53,573 bases of DNA, taken from the NCBI GenBank assembly GCA_003222085.1, contig QHUK01000041.1, positions 1 to 53,573 on the forward strand, given 5' to 3'. Each line of letters begins with the position of its first letter. Position 1 is the stretch's first letter. The DNA is from Gemmatimonadota bacterium (GTDB lineage: Bacteria; Gemmatimonadota; Gemmatimonadetes; Gemmatimonadales; GWC2-71-9). This document shows positions 1 to 53,573 of this stretch, one piece after another. Made by a program: the position numbers and the translations under genes. A model generated the notes under the pieces. That model searched no databases, had not been told where the DNA came from, and saw only the letters and a list, made by a program, of their open reading frames with translations.

Positions 1-158
1 CGCCCGGCGCGGCCGCTAGGACCTTGCAAGGGCTGATGTTGTGAGGGTTGTCACAGAAGTGCAACAGGTGGAGAGCAGACTTCCCGCATATCCGGTTGAC
101 CTCCTCCGCGCTCCTCATTCAAGCGCTATCTTAGACCGGCCACCGGGGAGCGCGGACC

Positions 159-1391
159 ATGACGGACCCAGCCTCACAGCACGCCAGCCTGCCGCACGCC
201 GTCTTCCTGCAGCGCATGGCGGATGGGTCCGGCCAGGCCGCCTTCATCGTCCTCCGCCTGGTGGACCTGCTCGGCCCCGAGCACGCCACCCTGCATCCGG
301 ACGCTTTCCACTATCAGTACGTCGCCACCGCACGCTGCTGCCGCGAGCTCCCGCCCGGCGCGACCGAGACGAGCCACCTGCTGGGCCTGGTGCGCAGCAC
401 GGCGGACGCCTTCCGGCAGCAGAGCACCGGGCTGGTGCTCCCTGCCCTGTTCGCGTATGCCCATTACCTCGAGGACGAGATGCGGCTCGAGGAGGCGCTC
501 GACGTGCTCGATACGCTGCTCCAGGTGGGCGGCGCGAAGCTCGCGCCGGCGGACGCCGTCGGGGCGCGGCTGCGCCGCGCGCGGGTGTGTCGCAAGCTCA
601 ACGCGTTCGACGCGGCCGAGCGGGCCTATACAGAGGGCGGCGAGATGGCGGCGGCGATCGGGGACAGGCACTCCGAGCTGCTGAGCCGGATCGGACGGGC
701 CCTGGCGGTTATGGGCCGCGGAAACCTGGCTTCGGCTGAGCACGAGCTTCGGGACACGCTCGTGAGCGCTGAAGCATACGCAGATCGCGAAGCGCAGGCG
801 CGAACGCATCACGAGATAGCCGTGCTCCTGAGCACGCGAGGACAGCCCGCCGAGGGGATCCCTCACGTGTGGAGGGCATTCGAACTGTACGATGACGAGA
901 GTGCGCGCCTGCGCGCGCTCAACGACCTCGGGATCATGCTGCTAGTTCTCGGCGATGCCAACGGCGCCGAGCACGCGTTGACGCAGGTCGTTCGCAGAGG
1001 AGCGACGGCACAAGTCGTCGACAGCGCGAAGATCGAGTTGATGAACTGCGCCTCCTTCCGTCGCGATCGAGTGGGTTTCGAGCGGTGGCGGGAACAATGC
1101 GAAGCGCGACTCAACCAAATGCCACCTAGCGTGCTTGCAGATTTCCATTTGAAGCTTGGGATTGGCCACGCCAGGTTCGGACATTTTGATCGTGCCGAAC
1201 GCGTGCTGCGGACGGCCCTGAAGATTGCGGGGGACGCCTCCTTGCACGAGTTCGAGTTTCGTATCGAGCGAATCAAGAGTGGTCTAAACGAGTGCGAACG
1301 ATCCTGGGCGCCGTATTCCGAGCTGGAGCCCCCTCTTGGGAACGAAGCGATCCGGGAGGTGTCGGCTTCTCTAGCTCGACTGCCGACGTGA
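159..1391 (+). CDS. Tetratricopeptide-repeat (TPR) protein
   Basis: 410 residues, no signal peptide and no membrane segment, so probably cytoplasmic. From about residue 90 to the end it is a run of helix pairs with the A/L/Y/G spacing of TPR units, about six of them, for example a repeat around EEALDVLDTLL, one around FDAAERAYTEG and one near the end around FDRAERVLRTALKI. TPR solenoids bind peptides or proteins. No helix-turn-helix or enzymatic domain is visible. The ATG start follows a GGGGAG purine run about 8 nt upstream. The gene converges on a 42-residue exported peptide gene (stop codons 31 nt apart), and two regulators follow. TPR proteins paired with exported peptides occur in RRNPP-type peptide signalling, but this protein lacks the N-terminal HTH of most such receptors, so its role is unknown. 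Confidence 0.8.
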   Translation: MTDPASQHASLPHAVFLQRMADGSGQAAFIVLRLVDLLGPEHATLHPDAFHYQYVATARCCRELPPGATETSHLLGLVRSTADAFRQQSTGLVLPALFAYAHYLEDEMRLEEALDVLDTLLQVGGAKLAPADAVGARLRRARVCRKLNAFDAAERAYTEGGEMAAAIGDRHSELLSRIGRALAVMGRGNLASAEHELRDTLVSAEAYADREAQARTHHEIAVLLSTRGQPAEGIPHVWRAFELYDDESARLRALNDLGIMLLVLGDANGAEHALTQVVRRGATAQVVDSAKIELMNCASFRRDRVGFERWREQCEARLNQMPPSVLADFHLKLGIGHARFGHFDRAERVLRTALKIAGDASLHEFEFRIERIKSGLNECERSWAPYSELEPPLGNEAIREVSASLARLPT

Positions 1392-1422
1392 CTCCTCCCG
1401 GAATCGCTCCGTCAAATGGCGG

Positions 1423-1551
1423 TCAGTGGCACGTGTTGCTGCCGACGTAGTCACAGCCGTGCGACGGCCCGGTGGCATCGGCACAGGCTGACGCACCGAA
1501 AGCGAGCGACACGACGATCACAGCGAGCAGGATGCGAATCGAGCGCGACAT
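1423..1551 (-). CDS. Small exported Cys-containing peptide (42 aa)
   Basis: A short reading frame with good gene features: GGAGGA a few bases before the ATG, a basic start (MSRSIR), a hydrophobic core (ILLAVIVVSLAFG), then ASAC followed by a polar tail ending SNTCH. The tail holds three cysteines including the one at the processing site. ASA is a good signal peptidase I site; ASAC could also be a degenerate lipobox. The mature part would be about 20 residues. It is convergent with the TPR gene and divergent from the AraC-type regulator. I do not recognise the family. Signal peptide, toxin-like peptide or tiny lipoprotein are all possible. The reading frame and ribosome site are seen directly; export is inferred from composition. 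Confidence 0.65.
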   Translation of the reverse strand: MSRSIRILLAVIVVSLAFGASACADATGPSHGCDYVGSNTCH

Positions 1552-1582
1552 AAATCCTCCACGATGTTTTGGAGTGAGAGTG

Positions 1583-1599
1583 GGCGCTGCTGCAGCGCC
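1583..1599. promoter_or_regulatory. Perfect hairpin between divergent genes
   Basis: GGCGCTG, a 3-nt CTG loop, then CAGCGCC: a perfect 7-bp stem in the 120-bp gap between the small peptide gene (minus) and the AraC-type regulator (plus). It sits about 32 bp upstream of the peptide start, so it could be an operator or a leader structure. There is no T-run to suggest a terminator. Confidence 0.4.
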
Positions 1600-1635
1600 G
1601 ACAAAGTCGCGCCTTGTAACGGGGGTCGTTAGGGC

Positions 1636-1670
1636 GTTTTCGCGACATTGGGGGGTGTTTTTGCGACACT
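1636..1670 (+). promoter_or_regulatory. Direct repeat abutting the AraC-type regulator start
   Basis: Two 14-nt units, GTTTTCGCGACATT and GTTTTTGCGACACT, start 21 bp apart, about two helical turns, and the second ends one base before the ATG at 1672. In-phase direct repeats are the usual site form for AraC-family proteins, so autoregulation is a reasonable inference. No Shine-Dalgarno is visible here. Confidence 0.45.
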
Positions 1671-1671
1671 T

Positions 1672-2466
1672 ATGCTCGTTTTAGCCGCCGTCCCCACCAT
1701 CCAGTTTCATAAGCTGCGCCGGGCCGCCGCCCCGCGGTTCCCCGTCGTTCACGCCCGCTCCTGGGATGACGCCCTGGCGACAATCCGCGCCCGCCCGGTC
1801 GAGCTGGCCGCCGTCGACCCGCAGCTCGAAGGCGGCCCCAGGCCGCACGAGATCGAGCGCTTACGGCTGCTGTTCCCGTCCCTGCCCTTGATCCTCTACA
1901 CGGCCCTCTCTCCCGCCACCGCGGCGGTCCTCCTCGCCCTCGGCCACTCGGGGATCAACGCCGTCGTGTTCACCCGGCTCGACGACCACCCCGCGCGGCT
2001 GCGCGAAGTCCTGGCGCACGAAGAGGCGCGCTCCGCCTCGCGCCAGCTCCTCGATCAGCTGACCGCGGTGCTGGCGCCGCTGCCGACCGAGCTGCGCTGG
2101 GTTGTGGAAGAAGTGCTGAGCGCCCCCGCCGAGCTGCAGACCGTGCAGCAGGTGGCGGCGCGCGCCCGTGTGGACCGCCGTACCTTCGAGCGCTGGTTCG
2201 CACGCCTCGGCCTGCCCTCCCCGCGCCATTTCCTCGCGGCGGCGCGCGTGCTCTACGCCCACCGGCTGCTGCAGGACCCGGGCTTCACGATCGAAGACGT
2301 CGCCCAGCGCCTCGGCTACGCCCAAACCAAGACGCTGCAGCTCCACGCCCGCGCCTATCTCGGCCTCACCGCCGGCGAGATGCGGCTCACGCTCGAGCCC
2401 CGCCAGGCGCTCGAGCGCATCGCCCAGGGCTTCGCTCCGCTGCGCCAGACGCAGGCTTCGGCATGA
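1672..2466 (+). CDS. AraC-family regulator with receiver-like N-terminus
   Basis: 264 residues. The C-terminal part (about 158-236) holds two helix-turn-helix units of the AraC/XylS type; the second reads TIEDVAQRLGYAQTKTLQ, close to the family pattern. The first 115 residues have the alternating strand/helix layout of a response-regulator receiver, with an Asp near position 49 but without the usual acidic pair and Lys. It may be a pseudo-receiver or another sensor fold. I chose the ATG at 1672; an in-frame TTG at 1648 would add eight residues but falls inside the direct repeat. The stop overlaps the next gene's ATG (ATGA), so it is translationally coupled to the response regulator. The regulated genes are not shown by the sequence; the peptide gene is the nearest divergent target. 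Confidence 0.8.
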   Translation: MLVLAAVPTIQFHKLRRAAAPRFPVVHARSWDDALATIRARPVELAAVDPQLEGGPRPHEIERLRLLFPSLPLILYTALSPATAAVLLALGHSGINAVVFTRLDDHPARLREVLAHEEARSASRQLLDQLTAVLAPLPTELRWVVEEVLSAPAELQTVQQVAARARVDRRTFERWFARLGLPSPRHFLAAARVLYAHRLLQDPGFTIEDVAQRLGYAQTKTLQLHARAYLGLTAGEMRLTLEPRQALERIAQGFAPLRQTQASA

Positions 2467-2906
2467 CGACCGGCGCACCGCATCCACCTTCACCTCCTTC
2501 ACCTCCTCCGCGGCCCTCCACGATCCTCGTCGTGGAGGACGACGCGGCGTTGCGGCGCGTGCTGGAGCGCGTGCTCGCCCGCCAGGGCTACCGCGTGCTC
2601 GCCGCCGCCTCGGCCGAGACGGCGTACGAGCTGCTCGCATCCGAGCCCGCCGATGCCGTGCTGCTCGACGTCCAGCTCCCCACCATGTCGGGGCTGGCGC
2701 TCTACCTCGCCCTGATTCACCGCCACCCGAACCTCGCCGGACGCATCGCCATCATGAGCGGCGACGCCGAGGCGGACCACGTGCGCACCTGGCTCCAGCA
2801 CAATCCCTGTACCGTCCTCAAGAAGCCGTTCGACCTGCGCGAGATCGTGGAATGGGCGCATGAACTGCTGGATGCATCGGATCGACAGACTGAGAACGGC
2901 GCCTGA
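2463..2906 (+). CDS. CheY-like single-domain response regulator
   Basis: 147 residues: a proline-rich N-terminal tail of about 19 residues, then one complete receiver domain. The acidic cluster is E25-D26-D27, the phospho-acceptor is D69 in AVLLDVQLPTMSG, S99 stands in the Thr/Ser switch position and K121 precedes the conserved Pro (LKKPF). There is no output domain, so it probably acts by protein contact or as a phosphate relay. It overlaps the upstream regulator by 4 nt. No kinase is next to it; the nearest histidine kinase in the window starts at 10167. Confidence 0.9.
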   Translation: MTTGAPHPPSPPSPPPRPSTILVVEDDAALRRVLERVLARQGYRVLAAASAETAYELLASEPADAVLLDVQLPTMSGLALYLALIHRHPNLAGRIAIMSGDAEADHVRTWLQHNPCTVLKKPFDLREIVEWAHELLDASDRQTENGA

Positions 2907-2937
2907 CGTCGAACCTCCGTGACTCCGCTCACCCGTC

Positions 2938-2953
2938 TGTCGCCGGCGCGACA
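2938..2953. promoter_or_regulatory. Palindromic operator candidate
   Basis: TGTCGC, a 4-bp spacer, then GCGACA: a perfect 6-bp dyad 13 bp before the ATG at 2967. The half-site GCGACA is also the core of the direct repeats before the AraC-type regulator (1636-1670). This makes it a candidate site for that regulator or for another dimeric repressor. Confidence 0.4.
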
Positions 2954-2966
2954 CTAGACTGCTACA

Positions 2967-3860
2967 ATGCCTCCGACCCATCCCCACCCGCCTCAGCTGC
3001 TCGTCGCAAGCCACAACCACGGCGCCGGGCTTGAGCTGCTAGAGCTCGCCGAACGTCGCGGCTTCACGATCCGCCGCGCCCAGTCCGCCGCCCAGGCGCT
3101 CGAGCAGGCGCACGCCGCGCCGCCCGACCTGGTGGTGCTCGACGAGTCACTCACCGACCTGGATGCGCTCGCCACCACCCGCGCGCTGCGCGACGACCCG
3201 CACGTAGGCCCCGGCACGCCGCTGCTGCTCATCTCCGCGCAGCGACCGTCGTCGCCCCAGCACCACGCCGCGCTGCGCGCCGGCGTGTGGGAATTCCTGC
3301 GCCATCCCTTCCACGTCGAAGAGATCGGCGCCAAGCTCGACAGCTATGTGCGGCTGAAGCTCGACAGCGACCGCGCGCGCCGCGACACGAGCGTCGCCGA
3401 CGCGACCGGCTTCTATACCGTGCGGGGGCTCGCATTGCGGGCCCAGGAGCTCACGCTGCAGGCGTTCCATCACGCCGAGCCGCTCGCGTGCGTCGCCCTC
3501 GCGCCGGTCGCGGCCGACGGGCAGAACGCCGGCGCGGTGGACTTGCTCGCCGACGTGCTGCGCGCCACCGGCCGCCGCTCCGACGCCATCGGGCGGGTGG
3601 GCCCGGGCGAGTTCGCGGTGATCGCGCCCGGCACCGACCGCACGGGCGCGGTGCTCCTCGCCGAGCGCGTGGCGCGCGGGGTCACGGCGGCGGGCGGAGG
3701 CGGCGGCACGCCGGTGCCGGGTCTGCGGGCCGGTTACGACGCGGTGGGCAACGCCCGCTATACGCCGATCGAGCCGAAAAATCTGCTGGCGCGCGCCACC
3801 ACCGCGCTCCGCACCGCCAAGGGCCAGGGGGGGCCGGGCTGGATTCAGGGGTTCACATAG
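2967..3860 (+). CDS. Receiver-like domain plus degenerate GGDEF protein
   Basis: 297 residues. Residues 10-125 form a receiver-like domain that keeps the phospho-acceptor position (D59, LVVLDES) but lacks the acidic pair (ASHNH at that place) and has His instead of the conserved Lys (LRHPF). Residues 145-295 match a GGDEF domain in layout (ATGFYTVRGL for the usual DxLTGLxNRRGF), but the signature is GPGEF (212-216), so the metal-binding acid is missing and diguanylate cyclase activity is unlikely. A paralog with GPREF lies at 7608-8516. A likely role is GTP or c-di-GMP sensing or scaffolding. The last codons and the stop lie inside an inverted repeat (3840-3904), so the present C-terminus (GWIQGFT) may have been set by repeat insertion. 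Confidence 0.8.
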   Translation: MPPTHPHPPQLLVASHNHGAGLELLELAERRGFTIRRAQSAAQALEQAHAAPPDLVVLDESLTDLDALATTRALRDDPHVGPGTPLLLISAQRPSSPQHHAALRAGVWEFLRHPFHVEEIGAKLDSYVRLKLDSDRARRDTSVADATGFYTVRGLALRAQELTLQAFHHAEPLACVALAPVAADGQNAGAVDLLADVLRATGRRSDAIGRVGPGEFAVIAPGTDRTGAVLLAERVARGVTAAGGGGGTPVPGLRAGYDAVGNARYTPIEPKNLLARATTALRTAKGQGGPGWIQGFT

Positions 3861-3904
3861 ATCCTTCGCGTCGCGCGCGTGCCGCGCGCTCGCTCAGGAT
3901 GACA
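3840..3904 (+). repeat. Outer inverted repeat, left copy (REP-like)
   Basis: 65 nt matching the reverse complement of 5092-5157 except for one 1-nt indel. It begins inside the last codons of the degenerate GGDEF gene. The unit contains its own hairpin: ATCCT at one end pairs with AGGAT at the other, and the core GCGCGCG-TGC-CGCGCGC is a perfect stem. Confidence 0.9.
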
Positions 3905-3962
3905 AGCCGCGGGGCGCCTTGATAAAAAAGAGAAGGTCGTGGTTTCTCTTTTCCCTTTCGCG

Positions 3963-4046
3963 GAGCGAGCGCGCCTGTCATCCTGAGCGCCGAAGGCGCG
4001 AAGGATCCGCTTCTGGGCGCCGAAGGCGCGGAGGATCCGCTTCTTA
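3963..4046 (+). repeat. Inner inverted repeat, left copy, with tandem partial unit
   Basis: 3963-4014 (52 nt) matches the reverse complement of 4974-5025 with a single mismatch. Its core (3980-4006) is a palindrome: ATCCT-GA-GCGCC, loop GAA, GGCGC-GA-AGGAT, where the opposed GA pairs could form tandem G-A mismatches. A second partial copy of the unit follows in tandem (about 4016-4046). It lies 30 bp before the phosphoesterase start. Confidence 0.9.
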
Positions 4047-4076
4047 GCGCCGATTCCTCCCTTTAGCTTTCCCCCG

Positions 4077-4922
4077 ATGCCGATTTCCCTCTCCCGTCGC
4101 CAGTTCCTCGTCGGAACCGCCGGCGCCGTCGCCGCTGCCGCGCTGGGCGACGGCTTCCTCATCGAGCCCACCGCCATCGAAGTCACGCGGCACGACGTGG
4201 TCGTTCCGGGCCTCCCGCACGAGCTCGAAGGCTTCCGCATCGCCTGTATCACCGACGTCCATCTGCACAAGGGGATCCACCACCCCGCCCGCGCGACGCT
4301 CGAGCTGCTCGGGCGCGAGCGACCGCACCTCGTGGCCCTGATCGGCGACATCTGCAACCACTTCGACGACCTGGAGCACCTGACCGCGTTCGCGCGCGCC
4401 GCGCGCGGCAGCGTGGCGACCGTCGCCACGCTCGGCAACTGGGAGCACGACGCGGGGATCCACCGGGCGACCGGCGAGCGCGCCTACGGTGCCGCAGGCG
4501 TGGAGCTGCTGTACAACTCAACGACGCAGGTGCGGGTGGGTGGCACAGCGCTGACGGTGGTGGGGATCGACGATCCGGTGCTGGGGCATCCCGACGTCGC
4601 CGCGGCGGTGCGCGGGCTCGACGGCGGCGATCCCACGGTGTGGGTGCTGCACGCCCCGGCGTACGTGGATCGCATCTCGGTCGGGAGCGTGCCACGCCCA
4701 GCCGCGATCATCTCGGGCCACACCCACGGCGGCCAGGTGCGGCTGCCCTTTTACGCGCCCTACACGCCCTACGGCAGCGGCCGGTTCGTCGCCGGGTGGT
4801 ACCGCGACACCCTGGCGCCGCTCTACGTGTCGCGCGGCATCGGCACGGTGTCCCTCCCGGTGCGGCTGTTCTGCCCGCCGGAGCTCGCCGTTTTCACGCT
4901 GCGCAGAAGCGGTGAGCGGTAA
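4077..4922 (+). CDS. Tat-exported calcineurin-like metallophosphoesterase
   Basis: 281 residues. The N-terminus has a twin-arginine motif (SRRQFL, residues 6-11) and an Ala-rich hydrophobic stretch, so it is likely folded before export. Catalytic motifs follow the YaeI/YkuE/LpxG-type family: D60-x-H62 (CITDVHLHKG), G90-D91, G120-N121, H192, and GHTHGGQ (214-220). The usual GNH[DE] is GNWE here (W122), so the His that acts as general acid in many relatives is replaced by Trp; other motifs are intact. Relatives cleave phosphodiester or pyrophosphate bonds, in some cases on lipid A precursors or undecaprenyl-PP-sugars. The gene stands alone, framed on both sides by inverted repeats. No clear ribosome site precedes the ATG. 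Confidence 0.88.
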   Translation: MPISLSRRQFLVGTAGAVAAAALGDGFLIEPTAIEVTRHDVVVPGLPHELEGFRIACITDVHLHKGIHHPARATLELLGRERPHLVALIGDICNHFDDLEHLTAFARAARGSVATVATLGNWEHDAGIHRATGERAYGAAGVELLYNSTTQVRVGGTALTVVGIDDPVLGHPDVAAAVRGLDGGDPTVWVLHAPAYVDRISVGSVPRPAAIISGHTHGGQVRLPFYAPYTPYGSGRFVAGWYRDTLAPLYVSRGIGTVSLPVRLFCPPELAVFTLRRSGER

Positions 4923-4973
4923 GCGGGGAGCGGTGAGCCGTGTCTTCCGCTGGCTAGGAGGGTACCGCTCCCT

Positions 4974-5025
4974 AGAAGCGGATCCTTCGCGCCTTCGGCG
5001 CTCAGGATGACAGGCTCGCTCGCTC
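4974..5025 (-). repeat. Inner inverted repeat, right copy
   Basis: 52 nt, the reverse complement of 3963-4014 with one mismatch. Similarity continues outward as a looser purine-rich stretch (AAAGGGAAAGGGGAGAAA) that mirrors the pyrimidine-rich sequence left of the left copy. The core hairpin is at 4982-5008. It lies about 50 bp after the phosphoesterase stop. Confidence 0.9.
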
Positions 5026-5091
5026 TAGGAAAGGGAAAGGGGAGAAACCCGCTCTCCTCATTCTCCCTCTTCTACCGTAGCCGCCCGGTGC

Positions 5092-5157
5092 TGTCATCCT
5101 GAGCGGAGCGCGCGGCACGCGCGCGACGCGAAGGATCTATGTGAACCCCTGAATCCA
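5092..5157 (-). repeat. Outer inverted repeat, right copy
   Basis: 66 nt, the reverse complement of 3840-3904 with one extra base. It lies about 20 bp beyond the glmS stop codon on the minus strand, so its palindromic core could also serve as the glmS transcript end, though no T-run follows. Confidence 0.88.
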
Positions 5158-5178
5158 CCCCGCTCCCGGCTCCCTCTT

Positions 5179-7014
<1,836 letters not shown>

Positions 7015-7124
7015 CCTAGTGCCGTTCCAACGTCAAGGGAGTAAGAATGCACCAGGCCGCGAGTCGCAGCGTCGTACGCAAGCGCCTCACAGGACTCGGC
7101 GGAGATGGTTGGAACGGCACTAGG
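7015..7124 (-). promoter_or_regulatory. 17-bp perfect inverted repeat in the glmS leader
   Basis: Arms at 7015-7031 (CCTAGTGCCGTTCCAAC) and 7108-7124 are exact reverse complements, separated by 76 nt. The inner arm abuts the glmS ATG; the outer arm contains the stop codon of the zinc-ribbon gene. If glmS is read from upstream, the mRNA would form a 17-bp stem ending at the start codon. On the minus strand TTGACG lies across the spacer/arm boundary and could be a -35 element. I see no conserved core of the glmS ribozyme. The element could also be the ends of a very small mobile sequence. Confidence 0.6.
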
Positions 7125-7329
7125 TGCTGCCCGTGGGGTGATCTGACGGCTTGAGGATCGGGTCCGCCTGATCTGCGAGTCCGAAGCGGGCAAGCTGTGT
7201 GCTCTTCGCGAGCAGGCGCGGCGCCAACCCGACGGGCGGGAGCAGCGCGCCGCACTGGAGGCACAGCGCGCCTGCCGGGGCCGGGCGTTGCGCCGCCAGA
7301 ACCGGGGTCTCGCAGTGTGGACACAGCAT
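7120..7329 (-). CDS. Small zinc-ribbon protein
   Basis: 69 residues. Four cysteines form two knuckles: C3-x2-C6 (CPHC) and C23-x2-C26 (CLQC), the spacing of a zinc ribbon. The rest is a hydrophobic/Leu-rich stretch and a short polar tail. Such proteins bind zinc and act in protein or nucleic-acid contacts; function cannot be assigned. It lies directly upstream of glmS on the same strand, with its stop codon inside the inverted repeat before glmS, so the two may be co-transcribed. The ATG has no strong ribosome site. The paired knuckles make a chance frame unlikely. Confidence 0.65.
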   Translation of the reverse strand: MLCPHCETPVLAAQRPAPAGALCLQCGALLPPVGLAPRLLAKSTQLARFGLADQADPILKPSDHPTGST

Positions 7330-7607
7330 CGCTTCGAGCGGCGATACAAGTTCGGGGCCGCCGGTCCCCGCTTCGCCGGCGAGCCCCGGGACCCGGGGGC
7401 CGCGGCAGGTCAGCTACAGCTTGTGAGCATTCTCCCGCGACTTGGCGCCCGGTTGCGCCGGACGCGAGAAGAAGCCATTCTCGTCAAACGAGTTGCCGGG
7501 GGCCGCCCCGGCGCACGCCGTTTGCACGCGCCAACGACCAGCGAGCGCGCACTTTGCTCACTTTCGGCGGGAGCGACGCCGGTCATCCGTGCGGAAGGTT
7601 TCTTTTC
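7330..7607. other. Divergent intergenic region
   Basis: 278 bp between the zinc-ribbon gene (minus) and the second receiver/GGDEF-like gene (plus). It contains GC-rich hairpins, the clearest being CCCCGG-GAC-CCGGGG at 7384-7398, and a GGAAGG ribosome-site candidate before 7608. No convincing -10/-35 pair and no supported gene are seen. Plus-strand frames run through it, but they look like extensions of the downstream gene, not coding sequence. Confidence 0.5.
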
Positions 7608-8516
7608 ATGTCGAGCGCCCGAGTCGCGACCCGTCCCCCGCTGGTTCTGATCGCCGATTCGCACGAGTGGTTTTCCCGCGCCCTCGAGACGGTCCTCGTG
7701 CCGGGGGGCTACCGCGTCGTGAAGGCGTATACGGCGCGGGGCGCCCTCCAGCAGGTCGAGGCGAGCGAGCCCGACGCCGTCATCCTCACCGTCGACCTGC
7801 CGGGCGGCGAGGGCCTGAATCTGTGCCGGCTGCTGCGCGCCGATGCGCTGGTCCCCCCCAGCACCCCGATCATCCTCACCCAGCCGGCGCCCGCCACGCG
7901 ACGCCAGACGCTCGCCGCCCTCCGCGCCGGGGCGTGCGAGCTGTGGGGCCAGCAGCTCGATGCCGAAGAGCTGCTGCTGCGGCTGGCGGCCCAGCTCCGC
8001 GCCAAAGCTCACGCCGACCATGCCTGGGCCGAAGGTCTCGTCGACGCCGCGACCCAGTTGTACAACGCGCGCGGGCTCGCCCGCCGCGCACTGGAGCTGG
8101 GTGCCGAGGCCCGGCGCCGCGCCGCGCCGCTCGCCTGCGTGGCATTCGCCCTGGAAGAGGATGGCGGCCAGGCCGCGGAGCGCGTCACCCGGGTGCTGCG
8201 CGAGGCCGCCCGAACGTCGGACGCGGTGGGCAGGATCGGACCGCGGGAGTTCGCGGTGATCGCGCCCGGGACGGGCTCGGACGCGGCGCTCCGGCTGGCG
8301 GAGCGGTTGGCCGGCGCGCTCACCGGCCGGCCGCGGCGCGTCGCCGCGGTGCCCGCGGAGTTCCTGGCGGGCTACGACGCCGTTCCCGACGCCGCCGTGC
8401 CGAAATTCGATCCGGCGACGTTGCTGGCGCACGCCAGCGCCGCCCTTGCCGCGGCGGCGCACGATCCCGCGGGGGGACGGATCCGGAAATACGAAAACGG
8501 AGCCGGGCGCGCCTGA
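7608..8516 (+). CDS. Pseudo-receiver plus degenerate GGDEF protein
   Basis: 302 residues, a paralog of the protein at 2967-3860 with the same two-domain plan. The receiver-like part (11-130) has Thr (T61) at the place of the phospho-acceptor Asp and only one acid of the acidic pair, so it should not be phosphorylated. The GGDEF-like part keeps the fold signatures (LYNARGLARRALEL; GRIGPREFAVIAPGT) but reads GPREF at 211-215, losing the catalytic acid. I chose ATG 7608, preceded by GGAAGG about 10 nt upstream; the open frame extends further 5' without a convincing start. It lies upstream of the NtrC-type regulator and the kinase, suggesting a shared signalling pathway. Confidence 0.82.
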   Translation: MSSARVATRPPLVLIADSHEWFSRALETVLVPGGYRVVKAYTARGALQQVEASEPDAVILTVDLPGGEGLNLCRLLRADALVPPSTPIILTQPAPATRRQTLAALRAGACELWGQQLDAEELLLRLAAQLRAKAHADHAWAEGLVDAATQLYNARGLARRALELGAEARRRAAPLACVAFALEEDGGQAAERVTRVLREAARTSDAVGRIGPREFAVIAPGTGSDAALRLAERLAGALTGRPRRVAAVPAEFLAGYDAVPDAAVPKFDPATLLAHASAALAAAAHDPAGGRIRKYENGAGRA

Positions 8517-8556
8517 TCCTCCAACTGTAGCACCGCTGCAGCACTTTCCAGGGTCC

Positions 8557-8585
8557 TTGACAAACGTCTCTGAATGGCGTAAATC
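8557..8585 (+). promoter_or_regulatory. Sigma-70-type promoter before the NtrC-like gene
   Basis: TTGACA (8557-8562), a 17-bp spacer and TAAATC (8580-8585): a consensus -35 and a 4/6 -10. It is 80 bp upstream of the ATG at 8665. The same gap also holds TAGCAC-N5-CAGCA (8528-8543), a weak sigma-54-like sequence that would allow autoactivation; this second reading is much less certain. Confidence 0.5.
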
Positions 8586-8664
8586 CGGCCCAGTAAATGC
8601 AACAGTAGTGCCACACCTTTGACGTCGAAGAGCGAGTGATGCGCCTGCGACACACCCTGACCGG

Positions 8665-10170
8665 ATGAACCGCACCCTCGCTCCCCTGCCGGCACGGCGT
8701 ATGCCAACGCTGCCGCCGATTGATTCCGCCTCCCGATCGAGTATCCGCATTCTGGTGGTGGATGACGAGCGCACGCTGCGGGAAAGCTGCCACAGCGTGC
8801 TTGAGGCAGAGGGCTACAACGTGGTCGTGGCCGGGCGTGGCAACGAGGCCCGCGACACGCTGAAGCGGCGTCCCTTCGACATCACGCTCGTCGACTGGTT
8901 CATGGGCGAGGTCCCGGGCAGCGAGCTGTTACGGATCGCCCTCGCTACCAACCCGGGCACGATCGTCATCATCATGACGGGGAACCCGTCGGTCGCCTCG
9001 AGCCTCGAGGCGCTCCAGGCGGGGGCATGGGACTACCTGCCGAAGCCGTTCTCCGGCACGCAGCTCCAGATCCTGGTCGGGCGCGCCGCGCACGCGGTGC
9101 TGGTGGCGCGCGAGTCTCGCGCCCTCGCGGAGCAGCGCGCGCAACATCCGGTCGACGGCGACCGGATCGCGGTGCTGGGCGACGCGCCGCTGTTCCGCAA
9201 GGCGATCGCGCTGGCGCGTCGCGTCGCCGCCACCGACGCGTCGGTGTTTCTCACCGGCGAGAGCGGCGCCGGGAAAGAGCTGTTCGCCCAGTTCATCCAC
9301 GACAACAGTCGCCGCTCCAGTCGCTCGCTCGTGGCCGTCAACTGCGCTGCGCTGCCCGAGCCGCTGCTCGAGTCCGAGATGTTCGGCCACTGCAAGGGCG
9401 CCTTCACGGGCGCGGTGCGCGACAAGCCCGGGCTGCTCGAAACCGCCAACGGCGGCACGCTGTTCCTCGACGAGCTGATCGAGATGCCGAAGTCCATCCA
9501 GGCGAAGCTGCTGCGGGTGATCCAGGACGGCGTGGTGCGGCGCGTGGGGAGCGAGACGACCGACGCGGTCGTGAACGTGCGGTTCATCGCGGCCACCAAC
9601 ACCAACCCCGAGCAGGCCGTGCAGGCCGCCCGGCTGCGCGAGGACCTGTACTATCGCCTGCGCGTGGTGCCGATCCACGTCCCCAGCCTGCGCGAGCGTC
9701 CCGACGACATCCCGCTCCTGGCCGAGCGCTTCCTCGCGCACTACTGGGGCCGGCACCGCGATCCGACCACCCCGGTGCCGAAGCTCAGCAAGGGCGCCCT
9801 GTGGGCGCTCGGCGCGCACGCCTGGCCCGGGAACGTCCGCGAGCTGCAAAACGTGATCGAGCATGCGGTCGTGCTGCTCGAGCCCGGCGCGGAAGTCCGC
9901 CCCGAGGACATTCCCTTCATCGAGTCCGGGGCCACCGATCCGGAGAAGCTGGCCGACGAAGAGCCGGAGGGCGACGAATCGAGCTACTACTCCGCCCGCG
10001 ACCGTCTCCTGGCCCGCTTCGACCGGCGCTATCTGACGCGCGTGGTGATGCGGGCGGGCGGTAACCTGTCCAAAGCCGCCCGGCTGGCGCAGGTGGATCG
10101 GACGACGTTCTACCGGCTCATGGAGCGGCACGGCCTCCAGCGCGACCTGCTGACCGGCGGCGCGGAGTGA
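8665..10170 (+). CDS. NtrC-family sigma-54-dependent response regulator
   Basis: 501 residues with the classic three parts. The receiver (27-140) is complete: D33-D34, phospho-acceptor D77, T105 in MTGN and K127 in LPKPF. The AAA+ domain (about 165-400) has Walker A GESGAGKE (198-205), an intact GAFTGA loop (245-250) that contacts sigma-54, and Walker B TLFLDE (265-270). The C-terminus is a Fis-type HTH (NLSKAARLAQVDRTTFYRLM). It should activate RpoN-dependent promoters when phosphorylated. Its stop overlaps the start of the downstream histidine kinase (GTGA), a likely cognate pair. Sigma-54-like sequences upstream of the wzc-type genes and of the epimerase fusion are candidate targets. Confidence 0.95.
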   Translation: MNRTLAPLPARRMPTLPPIDSASRSSIRILVVDDERTLRESCHSVLEAEGYNVVVAGRGNEARDTLKRRPFDITLVDWFMGEVPGSELLRIALATNPGTIVIIMTGNPSVASSLEALQAGAWDYLPKPFSGTQLQILVGRAAHAVLVARESRALAEQRAQHPVDGDRIAVLGDAPLFRKAIALARRVAATDASVFLTGESGAGKELFAQFIHDNSRRSSRSLVAVNCAALPEPLLESEMFGHCKGAFTGAVRDKPGLLETANGGTLFLDELIEMPKSIQAKLLRVIQDGVVRRVGSETTDAVVNVRFIAATNTNPEQAVQAARLREDLYYRLRVVPIHVPSLRERPDDIPLLAERFLAHYWGRHRDPTTPVPKLSKGALWALGAHAWPGNVRELQNVIEHAVVLLEPGAEVRPEDIPFIESGATDPEKLADEEPEGDESSYYSARDRLLARFDRRYLTRVVMRAGGNLSKAARLAQVDRTTFYRLMERHGLQRDLLTGGAE

Positions 10171-11318
10171 CCGTGGCGCGCCCGTCCGCCACGACCACTG
10201 CCGACGTGTCCGCGTCGCCCTTGCCGCCTCCGCCCGCCGTGCGGCCGCGACCGGCGCCGGCCCGGTCACTCGCGGGGGTCACATGCCCGATGCTCACCGC
10301 GGCGATTCGGCGCGCGGAAGAGCGCTGGGCGAGCGACCGGGCCGACGACGACGATCCGGACGGCGTCCCCCGCGCCCTCGCCGCCATCGGCCTGGCAGTG
10401 GACCGGCGGTTCCCGAGCTACTTGCTCTCGCTCGAGCCGCGACCACCGCGGCACGTCACGCAGCGCCTCCTGACCCTCGTGCAATCGGAGCTGTTGCGCT
10501 CCTGGTCGGACGCGTCGCCCAACGCGCCGCTCCGGCTGCTGCGGCATCTCAAGGCGCTCGAAGACGTGCGCGACGCCCTGGAGCAGGATGTCGCGGAGCA
10601 GTTCGGCGCGCAGCTGGGGGGGGCGAACGGGCTGGACTTCCTCGCGCAGATCGTGCATGACCTGCGGTCCCCGCTCACGTCGATCTTGTTCCTCGCCGAG
10701 ACGCTGATGCAGGAGCGCTCGGGCCCGGTGAACGAGCGGCAGCAGCGCCAGCTCGGGCTGATCTACGGCGCCGCGTTCGGCCTCAGCTCGCTCACCAGCG
10801 ATACCATCGAGCTGTCGCGCGGCGGCGACCAGCTGGCGGACGACCGGCCGGCGCCCTTGTCCGTGGCGGAGCTGCTCGAGTCGGTGTGCGACATCGTCCG
10901 CCCCATCGCGGCCGAGAAGGGCCTCACCGTCGGGCTCACGCTGCCCGCCAACGACCTGCGGCTCGGGCATGCCCTGGCGCTGCGTCGGGTGCTCCTGAAC
11001 CTCACGACCAACGCGCTCAAGTTCACCGAGCGGGGGTCGGTCGAGATGGTGGTCACCGAGCCGTCGCCGACGCGCGTCACCTTCGCCGTGCGTGATACCG
11101 GACCGGGCATCAACCCCGAGGCGCTGTCGAGCCTGTTTCACCCGTTCCGCCGCAGCGCCAAGGCCGGCCGCTACCTCTTCTCGGGCACGGGGCTGGGCCT
11201 CGCGCTGACGCGCCGCCTGGTGCGGGCCATGGGCTCGGAGTTGTGTCTCGAGACGCGCCCCGGTTGGGGCACGCAGTTCTGGTTCGACCTGGAGCTTCCC
11301 CCCGCCGATCCTGCGTGA
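10167..11318 (+). CDS. Soluble sensor histidine kinase
   Basis: 383 residues, no transmembrane segment and no signal peptide, so cytoplasmic. An Ala/Pro-rich N-terminus (1-40) and an unassigned helical region (40-150) precede the HisKA domain with the phospho-accepting H164 (QIVHDLRSPLTS). The HATPase domain has the N box (LNLTTNALKFT), G1 (DTGPGI) and G2 (GTGLGLAL). It starts with GTG inside the stop of the NtrC-like gene, so the two are translationally coupled and probably form one two-component system. With no periplasmic sensor, the signal is probably intracellular or comes through partner proteins such as the degenerate GGDEF proteins nearby; this is inference. Confidence 0.93.
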   Translation: MTVARPSATTTADVSASPLPPPPAVRPRPAPARSLAGVTCPMLTAAIRRAEERWASDRADDDDPDGVPRALAAIGLAVDRRFPSYLLSLEPRPPRHVTQRLLTLVQSELLRSWSDASPNAPLRLLRHLKALEDVRDALEQDVAEQFGAQLGGANGLDFLAQIVHDLRSPLTSILFLAETLMQERSGPVNERQQRQLGLIYGAAFGLSSLTSDTIELSRGGDQLADDRPAPLSVAELLESVCDIVRPIAAEKGLTVGLTLPANDLRLGHALALRRVLLNLTTNALKFTERGSVEMVVTEPSPTRVTFAVRDTGPGINPEALSSLFHPFRRSAKAGRYLFSGTGLGLALTRRLVRAMGSELCLETRPGWGTQFWFDLELPPADPA

Positions 11319-11334
11319 CGCTGCCGCGGGCGTC

Positions 11335-13725
11335 TCACTCCGGCCCCCGCAGCACCTCCCCCTCCGCGCCCGCGGGCTCGTCCGTCGCCTCGTAGCCTTC
11401 CAAATAGTACGAGTAGTACCGGTATACGCCGCCCAGCCGCACGTCGTTCAGCACGGCGCCCAACACGCGGATCGGGAGGTACTGCAGCACCTCGAGCTTG
11501 GCCTGGGCGAGCTCGCGATCGCTCACGCCCGTGCGCAGCACCAGCAGCATGCTCCCGGTGGCGGTGGCGAGCGCGAAGGCGTCCGCGCCGGCGGCCAGGG
11601 GCGAGCTGTCCACGATGATCACGTCGTAGCCCGGCCGCAGCGCGGCGAGCGCGCGCGGCAGGGCCGCCGAGCCGATCAGGGCCGGCCCCGCGTGGGTGCG
11701 CGTTCCCGCTGCGAGCAACGTGAGCGTACGGTAGGCGGTGCCCTGCAACACTTGCTCGGGGGTCGCATCCCCGGCCAGTAGATCAGTGAGCCCCGGCTTG
11801 CGGGCGAGCTTGAGGACGCGGTGCAACCTGCCGCAGCGGATGTCGCCGTCCACCAGCAGGGTCCGGCTCCCGGCGTCGGCGAACGCCAGCGCCAGATTGG
11901 AGGCCAGAAACGACTTGCCGTCGCTCCGGCCTGCGCTCGTCACGGTCACGACGACCGGGCCCGTGCCGTGGGCGTGCTGGACGTTCAGCCGGATCCCCCG
12001 TACCGCCTCGACGACCTGCATCACGCCGTCGGGCTTCCGGGTGCCGCCGTTGCGAGCGAGGTGCGGCACGGCGCCCAGGATCGGGAGCCCCATCGCCCCG
12101 GTGACCTGCTGCGGGTAGTGCACGCGCCCGTCGGTGTGATCGAGCACCGCCGCGCCCGTCACCCCCGCGCCGAGGCTCGCGAGGAAGGCGAGCGCGATCA
12201 GCAGCGGCCGCCAGTTCTCGGCCGGTTCCTCCGGCTGCACCGCGGGGTCCACGAGTCGCACGTCCGGGATGGCGCTCACCTCGGCGAGCCGGGCCTCCTC
12301 ATAGAGCGTCTGCAGGCTCGCCACCGCCTGCTCCCCGCGCGTCACTTCGCGCTCCAGCCGCGTCTCCTCCACGGCGAGGGGCGGGATGCGCCGCAAGTCG
12401 GTGGCCGCGGAGTCCACCCGCTGCGCGAGCTCCGCTTCCCGGAACGCCATCTCTCGCGTGAGGCTCGTGGCGAGGCCCGGGATCGCCCGGCGTTCGAGCT
12501 CCGCCACCTCGGCCGCGACGCGTCGCACCGCCGGGTTGGCGTCGGCGTAGCGGGTACGCAGGGCGCGCAGCTCGGCCTGCTTCACGGTGAGATCGTGCAA
12601 CGCCTGGCTCAGCTCGGTCGACTTCTGGACGGCGCCGATGGTGGCGAGCGCGTCCACTGCCAGCCCTGAGTCCGGGCGCTGCGCGAGGATGCGACCGATC
12701 GCGTCGCGATCGCGGCGTAGCTCCTCACGATTCACCTTCATCCCGAGCAGACCCGCGAACGCGGGATCGCGTGGGAACTCCATGTTCGGGGTCACCGGCG
12801 CCGCGCCGTCCGCGTATTGCGTCACGGCGCCCACGCGGAATCGCTTGAGCCCGGCTTCGGCGCTCTGCAATTTGTCCCGCGCCCGCTCGAGCTGCCCACT
12901 GAGGATGCCGGTCAGCTGCTGGAGGTTCTCCTTCTTCAGGTCCGCCGCGATGGCGACGAAGCGCTCGGCCACCAGGTTCACGATGGCCGTGACCTCGGCC
13001 GGATCCGACCCGCCCAGCTCGAGCCGCAGGAAGTTCCCGTCCGCATCCGCCGAGGTCTTGAGGCGCTTCGCGAGCAGCTTCGCGGCCTCGTACGGCGCGA
13101 CCACCGTGAAGTCCACCAGGCGGCCGGGCGTGAGCGTGCCGGACGGCGGAACCCAGGCAAACCCCAGCTCCGCCCCGATCGAGTCTCCCACCGTGCCGTG
13201 CAGCTGCACGAGATGCTTCTTGTCGCTGAGCGTGAAGGTCTTCCCGATCGAGTCCACCACGAGCCGGTACAGAGCAGGCCGCACGTGAGGCTTGATCCCG
13301 AACGTCGCGAGCGCGTCCGTGTCGCCGGGCTGGCGCGGGGTCAGATAGAGGCGGTGCCGGCGCACCACGTCCTCCAGCACGACATTCGTTTGCAGCAGGT
13401 CCATCCAGCCGGAGGTGATCGGCAGCTGCCCCTGCCAGATGGGCCCTCGGTCGCGGATGTCTCGCGCCCGCGCGGACGGGACCTGGATCCAGACGGTGGC
13501 CCGCGCGAGGTAGGTCGGGGGGAGCAACAACGACAGTCCGACACCCGCGGCGGTGCCGAACAGCGTGACGCCCAGCACCATCCAACGGTAGCGCCGGGCG
13601 GCCATGAGGTAACGCCGCCACTCGGCCAGCGGCTCGGAGTCGGGACGCAGTGGCGGCGGCGGGTAGCGCGCCACAACCTCCGTTCGCACCGGCTCGAACG
13701 GGACGGGTAGATCGCCGGTCGTCAT
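11335..13725 (-). CDS. Wzc-type polysaccharide co-polymerase / BY-kinase (copy 1)
   Basis: 796 residues: a Wzz-type chain-length domain fused to a bacterial tyrosine kinase. TM1 is at about 48-70 and TM2 at about 506-528, with a long periplasmic coiled-coil region between. The cytoplasmic kinase has a Walker A-like GRSDGKS (about 599-605), Walker A' LLVDGDIR and Walker B VIIVDSS. The tail holds a tyrosine cluster (YRYYSYYLEGYE, about 763-775) for autophosphorylation. It works with Wzy and Wza in polymer length control and export at the inner membrane. GAGGAG lies 12 nt before the ATG. A close paralog with the same architecture is at 16627-19023, on the same strand. It is the last gene of the minus-strand block and has its own leader with sigma-54-like and shared box sequences. 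Confidence 0.95.
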   Translation of the reverse strand: MTTGDLPVPFEPVRTEVVARYPPPPLRPDSEPLAEWRRYLMAARRYRWMVLGVTLFGTAAGVGLSLLLPPTYLARATVWIQVPSARARDIRDRGPIWQGQLPITSGWMDLLQTNVVLEDVVRRHRLYLTPRQPGDTDALATFGIKPHVRPALYRLVVDSIGKTFTLSDKKHLVQLHGTVGDSIGAELGFAWVPPSGTLTPGRLVDFTVVAPYEAAKLLAKRLKTSADADGNFLRLELGGSDPAEVTAIVNLVAERFVAIAADLKKENLQQLTGILSGQLERARDKLQSAEAGLKRFRVGAVTQYADGAAPVTPNMEFPRDPAFAGLLGMKVNREELRRDRDAIGRILAQRPDSGLAVDALATIGAVQKSTELSQALHDLTVKQAELRALRTRYADANPAVRRVAAEVAELERRAIPGLATSLTREMAFREAELAQRVDSAATDLRRIPPLAVEETRLEREVTRGEQAVASLQTLYEEARLAEVSAIPDVRLVDPAVQPEEPAENWRPLLIALAFLASLGAGVTGAAVLDHTDGRVHYPQQVTGAMGLPILGAVPHLARNGGTRKPDGVMQVVEAVRGIRLNVQHAHGTGPVVVTVTSAGRSDGKSFLASNLALAFADAGSRTLLVDGDIRCGRLHRVLKLARKPGLTDLLAGDATPEQVLQGTAYRTLTLLAAGTRTHAGPALIGSAALPRALAALRPGYDVIIVDSSPLAAGADAFALATATGSMLLVLRTGVSDRELAQAKLEVLQYLPIRVLGAVLNDVRLGGVYRYYSYYLEGYEATDEPAGAEGEVLRGPE

Positions 13726-13762
13726 GCCCCTGGGGGTCTCCTCGTTAACCTAAGCGAACCAC

Positions 13763-13780
13763 CGCAAGGTCGATACCGCG
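13763..13780 (-). promoter_or_regulatory. Shared leader box upstream of Wzc copy 1
   Basis: On the minus strand CGCGGTATCGACCTTGCG. The same 18-mer with one change (T to C) occurs upstream of Wzc copy 2 at 19056-19073. It lies 38-55 nt before the start codon, downstream of the sigma-54-like element, so it would be in the mRNA leader if that promoter is used. It may be a regulatory site or simply retained after gene duplication. Confidence 0.45.
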
Positions 13781-13817
13781 GCGGCCGGTGGGCGGTCGTC
13801 CTGCTTCCTTCGTAACG

Positions 13818-13833
13818 TGTAACGCAGCTGCTA
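13818..13833 (-). promoter_or_regulatory. Sigma-54-like promoter upstream of Wzc copy 1
   Basis: On the minus strand TAGCAGCTGCGTTACA, aligned to the RpoN consensus TGGCACGnnnnTTGCA. The -24 and -12 elements have correct spacing, but the -24 has AG for GG and the -12 has TTACA for TTGCA. The counterpart before Wzc copy 2 (19163-19178) has the same spacing and the same -12, which supports a shared element. The start codon is about 93 nt downstream. Confidence 0.35.
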
Positions 13834-13869
13834 CAAGATTGCCGGGGGGCGCGCCACGCGCCGCTCGGC

Positions 13870-14757
13870 TCACGCCACTGCTACAGCGACGCGGCGCTCC
13901 GCAACCCGTCGCTCCACACCGAGGCGGCGATTGGCGAGCACCCGACGCTCGCTCTGCCGCCGCGAGCGGAGGATGGCGAGGTGGCCGCGCAGTCGCTCGA
14001 TGCTTGGGACGCCCCGGCCGTACCGCTGCCACGTCCCTGGGTCGAGGAGCAGCTCGCGCACTGGCGCGATGTGGAAATCCTGCGAGAACACCACGCCGTC
14101 GCTGGCCAGGCTGGGAACCACCCCGAGCAGCACCTCCTGCGTTCCCTTGGCCGAATCGCAGTCGATGAACACCACGCGGACGACGTCGGCCACCGGGCTG
14201 CGGGCGAGCGTCGCGGCAAACCATCCCTTGTGAATGGAGCACACGTCCGGCGCCCCGAACCGTTGGAGGGTGGCGCGCAGCGTCGCCTCCGAGGCGACAT
14301 ACTCGCCCGAGAAGTCGTAGCCGCGCTGCTTTTCTTGGGCGGTCATCGGCTCCACGCCCTCGAACGAATCGTAAATGTGGAGCCGATAGCCGTACAGCTC
14401 GCAGACGAGGCTGAACTTGGCGGACGCTCCTCCGTTCCAGCACCCGGCCTCGACCACCACCTCGCCACGACGGGCGCGACGTTGCGCCAACACGGCGCAC
14501 ACACTCGCGATCTCAGAGGGCTGATGCGAATGCAACACATGCCAGTCGATCCTGATGAAGCGCGCGAGCAGCTTGACGCGATCGACCACGCTGAGGGTTC
14601 GAAGCCGCAGCAGCGGCCAGTAACCCCAGACGAAGTAGAGCAGCTTGACGCGCTGGCGATCGAGCTCCCGGGGCAAACGGGGATGGATCCAGCGGACAAA
14701 CCAGTCCTTCAGCCGTTGCTCGCGCGAGGCGGGCGGACTCTCGTAAGGGCGTTTCAT
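13870..14757 (-). CDS. TylF-like SAM-dependent methyltransferase
   Basis: 295 residues. The core contains the class I methyltransferase motif I VVEAGCWNGGASAKF, an acidic strand end (IYDSFEG) and a later VVFIDCDSAKGTQEVL resembling the metal-binding Asp region of TylF/macrocin O-methyltransferases. It probably methylates a sugar hydroxyl in the exported polymer. No signal peptide. The Arg-rich C-terminus (many ERRV pairs) is unusual and may contact membrane or nucleic acid. The ATG at 14757 lacks an obvious ribosome site. It is the last gene of the run starting at 19023, 65 bp after the phosphoesterase. Confidence 0.75.
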   Translation of the reverse strand: MKRPYESPPASREQRLKDWFVRWIHPRLPRELDRQRVKLLYFVWGYWPLLRLRTLSVVDRVKLLARFIRIDWHVLHSHQPSEIASVCAVLAQRRARRGEVVVEAGCWNGGASAKFSLVCELYGYRLHIYDSFEGVEPMTAQEKQRGYDFSGEYVASEATLRATLQRFGAPDVCSIHKGWFAATLARSPVADVVRVVFIDCDSAKGTQEVLLGVVPSLASDGVVFSQDFHIAPVRELLLDPGTWQRYGRGVPSIERLRGHLAILRSRRQSERRVLANRRLGVERRVAERRVAVAVA

Positions 14758-14822
14758 TATGCACACGGGGCGCGCAGCAATTGCCGTGGAGCATGCGGCG
14801 CGGCGCGGAGAAACGCTAGTGC

Positions 14823-15761
14823 CTACCTGCTCGCGAGATATCCCCTGTCGAAAAACTCCGACATATCCGGCGCGCCGGCTGCCGCCTTCGGGAACGCCGA
14901 CACACCGACCGCTTTGAGCGACAACCGCAGGAGACTCTGGTGCTGATACATGGTGGTCGATCGGTAGCCGCGCTTCGCCTTCGGGCTCACCACGACGCAG
15001 GGGATCCGACCGCCGCCGTTCGTGGAGTCGGTCAGGCCGGCTTCGTCGAACACGATGATCAACAAGCCATCCTCCTGGAACGTCGCGCTCTGCACGAGCG
15101 GATCGATGTTGTGCCGCAGCCACGTGTCCGCCGTGCGCAACGGGCAATCGTGCGCATCGCTACACAGGTTGGGAATGATGAAGGCGTAGTCCGGCAGGGC
15201 ATGCGTCGCCAGGTCGGTGGTGAGCTGGGCGAACGGCACCAGGTTCTTCGCTTGCGCGGTGTCGGCCACCACGTCCGAGAAGAGGGCAAAGACGTTGTGC
15301 TTGCGCGCGTAGCGGCCCACGCCGACTCCCCGGTACCCGACGCACGGGAGATCCTCGGCGTACGACTTCCACGTCTTGCCCGCCGCGACCAACGCGCGCA
15401 CCACGTTGTCTCCGCTCACGATGCCGGAGTACCCGTCATCATTGGTGATCGTGTCCCCCACGGTCATCATGAAGTAGTTGCCGATGGAGGGGTGCGCATT
15501 GGCGTAGTACTGGGTCGCCAGGCCGTACGTCCGCGCCAGGCCGTTGAGATACGGCATCGAGGAGTCGCCGATGACGGCGTTGTAGTCGGCGTTTTCCTCG
15601 ACGAGGATGAAGACGTGCCCGAACGGCCCGCGAGCGCCCGGTCCTCTTCCCGCTGCCGCTCCAGCCGTTCCCCCTCCCCCGACGACGCAGCTGTCACGCG
15701 CAGCACCGCACGCCGCCACCACGAGCGCCGAGAGAAGCGCCGCGCCCAGCCGCCAGCTCAC
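14823..15761 (-). CDS. Lipoprotein phosphoesterase (AcpA / phospholipase C superfamily)
   Basis: 312 residues. The signal ends in a lipobox-like VVAAC, so the mature protein is probably lipid-anchored outside the inner membrane. The body matches the phosphoesterase family that includes acid phosphatase AcpA and bacterial phospholipase C: HVFILVEENADYNAVIG near the start (metal-binding E and N), ANAHPSIGNYFMMTVG with the usual catalytic region, IPNLCSDAHDC, and LLIIVFDEAG. It should hydrolyse phosphomonoesters or phosphodiesters in the periplasm or at the surface. The GTG start overlaps the stop of the Wza-like gene, so it is translationally coupled to polysaccharide export. A paralog lies at the right end of the window. 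Confidence 0.85.
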   Translation of the reverse strand: MSWRLGAALLSALVVAACGAARDSCVVGGGGTAGAAAGRGPGARGPFGHVFILVEENADYNAVIGDSSMPYLNGLARTYGLATQYYANAHPSIGNYFMMTVGDTITNDDGYSGIVSGDNVVRALVAAGKTWKSYAEDLPCVGYRGVGVGRYARKHNVFALFSDVVADTAQAKNLVPFAQLTTDLATHALPDYAFIIPNLCSDAHDCPLRTADTWLRHNIDPLVQSATFQEDGLLIIVFDEAGLTDSTNGGGRIPCVVVSPKAKRGYRSTTMYQHQSLLRLSLKAVGVSAFPKAAAGAPDMSEFFDRGYLASR

Positions 15762-16615
15762 TTGAAGATCCTCGTCAGCGTATAGATCGTCACCGGGATG
15801 CCCAGCAGCACCGCCACCAGCTGCGCGGGACCGTACAGGCCGCCGATCGAGCCGGAGCGGGGCACGACGATCGCGTCCCCGGGTTGCAGCTCGAGGTCAT
15901 CGACCGTACTGCCGGCGGCGATGGCGCGGCGCAGTGCGTCCCCTTCCCAGATCGTCTGGCCGTTGCGCTGAATCTTCAACTTGTTGAGCTTGGTCTCGTG
16001 CGTCGTCCCTCCGGCCGCCATCAGCACCGCCGGGATGACGGCGTCGGCCGGCACGCTGTAGTACCCGGGGCGGGCCAGCTCCCCCGAGAGTGCGAGGCCC
16101 ACCAGCGCGCGGGCGTGCACGACGGGGTCCCGGATGTAGCGCGCGATCTCCACGGTGAGCCGCGGCTCGAGCTCCGTGCGCAGCACACCGCGCAGCGACA
16201 CTACTCCGACCACCGGCAGCGTCAATTCCTGGAGCGAGCCGACGGTGAACGTGTCCGAGAGCTGCTGCTCGCTCGATTTGACGACCGGCGTCGCCGCTCC
16301 CGTCAGAGGTGGCTCCGGGTCTTCGACGGCGAGCAGCACCCGGTCGCCCACCCGGAAGTCGCCCTCCCTGAGCCGCCGCTGGATGTAGGTCGTCTCGGCG
16401 CGCACCACCGCGGCAGATACCCCGTTCTCGTATCGGCCCGTGGCGGCCATCCCGACGAGGCGCCGCAGTCGCTCTTCCAGGTCCGCCCGCCGCTGGGTCA
16501 AGCGGTGGGCGGCCGCCGCCGGCGAAGCCGTTTGCGCTTCGCTCCGGGTGAGACCGCACAGCGCGAGGACGCCGAGGGCGAGCGTCACCGGAACGAATGA
16601 AACGGGTCGGGGCAT
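15758..16615 (-). CDS. Wza-type polysaccharide export protein
   Basis: 285 residues from the ATG at 16615, which has AAAGGA 7 nt upstream; a TTG at 16630 is also in frame but overlaps the previous stop. An N-terminal signal peptide ends near SEA-QT. The middle (about 90-180) holds the polysaccharide export (Poly_export) region with FRVGDRVLLAVEDPE and DTFTVGSLQELTLPVVGVVSLRG, followed by an SLBB-like part (ALSGELARPGYYSVPAD, LQPGDAIVVPRSG). The C-terminus has a hydrophobic segment (AQLVAVLLGIPVTIYTL), an amphipathic or membrane-spanning helix as in Wza pores. It lacks a convincing lipobox. It sits between Wzc copy 2 and the phosphoesterase and is probably translated with both. Confidence 0.9.
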   Translation of the reverse strand: MPRPVSFVPVTLALGVLALCGLTRSEAQTASPAAAAHRLTQRRADLEERLRRLVGMAATGRYENGVSAAVVRAETTYIQRRLREGDFRVGDRVLLAVEDPEPPLTGAATPVVKSSEQQLSDTFTVGSLQELTLPVVGVVSLRGVLRTELEPRLTVEIARYIRDPVVHARALVGLALSGELARPGYYSVPADAVIPAVLMAAGGTTHETKLNKLKIQRNGQTIWEGDALRRAIAAGSTVDDLELQPGDAIVVPRSGSIGGLYGPAQLVAVLLGIPVTIYTLTRIFK

Positions 16616-16626
16616 GGGTGATCCTT

Positions 16627-19023
16627 TCAAGGGTACTCCGGCGCGCGCAGCACCTGCCCGCGTGCCTCGTCGGGTTCGTCCTGCGTTTCGTAGCCTTCAA
16701 GGTAGTACGAGTAGTCGCGGTACAGACTGCCTCCCCGGACGTCGTTCAACACGGCGCCCAGGACGCGGATCGGGAGACGGCTCATGACCTCCAGCTTCGC
16801 CAGCGCCAGCCCGCCGTCGCTGACACCGGTCCGCAGCACCAGCAGCAGGGTCCCCGTGCCGGTCCCGAGCGCGAACGCATCGGCGCCGGCGGCCAGCGGC
16901 GAGCTGTCGATGATGATCGCGTGGTAGCTCGACCGCAGGCCCGCCAGCACGCGGGGCAGCGCCGCCGAGCTGACGAGCGCGGGTCCGTCATGGGTCCGGG
17001 TGCCGCAGCCGAGGAACGACAGCATGCCATACGCGGAGAGTTGGACCGCCTGCTCCTTGCTGGCGCGCCCCTGGAGCAGGTCCGTGAGGCCCGGTCGGCG
17101 GGGGAGTTTGAGCGTCCGGTGCAGCCTGCCGCACCGCACGTCCCCGTCCACCAGCAGGGTGCGGTACCCGGCGTCGGCAAATGCGACCGCCAGGTTGGAT
17201 GCCACGAACGACTTGCCGTCGGCACGGCCGGGGCTCGTCACCGTCACGATCACCGGGCCGACGCCATGGGAGTGCAGCACGTTGAGGCAGATCCCCCGCA
17301 TCGCTTCGAGCACCGGAAGCCCGTCTTCGGGCTGCTTGGCCCGCCGCTTGCGCTCGAGGTGCGGCACGACGCCCAGGATCGTGAGCCCCATGGTGCGGGT
17401 GATGTCCTCGGGGTCGTGCACGCGCCGGTCGCGGTGGTCGAGCGCAACGGCGCTGCCGACCCCCGCGCCGAGGCCGGTGATCAGGGTGAACAGCACGAGC
17501 ACCGGCGCCCAGTTCTCGGTGGGCTCCTGCGGCTCGAGCGCCGGGTCCACGAACCGCACGTCGGGAATGCTGCTCGCCTCGGCCAGCCGCGCCTCCTCGT
17601 AGTGCTGCTGCAGGTTTGCCACCGTCTGCGCCGACTGGGTCACGTCGCGCTGCAGCCGCGTCTCCTCCACCGCGAGCGGCGGGATGCGTCGCAGATCGCG
17701 CGCGACCGAGTCGGCGCGCTGCCCCAGCTCGGCCGCGCGCCGCTCCAGCTCCCGCGCGAGCCCTGTCGCCAGCTGCGGGATCGTCTGCCGCTCCAGCGTC
17801 GCCGCCTCCGCGGCCACGCGGCGCACCGCGGGAGCCTCGGCGGTATAGCGGACCCGCAGCGCCCGGAGCACCGCCTGCTTCGCGGTGAGGTCCCGTAGCG
17901 CCTGGCTCAGCTCGGTGGACCGCTCCACGGAGGCGAGCGTCGCGAGCGCATCCACCATCAGCCCGGACTCGGGGCCCTGGGCGAGGATCCGCTTGATCGC
18001 CGCCCGGTCCCGGAGCAGGTCGCCCCGCCGCACCTTCAGGTCGAGCAGGCCTGCGAACACCGGATCCTGCGGGTACTGCATGTTCGGGGTCACCGGCGCA
18101 GCGCCCTCGGCGTACTCGGTGACGGCCGTGACGCGAAACCGCTGGAGCGCGGTCTCGGCGCTCCGCAGCCTCGCCTGCGCCTGCTCCAGCTGCGCGCCGA
18201 GGATGCCGGTCAGCTGCGTCAGGTTGTCGCGCTTCAGGTCCGCCGCCGCGGCGACGAAGCGCGACGCAACCGCGTTTACCGTCCCGGTCACCCCGGCCGC
18301 GTCCGGGCCGGTGAGCTCGAGCCGCAGGAAATTCCCGTCCATATCGGAGCTCACCTTGAGCTCTCGTCGGAGCCGCGTGGCGGCCTCGGCGGGCGTCGTC
18401 ACGGTGAATTCCACCACGTGCCCGGCCAGGAGTACTCCCTCGGGTGGGACCCACGCGAAGCCGAGCGCCGCGCCGATCGAATCGCCGACCGCGCCCCGGT
18501 CGAGCACCGCGCCCGCGTCGTCGGTGAGCGTAAAGCCCGTCCCCACCGTGTCCACCGCGAGGAGGTACGTGCCCGGACGTACCCGCTCCTTGATCGCGAA
18601 GCTCGTCAGCGCGGCCGAGTCGCCGGAGACGTTCACGAGGTAAAGCCGCTCCCGCCGCGCTACCTCTTCGAGCACGATGTTGGTCCGGATCAGGTCGATC
18701 CAACCCGACGAGATCGGCAGATGGCCCGACCAGATCGGGCCCTCATCCCGAGCCTGGTGCGCCGGCACCTGGATCCACACCGTTGCCCGCGCGGCGTAAT
18801 TGGGCGGGAGGGCGTACACGGACAGCTCGATGCCGGCGGCGGTGGCGAACAATGTGAGGCTGAGCACCAGCCACTTATGCCGCCGGACGGACCGGAGGTA
18901 GCGCTGCGCGTCGGCGAGCCAGTCCCCGGCGTCGGGCGGCAGCGCGGGAGCCGGGCGCGCCACCGCGTTGCGATCCTCTGCCTTCGGTGTGTCCAGCCGT
19001 GCGGGTAAGCTGCCGGTCGTCAT
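16627..19023 (-). CDS. Wzc-type polysaccharide co-polymerase / BY-kinase (copy 2)
   Basis: 798 residues, same architecture as copy 1 throughout: TM1 about 51-71, TM2 about 506-530, kinase loop GRADGKS (about 599-605), LLVDGDVR, IIIDSSP and a tail tyrosine cluster (YRDYSYYLEGYE). The N-terminus (MTTGSLP) also matches copy 1 (MTTGDLP). Two co-polymerases with only one Wzy and one Wza in the window suggest either two chain-length classes or a mixed oligomer. It is the first gene of the minus-strand run co-polymerase, Wza, phosphoesterase, methyltransferase. AAAGGGA lies 13 nt before the ATG. Confidence 0.95.
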   Translation of the reverse strand: MTTGSLPARLDTPKAEDRNAVARPAPALPPDAGDWLADAQRYLRSVRRHKWLVLSLTLFATAAGIELSVYALPPNYAARATVWIQVPAHQARDEGPIWSGHLPISSGWIDLIRTNIVLEEVARRERLYLVNVSGDSAALTSFAIKERVRPGTYLLAVDTVGTGFTLTDDAGAVLDRGAVGDSIGAALGFAWVPPEGVLLAGHVVEFTVTTPAEAATRLRRELKVSSDMDGNFLRLELTGPDAAGVTGTVNAVASRFVAAAADLKRDNLTQLTGILGAQLEQAQARLRSAETALQRFRVTAVTEYAEGAAPVTPNMQYPQDPVFAGLLDLKVRRGDLLRDRAAIKRILAQGPESGLMVDALATLASVERSTELSQALRDLTAKQAVLRALRVRYTAEAPAVRRVAAEAATLERQTIPQLATGLARELERRAAELGQRADSVARDLRRIPPLAVEETRLQRDVTQSAQTVANLQQHYEEARLAEASSIPDVRFVDPALEPQEPTENWAPVLVLFTLITGLGAGVGSAVALDHRDRRVHDPEDITRTMGLTILGVVPHLERKRRAKQPEDGLPVLEAMRGICLNVLHSHGVGPVIVTVTSPGRADGKSFVASNLAVAFADAGYRTLLVDGDVRCGRLHRTLKLPRRPGLTDLLQGRASKEQAVQLSAYGMLSFLGCGTRTHDGPALVSSAALPRVLAGLRSSYHAIIIDSSPLAAGADAFALGTGTGTLLLVLRTGVSDGGLALAKLEVMSRLPIRVLGAVLNDVRGGSLYRDYSYYLEGYETQDEPDEARGQVLRAPEYP

Positions 19024-19055
19024 GCGTTAGCGTCCCTTTCAGACGGCGCACACTG

Positions 19056-19073
19056 CGCAAGGTCGGTACCGCG
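19056..19073 (-). promoter_or_regulatory. Shared leader box upstream of Wzc copy 2
   Basis: On the minus strand CGCGGTACCGACCTTGCG, identical to the box before Wzc copy 1 at 17 of 18 positions, and 33-50 nt before the start codon. Sequence around it is otherwise poorly conserved between the two leaders, which makes a functional site more likely than simple duplication. Confidence 0.45.
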
Positions 19074-19162
19074 GGGCTCGCCGCTCGGGCAGGGGCAACC
19101 TCCCGTGCAACAGGGAGATAGCCGACACCGTCTGCGGCGCCTGTCCGGTTCGCTCCACGCGC

Positions 19163-19178
19163 TGTAAGGAACCTGCCA
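19163..19178 (-). promoter_or_regulatory. Sigma-54-like promoter upstream of Wzc copy 2
   Basis: On the minus strand TGGCAGGTTCCTTACA. Against TGGCACGnnnnTTGCA it differs at two positions (C6 to G, G14 to A) with exact spacing. Flanking TTGT before the -24 is shared with the copy 1 leader. The start codon is 140 nt downstream. An NtrC-type activator gene is 9 kb away in the same window. Confidence 0.45.
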
Positions 19179-19231
19179 CAACGGGGGCGGCAGACCACAG
19201 CGCCGCTCGACCGGCTCCGCGACCCGCTCGG

Positions 19232-19245
19232 GGACGTGCACGTCC
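19232..19245. promoter_or_regulatory. Perfect 14-bp palindrome (operator candidate)
   Basis: GGACGTGCACGTCC is fully self-complementary and lies 54 bp upstream of the sigma-54-like site on the minus strand and 146 bp before the aminotransferase start. The position suits an activator site for either direction. Confidence 0.4.
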
Positions 19246-19390
19246 ATCGACCGAAGCGGGCGCGTGCGCATCGTCGCACAACGCCAGCGCAGTTGTAAGT
19301 TCGTCGCGGCATCCCTCCCCGCGTCCGCGCCGCACCTCGGCCGTAAGTCCTTCGTCTGCAAGGCGTCGAACCTGCGCACAGGACGTGCTA

Positions 19391-20662
19391 ATGGCGGGCC
19401 ACGCACCCACTGACTTGGACGTCATGACCACACGACCGCCGCGAGCCGCCTCCGTTTCCGAGCGCACGGCCGCGCCCCCGCCTCCGCCCCCGCCCGTCGC
19501 CACCCGGGAGCGCGGCTTCTTGCCGTTCGCCGCGCCATTGATCGGCGACGAGGAGATCCAGGAAGTCGTCGACACGCTGCGCTCGAGCTGGATCACGACG
19601 GGGCCGAAAGCAAAGCGGTTCGAGCAGGAGTTCGCCGCCTATCTCGGGGCGCCCGCCGCGCTGGCCCTCAATTCGTGCACGGCGGGGCTGCACACCGCCC
19701 TCGTCACGCTCGGGATCGGGCCAGGCGCGGAAGTGATCACGACGCCCATGACCTTTGCGGCCTCCGTGAACGTGATCGAGCACGTGGGCGCCCGGCCTGT
19801 CCTCGTGGACGTGGAGCCGGACACGTTGAACCTCGATCCCGGGCTCGTGGCCGCGGCGGTCACGCCCCGGACGCGCGCGATCCTCCCGGTCCACTACGCC
19901 GGCCACCCCGCCGCGCTCGACCCGATCGACGACCTCGCGCGCGCCGGTGGGTTCGCGGTCGTCGAGGACGCGGCCCACGCGCTGCCCGCCAAGTACAAGG
20001 GGCGCGCCATCGGCTCGGGCGCGAACCCGGTCGCGTTCAGCTTCTACGCCACGAAGAACCTCACGACCGCCGAGGGCGGGATGCTCACCGGCGACGCCGC
20101 GTTCCTCGAGCGCGCGCGGACCCTGAGCCTGCACGGCATGAGCCGCGACGCCTGGAGCCGGTACGACCGCGGCGGGAGCTGGTTCTACGAAGTCATCGCG
20201 CCGGGTTTCAAGTACAACATGACGGACATCCAGGCCGCGCTCGGGCTGTGGCAGCTGCGCAAGCTGGCCCGCTTCCAGGAGCGGCGCCGGGCGGTGGTGC
20301 GCCTGTACACCGAGGCGTTCGCCGACCAGGACGCGCTGGAAGTGCCCGTGGAGCGCTCGGACGTCGAGCATGCGTGGCACCTCTACGTCCTCCGGCTGCG
20401 GGAGGAAGCGCTCCGCATCGATCGCAACGTGTTTATCGACGAGCTGAAGCAGCGCAATATCGGTACGTCGGTGCACTTCATTCCGATCCACCTGCACCCG
20501 TACTACCGGGACAAGTATGGCTACGGGCCGGAGAGCTTCCCCGTGGCCTACGGCAATTACCGCCGCATGCTCAGCCTCCCGCTCAGCGCCCGGGTCTCCG
20601 ATGCCGACGCGGCCGACGTGATCGCGGCCGTCTTGGACATCGTGCGCCGGTACCGCCGCTGA
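19391..20662 (+). CDS. DegT/DnrJ/EryC1/StrS sugar aminotransferase
   Basis: 423 residues. The PLP lysine is K222 in SFYATKNLTTAEGG, with the family signatures NSCTAGLHTAL, VVEDAAHALPAKYKG and the late HFIPIHLHPYY. It transfers an amino group to a keto-sugar nucleotide, giving an amino-deoxy sugar for the polymer. The region before residue 40 is Pro/Ala-rich and not conserved. I chose ATG 19391 because AGGA lies 7 nt upstream; GTG 19385 and ATG 19424 are alternatives and affect only this tail. It is the first gene of the long plus-strand run and is followed closely by a deacetylase and the sugar-phosphate transferase. Confidence 0.93.
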   Translation: MAGHAPTDLDVMTTRPPRAASVSERTAAPPPPPPPVATRERGFLPFAAPLIGDEEIQEVVDTLRSSWITTGPKAKRFEQEFAAYLGAPAALALNSCTAGLHTALVTLGIGPGAEVITTPMTFAASVNVIEHVGARPVLVDVEPDTLNLDPGLVAAAVTPRTRAILPVHYAGHPAALDPIDDLARAGGFAVVEDAAHALPAKYKGRAIGSGANPVAFSFYATKNLTTAEGGMLTGDAAFLERARTLSLHGMSRDAWSRYDRGGSWFYEVIAPGFKYNMTDIQAALGLWQLRKLARFQERRRAVVRLYTEAFADQDALEVPVERSDVEHAWHLYVLRLREEALRIDRNVFIDELKQRNIGTSVHFIPIHLHPYYRDKYGYGPESFPVAYGNYRRMLSLPLSARVSDADAADVIAAVLDIVRRYRR

Positions 20663-20673
20663 GGTCGACGCCG

Positions 20674-21348
20674 ATGAGCCACCGCGTACTGATCATTGCG
20701 GCTCACCCCGACGACGAGGTGCTCGGGTGCGGCGGCACGGCCGCGTTGCACGTCCGAGCGGGCGACGAGGTGACGGCCGTGATCGCGTGTGAGGGGGAGT
20801 CGCTCCGCTACGGACCAGAGGGCGTCGGGCAGCCCGAGCATATCCGCCGCGCCGCCCGGGCGCTCGGCCTGCGGGAGACCCGCCAGCTGGGCTTCGCCGA
20901 TCAGCGGCTCGACACGCTGTCGCTGGTCGATCTCATCACGCCGCTCGAGCGCGTGGTGCGCGACGTGCGCCCGGCGGTCGTCTACTGCCAGTTCGGGGGC
21001 GACGCCAACCGCGACCACGAGCTGCTGTTCCGCGCCGCGCTCGTGGCCACGCGGCCGATCGAGCCGTACCTCGAGGCGGTGTACGCCTTCGACACGGCCT
21101 CGAGCACCGAGTGGGGCTACCCGCGAGCCTTCGTCCCCGACACGTGGATCGACATCTCCGAGACGCTCGAGCAGAAGCTGTGCGCCATGGCGTGCTACGA
21201 GAGCGAGGTCCGGCCGTACCCCCATCCCCGCTCGCTCGAGGCGCTGCGGCATCGCGCGCACGCCTGGGGGAATCACTGCTGCCTCGACGCCGCCGAGGTG
21301 TTCATGACGGTACGACGGAGCCTGCGCGGTGGCCAAACGCCTCTTTGA
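20674..21348 (+). CDS. PIG-L family N-acetyl-sugar deacetylase
   Basis: 224 residues. The zinc motif HPDDE is at 11-15 (IIAAHPDDEVLGCGG) and the distal His is in GGDANRDHELLF, as in PIG-L/LmbE/BshB enzymes, which remove acetyl groups from GlcNAc-containing substrates. It is cytoplasmic with no signal peptide, so it acts on a precursor or a lipid-linked sugar. The start ATG is 12 nt after the aminotransferase stop, with GAGG upstream, and the end overlaps the sugar-phosphate transferase by 20 nt. With the aminotransferase it could tailor an amino sugar before or after lipid loading. Confidence 0.9.
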   Translation: MSHRVLIIAAHPDDEVLGCGGTAALHVRAGDEVTAVIACEGESLRYGPEGVGQPEHIRRAARALGLRETRQLGFADQRLDTLSLVDLITPLERVVRDVRPAVVYCQFGGDANRDHELLFRAALVATRPIEPYLEAVYAFDTASSTEWGYPRAFVPDTWIDISETLEQKLCAMACYESEVRPYPHPRSLEALRHRAHAWGNHCCLDAAEVFMTVRRSLRGGQTPL

Positions 21349-22027
21349 CGTCGTCGTCGCGGCGCTCGGCCTCGTGGCCGCCGTCCCGGTCCTGCTGGTG
21401 GCCGCGGTGGGGATTCGCCTCTCGAGTCCCGGCCCGATTCTGTACCGCGCGCGCCTGGTCGGCCGGGACGGGCACCCGTTCACGATGTACAAGCTGCGTA
21501 CCATGCACCTGCACGCCCGCGGCTCCCGCAGCGTCATCACCGCGCAACACGACCCGCGGGTCTTCGCGTTCGGCCGCCCGCTGCGCCGGCTCAAGATCGA
21601 CGAGCTGCCGCAGCTCCTGAACGTGCTGCGGGGCGACATGTCCCTCGTGGGCCCGCGTCCGCAGCACCCCGACATCGTGCGGAGCTACTATGCGCCCGAG
21701 CATGGGGAGACGCTCCGGGTCCGCCCGGGTCTCGCGAGCCCGGGGAGCCTGTACGATTCGACGCACGGCGAGCCGCTCGTCGGCAGCGTCGATCCGGAAC
21801 GGGCGTACGCGGAGCGCCTGCTGCCCCTCGTGCTGGCGCTCGACCGGGTGTACGTGCGGCGGGCGTCCCTCTGGTATGACGCCACCATCGTGGGGCGGAC
21901 GCTCCTCGTGATCGCGGCCACGCTTTTCGGGCGCCGGAGGTTTCCCGATCCGCCCGAAATGCCCGAGGCCCGGGCCCTGCTGGGGCGCCAGTGGGGCGAC
22001 CGTATCAGCCCGCCAGCGAAGGTGTAG
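21329..22027 (+). CDS. Initiating sugar-phosphate transferase (WcaJ/WbaP-type, short form)
   Basis: 232 residues. One N-terminal hydrophobic re-entrant or membrane helix (about 8-28) is followed by the polyprenyl-phosphate hexose-1-phosphate transferase core: SPGPILYRARLVGRDGHPF, MYKLRTM, and KIDELPQLLNVLRGDMSLVG followed by PRP. It loads the first sugar-1-phosphate on undecaprenyl phosphate. It lacks the large polytopic N-terminal domain of WcaJ and is like the minimal PglC-type enzymes. It starts with GTG inside the deacetylase gene, showing tight coupling. The adjacent aminotransferase and deacetylase suggest that the first sugar is an amino sugar. Confidence 0.93.
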   Translation: MAKRLFDVVVAALGLVAAVPVLLVAAVGIRLSSPGPILYRARLVGRDGHPFTMYKLRTMHLHARGSRSVITAQHDPRVFAFGRPLRRLKIDELPQLLNVLRGDMSLVGPRPQHPDIVRSYYAPEHGETLRVRPGLASPGSLYDSTHGEPLVGSVDPERAYAERLLPLVLALDRVYVRRASLWYDATIVGRTLLVIAATLFGRRRFPDPPEMPEARALLGRQWGDRISPPAKV

Positions 22028-22072
22028 GCGCGGTGCAGCAAGTAACCCGATGCGGCGACCGTGCGGCCGGGA

Positions 22073-22089
22073 AAGCGGCGACGCCGCTT
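22073..22089 (+). terminator. Strong hairpin after the sugar-phosphate transferase
   Basis: AAGCGGCG-A-CGCCGCTT, 17 nt and almost fully self-complementary, 46 nt after the stop codon. There is no T-run, so it may be an attenuator or an mRNA stabiliser instead of a classic terminator. The following 22145-22163 hairpin (TGAGGG, 7-nt loop, CCCTCA) sits just before the ribosome site of the next gene. Confidence 0.35.
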
Positions 22090-22144
22090 GCGGTTAGGCG
22101 ACCGGCAGCCGCGCACGAGTCATGCTTCCCAGGCACGGATGACG

Positions 22145-22163
22145 TGAGGGTCGTGCGCCCTCA
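22145..22163 (+). promoter_or_regulatory. Leader hairpin before the three-headed phosphoesterase
   Basis: TGAGGG-TCGTGCG-CCCTCA, a perfect 6-bp stem ending 11 nt before the GGAGGT ribosome site. It could modulate translation of the very large downstream gene. Nothing in the sequence shows what would control it. Confidence 0.3.
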
Positions 22164-22187
22164 CTCCTCGCAGTGGAGGTTGCTCCC

Positions 22188-25100
22188 GTGCGGCTAAGCC
22201 CCCGAGCCATTCTCGCCGTGCCCGCCGCCCTGGCGGCAGCGGTGCTGCTCACCACGTGTACCGGCGACCGATCGATCGGCCCCAGTGCCCCGATCGGGCC
22301 GGGCGTCCTGGCGTCGGTCGGGACCGTGGTGGGACAGGTGCTGGTCGGCGCCGGGGACATTGCGCGCTGCGATCGGCAGAACGACGAGGCCACCGCGTCG
22401 CTGCTCGACACCATCCCCGGCACCGTCTTCACCGTCGGTGACAACGTCTTGGGTGGGAGTAGCAACCCTCCGGACTTCAACAACTGCTATGGCCCCTCCT
22501 GGGGAAAGCACAAGGACCGCACCCGACCCACCATCGGGCACATGGAAGGGTTCAGCCCCGGGTCCGCCACGTACTGGAAGTATTTCGGGGCCGCCGCCGG
22601 CGATTCGGGCAAGTTCTACTACAGCTACGACCTGGGCGATTGGCACATCGTGGTGCTCAACAGCGGCATCTCCACCCTTAAGGGCTCGACCCAGGAGCAA
22701 TGGCTCAAGGACGACCTCCTGCACCACCCGGCGCAATGCACGCTCGCGATGTGGCACGCCCCCCTCTTCAGCTCCACGTCCGGCAACGGCCTGCCGGCGG
22801 TGAACGACGCCGTGAGGCCGCTGTGGAATGATCTCTACGCCGCCGGGGCGGAGATCGTGATCAACTCGCACTACGAAGTCTACGAGCGCTTCGCCCCGCA
22901 GCGGCCTGATGGCGGCACTGATCTCATCGGCATCCGGCAATTCACCGTCGGCACCGGGGGAATCGGCGTCAACAGCTTCAATAGCAGCACCACGGCGCCG
23001 AACAGCGAAGTGCGCAACAGCGGCACCCCGGGAGTGTTGAAGCTCACGCTCGGCAGCAACGGTTACGCCTGGCAGTTCATCCCGATCACCGGGTTCACGT
23101 TCACCGACGCAGGGACCGGCGATTGCCATGGCAACACGCCGGGCCCGGCCGTCGCGTCGGTGGACGTGACTCCCAATCCCACGAGCGTGGAGATCGGGCT
23201 CGACGTCCAGCTGACCGCGACGCCGAGAGACGCCGCCGGCAACCCGCTGACCGACCGGCTCGTCTCTTGGGCGAGCAGCAACACCGCGGTCGCGAAGGTT
23301 TCCGGCGGCGGCGACGTCTTCGGGTGGACCGCGGGAACCGCGACCATCACGGCGACGAGCGACGGTGTGACCGGCAGCAACACGGTGACCGTGGTGTCGA
23401 CGACGGCTGCGGCGCTCGTCGGGGCCGGCGACATTGCCGTCTGCGACTCTCCAGAGGACGAAGCCACCGCTGCGCTGCTCGACATCATCCAGGGCACGGT
23501 GTACACCACGGGCGACAACGCCTATCCCGACGGGACGGCAACCCAGTTTACCAATTGCTACGGTCCATCCTGGGGGCGGCACAAGACGCGCACCAGGCCG
23601 GTAACGGGCAATCACGACTATACCACCGCGGGCGCTCCGGCTTACTACAACTATTTCGGTGCCGCTGCGGGGGACCCGACGAAGGGATACTACAGCTACG
23701 ACCTCGGCGCCTGGCACGTGATCGCGATCAACAACTACGTGGACGCGAGCGCGGGGTCGACCCAAGAGAAGTGGCTCAAGGCGGACCTCGCCGCCAGCTC
23801 CAAGCAGTGCACCGCGGCGATCTGGCACGAGCCGACGTTCAGCTCCGGTATTCTCCACGGCAACGGTCACACTGATTGGCTCGCCCTGTGGCAGGACCTC
23901 TATCAAGCAGGCGCCGAGGTCATCATCAACGGCCACGAGCACACCTACGAGCGGTTCGCGCCGATGACGCCGAACGGCGTGGCGGACCCGACGACTGGGA
24001 TCCGGGAGTTCGTGGTCGGCACCGGCGGAGCCGGGCTGGAAGCCCTCGGCACCATCCAGCCGAACAGCGAGGTGGTGCAGAATAGCGCGCACGGGGTGTT
24101 GCGCCTGGTGCTGCGCCCGACCGGGTACCAATGGAGGTTCTTCTCCGAGGCGGGCCAGGTCTTCTCGGACACCGGCACCGCTCCCTGCCACGGACCACCG
24201 GGAAACCAGCCGCCCGCTGCGTCGTTCACGTCGAGCTGCACCGGCCTGACCTGCCACTTCACGGACACGAGCATCGATCCCGACGGCAGCGTGGCGGCCT
24301 GGAGCTGGAGCCTCGGCGACGGCAGCACCTCCACCGATCAGAGCCCGGGGCACGTGTATGCCACAGGCGGCACGTACACCGTGAGGCTCACCGTCACCGA
24401 CAACAAGGGCACGACCAACTCAACCTCGCAGAGCGTCACGGTGACGCCGCCCAACACGCCCCCCACCGCTGCGTTCACGCAGAGCTGCACGGGGCTCGCC
24501 TGCTCCTTCACGAGCACCAGTACCGACCCCGATGGCACGGTGGTCGGGTGGAGCTGGAGCTTCGGCGACGGCGCGACCGCCACCGTTGCGAACCCCTCGC
24601 ACACGTATGCCGCGAGCGGCACCTACACCGTGAGCCTGACCGCCACCGATAACAGTGGCGGCACCGGGTCCACGTCGCAGAGCATCACGGTGACGCCGCC
24701 CAACACGCCGCCCACCGCCGCGTTTACGCAGAGCTGCACGGGGCTCGCCTGTTCCTTCACGAGCACCAGTACCGACGCCGACGGCAGCGTGGTCGCCTGG
24801 AGCTGGAGCTTCGGCGACGGCGCGACTGCCACCGTTGCGAGCCCGTCGCACACCTATGCCGCGGGCGGTACCTACACGGTGAGCCTCACCGTCACCGACA
24901 ACGGCGGCGGCACCGGGTCCACGTCGCGGAGCATCACCGTGGCGCCGGCCAACACGTCCCCCACAGCCGCGTTTACCCAGACCTGCACGGGGCTCACCTG
25001 CAGCTTCACGAGCACGAGTACCGACCCCGACGGCACGGTGGTCGGGTGGAGTTGGAGCTTCGGCGACGGCGCGACCGCCACGATCGCAAACCCGTCCCAC

Positions 25101-27251
25101 ACGTATGCCGCGGGTGGCACGTACACCGTGAGCCTCACCGTCACCGATAACAGTGGCGGCACCGGGTCCACGTCGCAGAGCATCACGGTGGCGCCGCCCA
25201 ACACACCACCCACCGCAGCGTTCACGTCGAGCTGCACGGCGCTCGCGTGCTCCTTCACGAGCACCAGTACCGACCCCGACGGCACCGTGGCGGGGTGGAG
25301 CTGGAGCTTCGGCGATGGTGCGACCGCCACCGTCGCGAACCCGTCGCACACCTACGCCGCGGGCGGCACCTACACCGTGAGCCTCACCGTCACCGACAAC
25401 AGCGGCGGCACCGGCTCCACGTCGCAGAGCATCACCGTGGCGCCGGCCAACACGTCGCCTACGGCCGCGTTTACCCAGACCTGCACGGGGCTCGCCTGCA
25501 CCTTCACGAGCACGAGTACCGACCCCGACGGCACGGTGGTCGGGTGGAGCTGGAGCTTCGGCGACGGCGCGACCGCCACCGTTGCGAACCCCTCGCACAC
25601 GTATGCCGCGAGCGGCACCTACACCGTCAGCCTCACCGTCACCGACAACAGCGGCGGCACCGGGTCCACGTCGCAGAGCATCACCGTGGCGCCGCCCAAC
25701 ACGCCGCCCACCGCGGCGTTCACCCGCAGCTGCACCGGGCTCGCGTGCTCCTTCACGAGCACGAGCACCGACCCCGACGGCAGCGTGGTCGCCTGGAGCT
25801 GGAGCTTCGGCGACGGCGCGACCGCCACGGTCGCGAACCCGTCGCACACCTATGCTGGGGGCGGCACCTACACCGTGAGCCTCACCGTCACCGACAACAG
25901 CGGCGGCACCGGGTCCACGTCTCAGAGCATCACGGTGACGCCGCCGAACCAGCCGCCCACCGCGTCGTTCACGCGCAGCTGCTCGGGGCTCGCGTGCTCC
26001 TTCACGAGCACCAGCACCGACCCCGACGGCAGCGTGGTCGCCTGGAGCTGGAGCTTCGGCGACGGCGCGACCGCCACCGTGGCGACCCCGTCGCACACGT
26101 ATGCCGCGGGCGGCACCTACACGGTGAGCCTCACCGTCACCGACAATAGCGGTGCCACGGGCTCGACCTCGCAGTCCGTCACGGTGACCGCTCCGAATCT
26201 CCCGCCGACGGCGTCGTTTACTAAAGCGTGCGGGGATCTGAGCTGCAACTTCACGAGTACGAGCACCGACCCCGACGGCAGCGTGGTCGCCTGGAGCTGG
26301 AACTTCGGCGACGGCGCGATCGCCACGGTCGCGAACCCGTCGCACACCTACGCGGCCGGCGGCACCTACACGGTGAGCCTCACGGTCACCGACAATGCTG
26401 CTGCCACGAACTCGACTTCGCAGGCCGTCACGGTCACGGCGCCAGTCGGGGCGCAGGTGCTCGTGGGAGCCGGGGACATCGCCCGCTGCGACCGGCAGAA
26501 CGACGAGGCCACCGCGGCCCTGGTCAACGGCATCTCCGGCACGGTCTTCACCGTCGGCGACAACGTTCAGGGCGGGAGCACCAGTCCTCCGAACTTCGTC
26601 AGCTGCTATGACCCCTCGTGGGGTGCCTTCAAGGGACGCACCCGGCCCGCCACCGGCCACATGGAGGGGTTCAGCCCCGGCTCCGCGACGTACTGGCAGT
26701 ATTTCGGTGCCGCCGCCGGCGATTCGGGCAAGTTCTACTACAGCTATGACCTGGGCAGCTGGCACGTCGTGGTGCTCAACAGCAACATCTCCATGTCCCA
26801 GGGCTCGCTTCAGGAGCAATGGCTCCGAACCGACCTCCAGCCCTACCGCACCCAATGCGTCGTCGCTATCTGGCACCTGCCGCTCTTTAGCTCCACGTCC
26901 GGCACCGGGCTGCCGGTGGTGAATGCCGCCGTGAAGCCGCTGTGGGACGATCTCTACGCCGCCGGGGCGGAGATCGTGATCAACGCGCACTACGAGGTCT
27001 ACGAGCGTTTCGCTCCGCAGACTTCGAGCGGCACGGCCGATCCCCAGCTGGGCATCCGGCAATTCACCGTCGGTACCGGCGGCATCGGGGTCAACAACTT
27101 CAGCGGCGGCACGGCGGCGAACAGCGAGGTGCACAACACCGGCACGCCGGGTGTCCTGAAGCTCACGCTCGCAACCAACAGCTACAGCTGGCAATTCATC
27201 CCGATTGCCGGGCTCAGCTTCACCGACAGCGGTAGTGGAGCATGCCATTGA
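22188..27251 (+). CDS. Giant lipoprotein with three metallophosphoesterase heads and nine PKD repeats
   Basis: 1687 residues. GTG 22188 is chosen because GGAGGT lies 7 nt upstream; the signal ends in lipobox LTTC. Order: phosphoesterase head 1 (about 51-314), a BIG2 Ig-like domain (318-404), head 2 (410-669), nine PKD domains of 83 residues (675-1421), head 3 (1424-1687). Heads resemble purple-acid-phosphatase-like calcineurin enzymes (GAGDI, VGDN, WHxPxF). Head 2 has the canonical GNHDY (474-478) and GHEHTYERF (582-590). Heads 1 and 3 instead read GHMEG (117-121; 1490-1494) and SHYEVYERF/AHYEVYERF, so two metal ligands are changed in both, in the same way. Every PKD has a conserved Cys pair. 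It is probably a long surface protein with one active and two altered heads. It sits inside the polysaccharide run, between the initiating transferase and the flippase fusion. Confidence 0.9.
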   Translation: MRLSPRAILAVPAALAAAVLLTTCTGDRSIGPSAPIGPGVLASVGTVVGQVLVGAGDIARCDRQNDEATASLLDTIPGTVFTVGDNVLGGSSNPPDFNNCYGPSWGKHKDRTRPTIGHMEGFSPGSATYWKYFGAAAGDSGKFYYSYDLGDWHIVVLNSGISTLKGSTQEQWLKDDLLHHPAQCTLAMWHAPLFSSTSGNGLPAVNDAVRPLWNDLYAAGAEIVINSHYEVYERFAPQRPDGGTDLIGIRQFTVGTGGIGVNSFNSSTTAPNSEVRNSGTPGVLKLTLGSNGYAWQFIPITGFTFTDAGTGDCHGNTPGPAVASVDVTPNPTSVEIGLDVQLTATPRDAAGNPLTDRLVSWASSNTAVAKVSGGGDVFGWTAGTATITATSDGVTGSNTVTVVSTTAAALVGAGDIAVCDSPEDEATAALLDIIQGTVYTTGDNAYPDGTATQFTNCYGPSWGRHKTRTRPVTGNHDYTTAGAPAYYNYFGAAAGDPTKGYYSYDLGAWHVIAINNYVDASAGSTQEKWLKADLAASSKQCTAAIWHEPTFSSGILHGNGHTDWLALWQDLYQAGAEVIINGHEHTYERFAPMTPNGVADPTTGIREFVVGTGGAGLEALGTIQPNSEVVQNSAHGVLRLVLRPTGYQWRFFSEAGQVFSDTGTAPCHGPPGNQPPAASFTSSCTGLTCHFTDTSIDPDGSVAAWSWSLGDGSTSTDQSPGHVYATGGTYTVRLTVTDNKGTTNSTSQSVTVTPPNTPPTAAFTQSCTGLACSFTSTSTDPDGTVVGWSWSFGDGATATVANPSHTYAASGTYTVSLTATDNSGGTGSTSQSITVTPPNTPPTAAFTQSCTGLACSFTSTSTDADGSVVAWSWSFGDGATATVASPSHTYAAGGTYTVSLTVTDNGGGTGSTSRSITVAPANTSPTAAFTQTCTGLTCSFTSTSTDPDGTVVGWSWSFGDGATATIANPSHTYAAGGTYTVSLTVTDNSGGTGSTSQSITVAPPNTPPTAAFTSSCTALACSFTSTSTDPDGTVAGWSWSFGDGATATVANPSHTYAAGGTYTVSLTVTDNSGGTGSTSQSITVAPANTSPTAAFTQTCTGLACTFTSTSTDPDGTVVGWSWSFGDGATATVANPSHTYAASGTYTVSLTVTDNSGGTGSTSQSITVAPPNTPPTAAFTRSCTGLACSFTSTSTDPDGSVVAWSWSFGDGATATVANPSHTYAGGGTYTVSLTVTDNSGGTGSTSQSITVTPPNQPPTASFTRSCSGLACSFTSTSTDPDGSVVAWSWSFGDGATATVATPSHTYAAGGTYTVSLTVTDNSGATGSTSQSVTVTAPNLPPTASFTKACGDLSCNFTSTSTDPDGSVVAWSWNFGDGAIATVANPSHTYAAGGTYTVSLTVTDNAAATNSTSQAVTVTAPVGAQVLVGAGDIARCDRQNDEATAALVNGISGTVFTVGDNVQGGSTSPPNFVSCYDPSWGAFKGRTRPATGHMEGFSPGSATYWQYFGAAAGDSGKFYYSYDLGSWHVVVLNSNISMSQGSLQEQWLRTDLQPYRTQCVVAIWHLPLFSSTSGTGLPVVNAAVKPLWDDLYAAGAEIVINAHYEVYERFAPQTSSGTADPQLGIRQFTVGTGGIGVNNFSGGTAANSEVHNTGTPGVLKLTLATNSYSWQFIPIAGLSFTDSGSGACH
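24210..26449 (+). repeat. Nine tandem PKD-encoding repeats, 249-bp period
   Basis: 2.24 kb of near-identical in-frame 249-bp units coding for 83-residue PKD domains (core WSWSFGDG, HTYAAGGTYTVSLTVTDN). Units 2 to 8 are most alike; units 1 and 9 diverge at the ends. The similarity holds at DNA level, including synonymous positions, so copy number could change by recombination, and short-read assembly of this stretch should be viewed with caution. Confidence 0.93.
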
Positions 27252-27283
27252 CCGATCGCCCTGAGAGAGGACCTGGTTGGCAC

Positions 27284-30229
27284 ATGCCGACGTCGCAGCC
27301 TACCCATCGCGATCTCACCCGGCAAACGCTGGGCGGGTTGGTGTGGATCGGCGGGGGCAAGGTCGTGTACGCCGGTCTGCGCCTCCTGGTGCTCGCGATC
27401 ATGGCGCGCCTGCTCTCGCCCGCCGACTTCGGCATCGTCGGGGCGGCGCTGGTCGTGGTCGGCTTCTCGGCCATCTTCTCGCAGCTCGGCCTCGCCCCGG
27501 CCATCGTCCAGCGACCGGTGCTCGAACGCCGTCACCTCGAGGCCGCGTTCTCCGCCTCGGTGCTGCTCGGCTTGCTGCTCGGCGTGCTCCTCTGGGTGTC
27601 GGCTCCGTTCGCGGCGCGGTTCTTCCACATCGCGGGCGTGGAGCCGGTGCTGCGGGTGCTCGCGTGGATCTTCCCCCTCGACGGCCTCTCGGCCATCGCC
27701 GAGTCGCAGGTGCAACGCGAGCTGCGGTTCCGCTGGTTGGCGACGATGGAAGTGCTGACGTTCGTCCTGGGCTACGGAGTAGTCGGCGTCGTGTTGGCGC
27801 TGCTTGGCGCCGGGGTGTGGGCGCTGGTCACGGCGCAGATGGCCCAGACGGCCCTCTATACCATCATCCTGGTCGTAACCCGGCCGCCGGCGCTGCGCCT
27901 GCTCCCGGATCGCGCCGCCCTCGGGGAGCTCATGTACTACGGGGGCGGGTTCACCGCCTCGAAGATCGCGAACTATTTCGCGCTCCAGGTCGACAACCTG
28001 GTCGTGGGGCGGTGGCTCGGTGCGGCGGCGCTCGGATTCTACGGGCGGGCCTACGAGCTGATGGCCGGACCGCCGCATCTCCTGGGCGACGCGGTGGATC
28101 GGGTGCTGTTCCCGGCGATGGCGAGCATCCAGACCGACACGCGCCGACTGGCGGATGCCTACCGGCGCGGTGTAGCGTTGATGGGGCTCATCATGCTTCC
28201 GGCGAGCCTGGTCCTCTTCATCGTGGCGCCGGAGTTGATCCTCGCGATGCTCGGCCCCCGCTGGACCGCCGTGGTGACGCCGTTTCAGATCCTGGCGCTC
28301 GGCATGTTCCTCCGCACGAGCTACCGGATCAGCGACGTCACCGCCCGCGCCACCGCCGCCGTCTATCACCGCGCCTGGCGGCAGCTGGTGTACGCGCTGT
28401 GCGTGCTGACGGGGGCGTTGGTCGGCAAGGCGTGGGGCATCGACGGCGTCGCGGCGGGCGTCGTCGGCGCCCTGGCCGTGAACTTCTTCCTGATGGCCGA
28501 TCTCGGCCTCCGGTTGACCCGGCTGCCGTGGCGGAGCTTCTGGGACGCGCACACGCCGGCGCTCGCGCTCGCCGCGGCCGCCGGGCTGCTCGCCGGCGGA
28601 GCGACGGTCGCGCTCCGTGCCCTGGGCGCTCCTTCCTTGGAGCTGTTGTTCGCGACGCTCGCGGTAACGGTGGGCGGGATGGTGCTGGTCGTGTGGAGCG
28701 CTCCGAGCCTGTTCCTCGGGCCTGACGGGCGCTGGTTCGTCGCCGCACTGCGGGCGTTTCTCCAACAGCCGCAGGTCACGCTCGCGGGCGCGGCGGCGGC
28801 GCCGGTCAACGGCACCATGCCGCTCGTCACCCGGCTGGCCGAGGCGCTGCGCATACACGGCATCCGATACTGCCAGTGGAAGGGTCACCTGAAGCGGCAG
28901 CGCTGGGGCGCTGGCGACGGCGACATCGATCTCCTGGTGGACCGTGCGGACGAACAGCGCTTTACGGCCGTCCTACACGAGCTGGACTTCAAGCTGGCAG
29001 ACTCCTGGTACGGCCGGCACATTCCCGACCAGCTGCACTTCTTCGGCTTTGACCCGGACACGGGCAAGCTGCTCCACCTCCACGTCTACTACCGCCTCGT
29101 AGTGGGCCGGCCGTGGGTGACGACGTACGTCCTCCCCATCGAGCAGCCCCTCCTCGACTCCGCGGTCCAGAACGGCGTGTTCCAGACGCCGGCAGCCGAG
29201 CTGGAGCTCGTCCTGCTGGTGCTCCGCACGGTGGCGCGGTTCTCGCTGCGGGACGCGCTCGTGCCGGGGCTCCCGCGGTGGCTCCGAGACGTCCAGCCCG
29301 AGCTCGCGCAGCTCGAGGGACAAAGCGACCGGAATCGCCTGCGCGAGCTCCTGGACCGGCACCTCCCCTGGATCGACGGCTCCTGCTTCGAAGCGTGTCT
29401 CCAGGCGCTGCGTCCCGGCTTCCCTGCCTGGCGGCGGGCGCTGGTCAAGCATGCCTTGCATCGGCGCCTGCGGCCGCAGGCCCGGCGCGCGCCCCTGGCG
29501 TTGCGACTCGTAACCCTGGGGGGGCGCATCCGGACCCTCGGCGGCGTGCTCGCCAGTCCTCCCTCGCACAAGTACATCGCCGGCGGCGGGAAGATCGTGG
29601 CGTTGGCGGGCGGGGACGGCGCAGGCAAGACGACCTGCGCCACCGCACTGCACGCCTGGCTCTCCAAGGACTTCGCCACGATGCGGGCACACCTGGGGCG
29701 GCCCCCGAAAACCCTCGCGACCCTCGCCGTCAGTGCGGCGATCCGGGTCGCCGGCCGGTTCAAGTGGTTGGGCACCTCTACCCTCGAGCAATACCTCGAG
29801 CTCTTGTACCATCTCGCGACCGCACGGGACCGCTATCGTCTCTACCGCAAAGTTCGCCGCTTCACGGCCAACCAGGGGCTCGCGATCTGCGAGCGCTACC
29901 CGGTGCCCGAGAACCACCAGTTCGTAGGGCCGCGTATCGAAGAGCTGGTCGCCAGCGTGCCGTACCCGCGCGTCGCCGCGCTCCTGGCGCGAGTCGAGCG
30001 GAGCTATTACGACCGGATCGGCCCCGACAGCCTCCTCGTGGTGCTGCGGGTCGATCCCGAAACGGCCGTCCGGCGCAAGACGACCGAGCCGGCCGACTAT
30101 GTCCGCAGTCGAGCGCAGACGGTCTGGGAGACCGATTGGAGCCAGACGCGCGCGCGCGTCGTGGACGCCAACCGGCCGTTGCCGGACGTCGTCGCCGACC
30201 TGAAGAGGATCATCTGGACTACGCTCTAG
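27284..30229 (+). CDS. Wzx-type flippase fused to nucleotidyltransferase and thymidylate-kinase-like domains
   Basis: 981 residues from ATG 27284 (an ATG at 27242 adds 14 residues and overlaps the previous stop). Part 1 (about 1-490) is a polytopic Wzx/MOP-type polysaccharide flippase: about 12-14 hydrophobic helices, starting RQTLGGLVWIGGGKVVYAGL and including YYGGGFTASKIANYF. Part 2 (about 515-740) is a nucleotidyltransferase-fold domain of the NTP_transf_5 sort: YCQWKG at 529-534, then GDGDIDLLVD with D545, D547 and D549. Part 3 (about 770-981) is a thymidylate-kinase-like P-loop domain with GGDGAGKT (776-783). The last two domains should be cytosolic. Stand-alone relatives of both lie in the same operon (NTase 37234-38283; kinase 35344-36006), and this fusion suggests the pair works together at the flipping step. 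The substrate is unknown. Confidence 0.9.
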   Translation: MPTSQPTHRDLTRQTLGGLVWIGGGKVVYAGLRLLVLAIMARLLSPADFGIVGAALVVVGFSAIFSQLGLAPAIVQRPVLERRHLEAAFSASVLLGLLLGVLLWVSAPFAARFFHIAGVEPVLRVLAWIFPLDGLSAIAESQVQRELRFRWLATMEVLTFVLGYGVVGVVLALLGAGVWALVTAQMAQTALYTIILVVTRPPALRLLPDRAALGELMYYGGGFTASKIANYFALQVDNLVVGRWLGAAALGFYGRAYELMAGPPHLLGDAVDRVLFPAMASIQTDTRRLADAYRRGVALMGLIMLPASLVLFIVAPELILAMLGPRWTAVVTPFQILALGMFLRTSYRISDVTARATAAVYHRAWRQLVYALCVLTGALVGKAWGIDGVAAGVVGALAVNFFLMADLGLRLTRLPWRSFWDAHTPALALAAAAGLLAGGATVALRALGAPSLELLFATLAVTVGGMVLVVWSAPSLFLGPDGRWFVAALRAFLQQPQVTLAGAAAAPVNGTMPLVTRLAEALRIHGIRYCQWKGHLKRQRWGAGDGDIDLLVDRADEQRFTAVLHELDFKLADSWYGRHIPDQLHFFGFDPDTGKLLHLHVYYRLVVGRPWVTTYVLPIEQPLLDSAVQNGVFQTPAAELELVLLVLRTVARFSLRDALVPGLPRWLRDVQPELAQLEGQSDRNRLRELLDRHLPWIDGSCFEACLQALRPGFPAWRRALVKHALHRRLRPQARRAPLALRLVTLGGRIRTLGGVLASPPSHKYIAGGGKIVALAGGDGAGKTTCATALHAWLSKDFATMRAHLGRPPKTLATLAVSAAIRVAGRFKWLGTSTLEQYLELLYHLATARDRYRLYRKVRRFTANQGLAICERYPVPENHQFVGPRIEELVASVPYPRVAALLARVERSYYDRIGPDSLLVVLRVDPETAVRRKTTEPADYVRSRAQTVWETDWSQTRARVVDANRPLPDVVADLKRIIWTTL

Positions 30230-30233
30230 CTCC

Positions 30234-30911
30234 ATGACGCCGCCACGACCTGTCGTGATCGAGCTGATCGGCCCGCCGGGCGCGGGCAAGAGTACGCTGG
30301 CGCGGATGCTGGCCGAGCGCGATCATCGGATTCGTGCGGGACTGGGTGTGGACCACGTCCCGGCCGCGGTGCGCTTCGCGAGCGCCGTGCGCACGCTTCC
30401 CACGCTGCTGGACCTGTGTCGCAGCACCGCCGGGCTCCCCTGGGCCGAGAGTCGGCAAATCATCCGCCTGCATGCGCTGGGCGCGTTCCTTGCGCATGGG
30501 GCCACGAACGGCAGTCGCGTTCTCCTCCTGGAGGAAGGGCCCGTGCTGGTGCTGAGCTGGCTCCACGTCTTCTGTCCCGCCACGCAGAGCGACCCCGTGC
30601 TCGGGCGCTGGCGCGAGCGGGCGCTGGCGCAGTGGGCTGCCGTCGTCCGGCTGGTCCTGGTCCTCGACGCTCGGGACGACGTCTTGCAAGAGCGCATCCG
30701 CGCCCGCGCCAAGCCTCACCTGGTCAAGCACAAGACCGACCGGGACGTCGCGGCGTTCATCGCGTCGTTCCGCGTCGCCTTCGCGCAGGTGACCGCGGCG
30801 CTCGCCCGCCACGGCACGAGCCTCGCCACGGTACGCACCGACGACGCGCCGCCGGCGCAGGTCGCCGAGCGGGTCCTCGCGATGCTCTTCCGGGAGACCA
30901 CCCGGTGCTGA
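30234..30911 (+). CDS. Small P-loop kinase-like protein
   Basis: 225 residues, cytoplasmic. The Walker A is GPPGAGKST (13-21) right after a short strand (VVIELI), as in adenylate/thymidylate/shikimate-type small-molecule kinases. A hydrophobic strand ending in two acids, VLLLEEGPVLV, is a plausible Walker B, and RIRARAKP resembles a lid Arg region. I cannot name the substrate. It starts 5 nt after the flippase fusion, which itself ends in a P-loop kinase domain, and overlaps the Wzy gene. Three separate P-loop kinase domains in this operon suggest a phosphorylated glycan or lipid intermediate, though none is proven to act on sugar. Confidence 0.75.
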   Translation: MTPPRPVVIELIGPPGAGKSTLARMLAERDHRIRAGLGVDHVPAAVRFASAVRTLPTLLDLCRSTAGLPWAESRQIIRLHALGAFLAHGATNGSRVLLLEEGPVLVLSWLHVFCPATQSDPVLGRWRERALAQWAAVVRLVLVLDARDDVLQERIRARAKPHLVKHKTDRDVAAFIASFRVAFAQVTAALARHGTSLATVRTDDAPPAQVAERVLAMLFRETTRC

Positions 30912-32149
30912 CCTCCCCGGCCGCCGCCGCGCTCACGCGCGCGCCCCTTGCCGGGCGTCCGCGTACGCACCCGCCGCTGCGCGTCGTGCATCCGGTGGTC
31001 CGCTGGGCGTTCTACCTGTTCGTGTTCTCCCTGCCGTTCGAGTATCCCAAGCGAACGATCCCCTGGGAGGTCACGACGCTCACCTGCGCCGCCTTTCTGC
31101 TCGCCGCACTGCTCCAGCCGCGGACCAGCTTCGCCCGCCTCCCCTGGGCGGTGCGGTGGTTCGGCGTGTACCTGTACGTCCTGCTCGGCGCGTTCGTCGT
31201 GGACGGGGGCCACTACGGCGACCAGGTCCAGAAGCTGTTCACTCTGCTCCTGGAAGCGGTGCTCCTGCTCTGGGCCGCTTCCAACGTGCTGGACTACGAG
31301 GATGTCGCCCGCGGGGCGCTGGTGTCGCTGGGGGTCGCGAGCGCGCTCCGTGCCGCCATCCAGCTCGCCGGCATCGGCACGGAGCGGATCGTCGAGTGGA
31401 CCGGGGGGGTGCGGATCACCGCCCTCGGCCAGAACGAGAATCACGCCGCGATGATTCTCAGCGGCGGCATCATCGCCCTGCTCGGGCTCGCCTACGGGCG
31501 CGCGCACAGCACGCGGTGGGCCCGCGCGCTCGCCTGGCCCGTCGTGGGGGCCATCGCCATCGCCATCGTCCAGGGCGGCTCCCGTGGGGGAGTGCTCGCG
31601 CTGGGCGCGGGGCTCCTGGCGCTCACGCTGGGTGGCGCGAGCGTCGCGACTCGCCTGCGCAACGCCGCCGCCGTGCTGGTCGCCCTCGGGTTCCTGATCT
31701 GGGTGTCGTACCAGTTCGTGGGCACGCGCAACCGGTTCCTCCAGACGGCCGAAACCGGGTTCATGGCGGGACGCGAGCGCATCTATCCGACCGCGTTGCG
31801 GATGGTCCTCGAGCACCCGCTCACGGGCTGGGGGCCGCTCACCAACATGTACGAGCTCGGCAACCGGCTCCCGGAGCAGCACGTGCCCCGCCGCGACACC
31901 CACAACCTCGCGCTCGAGGTCTTGACGTCGACCGGGCTCCTGGGAATGGTCCCCTTCGCCCTCGGCACGTGGCTCTGCCTGCGCGCCGCCTGGCGGGCGC
32001 GCCGCGGCGTCGAGGGAATCACGCCCTTCGCCCTGCTCATCGCCGTGCTGGTGGTCAACATGAGCGGGAACTGGATCGCCACGCCGCTCCTGTGGCTGAC
32101 GTTCGCGTACGCGCTGGCGAGCGGTCGCCAGCCCACCGTGGCCACCTGA
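30905..32149 (+). CDS. O-antigen polymerase / ligase (Wzy-like)
   Basis: 414 residues, polytopic with about 10-12 hydrophobic helices, and the Wzy_C/O-antigen ligase signature: GQNENHAAMILSGGIIALLG, GGSRGGVLAL and the late TGWGPLTNMYELGNR followed by HNLALEVLTSTG. It polymerises lipid-linked repeat units in the periplasm, or ligates them to an acceptor. In a locus with Wzx, Wzc and Wza a polymerase is the simpler reading. The GTG start overlaps the stop of the upstream kinase by 7 nt, and asnB starts 1 nt after its stop. Confidence 0.9.
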   Translation: MLTSPAAAALTRAPLAGRPRTHPPLRVVHPVVRWAFYLFVFSLPFEYPKRTIPWEVTTLTCAAFLLAALLQPRTSFARLPWAVRWFGVYLYVLLGAFVVDGGHYGDQVQKLFTLLLEAVLLLWAASNVLDYEDVARGALVSLGVASALRAAIQLAGIGTERIVEWTGGVRITALGQNENHAAMILSGGIIALLGLAYGRAHSTRWARALAWPVVGAIAIAIVQGGSRGGVLALGAGLLALTLGGASVATRLRNAAAVLVALGFLIWVSYQFVGTRNRFLQTAETGFMAGRERIYPTALRMVLEHPLTGWGPLTNMYELGNRLPEQHVPRRDTHNLALEVLTSTGLLGMVPFALGTWLCLRAAWRARRGVEGITPFALLIAVLVVNMSGNWIATPLLWLTFAYALASGRQPTVAT

Positions 32150-32150
32150 T

Positions 32151-34079
32151 ATGTGCGGCGTCGCGGGGCGGTTCCACCCCGTCGCCCTGGGCGGCGCGCC
32201 CGGCTGGGCCCCCCGGGTGTCGGCGTTGCTCGCTCACCGCGGTCCGGATGGCGAGGGGCACTACAGCGACGACCGGTGCGAGCTCGTCCACCGCCGGCTG
32301 GCGCTGATCGACCTCTCGCCCACAGGGCACCAGCCGATGGCCAACGAGGACGGCAGTGTCTACGTCGTCTTCAACGGCGAGATCTACAACCATCGAGATC
32401 TGCGGAGCGAGCTCGAGCGCCGGGGTCATCGGTTCCGCGGCACCTCGGACACGGAAGTGCTCGTGCACCTCTACGAGGAGCACGGCGAGCGCATGGCCGG
32501 CCGGCTGCGGGGCATCTTCGCTTTCGCGATTTATGACTCGCGTCGGCGGGCGCTGTACCTCGCGCGCGACCGGTTCGGCGTGAAGCCCCTGTTCTACGCG
32601 CTCCACAACGGCGAGTGGGTGTTCGCCAGTGAGATCAAAGCCATCCTCGCCCTGCCGGGGTTCCGCCCGGCGATCGACCGCCAGGCGTGCTACGACTTTC
32701 TCGGCCTGGGCTACGTGCCCGAGCCGGCGACCGGGTTCGCCAATGTCGAGGCCGTCCCCAAGGGGGCGGCGCTGACGGTCAACGCCGCCGGACCGCACTG
32801 GGTGCGTTTCCACGAGGTGGCGGCCCGGCCCGACCACGCCCGCCGGCTGGACCAGGCGGCCGCGGACGTGGAACACGCCTTGCTCGACGCCGTCGGACGG
32901 CAGGCCATCGCCGATGTGCCGGTGGCCGCCCTGCTCAGCGGCGGCATCGACAGCTCGCTCGTCGTCGCGGCGCACCGCCGGGCCACCGGCGGGTCGACCG
33001 CGACGTTCAATGTGCGATTCCCCGCCAAGAGCCACGACGAGACCGCGATCGCGGTCGCGGTCGCCCGGCACTGCGGCACGGCCCACCGCACGATCGATCT
33101 CGGGGACTGGAATATGAGCGCCGACGCGGTGCTCGATCTGCTGCGCCACTTCGATCAGCCGTTCGCCGACCTGAGCCTCCTGCCGATGTACTGGATCTCT
33201 CGGGCGATCCGCGATCAAGGCATCATCTGCGCGCTGTCGGGCGACGGCGGCGACGAGGCGTTCGGCGGGTACCCGCGGTTCTGGCGGGCCAACCGGCTGG
33301 TCCAGCTCATGCGGCTCCCCCCCTGGCTGGGCAACTCGGTGCGCCTGGGAGGCAGGGCGCTCGCGGGTTGGACCCGAGACTGGGGTCGTCAGGTCGCGAA
33401 GGCGGTGGAGCTCGCCCAGGTCGGAGCGCGCGATGGGGCGTTCCTCATTTCCGGGCTCTCGAACTACCTGAGCGAAGACGACAAACGGGACCTGGTGCGC
33501 CCGATCGCCCGGAACGGGTTCCTGCCCGCCTGGCGTCACTACAACGAGTACGACCCGCCCGGCGTGACCGACCTCGAGGAGCTGTCGCAGCGTCTGACCG
33601 AGACGCTGTTCAAGATCAGTCTGCCGTCCGACATGCTGCGCAAGGTGGACATGATGAGCATGCGCGCGAGCATCGAGGTCCGGGTCCCGATGCTGGACGA
33701 GGATGTCGTCGCCCTCGGGCTCACGCTGCCGCATCGCCTCAAAACCGACGGCACCACCGGCAAGCAGGTACTGCGCGCCCTCGCCCACCGGTGGCTCCCG
33801 CCCGTCGTCGCCGCGCATCCCAAGCACGGGTTCGCGATTCCCGTGGACGTGATGGTGCCCGACGCCTTTTACGAGATCCTCGCCGACTTCCTCCTCTCGC
33901 GGGACGCGCGCACCGGCGGCTTCCTCGCCCCGGAGGTGGTCCGGCAATGGCTGTACGCATTCCGTCGCGCCCGGGACGGGCATTACCTCGGCACCATCAG
34001 TCGGGGCGGCCTGTACCAGCGGGTGTTCATCGTCCTCGCGCTCGAGCTGTGGATGCGGGAGCATCACCTCTCATGGTGA
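32151..34079 (+). CDS. asnB: Asparagine synthase-like amidotransferase
   Basis: 642 residues. The N-terminal class II glutaminase begins MCGVAGRF, so Cys2 is the nucleophile, with LAHRGPDGEG and FNGEIYNH. The synthetase domain has the PP-loop SGGIDSS (about 262-268) and SGDGGDEAFGGYP. AsnB paralogs inside surface-polysaccharide loci amidate sugar acids such as uronic acid residues; that is more likely here than asparagine supply, but sequence alone cannot separate the two. It is placed between Wzy and a GT4 glycosyltransferase, with a 7-nt overlap into the latter. Lasso-peptide-type AsnB was considered and set aside because no RRE or protease partner is present. Confidence 0.92.
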   Translation: MCGVAGRFHPVALGGAPGWAPRVSALLAHRGPDGEGHYSDDRCELVHRRLALIDLSPTGHQPMANEDGSVYVVFNGEIYNHRDLRSELERRGHRFRGTSDTEVLVHLYEEHGERMAGRLRGIFAFAIYDSRRRALYLARDRFGVKPLFYALHNGEWVFASEIKAILALPGFRPAIDRQACYDFLGLGYVPEPATGFANVEAVPKGAALTVNAAGPHWVRFHEVAARPDHARRLDQAAADVEHALLDAVGRQAIADVPVAALLSGGIDSSLVVAAHRRATGGSTATFNVRFPAKSHDETAIAVAVARHCGTAHRTIDLGDWNMSADAVLDLLRHFDQPFADLSLLPMYWISRAIRDQGIICALSGDGGDEAFGGYPRFWRANRLVQLMRLPPWLGNSVRLGGRALAGWTRDWGRQVAKAVELAQVGARDGAFLISGLSNYLSEDDKRDLVRPIARNGFLPAWRHYNEYDPPGVTDLEELSQRLTETLFKISLPSDMLRKVDMMSMRASIEVRVPMLDEDVVALGLTLPHRLKTDGTTGKQVLRALAHRWLPPVVAAHPKHGFAIPVDVMVPDAFYEILADFLLSRDARTGGFLAPEVVRQWLYAFRRARDGHYLGTISRGGLYQRVFIVLALELWMREHHLSW

Positions 34080-35350
34080 GCGCGCCCTCGCCGCTGCGGC
34101 TCGCGGTGTTCACCAGCACGTACCCGGCGCGGGTCGCCACCTTTTTCGAGCGTGACATGCGGGCGCTGCTCGAGGCCGGCGTGGCGATCGACGTGTTCGC
34201 GGTCGCGCCCCTCGATCCGCGCCTGTGGCGCTACCGCCTCGACATCCTCGGCGAGGACATCCTGCCGAGGCACCGGGTGCATCACCTCCGCTTCCTGGAG
34301 AGCCTGGCGCACGCGCGACCGTGGCCGCTGCGGAAGGTCGCGACGTTCGTGCGCGACGCGGCCGCCGTGAGCCTGGCCGCGGCGCGATTCGGGCCGGGAC
34401 CGCTCGCCAAGAGTGTCTACGTCTTCCCCAAGGCCTGGGCCTGGGCGGCGCAGCATGCCGACCAATACGATCACGTCCTCGCGTACTGGGGCAATTACGC
34501 CGGCACCTGCGCGTACCTGTTTCATCGCCTGATGGAGCGGCCGGTGCCGTTCTCCATCTGGCTCCACGCCGGCACCGACCTGTACCGCTCCCCGGTCTAT
34601 CTGCGCGAGAAACTGGGCTACGCGGACGGGATCATCACCTGCTGCGAGTTCAACCGGCGGTTCCTCGAGGAGCGCTACGCGGACGCGGCGGGCGGCGTCG
34701 CCGCGAAGGTGTACGTCAGCTACCATGGGCTCGACCTCGCCGCGTTCCCCTATCGACCGGACGGCCGGCCGGCCCGGACGGTGCTGGCCGTCGGGCGCTT
34801 CGCGCGCGCCAAGGGCTTCGACCATCTGCTGCGCGCCGCCGGCGCGTTGAGCGCCCGCGGTACCCCGATCGACGTCGAGCTGGTGGGGGACGGACCCGAA
34901 CGCGCGGCGCTCGCCGCCCTGGCTCGGGACTTAGGCCTGGGCGAGCGCGTGCGGTTCCGCGGCTGGCTGCCGTTCGCGGAGGTCCTCGAGGCCATGAGGC
35001 GAGCGACGATTTTGGTCCATCCGTCGCCGGGATTGGGGGACGGACTTCCCAACGTGCTGCGCGAGGCGATGGCGGTCGGCACGCCGGTCGTCGCGTCGCG
35101 CGTGGCCGGCATTCCGGAGGCGCTCGACGACGGCCGCTGTGGAGTCCTCGTCCCTCCCGCCGACGTCGCAGCGCTCACCGACGCCATAGCGGGGATGCTC
35201 GCCGATGAGAGCCGCCGGCGCGAGTTCGCCGCGCACGGACGCCGGCGCACCGAAGAGCTGTTCGACGCCTGGCGCAACGGCTCCCGGCTCGCGGACCATC
35301 TGCGCGCCCTGCGGCGGACGCGTGGAGCGGAGGCGGCCCTTCAATGCTGA
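34073..35350 (+). CDS. Glycosyltransferase family 4
   Basis: 425 residues, GT-B fold. The N-terminal domain begins LRLAVFTSTYPARVATFFERDM, typical of GT4 enzymes of colanic acid or exopolysaccharide type. The C-terminal domain carries VLAVGRFARAKGFDHLLRA, ELVGDGPER and the donor-binding region DGLPNVLREAMAVGTPVVAS with the second Glu of the EX7E pattern. It should add a sugar to the lipid-linked intermediate on the cytoplasmic face. The ATG at 34073 overlaps the asnB stop, and the end overlaps the thymidylate-kinase-like gene. Donor and linkage cannot be read from sequence. Confidence 0.93.
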   Translation: MVSAPSPLRLAVFTSTYPARVATFFERDMRALLEAGVAIDVFAVAPLDPRLWRYRLDILGEDILPRHRVHHLRFLESLAHARPWPLRKVATFVRDAAAVSLAAARFGPGPLAKSVYVFPKAWAWAAQHADQYDHVLAYWGNYAGTCAYLFHRLMERPVPFSIWLHAGTDLYRSPVYLREKLGYADGIITCCEFNRRFLEERYADAAGGVAAKVYVSYHGLDLAAFPYRPDGRPARTVLAVGRFARAKGFDHLLRAAGALSARGTPIDVELVGDGPERAALAALARDLGLGERVRFRGWLPFAEVLEAMRRATILVHPSPGLGDGLPNVLREAMAVGTPVVASRVAGIPEALDDGRCGVLVPPADVAALTDAIAGMLADESRRREFAAHGRRRTEELFDAWRNGSRLADHLRALRRTRGAEAALQC

Positions 35351-36006
35351 TCACGTTTTCGGGCCTCGACGGCGCCGGCAAATCCACGCTGATCGAGCGT
35401 CTCAAGATCACGCTCGAGCAACAGCATTGCCGCGTGGCCGTGTTTCATATCAACGATCACGTCGGCGTGTACGCCTACCTGCGCGCCCTGCGGGATCGCG
35501 TCCGCGGGGGCGGCGGCGCCATCCCGTCGAACGGATCGCCGCCGACGGCCCCCCCCGCTCCTTCGAGCCGGCTCCGTGCCGCCTACCGGCGGGTCCGCAA
35601 TGCGGTCCTGTGGAACAAGCCACTCCGCCGGCTCATCTACCCGGTGGATCTCCTCGTCTTTCTCGTCTACCGCGTCTACGTCGAAAAGCTGCGCAAGCAG
35701 GTGCTCGTCATGGACCGGTATTTCTACGACACGCTCGTCGATGTGGCCTACGACCGGGCCTGGGGCTGGCTGCGGCTGCTGCAGCGGCTCACGCCCACCC
35801 CCGATCTGGCGGTCTTCCTGGACATCAGTCCCGAGGAATCGTTTGCCCGCAAGGGCGAGTATTCCGTCCCGTACTTGCAGCGGCGTGCCGTGGCGTACCG
35901 TCAGGTCTTCCAGCGAGTGCCGCGGGTGGTGGCCCTGCATAACGTCGATTTCGACGCGACCGCCCGGACGCTCGAGCGGCTGGCCCTGGAACGGCTGAAC
36001 TCATGA
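35344..36006 (+). CDS. Thymidylate-kinase-like protein (stand-alone)
   Basis: 220 residues. P-loop GLDGAGKST (7-15), then an internal Gly/Pro-rich insertion (about 55-75), the DRYFYD motif (VLVMDRYFYDTLVDV) that matches the DRY/DRW substrate-binding region of thymidylate kinases, and LAVFLDISPEESFARKG. It resembles the third domain of the flippase fusion (same GxDGAGKT/S loop). A dTMP kinase for DNA synthesis is unlikely given its place between a glycosyltransferase and CapA with overlaps on both sides. The true phosphoryl acceptor is unknown; a sugar, lipid or nucleotide-sugar intermediate are options. Confidence 0.8.
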   Translation: MLITFSGLDGAGKSTLIERLKITLEQQHCRVAVFHINDHVGVYAYLRALRDRVRGGGGAIPSNGSPPTAPPAPSSRLRAAYRRVRNAVLWNKPLRRLIYPVDLLVFLVYRVYVEKLRKQVLVMDRYFYDTLVDVAYDRAWGWLRLLQRLTPTPDLAVFLDISPEESFARKGEYSVPYLQRRAVAYRQVFQRVPRVVALHNVDFDATARTLERLALERLNS

Positions 36007-37250
36007 CGACCGCGCCTCTCCTCGTCGATGCCGGCACCGGGTTCCGGATCGTACCGGCTCGGGCGCTCCTCCCCGAGCTCCCCGCCGACCTGTCCGCGAT
36101 CCTGTTCCACGAGCGGGCGCCGGTCGGCCACACCGTCCGCGTATGCGCCGTGGGCGACAGCGGGCTCTCCGGACAGGTCGGGCGCACGGCCTCCGAGCTC
36201 GGCTACGGCGCACTGTTGCGCGAGGTCGCGCCTCTGCTGCAATCCGCGGCGGCCGCCTTCGCGAACCTCGAGGGGACGTTGATCGAGCGCCCCCGCGACG
36301 CGCTGTTCGCGGCGCCTCCGGCCGCCGCCGAAGCCTTGAGACAGGCGGGCGTGACGATCGTGCACCTGGCCAATAACCACGTGTACGATTTCGGTCCGAC
36401 CGGCCTCGCCTCGACACTGGCGGCCGCGGCAGGCGCGAATCTCGTCGCACTCGGCGCCGGCGATGATGCCGCGGCGAGTCGGCGACTCGTGCGGACCGAG
36501 TGCCGTGGGGTGCGTGTCGGGTGGCTGGGCTGTGGCCGGACCCTCCTTCCCCAAGACACCGGGGCCCGCTTCTGGGAGTTCGACGAGCAGGAGCTGCTTA
36601 GCGCGATTCGCAAGGCGCGTCCGTCGGTCGACGTCCTGATCGCGTCCGTACACATCGGCTTCATGTACCTCGACTACCCCCATCCCGACCATCGGGCGAT
36701 GGCGCAACGCTGCGCGGCGGCAGGCGCCGACATCGTCCTCATGCACCACCCCCACGTGCTCCAGGGGATCGAGACGACACCCGACGGGAAGATCGTCTGC
36801 TATAGCCTCGGCAACTTCCTGTTCGACTGGAAGGAAGGGCTGATCACCAATCAGGTGATGGTGCAGGAGCAGAACGAGGGCGCGGTGTTCGTGTTCGACC
36901 TCGACCGGTCAGGGGTCGCGCGAGCCGCGGCGGTCCCGACACGGAGCGACGAGGCCTGCCGCGTGCGGTGGGCCGGCGGAGAACGCGGGGACGCGATTCT
37001 CGATCGGTTGCAACGGATCAGCCGGCCGTTGGGAGGGAACTACGCCCCGGCGTTCTGGCGCCAGCGATCCGAGCGCAACACCAAACACGTACTGCGGATG
37101 CTGCGCTTCTACATCGTGCACGGCGAGTGGGGCAGCGTGTGGCGGATGTTCACCAAGGTCCGGCGGCACCACCTCCGCATGCTGGCCCACTGGGCGCTCG
37201 CGAGCTTGCGACCTCGGGGGCGGAAGGATTCCCATGCGCCGGCGAGCTGA
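36003..37250 (+). CDS. CapA-family (PGA_cap) metallophosphatase-fold protein
   Basis: 415 residues. Motifs of the CapA/PgsA family are clear: AVGDSGL (49-55), ANLEGTL (87-93), HLANNHVYDFG (121-131), HIGFMY where relatives often have HWG, and HHPHVLQGIE. The fold is that of calcineurin-like phosphoesterases. CapA proteins are needed for poly-gamma-glutamate capsule and for several exopolysaccharides; their chemistry is uncertain. No clear signal peptide, so this copy may be cytoplasmic or held by partners. Its ATG overlaps the kinase stop (ATGA) and its end overlaps the NTase. Confidence 0.88.
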   Translation: MTTAPLLVDAGTGFRIVPARALLPELPADLSAILFHERAPVGHTVRVCAVGDSGLSGQVGRTASELGYGALLREVAPLLQSAAAAFANLEGTLIERPRDALFAAPPAAAEALRQAGVTIVHLANNHVYDFGPTGLASTLAAAAGANLVALGAGDDAAASRRLVRTECRGVRVGWLGCGRTLLPQDTGARFWEFDEQELLSAIRKARPSVDVLIASVHIGFMYLDYPHPDHRAMAQRCAAAGADIVLMHHPHVLQGIETTPDGKIVCYSLGNFLFDWKEGLITNQVMVQEQNEGAVFVFDLDRSGVARAAAVPTRSDEACRVRWAGGERGDAILDRLQRISRPLGGNYAPAFWRQRSERNTKHVLRMLRFYIVHGEWGSVWRMFTKVRRHHLRMLAHWALASLRPRGRKDSHAPAS

Positions 37251-38283
37251 TCCCCGCAGCGCGCCCGAGGCGGTCGGCGAGCTGCTGCTGCGGCTGCTGC
37301 TCGAGGGCGCAGCTGCGCCGCTCAGTGCGTCCCCCGACTTCTGGGATTCCCTGCTGCAGGTGGCCTGCGGGAACGCCGTCCTGCTCCGCACCGCCGCTTC
37401 CCTCGAGCGCCTGGGGATCGACGGTCCGGAGCGGTTTGTCGCGGGCGTCGCCATCGAGCGCGAGCGGGCGCAAGCGCTGGTCGCGGGGGTTCAGCGCGTA
37501 AGCCGCGTCTGCTCGGAGTATCGGATTGCGCATCTGTTCCCCAAAGCGTTCCAGCACTATCCGGACATGGGGCGAGACGCGGACCTGCTCGTCCTGGCGC
37601 GGCCCGGCGAGCTCGTCCCCGTGCTGGCCGCCCTGGGCGCCGTCACCAACCCCGGAGGCTTCTCCGACTGGGTGGCCGCGACCGTCCGGTATGTGTTGCC
37701 GGGTTGTCCCGGACCGCTCGACGTCCAGTACGGGACGCTGGGACTGGTGGGGGAGCACGCGGGCTATGCGGCCCAACTGGTCGCGAACCGCGCCCAGATG
37801 GTCATCGCAGACGCCACCGTCGTCGTCCCCGCCGTCGACGACCAGCTGCTCCTCCAGGGTGTCCAGCGCATCTTCGGGCGCTTGTCGCTCCGGCTCGCCG
37901 ACATTACCTGGGCCATCGGCGCGCTGACCCGCGGGCGACTGAACTGGGACTACGTGGTGCGCACGGCGCAGCGCATCGGCGTGACACAGGGCTTGGGCTG
38001 CTTTCTGAGCTACGTCGAACAGATTCACGGTCGGCTGTTCTCGGGTACGCTGGTGCCGACCACCGTGCGCCGCCACCTGCCGCTCCGCGGCTGGGGCACG
38101 ATCGAATTTCGCGACGGGCGGTATCGATTCCCGGCCCTGCGCGTCAACGTCCGGCTCTCGGTCGGAGGCCTCGAGGCCAAGCTCGCGCGCCGTGACTGGG
38201 CGGGCGCCGCCCGCCTGTCGCTCGTGCCGCTCCTCGGCGTGGCGACAACGCTGGGCCGCCTGTCGCACGCGAGGGCGCGATGA
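37234..38283 (+). CDS. Nucleotidyltransferase-fold protein (stand-alone)
   Basis: 349 residues, similar to the uncharacterised NTP_transf_5-type family. The active-site-like string is K104 then D111-x-G113-x-D115-x-D117-L-L-V (PDMGRDADLLVL), which parallels GDGDIDLLV in the middle domain of the flippase fusion. The rest is helical with no membrane segment. Members of this family occur in lasso-peptide and polysaccharide clusters and are thought to transfer nucleotides or phosphates, but substrates are mostly unknown. It overlaps CapA (17 nt) and the PaaK-like ligase (ATGA). Confidence 0.78.
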   Translation: MRRRADPRSAPEAVGELLLRLLLEGAAAPLSASPDFWDSLLQVACGNAVLLRTAASLERLGIDGPERFVAGVAIERERAQALVAGVQRVSRVCSEYRIAHLFPKAFQHYPDMGRDADLLVLARPGELVPVLAALGAVTNPGGFSDWVAATVRYVLPGCPGPLDVQYGTLGLVGEHAGYAAQLVANRAQMVIADATVVVPAVDDQLLLQGVQRIFGRLSLRLADITWAIGALTRGRLNWDYVVRTAQRIGVTQGLGCFLSYVEQIHGRLFSGTLVPTTVRRHLPLRGWGTIEFRDGRYRFPALRVNVRLSVGGLEAKLARRDWAGAARLSLVPLLGVATTLGRLSHARAR

Positions 38284-39731
38284 GCGACGCCGCGCTGTGG
38301 CTGTACCACCGGCTGCCCGCCCCCGCGCGGTCCGCGGCCGCCTCGCTGCGCGGCTACTACCTGCGCCGGTGGCGCTATGGCCCCGAGACCGACCGGCTGA
38401 TTGCCGAGGCCCTCGACCGTGAGCAGTGGACGGCCGCCCAGTGGGACCGGTTCCGGGAGCAACGACTCGTCTCTGTCTTGCAGCGGGCTGCCACCCGGGT
38501 GCCGTACTACCGCGCGCTATGGCAGGCTCGCCGGCGGCTAGGGGACCGCTCCTCCTGGGAAGACCTCGCGAACTGGCCCCTGCTCGACAAGGAAGCCGTC
38601 CGCGCCCGGCCGGAGGCATTCCTCGCCGACGGCTGCCGCCCGCGCCGCATGTGGCGCGTGCACACGAGCGGGACGACCGGCACGTCGGTTACGATCTGGC
38701 GGAGCCGGGAGACCGAGCGCGCGCTGTACGCGCTCGCGGCGGCCCGGCGGCGCCACTGGTACGGTCTGTCGCGCGGCGACCGCTGTGCGCTCATCGGGGG
38801 ACAGCTCGTCACGCCGACGGCCCAGCGGCGTCCGCCGTTCTGGGTCTGGAACGCCGCGCTGAACCAGTTGTACATGTCGTCCTACCATCTCGCCCCGGCG
38901 TTGCTGCCGTATTACCTCGACGCGCTGGCGCACTACCGCGTCGCGTATCTCGAAGGGTACACCTCCTCCCTGTACGCCCTCGCCCAGGAGGCGCTGCGCC
39001 TCGGCCGGCGTGATCTGCAGGTGGTGGTCGCGATCCCCAACGCCGAGCCGGTCGAGGACTACCAACGGCAGGCGATTGCCGCCGCGTTCGGGTGCCCCGT
39101 CCGCGAGACCTACGGCATGGCCGAGAGCGTCGCCGCCGCCAGCGAGTGCCAGGAGGGCCGCCTCCACCTCTGGCCCGAGGTGGGGAGCGTCGAAGTCGTC
39201 GTGGACGGCCAGAACGTCCCCGTCGGCGCGTCGGGCGAGCTCGTCTGCACGGGGCTGCTCAACGCCGATATGCCCCTCATCCGCTACCGCATCGGGGACC
39301 GCGGCGCCCTCACCGCGTCCCCCCCTCCGACGGCGTGCTCGTGCGGCCGCACCCTCCCGTCGCTCGCCGCCGTCGAAGGGCGCGTGGACGACGTCCTGTT
39401 CACCCCGGACGGCCGCCGCATCGGCCGACTCGATCCCGTGTTCAAGGCGGACCTGCCCGTTCGCGAAGCGCAGATCGTGCAGGACACGCTGCGGCGCGTC
39501 CGCATCCGCTACGTGCCGACCGAGAACTTCACGCCGGACGCCGCGCGGACCCTGGTGGAGCGCCTGCAGGCGCGCATGGGGAACGTCGCCGTGGTACTGG
39601 AGCCGGTGGCGGAGGTCCCCCGGACGGCCACTGGAAAGTTCCGCGCGGTGGTGTGCAACCTGCCGCCCGAAGAGCGCGCGACGATCGACACCCTGACCTA
39701 TGCCCACGCTGATCTCCCGACCCGCACCTGA
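38280..39731 (+). CDS. PaaK/CapK-like adenylate-forming ligase
   Basis: 483 residues. The AMP-binding loop is HTSGTTGTSV (about 127-136), followed by ETYGMAESVA and RYRIGDRG, typical of the phenylacetate-CoA ligase group that includes capsule proteins called CapK. A CxC pair (TACSCGR) matches a site often seen in this group, and the C-terminus ends near RTATGKFRAV with the catalytic Lys. In surface-polymer loci these enzymes may activate an acyl or amino-acid group for attachment to sugars. It overlaps the ATP-grasp gene by 32 nt. Confidence 0.9.
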   Translation: MSDAALWLYHRLPAPARSAAASLRGYYLRRWRYGPETDRLIAEALDREQWTAAQWDRFREQRLVSVLQRAATRVPYYRALWQARRRLGDRSSWEDLANWPLLDKEAVRARPEAFLADGCRPRRMWRVHTSGTTGTSVTIWRSRETERALYALAAARRRHWYGLSRGDRCALIGGQLVTPTAQRRPPFWVWNAALNQLYMSSYHLAPALLPYYLDALAHYRVAYLEGYTSSLYALAQEALRLGRRDLQVVVAIPNAEPVEDYQRQAIAAAFGCPVRETYGMAESVAAASECQEGRLHLWPEVGSVEVVVDGQNVPVGASGELVCTGLLNADMPLIRYRIGDRGALTASPPPTACSCGRTLPSLAAVEGRVDDVLFTPDGRRIGRLDPVFKADLPVREAQIVQDTLRRVRIRYVPTENFTPDAARTLVERLQARMGNVAVVLEPVAEVPRTATGKFRAVVCNLPPEERATIDTLTYAHADLPTRT

Positions 39732-40962
39732 GCTCGACAGGGCTCGCCTGCCCGGCGGCACCGCCTCCCGTCGTGCGCGGGTGCTGGTGCTGGACGGCCA
39801 GACGACCCAGGCCCTCGCGTGCGTGCGCTCGCTGGGGCGCGCCGGATACGACGTGCTCGTCGCGAGCGACTGTCGCTGGCCGCTCGGCGCCTGGTCGCGT
39901 CATTCCCGCGCCCGCTTCCGGGTCAAGGGAGAGACGGTAGCGGCATTCGCCGAGCTCCGTGCCTGGGCCAGACGTCTCGGCGTGAGCGTGGTCCTGCCCC
40001 TCACCGAACGCTCCTGCCTCCTGTGCGATACGGAGCGGGCGGCGTGGACGGAGGTCGGCATCACGGTCGGCTGCGCCCCGACCGATGTTCTCATGCAAGC
40101 CTTCGACAAGGGGCGGGTGATCGCTCGGGCGGAGGCGTGTGGGGTCTCGGTCCCCCCCACACAGTTCCCGGATTCTCTCGCGGCCTGCCACGCGGCCGCG
40201 GAGGTGGTGGGATTCCCGTGCGTGGTCAAGGCCCGTCGCAGCAACGTGCCCACCGAGATGGGATTCTCCAGAGACCCCGGGCCGGGCTACGCGGCGTCGC
40301 ACGCCGAGCTCGACCAGACGGTCCAGGCCCGCCGCCAGGGGGAGCATTGGCCGATCATCCAAAGCTGGGTCGCCGGGCAGGGCAAGGGAGTGTTCGCCCT
40401 GTGCGACCACGGCCGTGTGGTGGCCTGGTTCGCGCACGAGCGGCTACGCGACGTCCAGCCCTCGGGCTCGGGCAGCAGCCTGCGCCGTTCCGCCCCGACG
40501 GAAGCCCGGCTGCGAGCGCCCGCCGAGCGGTTGCTCGCCGCGCTCGAGTGGCACGGGCCGGCGATGGTGGAATTCCGCGACGACGACGTGCACCCTCCCT
40601 GGCTCATCGAGGTGAACGGCCGGTTCTGGGGGTCGCTCGCGCTCGCGATCGCCGCCGGGGTCGACTTCCCGCTGCTCTGGATGCGGATGCTCGAGGGAGA
40701 GACCGTGACCGCGGCGCCAGGCTATCGGGACGGCGTGGTCGTGCGGTGGCTCTGGGGCGACGTGAAGCGCTTCCTCCATATCCTCCGCGGCCGGCCGCCG
40801 GGTTACCCGGCCCCGTACCCAGGCCGTGCGCAAGCGGTGCGGGAGCTGTTCGGCCCGCAGCCCGCCGGTACCCGCATCGAGACGTGGGACCGGCACGACC
40901 CCTGGCCGGCGGTGGGCGAATGGGTGCAAGGGCTCCGCGAGCTCGCCGCCCGGATCACCTGA
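39700..40962 (+). CDS. ATP-grasp enzyme
   Basis: 420 residues. The N-terminal Rossmann-like part begins VLVLDGQTTQALACVRSLGRAGYDV; the ATP-grasp core has FPCVVKARRS (Lys for ATP) and WLIEVNGRFWGSL (Mg-binding acid and Asn). These enzymes join a carboxylate to an amine or thiol through an acyl-phosphate. Proteins of this type in polysaccharide loci may attach amino acids to sugars. Its position next to an acyl-activating ligase and two genes before a FemAB-like transferase supports a decoration pathway, but no substrate can be named. It overlaps the upstream gene by 32 nt and ends 1 nt before the GT2. Confidence 0.88.
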   Translation: MPTLISRPAPELDRARLPGGTASRRARVLVLDGQTTQALACVRSLGRAGYDVLVASDCRWPLGAWSRHSRARFRVKGETVAAFAELRAWARRLGVSVVLPLTERSCLLCDTERAAWTEVGITVGCAPTDVLMQAFDKGRVIARAEACGVSVPPTQFPDSLAACHAAAEVVGFPCVVKARRSNVPTEMGFSRDPGPGYAASHAELDQTVQARRQGEHWPIIQSWVAGQGKGVFALCDHGRVVAWFAHERLRDVQPSGSGSSLRRSAPTEARLRAPAERLLAALEWHGPAMVEFRDDDVHPPWLIEVNGRFWGSLALAIAAGVDFPLLWMRMLEGETVTAAPGYRDGVVVRWLWGDVKRFLHILRGRPPGYPAPYPGRAQAVRELFGPQPAGTRIETWDRHDPWPAVGEWVQGLRELAARIT

Positions 40963-40963
40963 C

Positions 40964-42001
40964 ATGCCAACCGCGAGGCCGTTCGTCTCGATCGTCGTGC
41001 CGTGTCGCAACGAGGCGCAGCACATCGGCCGGTGCGTGCAATCGGTCCTGGACGGCGACTATCCGCCGGACCGGATGGAGATCCTCGTCGTGGACGGCCG
41101 GAGCGACGACCGCACCCGCGAGATCGTCACCGCATACGCGGCGCGGTACCCCACGGTGCGGCTGCTCGACAACCCGAAGCAGATCACGCCGGTCGCGTTG
41201 AACCTGGGCGTGCGGGCCGCCCAGGGCGACCTCGTCATGCGTATGGATGCGCACGTGGTGTACCCGCGGGACTACGTAACGCGCCTGGTGGAGGCGCTCG
41301 ACGAGAGCGGCGCCGACTGCGTGGGCGGCGTGATCGAGACGCTCCCGGCCGACGAGACCGCGATCGCGCGCGCCATCGCGCTCGGGCTCTCGCACCCGCT
41401 CGGCGTGGGCAACGCCTATTTCCGCATCGGCTCGCCGCAGCGCCGCTGGGCCGACGCGGTCTCGTTCGGCTGCTATCGCCGCGACGTCTTCGACCGGATC
41501 GGGCTGTTCGACGAGGACCTGGTGCGCAACCAGGACGACGAATTCGATCTGCGCCTCTTCAAGCACGGCGGGCGCATCCTGCTCGTTCCCGAAGTCGTGT
41601 GCTCCTACTACGCCCGCCGCACGCTGCGGCAGCTGGGGCGGATGTTCTACCAGTACGGGTACTTCAAGCCGCTCGTCGCGAAGAAGCTCGGCAAGATCAT
41701 GACCGCGCGCCAGCTCGCCCCCGCGTTCCTCCTGACCGCCCTGACGGTCACCGGGCTGCTGGGGCTCGCGTGGCCGATCGCACGCGTCGCGTTCGCCGTC
41801 GTCGCCGGTGCCTATGCCGTGGCCGTTCTCTTCTGCTCGGTCCGCGCGGCCCTGCGGCATGGGCCACGTTGCGGCGCCGGACTCGCCGCCGTCTTCGTCG
41901 TGCTGCACGGCAGCTACGGCCTCGGCTTTCTGCGGGGGATCGGCGATCACATCTTCGGCTGGCGCCGTCCGCGGGCGGCCGGCTTCTCGCTGTCCCGCTA
42001 G
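40964..42001 (+). CDS. Glycosyltransferase family 2 (ExoA-like, membrane-anchored)
   Basis: 345 residues. GT-A fold: FVSIVVPCRNEAQHIGRCVQ, VVDGRSDDRT, and RMDAHVVYP in place of the DxD, then NQDDEFDLRL as the catalytic-base region. Two or three C-terminal hydrophobic helices (about 245-335) anchor it in the membrane. The layout resembles succinoglycan ExoA-type beta-glucosyltransferases. It should extend the lipid-linked unit. The ATG follows the ATP-grasp stop by 1 nt. The NodB gene begins 15 nt after its end. Confidence 0.9.
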   Translation: MPTARPFVSIVVPCRNEAQHIGRCVQSVLDGDYPPDRMEILVVDGRSDDRTREIVTAYAARYPTVRLLDNPKQITPVALNLGVRAAQGDLVMRMDAHVVYPRDYVTRLVEALDESGADCVGGVIETLPADETAIARAIALGLSHPLGVGNAYFRIGSPQRRWADAVSFGCYRRDVFDRIGLFDEDLVRNQDDEFDLRLFKHGGRILLVPEVVCSYYARRTLRQLGRMFYQYGYFKPLVAKKLGKIMTARQLAPAFLLTALTVTGLLGLAWPIARVAFAVVAGAYAVAVLFCSVRAALRHGPRCGAGLAAVFVVLHGSYGLGFLRGIGDHIFGWRRPRAAGFSLSR

Positions 42002-42016
42002 ACGGGAGACGCACAG

Positions 42017-42808
42017 GTGATACCGGGACCCGAGCTCGCGACGTTCGCCTTCCACGAAGTGACCGATGACCCCAGGGCATCGGGGTTCCAGCGCCCCGCG
42101 GCGCTGCCGTTCAAGCACACGCGCCTTGCGTTCGCCCAGCACCTCGCGTCCATCGGCGCGGCGGGGTTGATCCCCCAGCTGGTGCTCGAGATGGATTTCG
42201 AGCGCCCCGGCCGGCACGTGCTCCTCACCTTCGACGACGGCGGGAAGAGCGCGCTCTACGCGAGCGACGAGCTGTCGCGGCGCGGGTGGAAGGGCCACTT
42301 CTTCATCGTGACGAGCCTCATCGGCTCGCGCACCTTCCTCGACCGGAAGGAAATCGGGTACATCCGAAGCGCCGGGCACGTCATCGGCAGCCATTCCCAC
42401 ACGCACCCGGACATCTTTCGGGACCAGACGCCGCAACAGATGACCGCCGAGTGGCGCACCAGCTGCGACATCCTGGCCGACCTGCTGGGCGAGCCCTGCC
42501 CCGTCGCTTCCGTCCCTGGGGGTGACATCTCGCAGGCGGTGTTGCAGTCCGCGGCCGGCGCCGGCCTGCGCTACCTGTTCACGTCGGAGCCCTGGACGCG
42601 CCCGCGCCAGGTGGACCGGTGCTGGATCCTGGGCCGCTTCGGACCGAAAACCACGACGCCCCCGGCGCGGACGGCGGAACTCGCCCGCTTCCGTGGCTGG
42701 GGCCGCGCCTTGCTGGTCCGCCAGCTGAAAGACATCGCGCGCCAGACCATGCCGACGCTGTATCGCTTCTACGTCCAACGGACAACCCGGGAGTGGGCCG
42801 CACGGTGA
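42017..42808 (+). CDS. NodB-type polysaccharide deacetylase
   Basis: 263 residues. Motif 1 is LTFDDGGKS (D73-D74) and motif 2 is HSHTH (H126, H130), the metal-binding set of carbohydrate esterase family 4. There is no signal peptide, so it would act in the cytoplasm on a precursor or be exported by another route. It removes acetyl groups from N-acetyl sugars or peptidoglycan-like chains. The GTG start at 42017 follows a GGGAGA run. The stop overlaps the GTG of the FemAB-like gene. With the PIG-L enzyme it makes two different deacetylases in this operon. Confidence 0.9.
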   Translation: MIPGPELATFAFHEVTDDPRASGFQRPAALPFKHTRLAFAQHLASIGAAGLIPQLVLEMDFERPGRHVLLTFDDGGKSALYASDELSRRGWKGHFFIVTSLIGSRTFLDRKEIGYIRSAGHVIGSHSHTHPDIFRDQTPQQMTAEWRTSCDILADLLGEPCPVASVPGGDISQAVLQSAAGAGLRYLFTSEPWTRPRQVDRCWILGRFGPKTTTPPARTAELARFRGWGRALLVRQLKDIARQTMPTLYRFYVQRTTREWAAR

Positions 42809-43833
42809 CCTTGCACGTTCAGGAGTTCGCGGGTCCTTCCGCCGAGTGGGATCGCTTCGTGCGGGCCCAGCCGCAGTGGACGCATTGCCATCTGTTCGGG
42901 TGGAAGACCGTCATGACGCGCGCCCTCGGGCACGAGTGCTTCTTGCTCGCGGCCCGCGACCCGGACGGCGGGCTCGCGGGCGTGCTGCCGCTGGTACGGG
43001 TGAACAGCCTGCTGTTTGGTCACTACCTCGTGTCCATGCCGTTCCTCAACTACGGGGGCCCCTTGGGCAGCGAGGCGGGCGTGCAGGCACTCGTGGCCCA
43101 CGCCACCGGCCTGGCGCAGCGCGACGGGGTCAAGCTGCTCGAGCTCAGAAGCCGCGGTCCGCTCCCCATCGCGCTCCCGGCGTCGCACCGCAAGGTCACG
43201 GTCCTGCTCGACCTCACGGCGGGATCCCCGGACAGCGTGTGGCAAGCCCTCAACTCCCGGCTCAAGAACTACGTGCGCCGCACCGCCCGGGCCGGGGTGA
43301 CCGTGCGCTTCGGACCGGACCAGCTCCGCCCGTTCTTCGAAGTGTTCAAGCGGCATATGCACGAGCTCGGCACGCCCACCCACGGCCGGCGGCTGTTCGA
43401 GACGATCGCCGAAGTCTTTCCGAACGATGTGTGGTTCGGCTGCGCGTATCACGCCGGCCGCCCCGTCGCGGCCGGCTGCGCGCTGCGCTGGGCGGAGGAG
43501 GTCGAGGTCACCTGGGCCTCGGCTGTCGCCAGCGCTCCCGAGCTCCGACCCAATGCGCTGCTCTATTGGTCCTTCATCGAGCGCGCGGCCCGCGAGGGGG
43601 TGCGCACCTTTAACTTCGGGCGCTCGACGCCGGGCTCCGGCCCGCACGAGTTCAAGCATCGCTGGGGCGCGCGGGACGAGCCGCTCTGGTGGTACGACCT
43701 CGCCTCCCGGAACGGTACGACGACGCCGTCGCCGCACGATCCCGGGCTGGCCTGGGGCCCACGCCTCTGGAAGCGGATACCGGAACGCCTCGCCAGCGCG
43801 CTCGGGCCGCACATCGTGCGGTGCCTCCCGTGA
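42805..43833 (+). CDS. FemAB/GNAT-like acyl or aminoacyl transferase
   Basis: 342 residues. I start it at GTG 42805, which overlaps the NodB stop (GTGA). The pattern is that of FemAB-related GNAT proteins of exopolysaccharide loci: HCHLFGWKTVM early, PFLNYGGPL, then SRLKNYVRRTARAGVTVRF and FNFGRSTPGSGPHEFKHRWG near the C-terminus. Such proteins move an acyl or aminoacyl group from a CoA or tRNA donor to an amine. A free amine made by a deacetylase could be the acceptor. It is the last gene of the plus-strand run begun at 19391. Confidence 0.85.
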   Translation: MTLHVQEFAGPSAEWDRFVRAQPQWTHCHLFGWKTVMTRALGHECFLLAARDPDGGLAGVLPLVRVNSLLFGHYLVSMPFLNYGGPLGSEAGVQALVAHATGLAQRDGVKLLELRSRGPLPIALPASHRKVTVLLDLTAGSPDSVWQALNSRLKNYVRRTARAGVTVRFGPDQLRPFFEVFKRHMHELGTPTHGRRLFETIAEVFPNDVWFGCAYHAGRPVAAGCALRWAEEVEVTWASAVASAPELRPNALLYWSFIERAAREGVRTFNFGRSTPGSGPHEFKHRWGARDEPLWWYDLASRNGTTTPSPHDPGLAWGPRLWKRIPERLASALGPHIVRCLP

Positions 43834-43880
43834 ATGCCCGAGCGGCTCACCGCGCCTGACACACGATTGTGACTAAAGTG

Positions 43881-43896
43881 TGGCCGGTGTGTGGCA
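43881..43896 (+). promoter_or_regulatory. Sigma-54-like promoter before the epimerase fusion
   Basis: TGGCCGGTGTGTGGCA: GG and GC are separated by exactly 10 bp as in RpoN promoters (consensus TGGCACGnnnnTTGCA, two mismatches). It is about 170 bp upstream of the ATG at 44066, leaving a long leader with three hairpins. Confidence 0.4.
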
Positions 43897-43899
43897 AAG

Positions 43900-44041
43900 C
43901 CCGTAGCCGGTACGGGGTGCCTCCCGGAGAGGCCCGGTAACCACCTGTAGAGCTTTTAGTTACGTAGCTTCACCCCGCTGCCGGCGCAGCGATGGCCCGG
44001 CACGAGACCTGATATAGCCGGTGGCGTCGCGCTGCGCCGGC
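43900..44041 (+). promoter_or_regulatory. Structured leader with hairpins
   Basis: Three perfect stems in the 232-bp gap 43834-44065: CCCGTA-GCCGG-TACGGG (43900-43916); GCCTC-CCGGA-GAGGC (43919-43933); and a 12-bp inverted repeat GCCGGCGCAGCG (43980-43991) with CGCTGCGCCGGC (44030-44041), loop 38 nt. The last arm ends 24 nt before the start codon, which has no visible ribosome site. This may be a folded regulatory leader; I could not match it to a known riboswitch. Confidence 0.5.
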
Positions 44042-44065
44042 TCACAACCCTAGACCGCGTTCCGA

Positions 44066-46039
44066 ATGACCTCGACCCATCTCGAGCTGGATCAACTCGC
44101 CAACCGGTTCGCCTGGCCGGTGCGGGCGCTTGCCTCTAGTGCGCGCCTGCTCGACCCCGTGCTCCGCAGCTCGACGATCCGGCGCCTGGTGAAGGCGGGG
44201 GTGGATTTCTGCTGCGGCGCGGGCGCGGTCGTGGCCGCGGTGGCCGTGGGCGAGGGGATTCGCGTCTTCGGCGTGGATCTGACTGCCACGCTCGCGGTGC
44301 TCGTCGGGCTGCTCCTGGTGCTGGTCGAGGCGTGGAGCGGCAGTTACCGCACCATCTGGCGGTACACGAGCCTGCCGGAAGCGATCACGACCTGCCTCTC
44401 GAGCGCGCTCGTGCTGGGCCTCTTGATCGGGCTGCGCTCGCTCGGAGTCGTGCATCTTTCGGCGGCGACGCTGCTCTTGGCGGCGCTCCTCATGTTGTTC
44501 CTGTGCGTCGGCGCCCGGACGCTGCGACGCTGGTCGGTGGCCGAGGCGAAACAGCGGGAACGCCGGTCGGGCGCCACACGCCCTGCACTGCGCCGCGTCA
44601 TGATCGCCGGCGCCGGCGAGCACGGTCTCTCCATCGGCCGCGAGCTCGCCGGGGGCGCGGCCCCCGGGGTGGAGCTCGTCGGCTTCCTCGACGACGATTC
44701 CGCCAAACTCGGCGCGGTCCTGAACGACGTGCCGGTGCTCGGGGGTCTGAACGACGCGCTCGACCTCGCCGAGCGCCACCAGGTGCGCGAAGTGATCGTG
44801 GCGATGCCGTCGGCGGACCGCGACGTCGTGCGGGTCTTCGTCCGCCAGCTCGAGGACGCCGGCATTCACGTCCGGGCGGTCGGCGGGATCGATCGCTTCG
44901 TCCTGGGCGGGGACGTCCATCGACCGGGAACCGTGACGCTGCACGAGCTGCTCGACACCGCGCTCGCTCCCCCCAGGTACCACGGTGGCATGACGGAACA
45001 CCGACGCGTGCTCGTGACCGGCGGCGCGGGGTTCATCGGATCGCACCTCACGCGGATGCTGCTGGAGCGCGGCTATCACGTCCGCATCCTGGACCGGTTC
45101 GACTACGGCCCGGCCGGCATCGAGGGGTTGAGTCACCCCCGGCTCGAGGTCATCCCCGGCGACATCTGCAGCAGCCGGGACGTGAGCCGCGCGCTGCGCG
45201 ACGTGCACGGCGTGCTCGCCCTCGCCGCGATCGTGGGTGATCCGGCCTGCAACCTCGATCCCGAGGAGACGATCAATCTCAATTACACGGCGACCAAGGT
45301 GCTCGCGGAGGCGTGCAACTTCTACCGGGTGCGGCGCCTCGTGTTCGCCTCGAGCTGCAGCGTGTACGGGGCGAGCAGCCACGGGGTCCTGACGGAGCAG
45401 TCGTCCCTCAAACCGGTCTCCCTGTACGCGCGGACGCGGGTGCTGAGCGAGAACATCCTGTTCGATCGCGCGGGTGAAGTGCAGCCGGTCGTGCTCCGGC
45501 TCTCGACGGTGTTCGGTCTCTCGCCCCGCATGCGGTTCGACCTGGTCGTGAACACCCTCACCGTCCGCGCCGTGGTGGACCGCAAGATCGCCATCTTCGG
45601 CGGCAACCAGTGGCGCCCGAACGTGCATTGCCGCGACGCCGCCCGAGCGTTCATCGCGGCGCTCGAGGCGCCGGCCGAACGGGTCGCCGGCGAGATCTTC
45701 AATGTGGGCGGCGACGCCCTCAACCACCGGATCGCCGCACTGGGGGACATGGTCGCGGACATCGTGCGAGGAGCCGAGGTGGTGCACCAGAAGGACGCTC
45801 CGGACCCTCGTGACTATCGCGTCAGCTTCGAGAAGATCCGTCGCGTCCTGGGCTTCGAGCCCGAGTTCACCGTCGCCGCCGGCATCCGGGAAGTCGCAGC
45901 GGCCGTCCGAAGCCAACCCGCGCTGCGCGATTATCAGAACCCTGTCTACCACAACGTCGAGGCGCTGAAGCAAACCTTCACGACGCCACGGCGCCGCCGC
46001 GGAGACTGGGCGCCGCCACGCGAGCTGGCGCGCGCCTAG
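44066..46039 (+). CDS. Membrane WbpM-type N-terminus fused to NAD-dependent epimerase
   Basis: 657 residues. The first half is like WbpM/PglF: four membrane helices (about 43-65, 72-90, 107-128, 132-150) and a CoA-binding/Rossmann domain with GAGEHG (182-187) and FLDDD. In WbpM the second half is a 4,6-dehydratase; here it is instead a GalE-type SDR epimerase with TGGAGFIGSH (318-327), ASSCSVYG and a YARTR motif at 454-458 where YxxxK is expected (CGG codes Arg). An internal ATG (44990, residue 309) sits at the junction just before the SDR start, so the fusion may come from two adjacent genes. It should interconvert a nucleotide-sugar at the membrane if the Arg still supports catalysis. Confidence 0.88.
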   Translation: MTSTHLELDQLANRFAWPVRALASSARLLDPVLRSSTIRRLVKAGVDFCCGAGAVVAAVAVGEGIRVFGVDLTATLAVLVGLLLVLVEAWSGSYRTIWRYTSLPEAITTCLSSALVLGLLIGLRSLGVVHLSAATLLLAALLMLFLCVGARTLRRWSVAEAKQRERRSGATRPALRRVMIAGAGEHGLSIGRELAGGAAPGVELVGFLDDDSAKLGAVLNDVPVLGGLNDALDLAERHQVREVIVAMPSADRDVVRVFVRQLEDAGIHVRAVGGIDRFVLGGDVHRPGTVTLHELLDTALAPPRYHGGMTEHRRVLVTGGAGFIGSHLTRMLLERGYHVRILDRFDYGPAGIEGLSHPRLEVIPGDICSSRDVSRALRDVHGVLALAAIVGDPACNLDPEETINLNYTATKVLAEACNFYRVRRLVFASSCSVYGASSHGVLTEQSSLKPVSLYARTRVLSENILFDRAGEVQPVVLRLSTVFGLSPRMRFDLVVNTLTVRAVVDRKIAIFGGNQWRPNVHCRDAARAFIAALEAPAERVAGEIFNVGGDALNHRIAALGDMVADIVRGAEVVHQKDAPDPRDYRVSFEKIRRVLGFEPEFTVAAGIREVAAAVRSQPALRDYQNPVYHNVEALKQTFTTPRRRRGDWAPPRELARA

Positions 46040-46086
46040 GCCACGCGGCCCCCCCGGGCCCGGCCGACCCCCCGGACCCCCCTCCC

Positions 46087-47298
46087 GTGACCGCAGCAAG
46101 CACCACGGACTTCCTGGTCGTGGGCGGGGGAATCGTGGGCCTCGCTCTGGCCCTCGAGCTCAAACGCCGCTACGGGGACTGTTCCGTCACCTTGCTCGAG
46201 AAGGAGCCCGCCTGCGGCCTCCACGCGAGCGGCCGCAACAGCGGCGTGCTGCACGCGGGCTTCTACTACACCGCCGACACGCTCAAGGCGCAACTCACGC
46301 GCGAGGGCAACCGGCAACTCGCCGCCTACTGCGCCGAGCGCGGCCTGCGGCTCAGCCGGTGCGGCAAACTGGTCGTCACCACGGGCCCGGCCGACCTCCC
46401 CGGCCTCGAGGAGCTGCTGCGCCGGGGACACTCGATCGGCGTACCGCTGGAAGCAATCTCCCCGGAGGACGTCCGGCGGATCGAGCCCCGCGCCAGGACG
46501 GTCGAGCGCGCGTTGTTCTCCCCCTGCACCGCGAGCGTCGATCCGGCGGAGGTCATCGCGTCGTTGGTCGGCGACGCGCGCGCGGCCGGGATCGCGCTCC
46601 TGACCGGAACGGCGTACCGCAGGCGCGCGTCCGGCGGGGGGGCAGTCACGTCCGCCGGCACCATGCGGGTAGGGTACCTGGTGAACACCGCCGGGCTGTA
46701 CGCGGACCGCATCGCCCTCGAGTATGGGTTTTCGGAGCGCTACCGCATTCTGCCGTTCCGCGGACGCTACCTGCTCGCCGAGCCCGGCGCCCCGAGCCTG
46801 CGCACGCACATCTATCCCGTCCCCAACCTCGAGAATCCGTTCCTCGGCGTGCACATCACGCGCGGCGTGGACGGCGGCGTGAAAATCGGACCCACCGCGA
46901 CGCCGGCCTTCTGGCGAGAGCATTACGAGGGTTGGGGGAACTTCAAGCTCGGCGAGTGTCTCAGCATCGCCGCCCAGGAGGCCGGGCTGCTGCTCCGCAA
47001 CGACTTCGGGTTCCGGCAGCTCGCCCTGGCGGAGGTGCGTCAGTACGGGCAACGCGCGCTGGTGCGTCGTGCAGCCGCCCTGGCAGACGGTGTGCACCGG
47101 GAAGGGTTTCGGCGCTGGGGACGCCCCGGGATCCGCGCCCAGCTGTTCGACGTGCGCGCGCGCAGGCTGGAGATGGACTTCCGCTACGAGGGTGACGACC
47201 GTTCCTTCCACGTCCTCAACGCGGTCTCGCCTGCGTTCACCTGCGCCCTGCCCCTGGCCTCCTATCTCGTCCAGCGAATCGCCGAGCGGCTCCCCTAG
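46087..47298 (+). CDS. lhgO: L-2-hydroxyglutarate oxidase-like FAD oxidoreductase
   Basis: 403 residues, DAO superfamily. The dinucleotide fold VVGGGIVGLALALEL is at about 10-24; EKEP follows as the FAD-ribose acid; then GRNSGVLHAGFYY, matching LhgO signatures, and HITRGVDGGVKIGPTA in the C-terminal half. LhgO oxidises L-2-hydroxyglutarate to 2-oxoglutarate. Its genomic place beside polysaccharide genes might reflect another hydroxy-acid substrate. It starts with GTG 46087 in a C-rich gap and its stop shares CTAG with the stop of the convergent beta-helix gene. Confidence 0.85.
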   Translation: MTAASTTDFLVVGGGIVGLALALELKRRYGDCSVTLLEKEPACGLHASGRNSGVLHAGFYYTADTLKAQLTREGNRQLAAYCAERGLRLSRCGKLVVTTGPADLPGLEELLRRGHSIGVPLEAISPEDVRRIEPRARTVERALFSPCTASVDPAEVIASLVGDARAAGIALLTGTAYRRRASGGGAVTSAGTMRVGYLVNTAGLYADRIALEYGFSERYRILPFRGRYLLAEPGAPSLRTHIYPVPNLENPFLGVHITRGVDGGVKIGPTATPAFWREHYEGWGNFKLGECLSIAAQEAGLLLRNDFGFRQLALAEVRQYGQRALVRRAAALADGVHREGFRRWGRPGIRAQLFDVRARRLEMDFRYEGDDRSFHVLNAVSPAFTCALPLASYLVQRIAERLP

Positions 47299-48794
47299 GA
47301 GCCGACCTGGGTCACGATGAACACGTCGAACGCCGGCCCGGTGACCGGCGCCGGCGAGCTCGCAAGGCCGACGGGCGTCGGCGGCGTGATCGGGGTCATC
47401 GGAATGCCGATGCTGCCTCCGCCGTATGTGCCGCTCGCCACGGGCGCGCCGAACAGCGCCTGAACGCTGCGCACCTCGTAGTGGTCCCCCGCCCGGAGCA
47501 CCCCGGAGAGATCCACCGGCACCGAAGGCTGCACTGTCCAGTTGTACACAATGACGGTGCCCCGGCCGACCTCGTACACATTGGGCTGCACGGCTACGCG
47601 TGCGACGAGAGGCATGCCGGCAGCCGCCTCGTCCGTCCCGGAGAACCCGGTGGCTCCCTGCCAGCCGCTGAGCGTGTAGGCCGTCGTCAGGTATCGCCAC
47701 GCCGCCGCCAGAGGGTCCCGGTAGTAGTAGTTGCCGCTCCATGCCTTCCCGGCCAGGATGGAGTCGGTGAGCAGCACGACCTCGTCCACGCCGACCAGGG
47801 TGTCGCCGCTCACCACTGCCGACGTCCAATCCTTGACTGTCAGTGCCGGATTCCCGCCGACGATGTAATTCCCACTCGCCGCGAGGCTCCCGCTTCGCAC
47901 GGTGTCGTAGCCCAACCGCACGTTCAGCTCGGACATGGTCGGCGCATAGTACGTCATGTTGGAGCGCACGGTGCTGTTGTTCACCGGCTCTTCGCCCCCG
48001 ATCTGCATGTTCCCCGCGCCGGACGTGCCAGGAAGCGCCAGGGAACCGTTGTCGAACGAGACATTCCCTTCCACGCGGATATTGTTGAGCCCGCCGCTCC
48101 CCAGATCACTGTATTCGTGCACGCCAAACCCGTATTGGTTGAAGAGCACGTTCTCGCGCACGAGCTTCGTCCCCGCATCGTTTTTCACGTAGATCGCGTG
48201 CCCGTGGCCGCGGTCGCCCGCGCCCGCCTGCCAACCGTTGTTGTAGACGATGCACCCGTAGATCTCGACCCCCGGCGCCCCGGGCTCGGTATAGATGCCC
48301 GTGCCGCCGTCGTGTACCACGAGGTTGATCAGCTTCACGTTCGCGGTGTAGCGCACGTACACGGCGTCCATTCGGGGAGTGGTACGATCGGACGTCGAGA
48401 CCTGCACTTCCAACCCCCAGAAATACGTCCACGCGCCATCGATCTTCAGCGTGTTGCTCGAGCCGTCGCCGGCCAGGATGGGCCGCTCGCCCGGATACCG
48501 GCGGACCACGATCGGCGCCGCCGAGGTCCCGGTCAGCGTGCTCCTGAAGGTCCCCGGATACGCGCCGCCGCGCACCCAGATCGTGTCTCCCGGCTGTACC
48601 TGCACGCCCCCGTTTCCACCCGCCAGCGCCGTGGCGAGGTCCCACGGGCGGCTGGTGCTGCCGTCGCCCGCGTCGGTTCCGCCGGGCGCGGCGTAGTAGC
48701 CCACGCGGGTGCCCGGCGGCGGGCCCGCCGGCCCCCCCGACTGGCAGCCGAGGGCGGCCATCAGGCCGATGCAAGCCCGGTGAGTCCACGACAC
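47295..48794 (-). CDS. Secreted right-handed beta-helix protein (copy 3)
   Basis: 499 residues. I start at GTG 48794; the N-terminus ends in AALGC, a degenerate lipobox. The body is a parallel beta-helix (pectate-lyase/DUF1565-like): YYAAPGGTDAGDGSTSRPWD, DTIWVRGGAYPGTFRSTLTG, YPGERPILAGDG, VVHDGGTGIYTE, DRGHGHAIYVKNDAG and NNIRVEGNVSFDNG. The C-terminal domain (VIVYNWTVQPSVPVDLSG and on) is shared with the two genes upstream. Such proteins bind or cleave polysaccharides, but I see no certain catalytic set. It differs from its two relatives by lacking the RCCSTSS motif. It is the last gene of a minus-strand run of four. Confidence 0.85.
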   Translation of the reverse strand: MSWTHRACIGLMAALGCQSGGPAGPPPGTRVGYYAAPGGTDAGDGSTSRPWDLATALAGGNGGVQVQPGDTIWVRGGAYPGTFRSTLTGTSAAPIVVRRYPGERPILAGDGSSNTLKIDGAWTYFWGLEVQVSTSDRTTPRMDAVYVRYTANVKLINLVVHDGGTGIYTEPGAPGVEIYGCIVYNNGWQAGAGDRGHGHAIYVKNDAGTKLVRENVLFNQYGFGVHEYSDLGSGGLNNIRVEGNVSFDNGSLALPGTSGAGNMQIGGEEPVNNSTVRSNMTYYAPTMSELNVRLGYDTVRSGSLAASGNYIVGGNPALTVKDWTSAVVSGDTLVGVDEVVLLTDSILAGKAWSGNYYYRDPLAAAWRYLTTAYTLSGWQGATGFSGTDEAAAGMPLVARVAVQPNVYEVGRGTVIVYNWTVQPSVPVDLSGVLRAGDHYEVRSVQALFGAPVASGTYGGGSIGIPMTPITPPTPVGLASSPAPVTGPAFDVFIVTQVGS

Positions 48795-48808
48795 CCGCCC
48801 GTCCCTCG

Positions 48809-50203
48809 CTATCGCGGCGTTCGCGCCAACAGGAAGACGTTGAAGAGCGGGCCCGTCACCGGTGCCGGCGAGCTCGCCATTCCGATCGGCGGCGGCGGCG
48901 GCACGGCGGTCATCGGCAGGATGATCGAGCCGCCGTCGTAGGTGCCACCCGCCACCGGCGTGCCGAACAGGTCCTGCACGTTCCATACCGCGTATCGCTC
49001 CCCGACATGAAGCACCTTGGATACGTCCACCGCGGCCGTCGCGAGCCCACTCCAGTTGTAGACGATGATGTTTGCCCGACCGGGCTCGTAGGCGTTGCGG
49101 CGAACCAACACCGTGGTCCCCGTAGATGGGGTCGGCGCAACCCGGGCGGTGGCGTGGAGGTCGGTCCGGGTGTCGATCCCCCCTCCGCCCAGGAGCGTGT
49201 TACCGTCCACCACGGCATGGCGCCAGTGGCCGACGTACAGGCTCGTGGATCCACCGATGGCATAGTTGTTCCGCACGGTCATGGACCCGTTGCTGAGGCC
49301 GCTCACGGGACCGACCTGGATATTCTTCGCCCCGTAGCCGGGCGGGTAATAGGTCATGTTGTCGGTAACCGTGATGCCGTCGGCGGGCGCCTGACCACCG
49401 CCCGCCAGGATGTTGGCCGACTGGGAGTTGTTCGAGAGCAAACCGCTGTTGAAGACGACGTTGCCTTCGACGTGGATGTTGCGAAGCTGGCCGCTACCCG
49501 CGTCGGTGTATTCGTGCACGCCGAACCCGAACTGATTGAACATGATGTTGTCGCGCACCAGCACGGGGCCCACATCGCTCTTGATGTACATCGCGTGCCC
49601 GTGCCCCCGGTCGGGCCCCTGGTAGCCGATGTTGTACACGATCGAGCCGTAGATCTCCACGTCCGGGTACGTGGTGGAGACGAAGAATCCCGGCCCCCCG
49701 TCGTGTACGATCAGATTGACGAACTTGGTGTGAGGCGCGTAGTTCGTCACCATGTCGGCGCGGAAGTTCGAGCTGGTGCTACAGCACCGGGTGCGGTCGG
49801 TATTGACGACCTCGAACCCCCAGAAGATGGCATAGGCTCCTCGAACCACGAACGTGTCGTTGAGCGAGCCCGCTCCATCGATGATGGCGCGCTCCCCCGG
49901 ATACTGTCGCACCACGATGGGCGCCGCCGCTGTCCCGGTGAGCGTGCTGTGGAACGGGCCGCGATAGGTGCCCCCCCGCAGCCACACCGTGTCCCCCGGT
50001 TGGACCCTCCTCCCGCTCCCGCCCGTCAGCGCCGTCGCGAGGTCCCACGGCCGCATGCGGCTGCCGTCGCCCCCCGCCGAGCCGTCCGGACTCGCGTAGA
50101 ATCCAGCGCCCTTTACCGGCGCGGTCGACGCCTGCCCCGCCAGTCGCCCCGTCGTCAGGGCGGTCAGGGCATACAGCGCTGCTGCGATTCCGCGAGCGGT
50201 CAC
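48809..50203 (-). CDS. Secreted right-handed beta-helix protein (copy 2)
   Basis: 464 residues. The start GTG 50203 gives a clean signal peptide (hydrophobic AAALYALTAL, cleavage near AGQA). An upstream in-frame ATG (50341) exists, but its segment contains a strong hairpin and a poor signal, so I reject it. Domain order is as in copy 3: GFYASPDGSAGGDGSRMRPWD, DTVWLRGGTYRG, YPGERAIIDG, RCCSTSS, DRGHGHAMYIKSD, and the conserved C-terminal domain ending PVTGPLFNVFLLART. No Ig-like domain. It should be exported to the periplasm or beyond; enzyme activity is not established. The stop is 14 nt before the start of copy 3. Confidence 0.85.
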   Translation of the reverse strand: MTARGIAAALYALTALTTGRLAGQASTAPVKGAGFYASPDGSAGGDGSRMRPWDLATALTGGSGRRVQPGDTVWLRGGTYRGPFHSTLTGTAAAPIVVRQYPGERAIIDGAGSLNDTFVVRGAYAIFWGFEVVNTDRTRCCSTSSNFRADMVTNYAPHTKFVNLIVHDGGPGFFVSTTYPDVEIYGSIVYNIGYQGPDRGHGHAMYIKSDVGPVLVRDNIMFNQFGFGVHEYTDAGSGQLRNIHVEGNVVFNSGLLSNNSQSANILAGGGQAPADGITVTDNMTYYPPGYGAKNIQVGPVSGLSNGSMTVRNNYAIGGSTSLYVGHWRHAVVDGNTLLGGGGIDTRTDLHATARVAPTPSTGTTVLVRRNAYEPGRANIIVYNWSGLATAAVDVSKVLHVGERYAVWNVQDLFGTPVAGGTYDGGSIILPMTAVPPPPPIGMASSPAPVTGPLFNVFLLARTPR

Positions 50204-50300
50204 GGACGGTGGGAGGTCGAGTTCATGCTCTTCCCCGGTGAAGCTACGGCGCCGATGACCCGGCCGACAGCCGGCCGCGCTCGGCGCCGCCATGAAGCAC

Positions 50301-50336
50301 GCCGCCCCGAGCGCGATACGTCGCGCCCGGGGCGGC
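50301..50336 (-). terminator. 16-bp stem-loop after beta-helix copy 1
   Basis: GCCGCCCCGAGCGCGA (50301-50316), loop TACG, then a complementary arm 50321-50336 with one mismatch. It starts 18 nt after the stop of the minus-strand gene at 50355. There is no T-run, so it might act as a terminator-like or processing structure that lowers expression of the following genes. Confidence 0.5.
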
Positions 50337-50354
50337 ATCACACGGCAGGGTCGG

Positions 50355-53030
50355 CTACGGCAATGTCGTCACGAGGAACACGTTGAAGTCCGGCCCCGTC
50401 ACCGGCGCCGGGGAGCTGCTCAACCCGACCGGCGTGGGCGGCGTGATTCCGGCCATCGGGAAGCTGATCGTGCCACCCCCAAACGTGCCGCTCACCAACG
50501 GGGCGCCGAACAGATCCTGCACGTTCCGCACCTCGTACCGGCGGCCGACGCCCAGGACGCTCGACAGATCCACCGACACCGAGGCCTGCCGACTCCAGTT
50601 GTAGATGATCACGGCGGCCCGGCCCGGCTCGTAGGCGTTCGGCCGCACGAACACCAGGGGTTGTGTCGGCTTGGTGCCAGACGTAATCACGGTGTTGCCG
50701 GTGATGATCGCGTTGGTCCACGTCCCCTCGCTCATCCCACTCCCTCCAACCACGTAGTTACCGGTGGCCGTGAGCCCATCCCCAGAACCCAGGAGCCAGT
50801 TCGATCCGCCAATGCCCGGCGAGAAGTACGTCATGTTGTCGATCATCGCCATGTCGTTCGCCGGCGGCTGGCCCAGGTTCCCGATGTTCCCCGAGGTCCC
50901 TTGGGCCGACAGCGTCCCGCTGTTGAACGACACGTTGCCTTCGAGGTGGATGCCGTTCAGGAGCCCGTCGCCGCTGTTCGTATAGGCGTGGATGCCGTAG
51001 CCGTAAGAGTTGAACAGGATGTTGTCGCGCACGACCAGCGGGCCGACGTCGTTCTTCAGGTACATGCCGTGGCCGTGCCCCCGGTCGGAGCCATCGTAGC
51101 CGATGTTATAGATGATCGCGCCGTAGATTTCGACATCCCCGTACGGGCTCCAAGTGTAGTAGCCGGGGCCGCCGTCATGGACGATCATATTGATGAACTT
51201 TACATGCGTCGCGTGACTCACCATCATGTCCGCGCGGAAGAACGAGCTCGTGCTGCAGCACCGGACCGGGTCGCTGTTGGTCATCTCGAAGCCCCAGAAG
51301 ACGGAATACGAACCGTCGGCGACGAATGTGTCGCTGGTCGATCCAGCGCCGTCGATGATCGCCCGCTCGCCCGGATACTGCCGCACCACAATCGGCGCCG
51401 CGGCCGTCCCGGTCAGGGTGCTGCGGAACTGGCCGGCGTAGGTTCCGCCGCGCAGCCAGACCGTGTCGCCAGGCTGGACCTTCCCGTTACCGCCACTCAG
51501 CGCCGTGGCCAGGTTCCACGGACGACCACTGCTGCCGTCGCCCGAGCTGGAGCCGTTCGGCGCCGCGTACCATCCCGCGTGCGTCCCCGGCGCCGGCGGC
51601 GCCGTCACCGTGATCGCCGAGGAGCCGCTCTTGCCCCCGGTTGCCGCCGTGATGGTCGCCGAGCCGATGGTCACCCCCGACACCAAGCCGCTGCTGCTCA
51701 CCGTGGCCACCGTCGTCGCGCTGCTCGACCACGTGATCGAACGCCCGGACAAGGTGTTGCCGGCCGAGTCCTTCGGCGTTGCGGTCAGCTGCACCGTGTT
51801 CCCCGTCGCCACGCTCGCCGACGCCGGGCTCACCACCACGGAAGCCACCGGGACGATCGCCGCCGTGATCGTGGACGTACCGCTCTTGCCCCCGCTCGCC
51901 GCCGTGATCGTCGCCGAGCCGGCGCCCCTCGCCGTCACCAGTCCGCTGCCACTCACCTTCGCGATCGTGGTGTCGCTGCTCGACCACACGATGGTCTGGC
52001 CCGTCAGCGGATTGCCGGCCGAATCCTTCGGTGTCGCGGCCAGCTGCACCGTCTGCCCGACGAACAGGCTCGCCGCGGCCGGACTGACCGTCACCGAGGC
52101 GATGGTGACGTTCGCCACCGCCATCGCGGATGTGCCGCTCTTCCCCCCCGTCGCCGCTGTGATTGTCGCCGAGCCGGCGCCCTTCCCCGTCACGAGCCCG
52201 CTCGTGCTCACCGTTGCGATCGTGGTGTTGTCGCTCGACCAGGTGACCACGCGACCCGTGAGCGGATTGCCCGCCGAGTCCTTGGGCGTCGCGGTCAGCT
52301 GCACGGTCTGCCCGACGTACAGGCTCCCGGATGCCGGGGTTACCGTCACCGACGCCACGGGCACGGTCGTCACCGTGACGCTCGAGGAGGCACTCCGCCC
52401 CTCACTCGCCGCCGTGATCGTCGTCGAACCCACGGCCACGCCGGTGACCAGCCCGCTTCCGTTCACCGTCGCCACGCCCGTGCTGCTGCTCGACCAGGTC
52501 ACGGTCCTCCCGGTCAGGACGGCACCGGTCGAGTCCAGGGTCGTCGCCGTGAGCTGCACGGTCTGCGTCGGCAGCACACTGGCAGACGCCGGACTGACGC
52601 TCATCGAGGCCACGGGCGGGAGGGTCACTGCCACCGTCGCCGTATCCGCCAAGTTGGTCGCCTGACCCCGGGCAATGACCTTCACCCTGCCCGTGTCCGA
52701 GCCGGCCTTGAACTTGCCGTAATGGCGCCCGCCCTTGGTACTCGTATCCGTGATGCTGCCGCTCGTCGCGCTCCAGGTCACGGCGGCGGCGGCTGTGTCA
52801 CCCGCGCTCGTGAGGGCCACGGCCATGAAATCGGCCGTCTGGCCCGTCCGAATCGTCATGCTTTTTGGGTAGACTAACAGCTGCGCAACCGTGCCGCTTC
52901 CTGTATCGGTAAGGAGAACGGGCCGCTCGCAGGCGAACACCACCGCTGCCGCGAGCAGCACCGCCGAGACCGCGACCACGCGGTCTTTCATCAGGGCCAG
53001 GCGGGCCGACAGCTTGTGCTTGAAGGTCAT
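50355..53030 (-). CDS. Lipoprotein with Ig-like (BIG2) domains and beta-helix (copy 1)
   Basis: 891 residues. ATG 53030 has GAGG 6 nt upstream. A signal ending VVFAC suggests a lipoprotein. Domain order: a divergent Ig-like domain (about 40-130), four BIG2 domains (about 131-470; each with TVQLTATPKDSAGNPLTG or close to it), then the beta-helix (about 480-780: DTVWLRGGTYAGQF, YPGERAIIDG, RCCSTSS, DRGHGHGMYLKND) and the shared C-terminal domain (VIIYNWSRQASVSVDLSS to the end). The BIG2 array may act as a stalk or adhesive. It starts 8 nt after the partial phosphoesterase, so the two are probably one operon. The BIG2 units are similar at DNA level. Confidence 0.9.
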   Translation of the reverse strand: MTFKHKLSARLALMKDRVVAVSAVLLAAAVVFACERPVLLTDTGSGTVAQLLVYPKSMTIRTGQTADFMAVALTSAGDTAAAAVTWSATSGSITDTSTKGGRHYGKFKAGSDTGRVKVIARGQATNLADTATVAVTLPPVASMSVSPASASVLPTQTVQLTATTLDSTGAVLTGRTVTWSSSSTGVATVNGSGLVTGVAVGSTTITAASEGRSASSSVTVTTVPVASVTVTPASGSLYVGQTVQLTATPKDSAGNPLTGRVVTWSSDNTTIATVSTSGLVTGKGAGSATITAATGGKSGTSAMAVANVTIASVTVSPAAASLFVGQTVQLAATPKDSAGNPLTGQTIVWSSSDTTIAKVSGSGLVTARGAGSATITAASGGKSGTSTITAAIVPVASVVVSPASASVATGNTVQLTATPKDSAGNTLSGRSITWSSSATTVATVSSSGLVSGVTIGSATITAATGGKSGSSAITVTAPPAPGTHAGWYAAPNGSSSGDGSSGRPWNLATALSGGNGKVQPGDTVWLRGGTYAGQFRSTLTGTAAAPIVVRQYPGERAIIDGAGSTSDTFVADGSYSVFWGFEMTNSDPVRCCSTSSFFRADMMVSHATHVKFINMIVHDGGPGYYTWSPYGDVEIYGAIIYNIGYDGSDRGHGHGMYLKNDVGPLVVRDNILFNSYGYGIHAYTNSGDGLLNGIHLEGNVSFNSGTLSAQGTSGNIGNLGQPPANDMAMIDNMTYFSPGIGGSNWLLGSGDGLTATGNYVVGGSGMSEGTWTNAIITGNTVITSGTKPTQPLVFVRPNAYEPGRAAVIIYNWSRQASVSVDLSSVLGVGRRYEVRNVQDLFGAPLVSGTFGGGTISFPMAGITPPTPVGLSSSPAPVTGPDFNVFLVTTLP

Positions 53031-53038
53031 AAGTCGCC

Positions 53039-53573
53039 TCAGGGCGTGAAGAATTCGGTCATGTCGGGCGCGCTGGCCGCGGCGCCGGGGAACACGTTCA
53101 CGCCCAGCCCCTTCAGGATCAGCCGCAGCGTGCTCTGGTGCTGGTACAGCGTGGTGGACTGATAGCCGGGCTTCGACTTCGGACTGACGGCCACCCATAC
53201 GACCCGACCGCCGCCGTTGGTATTGTCGCCGCCCGATTCGTCGAACACGATGATGAGCAGCCCGTCCCGCTGGAACATCGCGCTCTTGATCAGCGGGTCG
53301 ATGTTGTTCTTGAGCCACGTATCGGCTGTGCTCAGCGAGCAATCGTGCGCGTCGTTGCACAGATTCGGCACGATGTTCGAGAAATGGGGGAGCGTACCGT
53401 TCGCCAGATCCGTCGCGAACTGCGTGAACGGGACGTTGTTACACGCCTGCACCGGGTCGTTCGCCACGTCCGAGAGCAGCGGGAAGATGTTGTGCTTCCG
53501 GGCGTAGTTCCCGGTATCGCCGCCGAGGTAGCACGCGTTCGGAATGCTCTCCGCATACGACTTCCACGTCTTC
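53039..53573 (-). CDS. Phosphoesterase (AcpA/phospholipase C superfamily), 5' end beyond window
   Basis: Partial: 178 codons to the stop, running off the window end. It parallels the protein at 14823-15761 over the whole overlap: KTWKSYAES, YARKHNIFPLLSDV, IVPNLCNDAHDCSL, TADTWLKNNIDPL, LLIIVFDESGG, YQSTTLYQHQSTLRLILKGL and DMTEFF. The same operon continues with the beta-helix genes, while the other copy is in the Wza/Wzc operon. The missing N-terminus should hold the signal and the first metal-binding residues. The paralogy and the final 178 residues are certain; completeness is not. Confidence 0.88.
   Translation of the reverse strand, partial: KTWKSYAESIPNACYLGGDTGNYARKHNIFPLLSDVANDPVQACNNVPFTQFATDLANGTLPHFSNIVPNLCNDAHDCSLSTADTWLKNNIDPLIKSAMFQRDGLLIIVFDESGGDNTNGGGRVVWVAVSPKSKPGYQSTTLYQHQSTLRLILKGLGVNVFPGAAASAPDMTEFFTP

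Follow-up and report, generated by a model that had tools for sequence, protein, structure and literature searches.

How Wzx-type flippases discriminate finished from unfinished repeat units is an open question, and one gene in the window (the whole stretch of Gemmatimonadota DNA analysed, 53,573 nucleotides) bears on it: can a single chain both finish a lipid-linked sugar unit and carry it across the membrane? If a flippase does carry its own tailoring enzymes, discrimination could be tested in one purified protein. The original prediction was that a full flippase, a nucleotidyltransferase (NTase)-fold domain and a thymidylate-kinase-like domain share one frame, and profile searches, fold matches and recurrence in other proteins confirmed all three parts. 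We consider the three-part fusion almost certainly genuine (Table 1).

Table 1. Features of the fusion gene and the surrounding locus (positions in the window)
Feature	Position	Strand	Details
Fusion gene, MOP/Wzx-family flippase + NTase-fold domain + thymidylate-kinase-fold domain	27284..30229	+	981 aa
Flippase part	27314..28756	+	Residues 25-505 of the 995-aa frame
NTase-fold domain	28805..29569	+	K-[G/S], GxxDxD and HxH motifs
Thymidylate-kinase-fold domain	29585..30226	+	P-loop intact (K782 in 981 numbering)
Second P-loop kinase	30234..30911	+	225 aa; separate gene, starts 4 bases past the fusion stop
Wzy-type polymerase/ligase, next gene	30912..32149	+	Wzy_C 60.8 bits, cut-off 31.7; start not fixed, open frame from 30416
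Asparagine-synthase-like amidotransferase	32151..34079	+	PF00733 236 bits
Initiating sugar-phosphate transferase (PF02397), upstream	21329..22027	+	165.6 bits, cut-off 27
Protein with nine PKD repeats and a metallophosphatase domain, directly upstream	22173-27251		1692 residues
Second, separate PF14907-like protein	37234-38283		349 aa; 19.6 bits, under cut-off 31.2

The longest frame available to the gene spans 27242-30229 (995 aa), and the start at 27284 is backed by the relative P0004. PF13440 matched the protein over nearly its full length (profile positions 1-292 of 293) with 250.3 bits against a curated cut-off of 23, PF01943 reached 114.7 bits (cut-off 28.2), and a profile built only from eight separate flippases matched residues 22-509 with 451 bits. 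The folds of the NTase and kinase domains are predicted. The kinase domain has a thymidylate kinase fold with a P-loop and appears thymidylate-kinase-like, while its identity as a dTMP kinase is not supported by the curated profiles, both of which scored under cut-off (PF02223, 14.8 against 27; TIGR00041, 17.6 against 83.25). The NTase domain shares the fold of solved nucleotidyltransferases and their DxD acids, and its close fold matches include toxin-type NTases. No NTase match from Foldseek reached E 0.001 (best 1.2e-3), nor did any from a viral library, where LicD-named entries were among the weak matches; in a sequence search of solved structures the NTase profile gave only chance matches, the flippase profile none, and the profile of the whole soluble NTase-kinase half (hereafter the module) mostly P-loop proteins. 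The Pfam family PF14907 (NTP_transf_5) scored 19.7 bits on the protein and 23.7 on the domain, under its curated cut-off of 31.2, matched 38 of the 53 NTase domains in our alignment at E 0.01 or better, and is present as a precomputed assignment in some relatives. A search of the open-access literature for this family by accession or name yielded nothing.

Searching protein databases for the three-domain architecture recovered the same domain order in relatives, the soluble half, roughly residues 506-995 of the 995-aa frame, being 62-89% identical in the closest three and as little as 29% identical in others. When long proteins were searched with the soluble half, scoring of the 7,983 candidates that had the most words in common with it gave 26 matches, with flippase domains in 15 by database Pfam annotation and in 16 by our own profiles. 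Six of these 16 consist of flippase plus module (P0003-P0008, of which P0003 is the window's own cluster and P0005 carries a Gemmatimonadales name), two are partial (P0025, P0026), and eight have additional C-terminal sequence (P0013, P0015, P0017, P0019, P0021-P0023, P0028). The extra C-terminus is a second kinase in seven of the eight, scoring 193-207 bits with a profile drawn from separate genes only; that of P0028 looks P-loop-like, on Pfam matches that all fall below cut-off. In P0015 roughly half of the flippase is missing. An initiating sugar-phosphate transferase (PF02397) is joined to the module in another five of the 26, in full in P0009-P0012 and in part in P0016, and five have neither flippase nor initiating transferase. 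The early profiles were partly built from sequences that were later scored, among them parts of the window, P0005, P0009, P0013 and P0028; the same domain layout was obtained with profiles free of the window and of any fused protein.

Fusions of other kinds were found among the loci. Two Myxococcota bins encode the module fused to a family-2 glycosyltransferase (GT2; L059 7119-9368 and L060 6939-9398, 90.7 and 94.6 bits, cut-off 23.3), and L061 has part of a GT2 on the module. An AAA_33-type P-loop kinase precedes the module in one frame in genome G370 (L018 1495-3897, - strand). In G262, of the same genus as the window, one frame (L004 1-1906, - strand) combines the second kinase at residues 131-354 with a divergent MOP flippase that runs from residue 351 to 635, where the examined stretch breaks off. 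The N-terminal extensions of L008, L015 and L076 matched no family, and for that of L048 the sole matches were weak ones to protein-kinase/APH families, below cut-off. The modules of L016 (genome G348) and P0015 are nearly identical, yet the former encodes the second kinase in an overlapping gene of its own and the latter has it fused, either because the fusion is recent or because one of the two sequences contains an error.

Within the phylum, a scan of 395 genomes gave matches in 127, mostly below 30 bits and to the P-loop region; among the matches listed, strong ones (150 bits or more) fell at 28 places in 22 genomes. We inspected 22 of the 28 places and found a flippase in the same frame in two, L009 (the window) and L016; the idea that the fusion is common to the phylum was rejected on this count. 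Nor is it fixed: in the genus of the window, the places inspected in G111, G233 and G262 carry free modules, and G157, G271 and G371 have no module. In G228 and G339 a separate flippase gene directly precedes the module gene in head-to-tail order, a state from which a fusion could arise. The acidobacterial locus L038 has its own flippase gene immediately before the module, and the encoded protein shares 50% identity with the fused flippase. A quick tree required four changes of the flippase-fused label. Single origin gave AU p 0.618 on the NTase-kinase tree (15 fused rows, without P0028 and with P0014 counted as fused although its short flippase part escapes the flippase profile) and AU p 0.457 on the flippase tree (15 fused flippases, with P0028), both trees carrying long-branch warnings. 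As one origin is not rejected, several independent fusion events were dropped as an explanation and we limit our claim to a fusion old enough to span 29-89% identity.

The genes around the fusion indicate the pathway in which it may act. Upstream are an aminotransferase, the initiating transferase and the PKD/metallophosphatase protein; downstream follow the second kinase, the Wzy-type gene, the asparagine-synthase-like enzyme, two genes without a Pfam match and a PGA_cap protein, and further on the PF14907-like protein and an AMP-binding enzyme (both under cut-off), an ATP-grasp protein, a FemAB/GNAT protein, an epimerase/dehydratase and an oxidoreductase. The second kinase matched AAA_33 with 34.7 bits (cut-off 27) and, over residues 1-225, a profile made only from 19 kinase genes adjoining free modules with 199 bits; it is 34% identical to the neighbouring gene in L038 and 47% identical to the C-terminal part of P0013. 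The amidotransferase scored above the asn_synth_AEB cut-off and below that of the XrtA/PEP-CTERM amidotransferase model. Taken together, the genes resemble an exopolysaccharide or capsule locus of the Wzx/Wzy type, whose product is probably decorated with amino acids or amino sugars. Elsewhere the genome encodes two more flippases that score above the PF13440 cut-off, so the fused flippase is probably dedicated to this locus. Relatives of the PKD/metallophosphatase protein (cluster c17) also occur in module loci L032 and L035-L038. The separate PF14907-like protein sits between the PGA_cap protein and the AMP-binding-like enzyme.

The module itself is mostly a free protein, and fusion is therefore not needed for its function. 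Among the 7,996 best candidates, 523 matches fell in the standalone size range, the best 120 of these being 322-530 aa in length. Records bearing the module are labelled Gemmatimonadota, Acidobacteriota, Cyanobacteriota, Chloroflexota and Planctomycetota as well as Pseudomonadota, Bacteroidota, Actinomycetota and Myxococcota. A bin labelled Halobacteriales also carries it (L069 2883-4481), perhaps through contamination of the bin or horizontal transfer. Methylobacter marinus, a Pontibacter and a Tolypothrix are cultivable carriers. Neighbourhoods were counted in 48 of 80 loci, 32 having been set aside (L078, L081-L111) as nearly all kinase-half-only matches, with L084 (match 22-434, both halves) among them; dropping L055, where only the kinase half is present, left 47 loci with 49 two-domain modules. 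Of these 49, 35 have a second P-loop kinase (three related gene clusters pooled) on the same strand no more than 450 bp away, and in 14 none was seen within that distance; a flippase is present in the locus of 32 and was not detected by two profiles in the neighbourhoods of 17. Where over 3 kb of sequence flanked the module on each side, as it did for 36 modules, the counts were 28 with the kinase, 22 with a flippase within 3 kb and 14 with a flippase within 900 bp.

Proximity to a flippase is shared with other genes of such loci. A flippase lies within two genes of the module in 18/28 cases, of the main second-kinase cluster in 14/17 and of an epimerase cluster in 8/9; the figures for the other control clusters were 11/29 and 0/8 for two GT4 clusters, 7/15 for Wzc, 4/8 for Wzy and 0/6 for PF02397. 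Because nearness is not unique to the module, we take the linkage as a sign of pathway membership and give the fusions more weight. Some of the neighbouring flippases are of a second type, a divergent MOP flippase. With E values of up to 1 allowed, PF01943 matched five of its 12 members (best E 4e-12) and PF13440 four (best E 3e-6); one member had no Pfam match in the first scan, and a profile alignment over 452 columns gave E 6e-5 at a probability of just 65%. In Acetobacterium and a Firmicutes bin (L078, L081, L082), mainly kinase-half relatives adjoin two consecutive MOP flippase genes. The NTase-kinase half is apparently an undescribed module, and the fusion provides a handle on this widespread protein without known function.

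Over 103-104 aligned sequences (numbering of the 981-residue protein), active-site residues of the soluble head are strongly conserved. The kinase residues K782, E905 and R931 are invariant (104/104) and R871 nearly so (103/104). Of the DxDxD-type acids originally noted, D547 (101/103) and D549 (98/103) are conserved, as is K533 (100/103), whereas D545 is an aspartate in just 14/103 sequences. A DxD pair supplies metal-binding acids in the NTase fold, with a third acid expected on a later strand. At the place where that acid would presumably lie, judging by sequence and not by superposed coordinates, there is an HxH motif (H598 92/104, H600 103/104). Since the motif was placed in this way we do not call the domain inactive; histidines where an acid is expected could mean a different chemistry and make nucleotidyl transfer unsure.

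What, then, does the head do? Because kinase and NTase folds depend on nucleotides, the head is expected on the cytosolic side, and the even helix number of MOP flippases fits this placement. One kinase or both would place a phosphate on the glycan or on some small substituent, the NTase-fold domain would next add a phosphate-linked group, and the tailored unit would be handed to the attached flippase, such that only finished units are flipped. Flippases, initiating transferases and GT2 enzymes typically work on lipid-linked intermediates, between the start of an undecaprenyl-linked glycan and its flipping. As these are the fusion partners of the module, our preferred reading is that the head tailors the lipid-linked unit and that this step is coupled to flipping; donor synthesis ranks second and regulation third. 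That the fusion finishes the unit on the cytosolic face and carries it across with its own flippase part is a serious candidate, which we put at a little below even odds. The coupling originally proposed gains only indirect support from the flippase, PF02397, GT2 and second-kinase fusions and neighbours, while its nucleotidyl-transfer component is left in doubt by the HxH motif. A broader and distinctly more tentative proposal is of a cross-phylum system, not yet described, for tailoring envelope glycans, in which the NTase/kinase enzyme and a second P-loop kinase install a phosphate-based substituent on lipid-linked repeat units, and which in Gemmatimonadota would be wired into the flippase, sometimes as a single chain of ~1,200 residues; this would be the first modify-then-flip machine for polysaccharide lipids, with decoration licensing export.

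The head might instead make a soluble activated donor, such as a nucleotide-activated substituent, for the same pathway, fusion setting only equal amounts or location with no direct hand-over. We regard this as possible though unlikely. Several points accord with donor synthesis: the module occurs mostly as a free soluble protein, a monophosphate is the usual substrate of thymidylate-kinase-like kinases, kinase and NTase pairs make activated donors in other pathways and operon neighbours are often fused. The actual fusion partners (flippase, PF02397, GT2 and second kinase) do not, and among the proteins and loci examined for fusions none joined the module to a nucleotide-sugar supply enzyme. 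Less probable still is a sensor or regulator that gates flipping by binding or using nucleotides or by modifying proteins. MviN is MurJ, a MOP-type flippase, and to our knowledge the nearest known flippase with a kinase-like domain. The mycobacterial protein is reported to bear a C-terminal pseudokinase domain, deficient in ATP binding, that recruits an inhibitor (PMC12599244), so membrane proteins with a kinase-like regulatory domain at this end do exist; an NTase lacking a clear third acid and the toxin-type fold matches would also suit regulation. Unlike the MviN pseudokinase, however, the head has strongly conserved active-site residues, and a pathway enzyme would better explain both the second kinase next door and the fusions to PF02397 and GT2. 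The notion of an assembly or annotation artefact, for which one could cite the window being one whole contig of a 70-contig genome, is rejected as having a negligible chance, since the fusion recurs in separate proteins at 89, 62 and 63% identity and in a second genome (G348) and codon-position-3 GC is even, which equally disposes of a frameshift or missing stop confined to this assembly.

Coupled tailoring and flipping, the reading we prefer, has partial counterparts in known systems. MprF is built of domains unrelated to those of the fusion. This lysyl-phosphatidylglycerol synthase-flippase is reported to modify a lipid in the inner leaflet and then flip it, both in one chain (PMC8131360), and modify-and-flip is what the two may share. 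The MprF substrate is a phospholipid and its modification aminoacylation, where for the fusion we propose a polysaccharide lipid and nucleotides; no MprF family was among the five Pfam and five NCBIfam families matched at E 0.1 or better, and the fusion may still act in an MprF-like manner. LicD, like the head, contains an NTase fold. The MOP flippase TacF is reported to require phosphocholine placed by LicD in the cytosol on pneumococcal teichoic acid (PMC13385700), so LicD1/LicD2 with TacF may parallel the fusion in pairing a MOP flippase with a phospho-substituent added in the cytosol. They differ in being separate proteins that use CDP-choline as donor and have no thymidylate-kinase-like domain, and Pfam scans of the protein (E 0.1) and of the 53 NTase domains (E 0.01) returned no LicD family. 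For the lasso peptide pseudomycoidin, a review describes the kinase PsmK followed by the NTase-like PsmN, which adds a hexose to the phosphate, and cautions that the NTase might instead transfer a nucleotidyl group, with glycosylation left to a host enzyme (PMC9266682). A kinase followed by an NTase-like enzyme acting on the phosphorylated product would be the likeness; the peptide substrate and free proteins are the difference. MviN resembles the fusion as a flippase with a C-terminal kinase-like domain, which is reported to be a Ser/Thr-type pseudokinase, whereas the fusion combines an NTase fold with a P-loop kinase fold that retains its conserved residues and invariant lysine. As the original prediction had it, flippase-NTase-kinase is not a known architecture, no description being found in the open-access literature searched (most subscription papers lie outside that scope). 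The architecture is real, undescribed in that literature, and kin both to modify-and-flip systems and to phospho-decoration before export.
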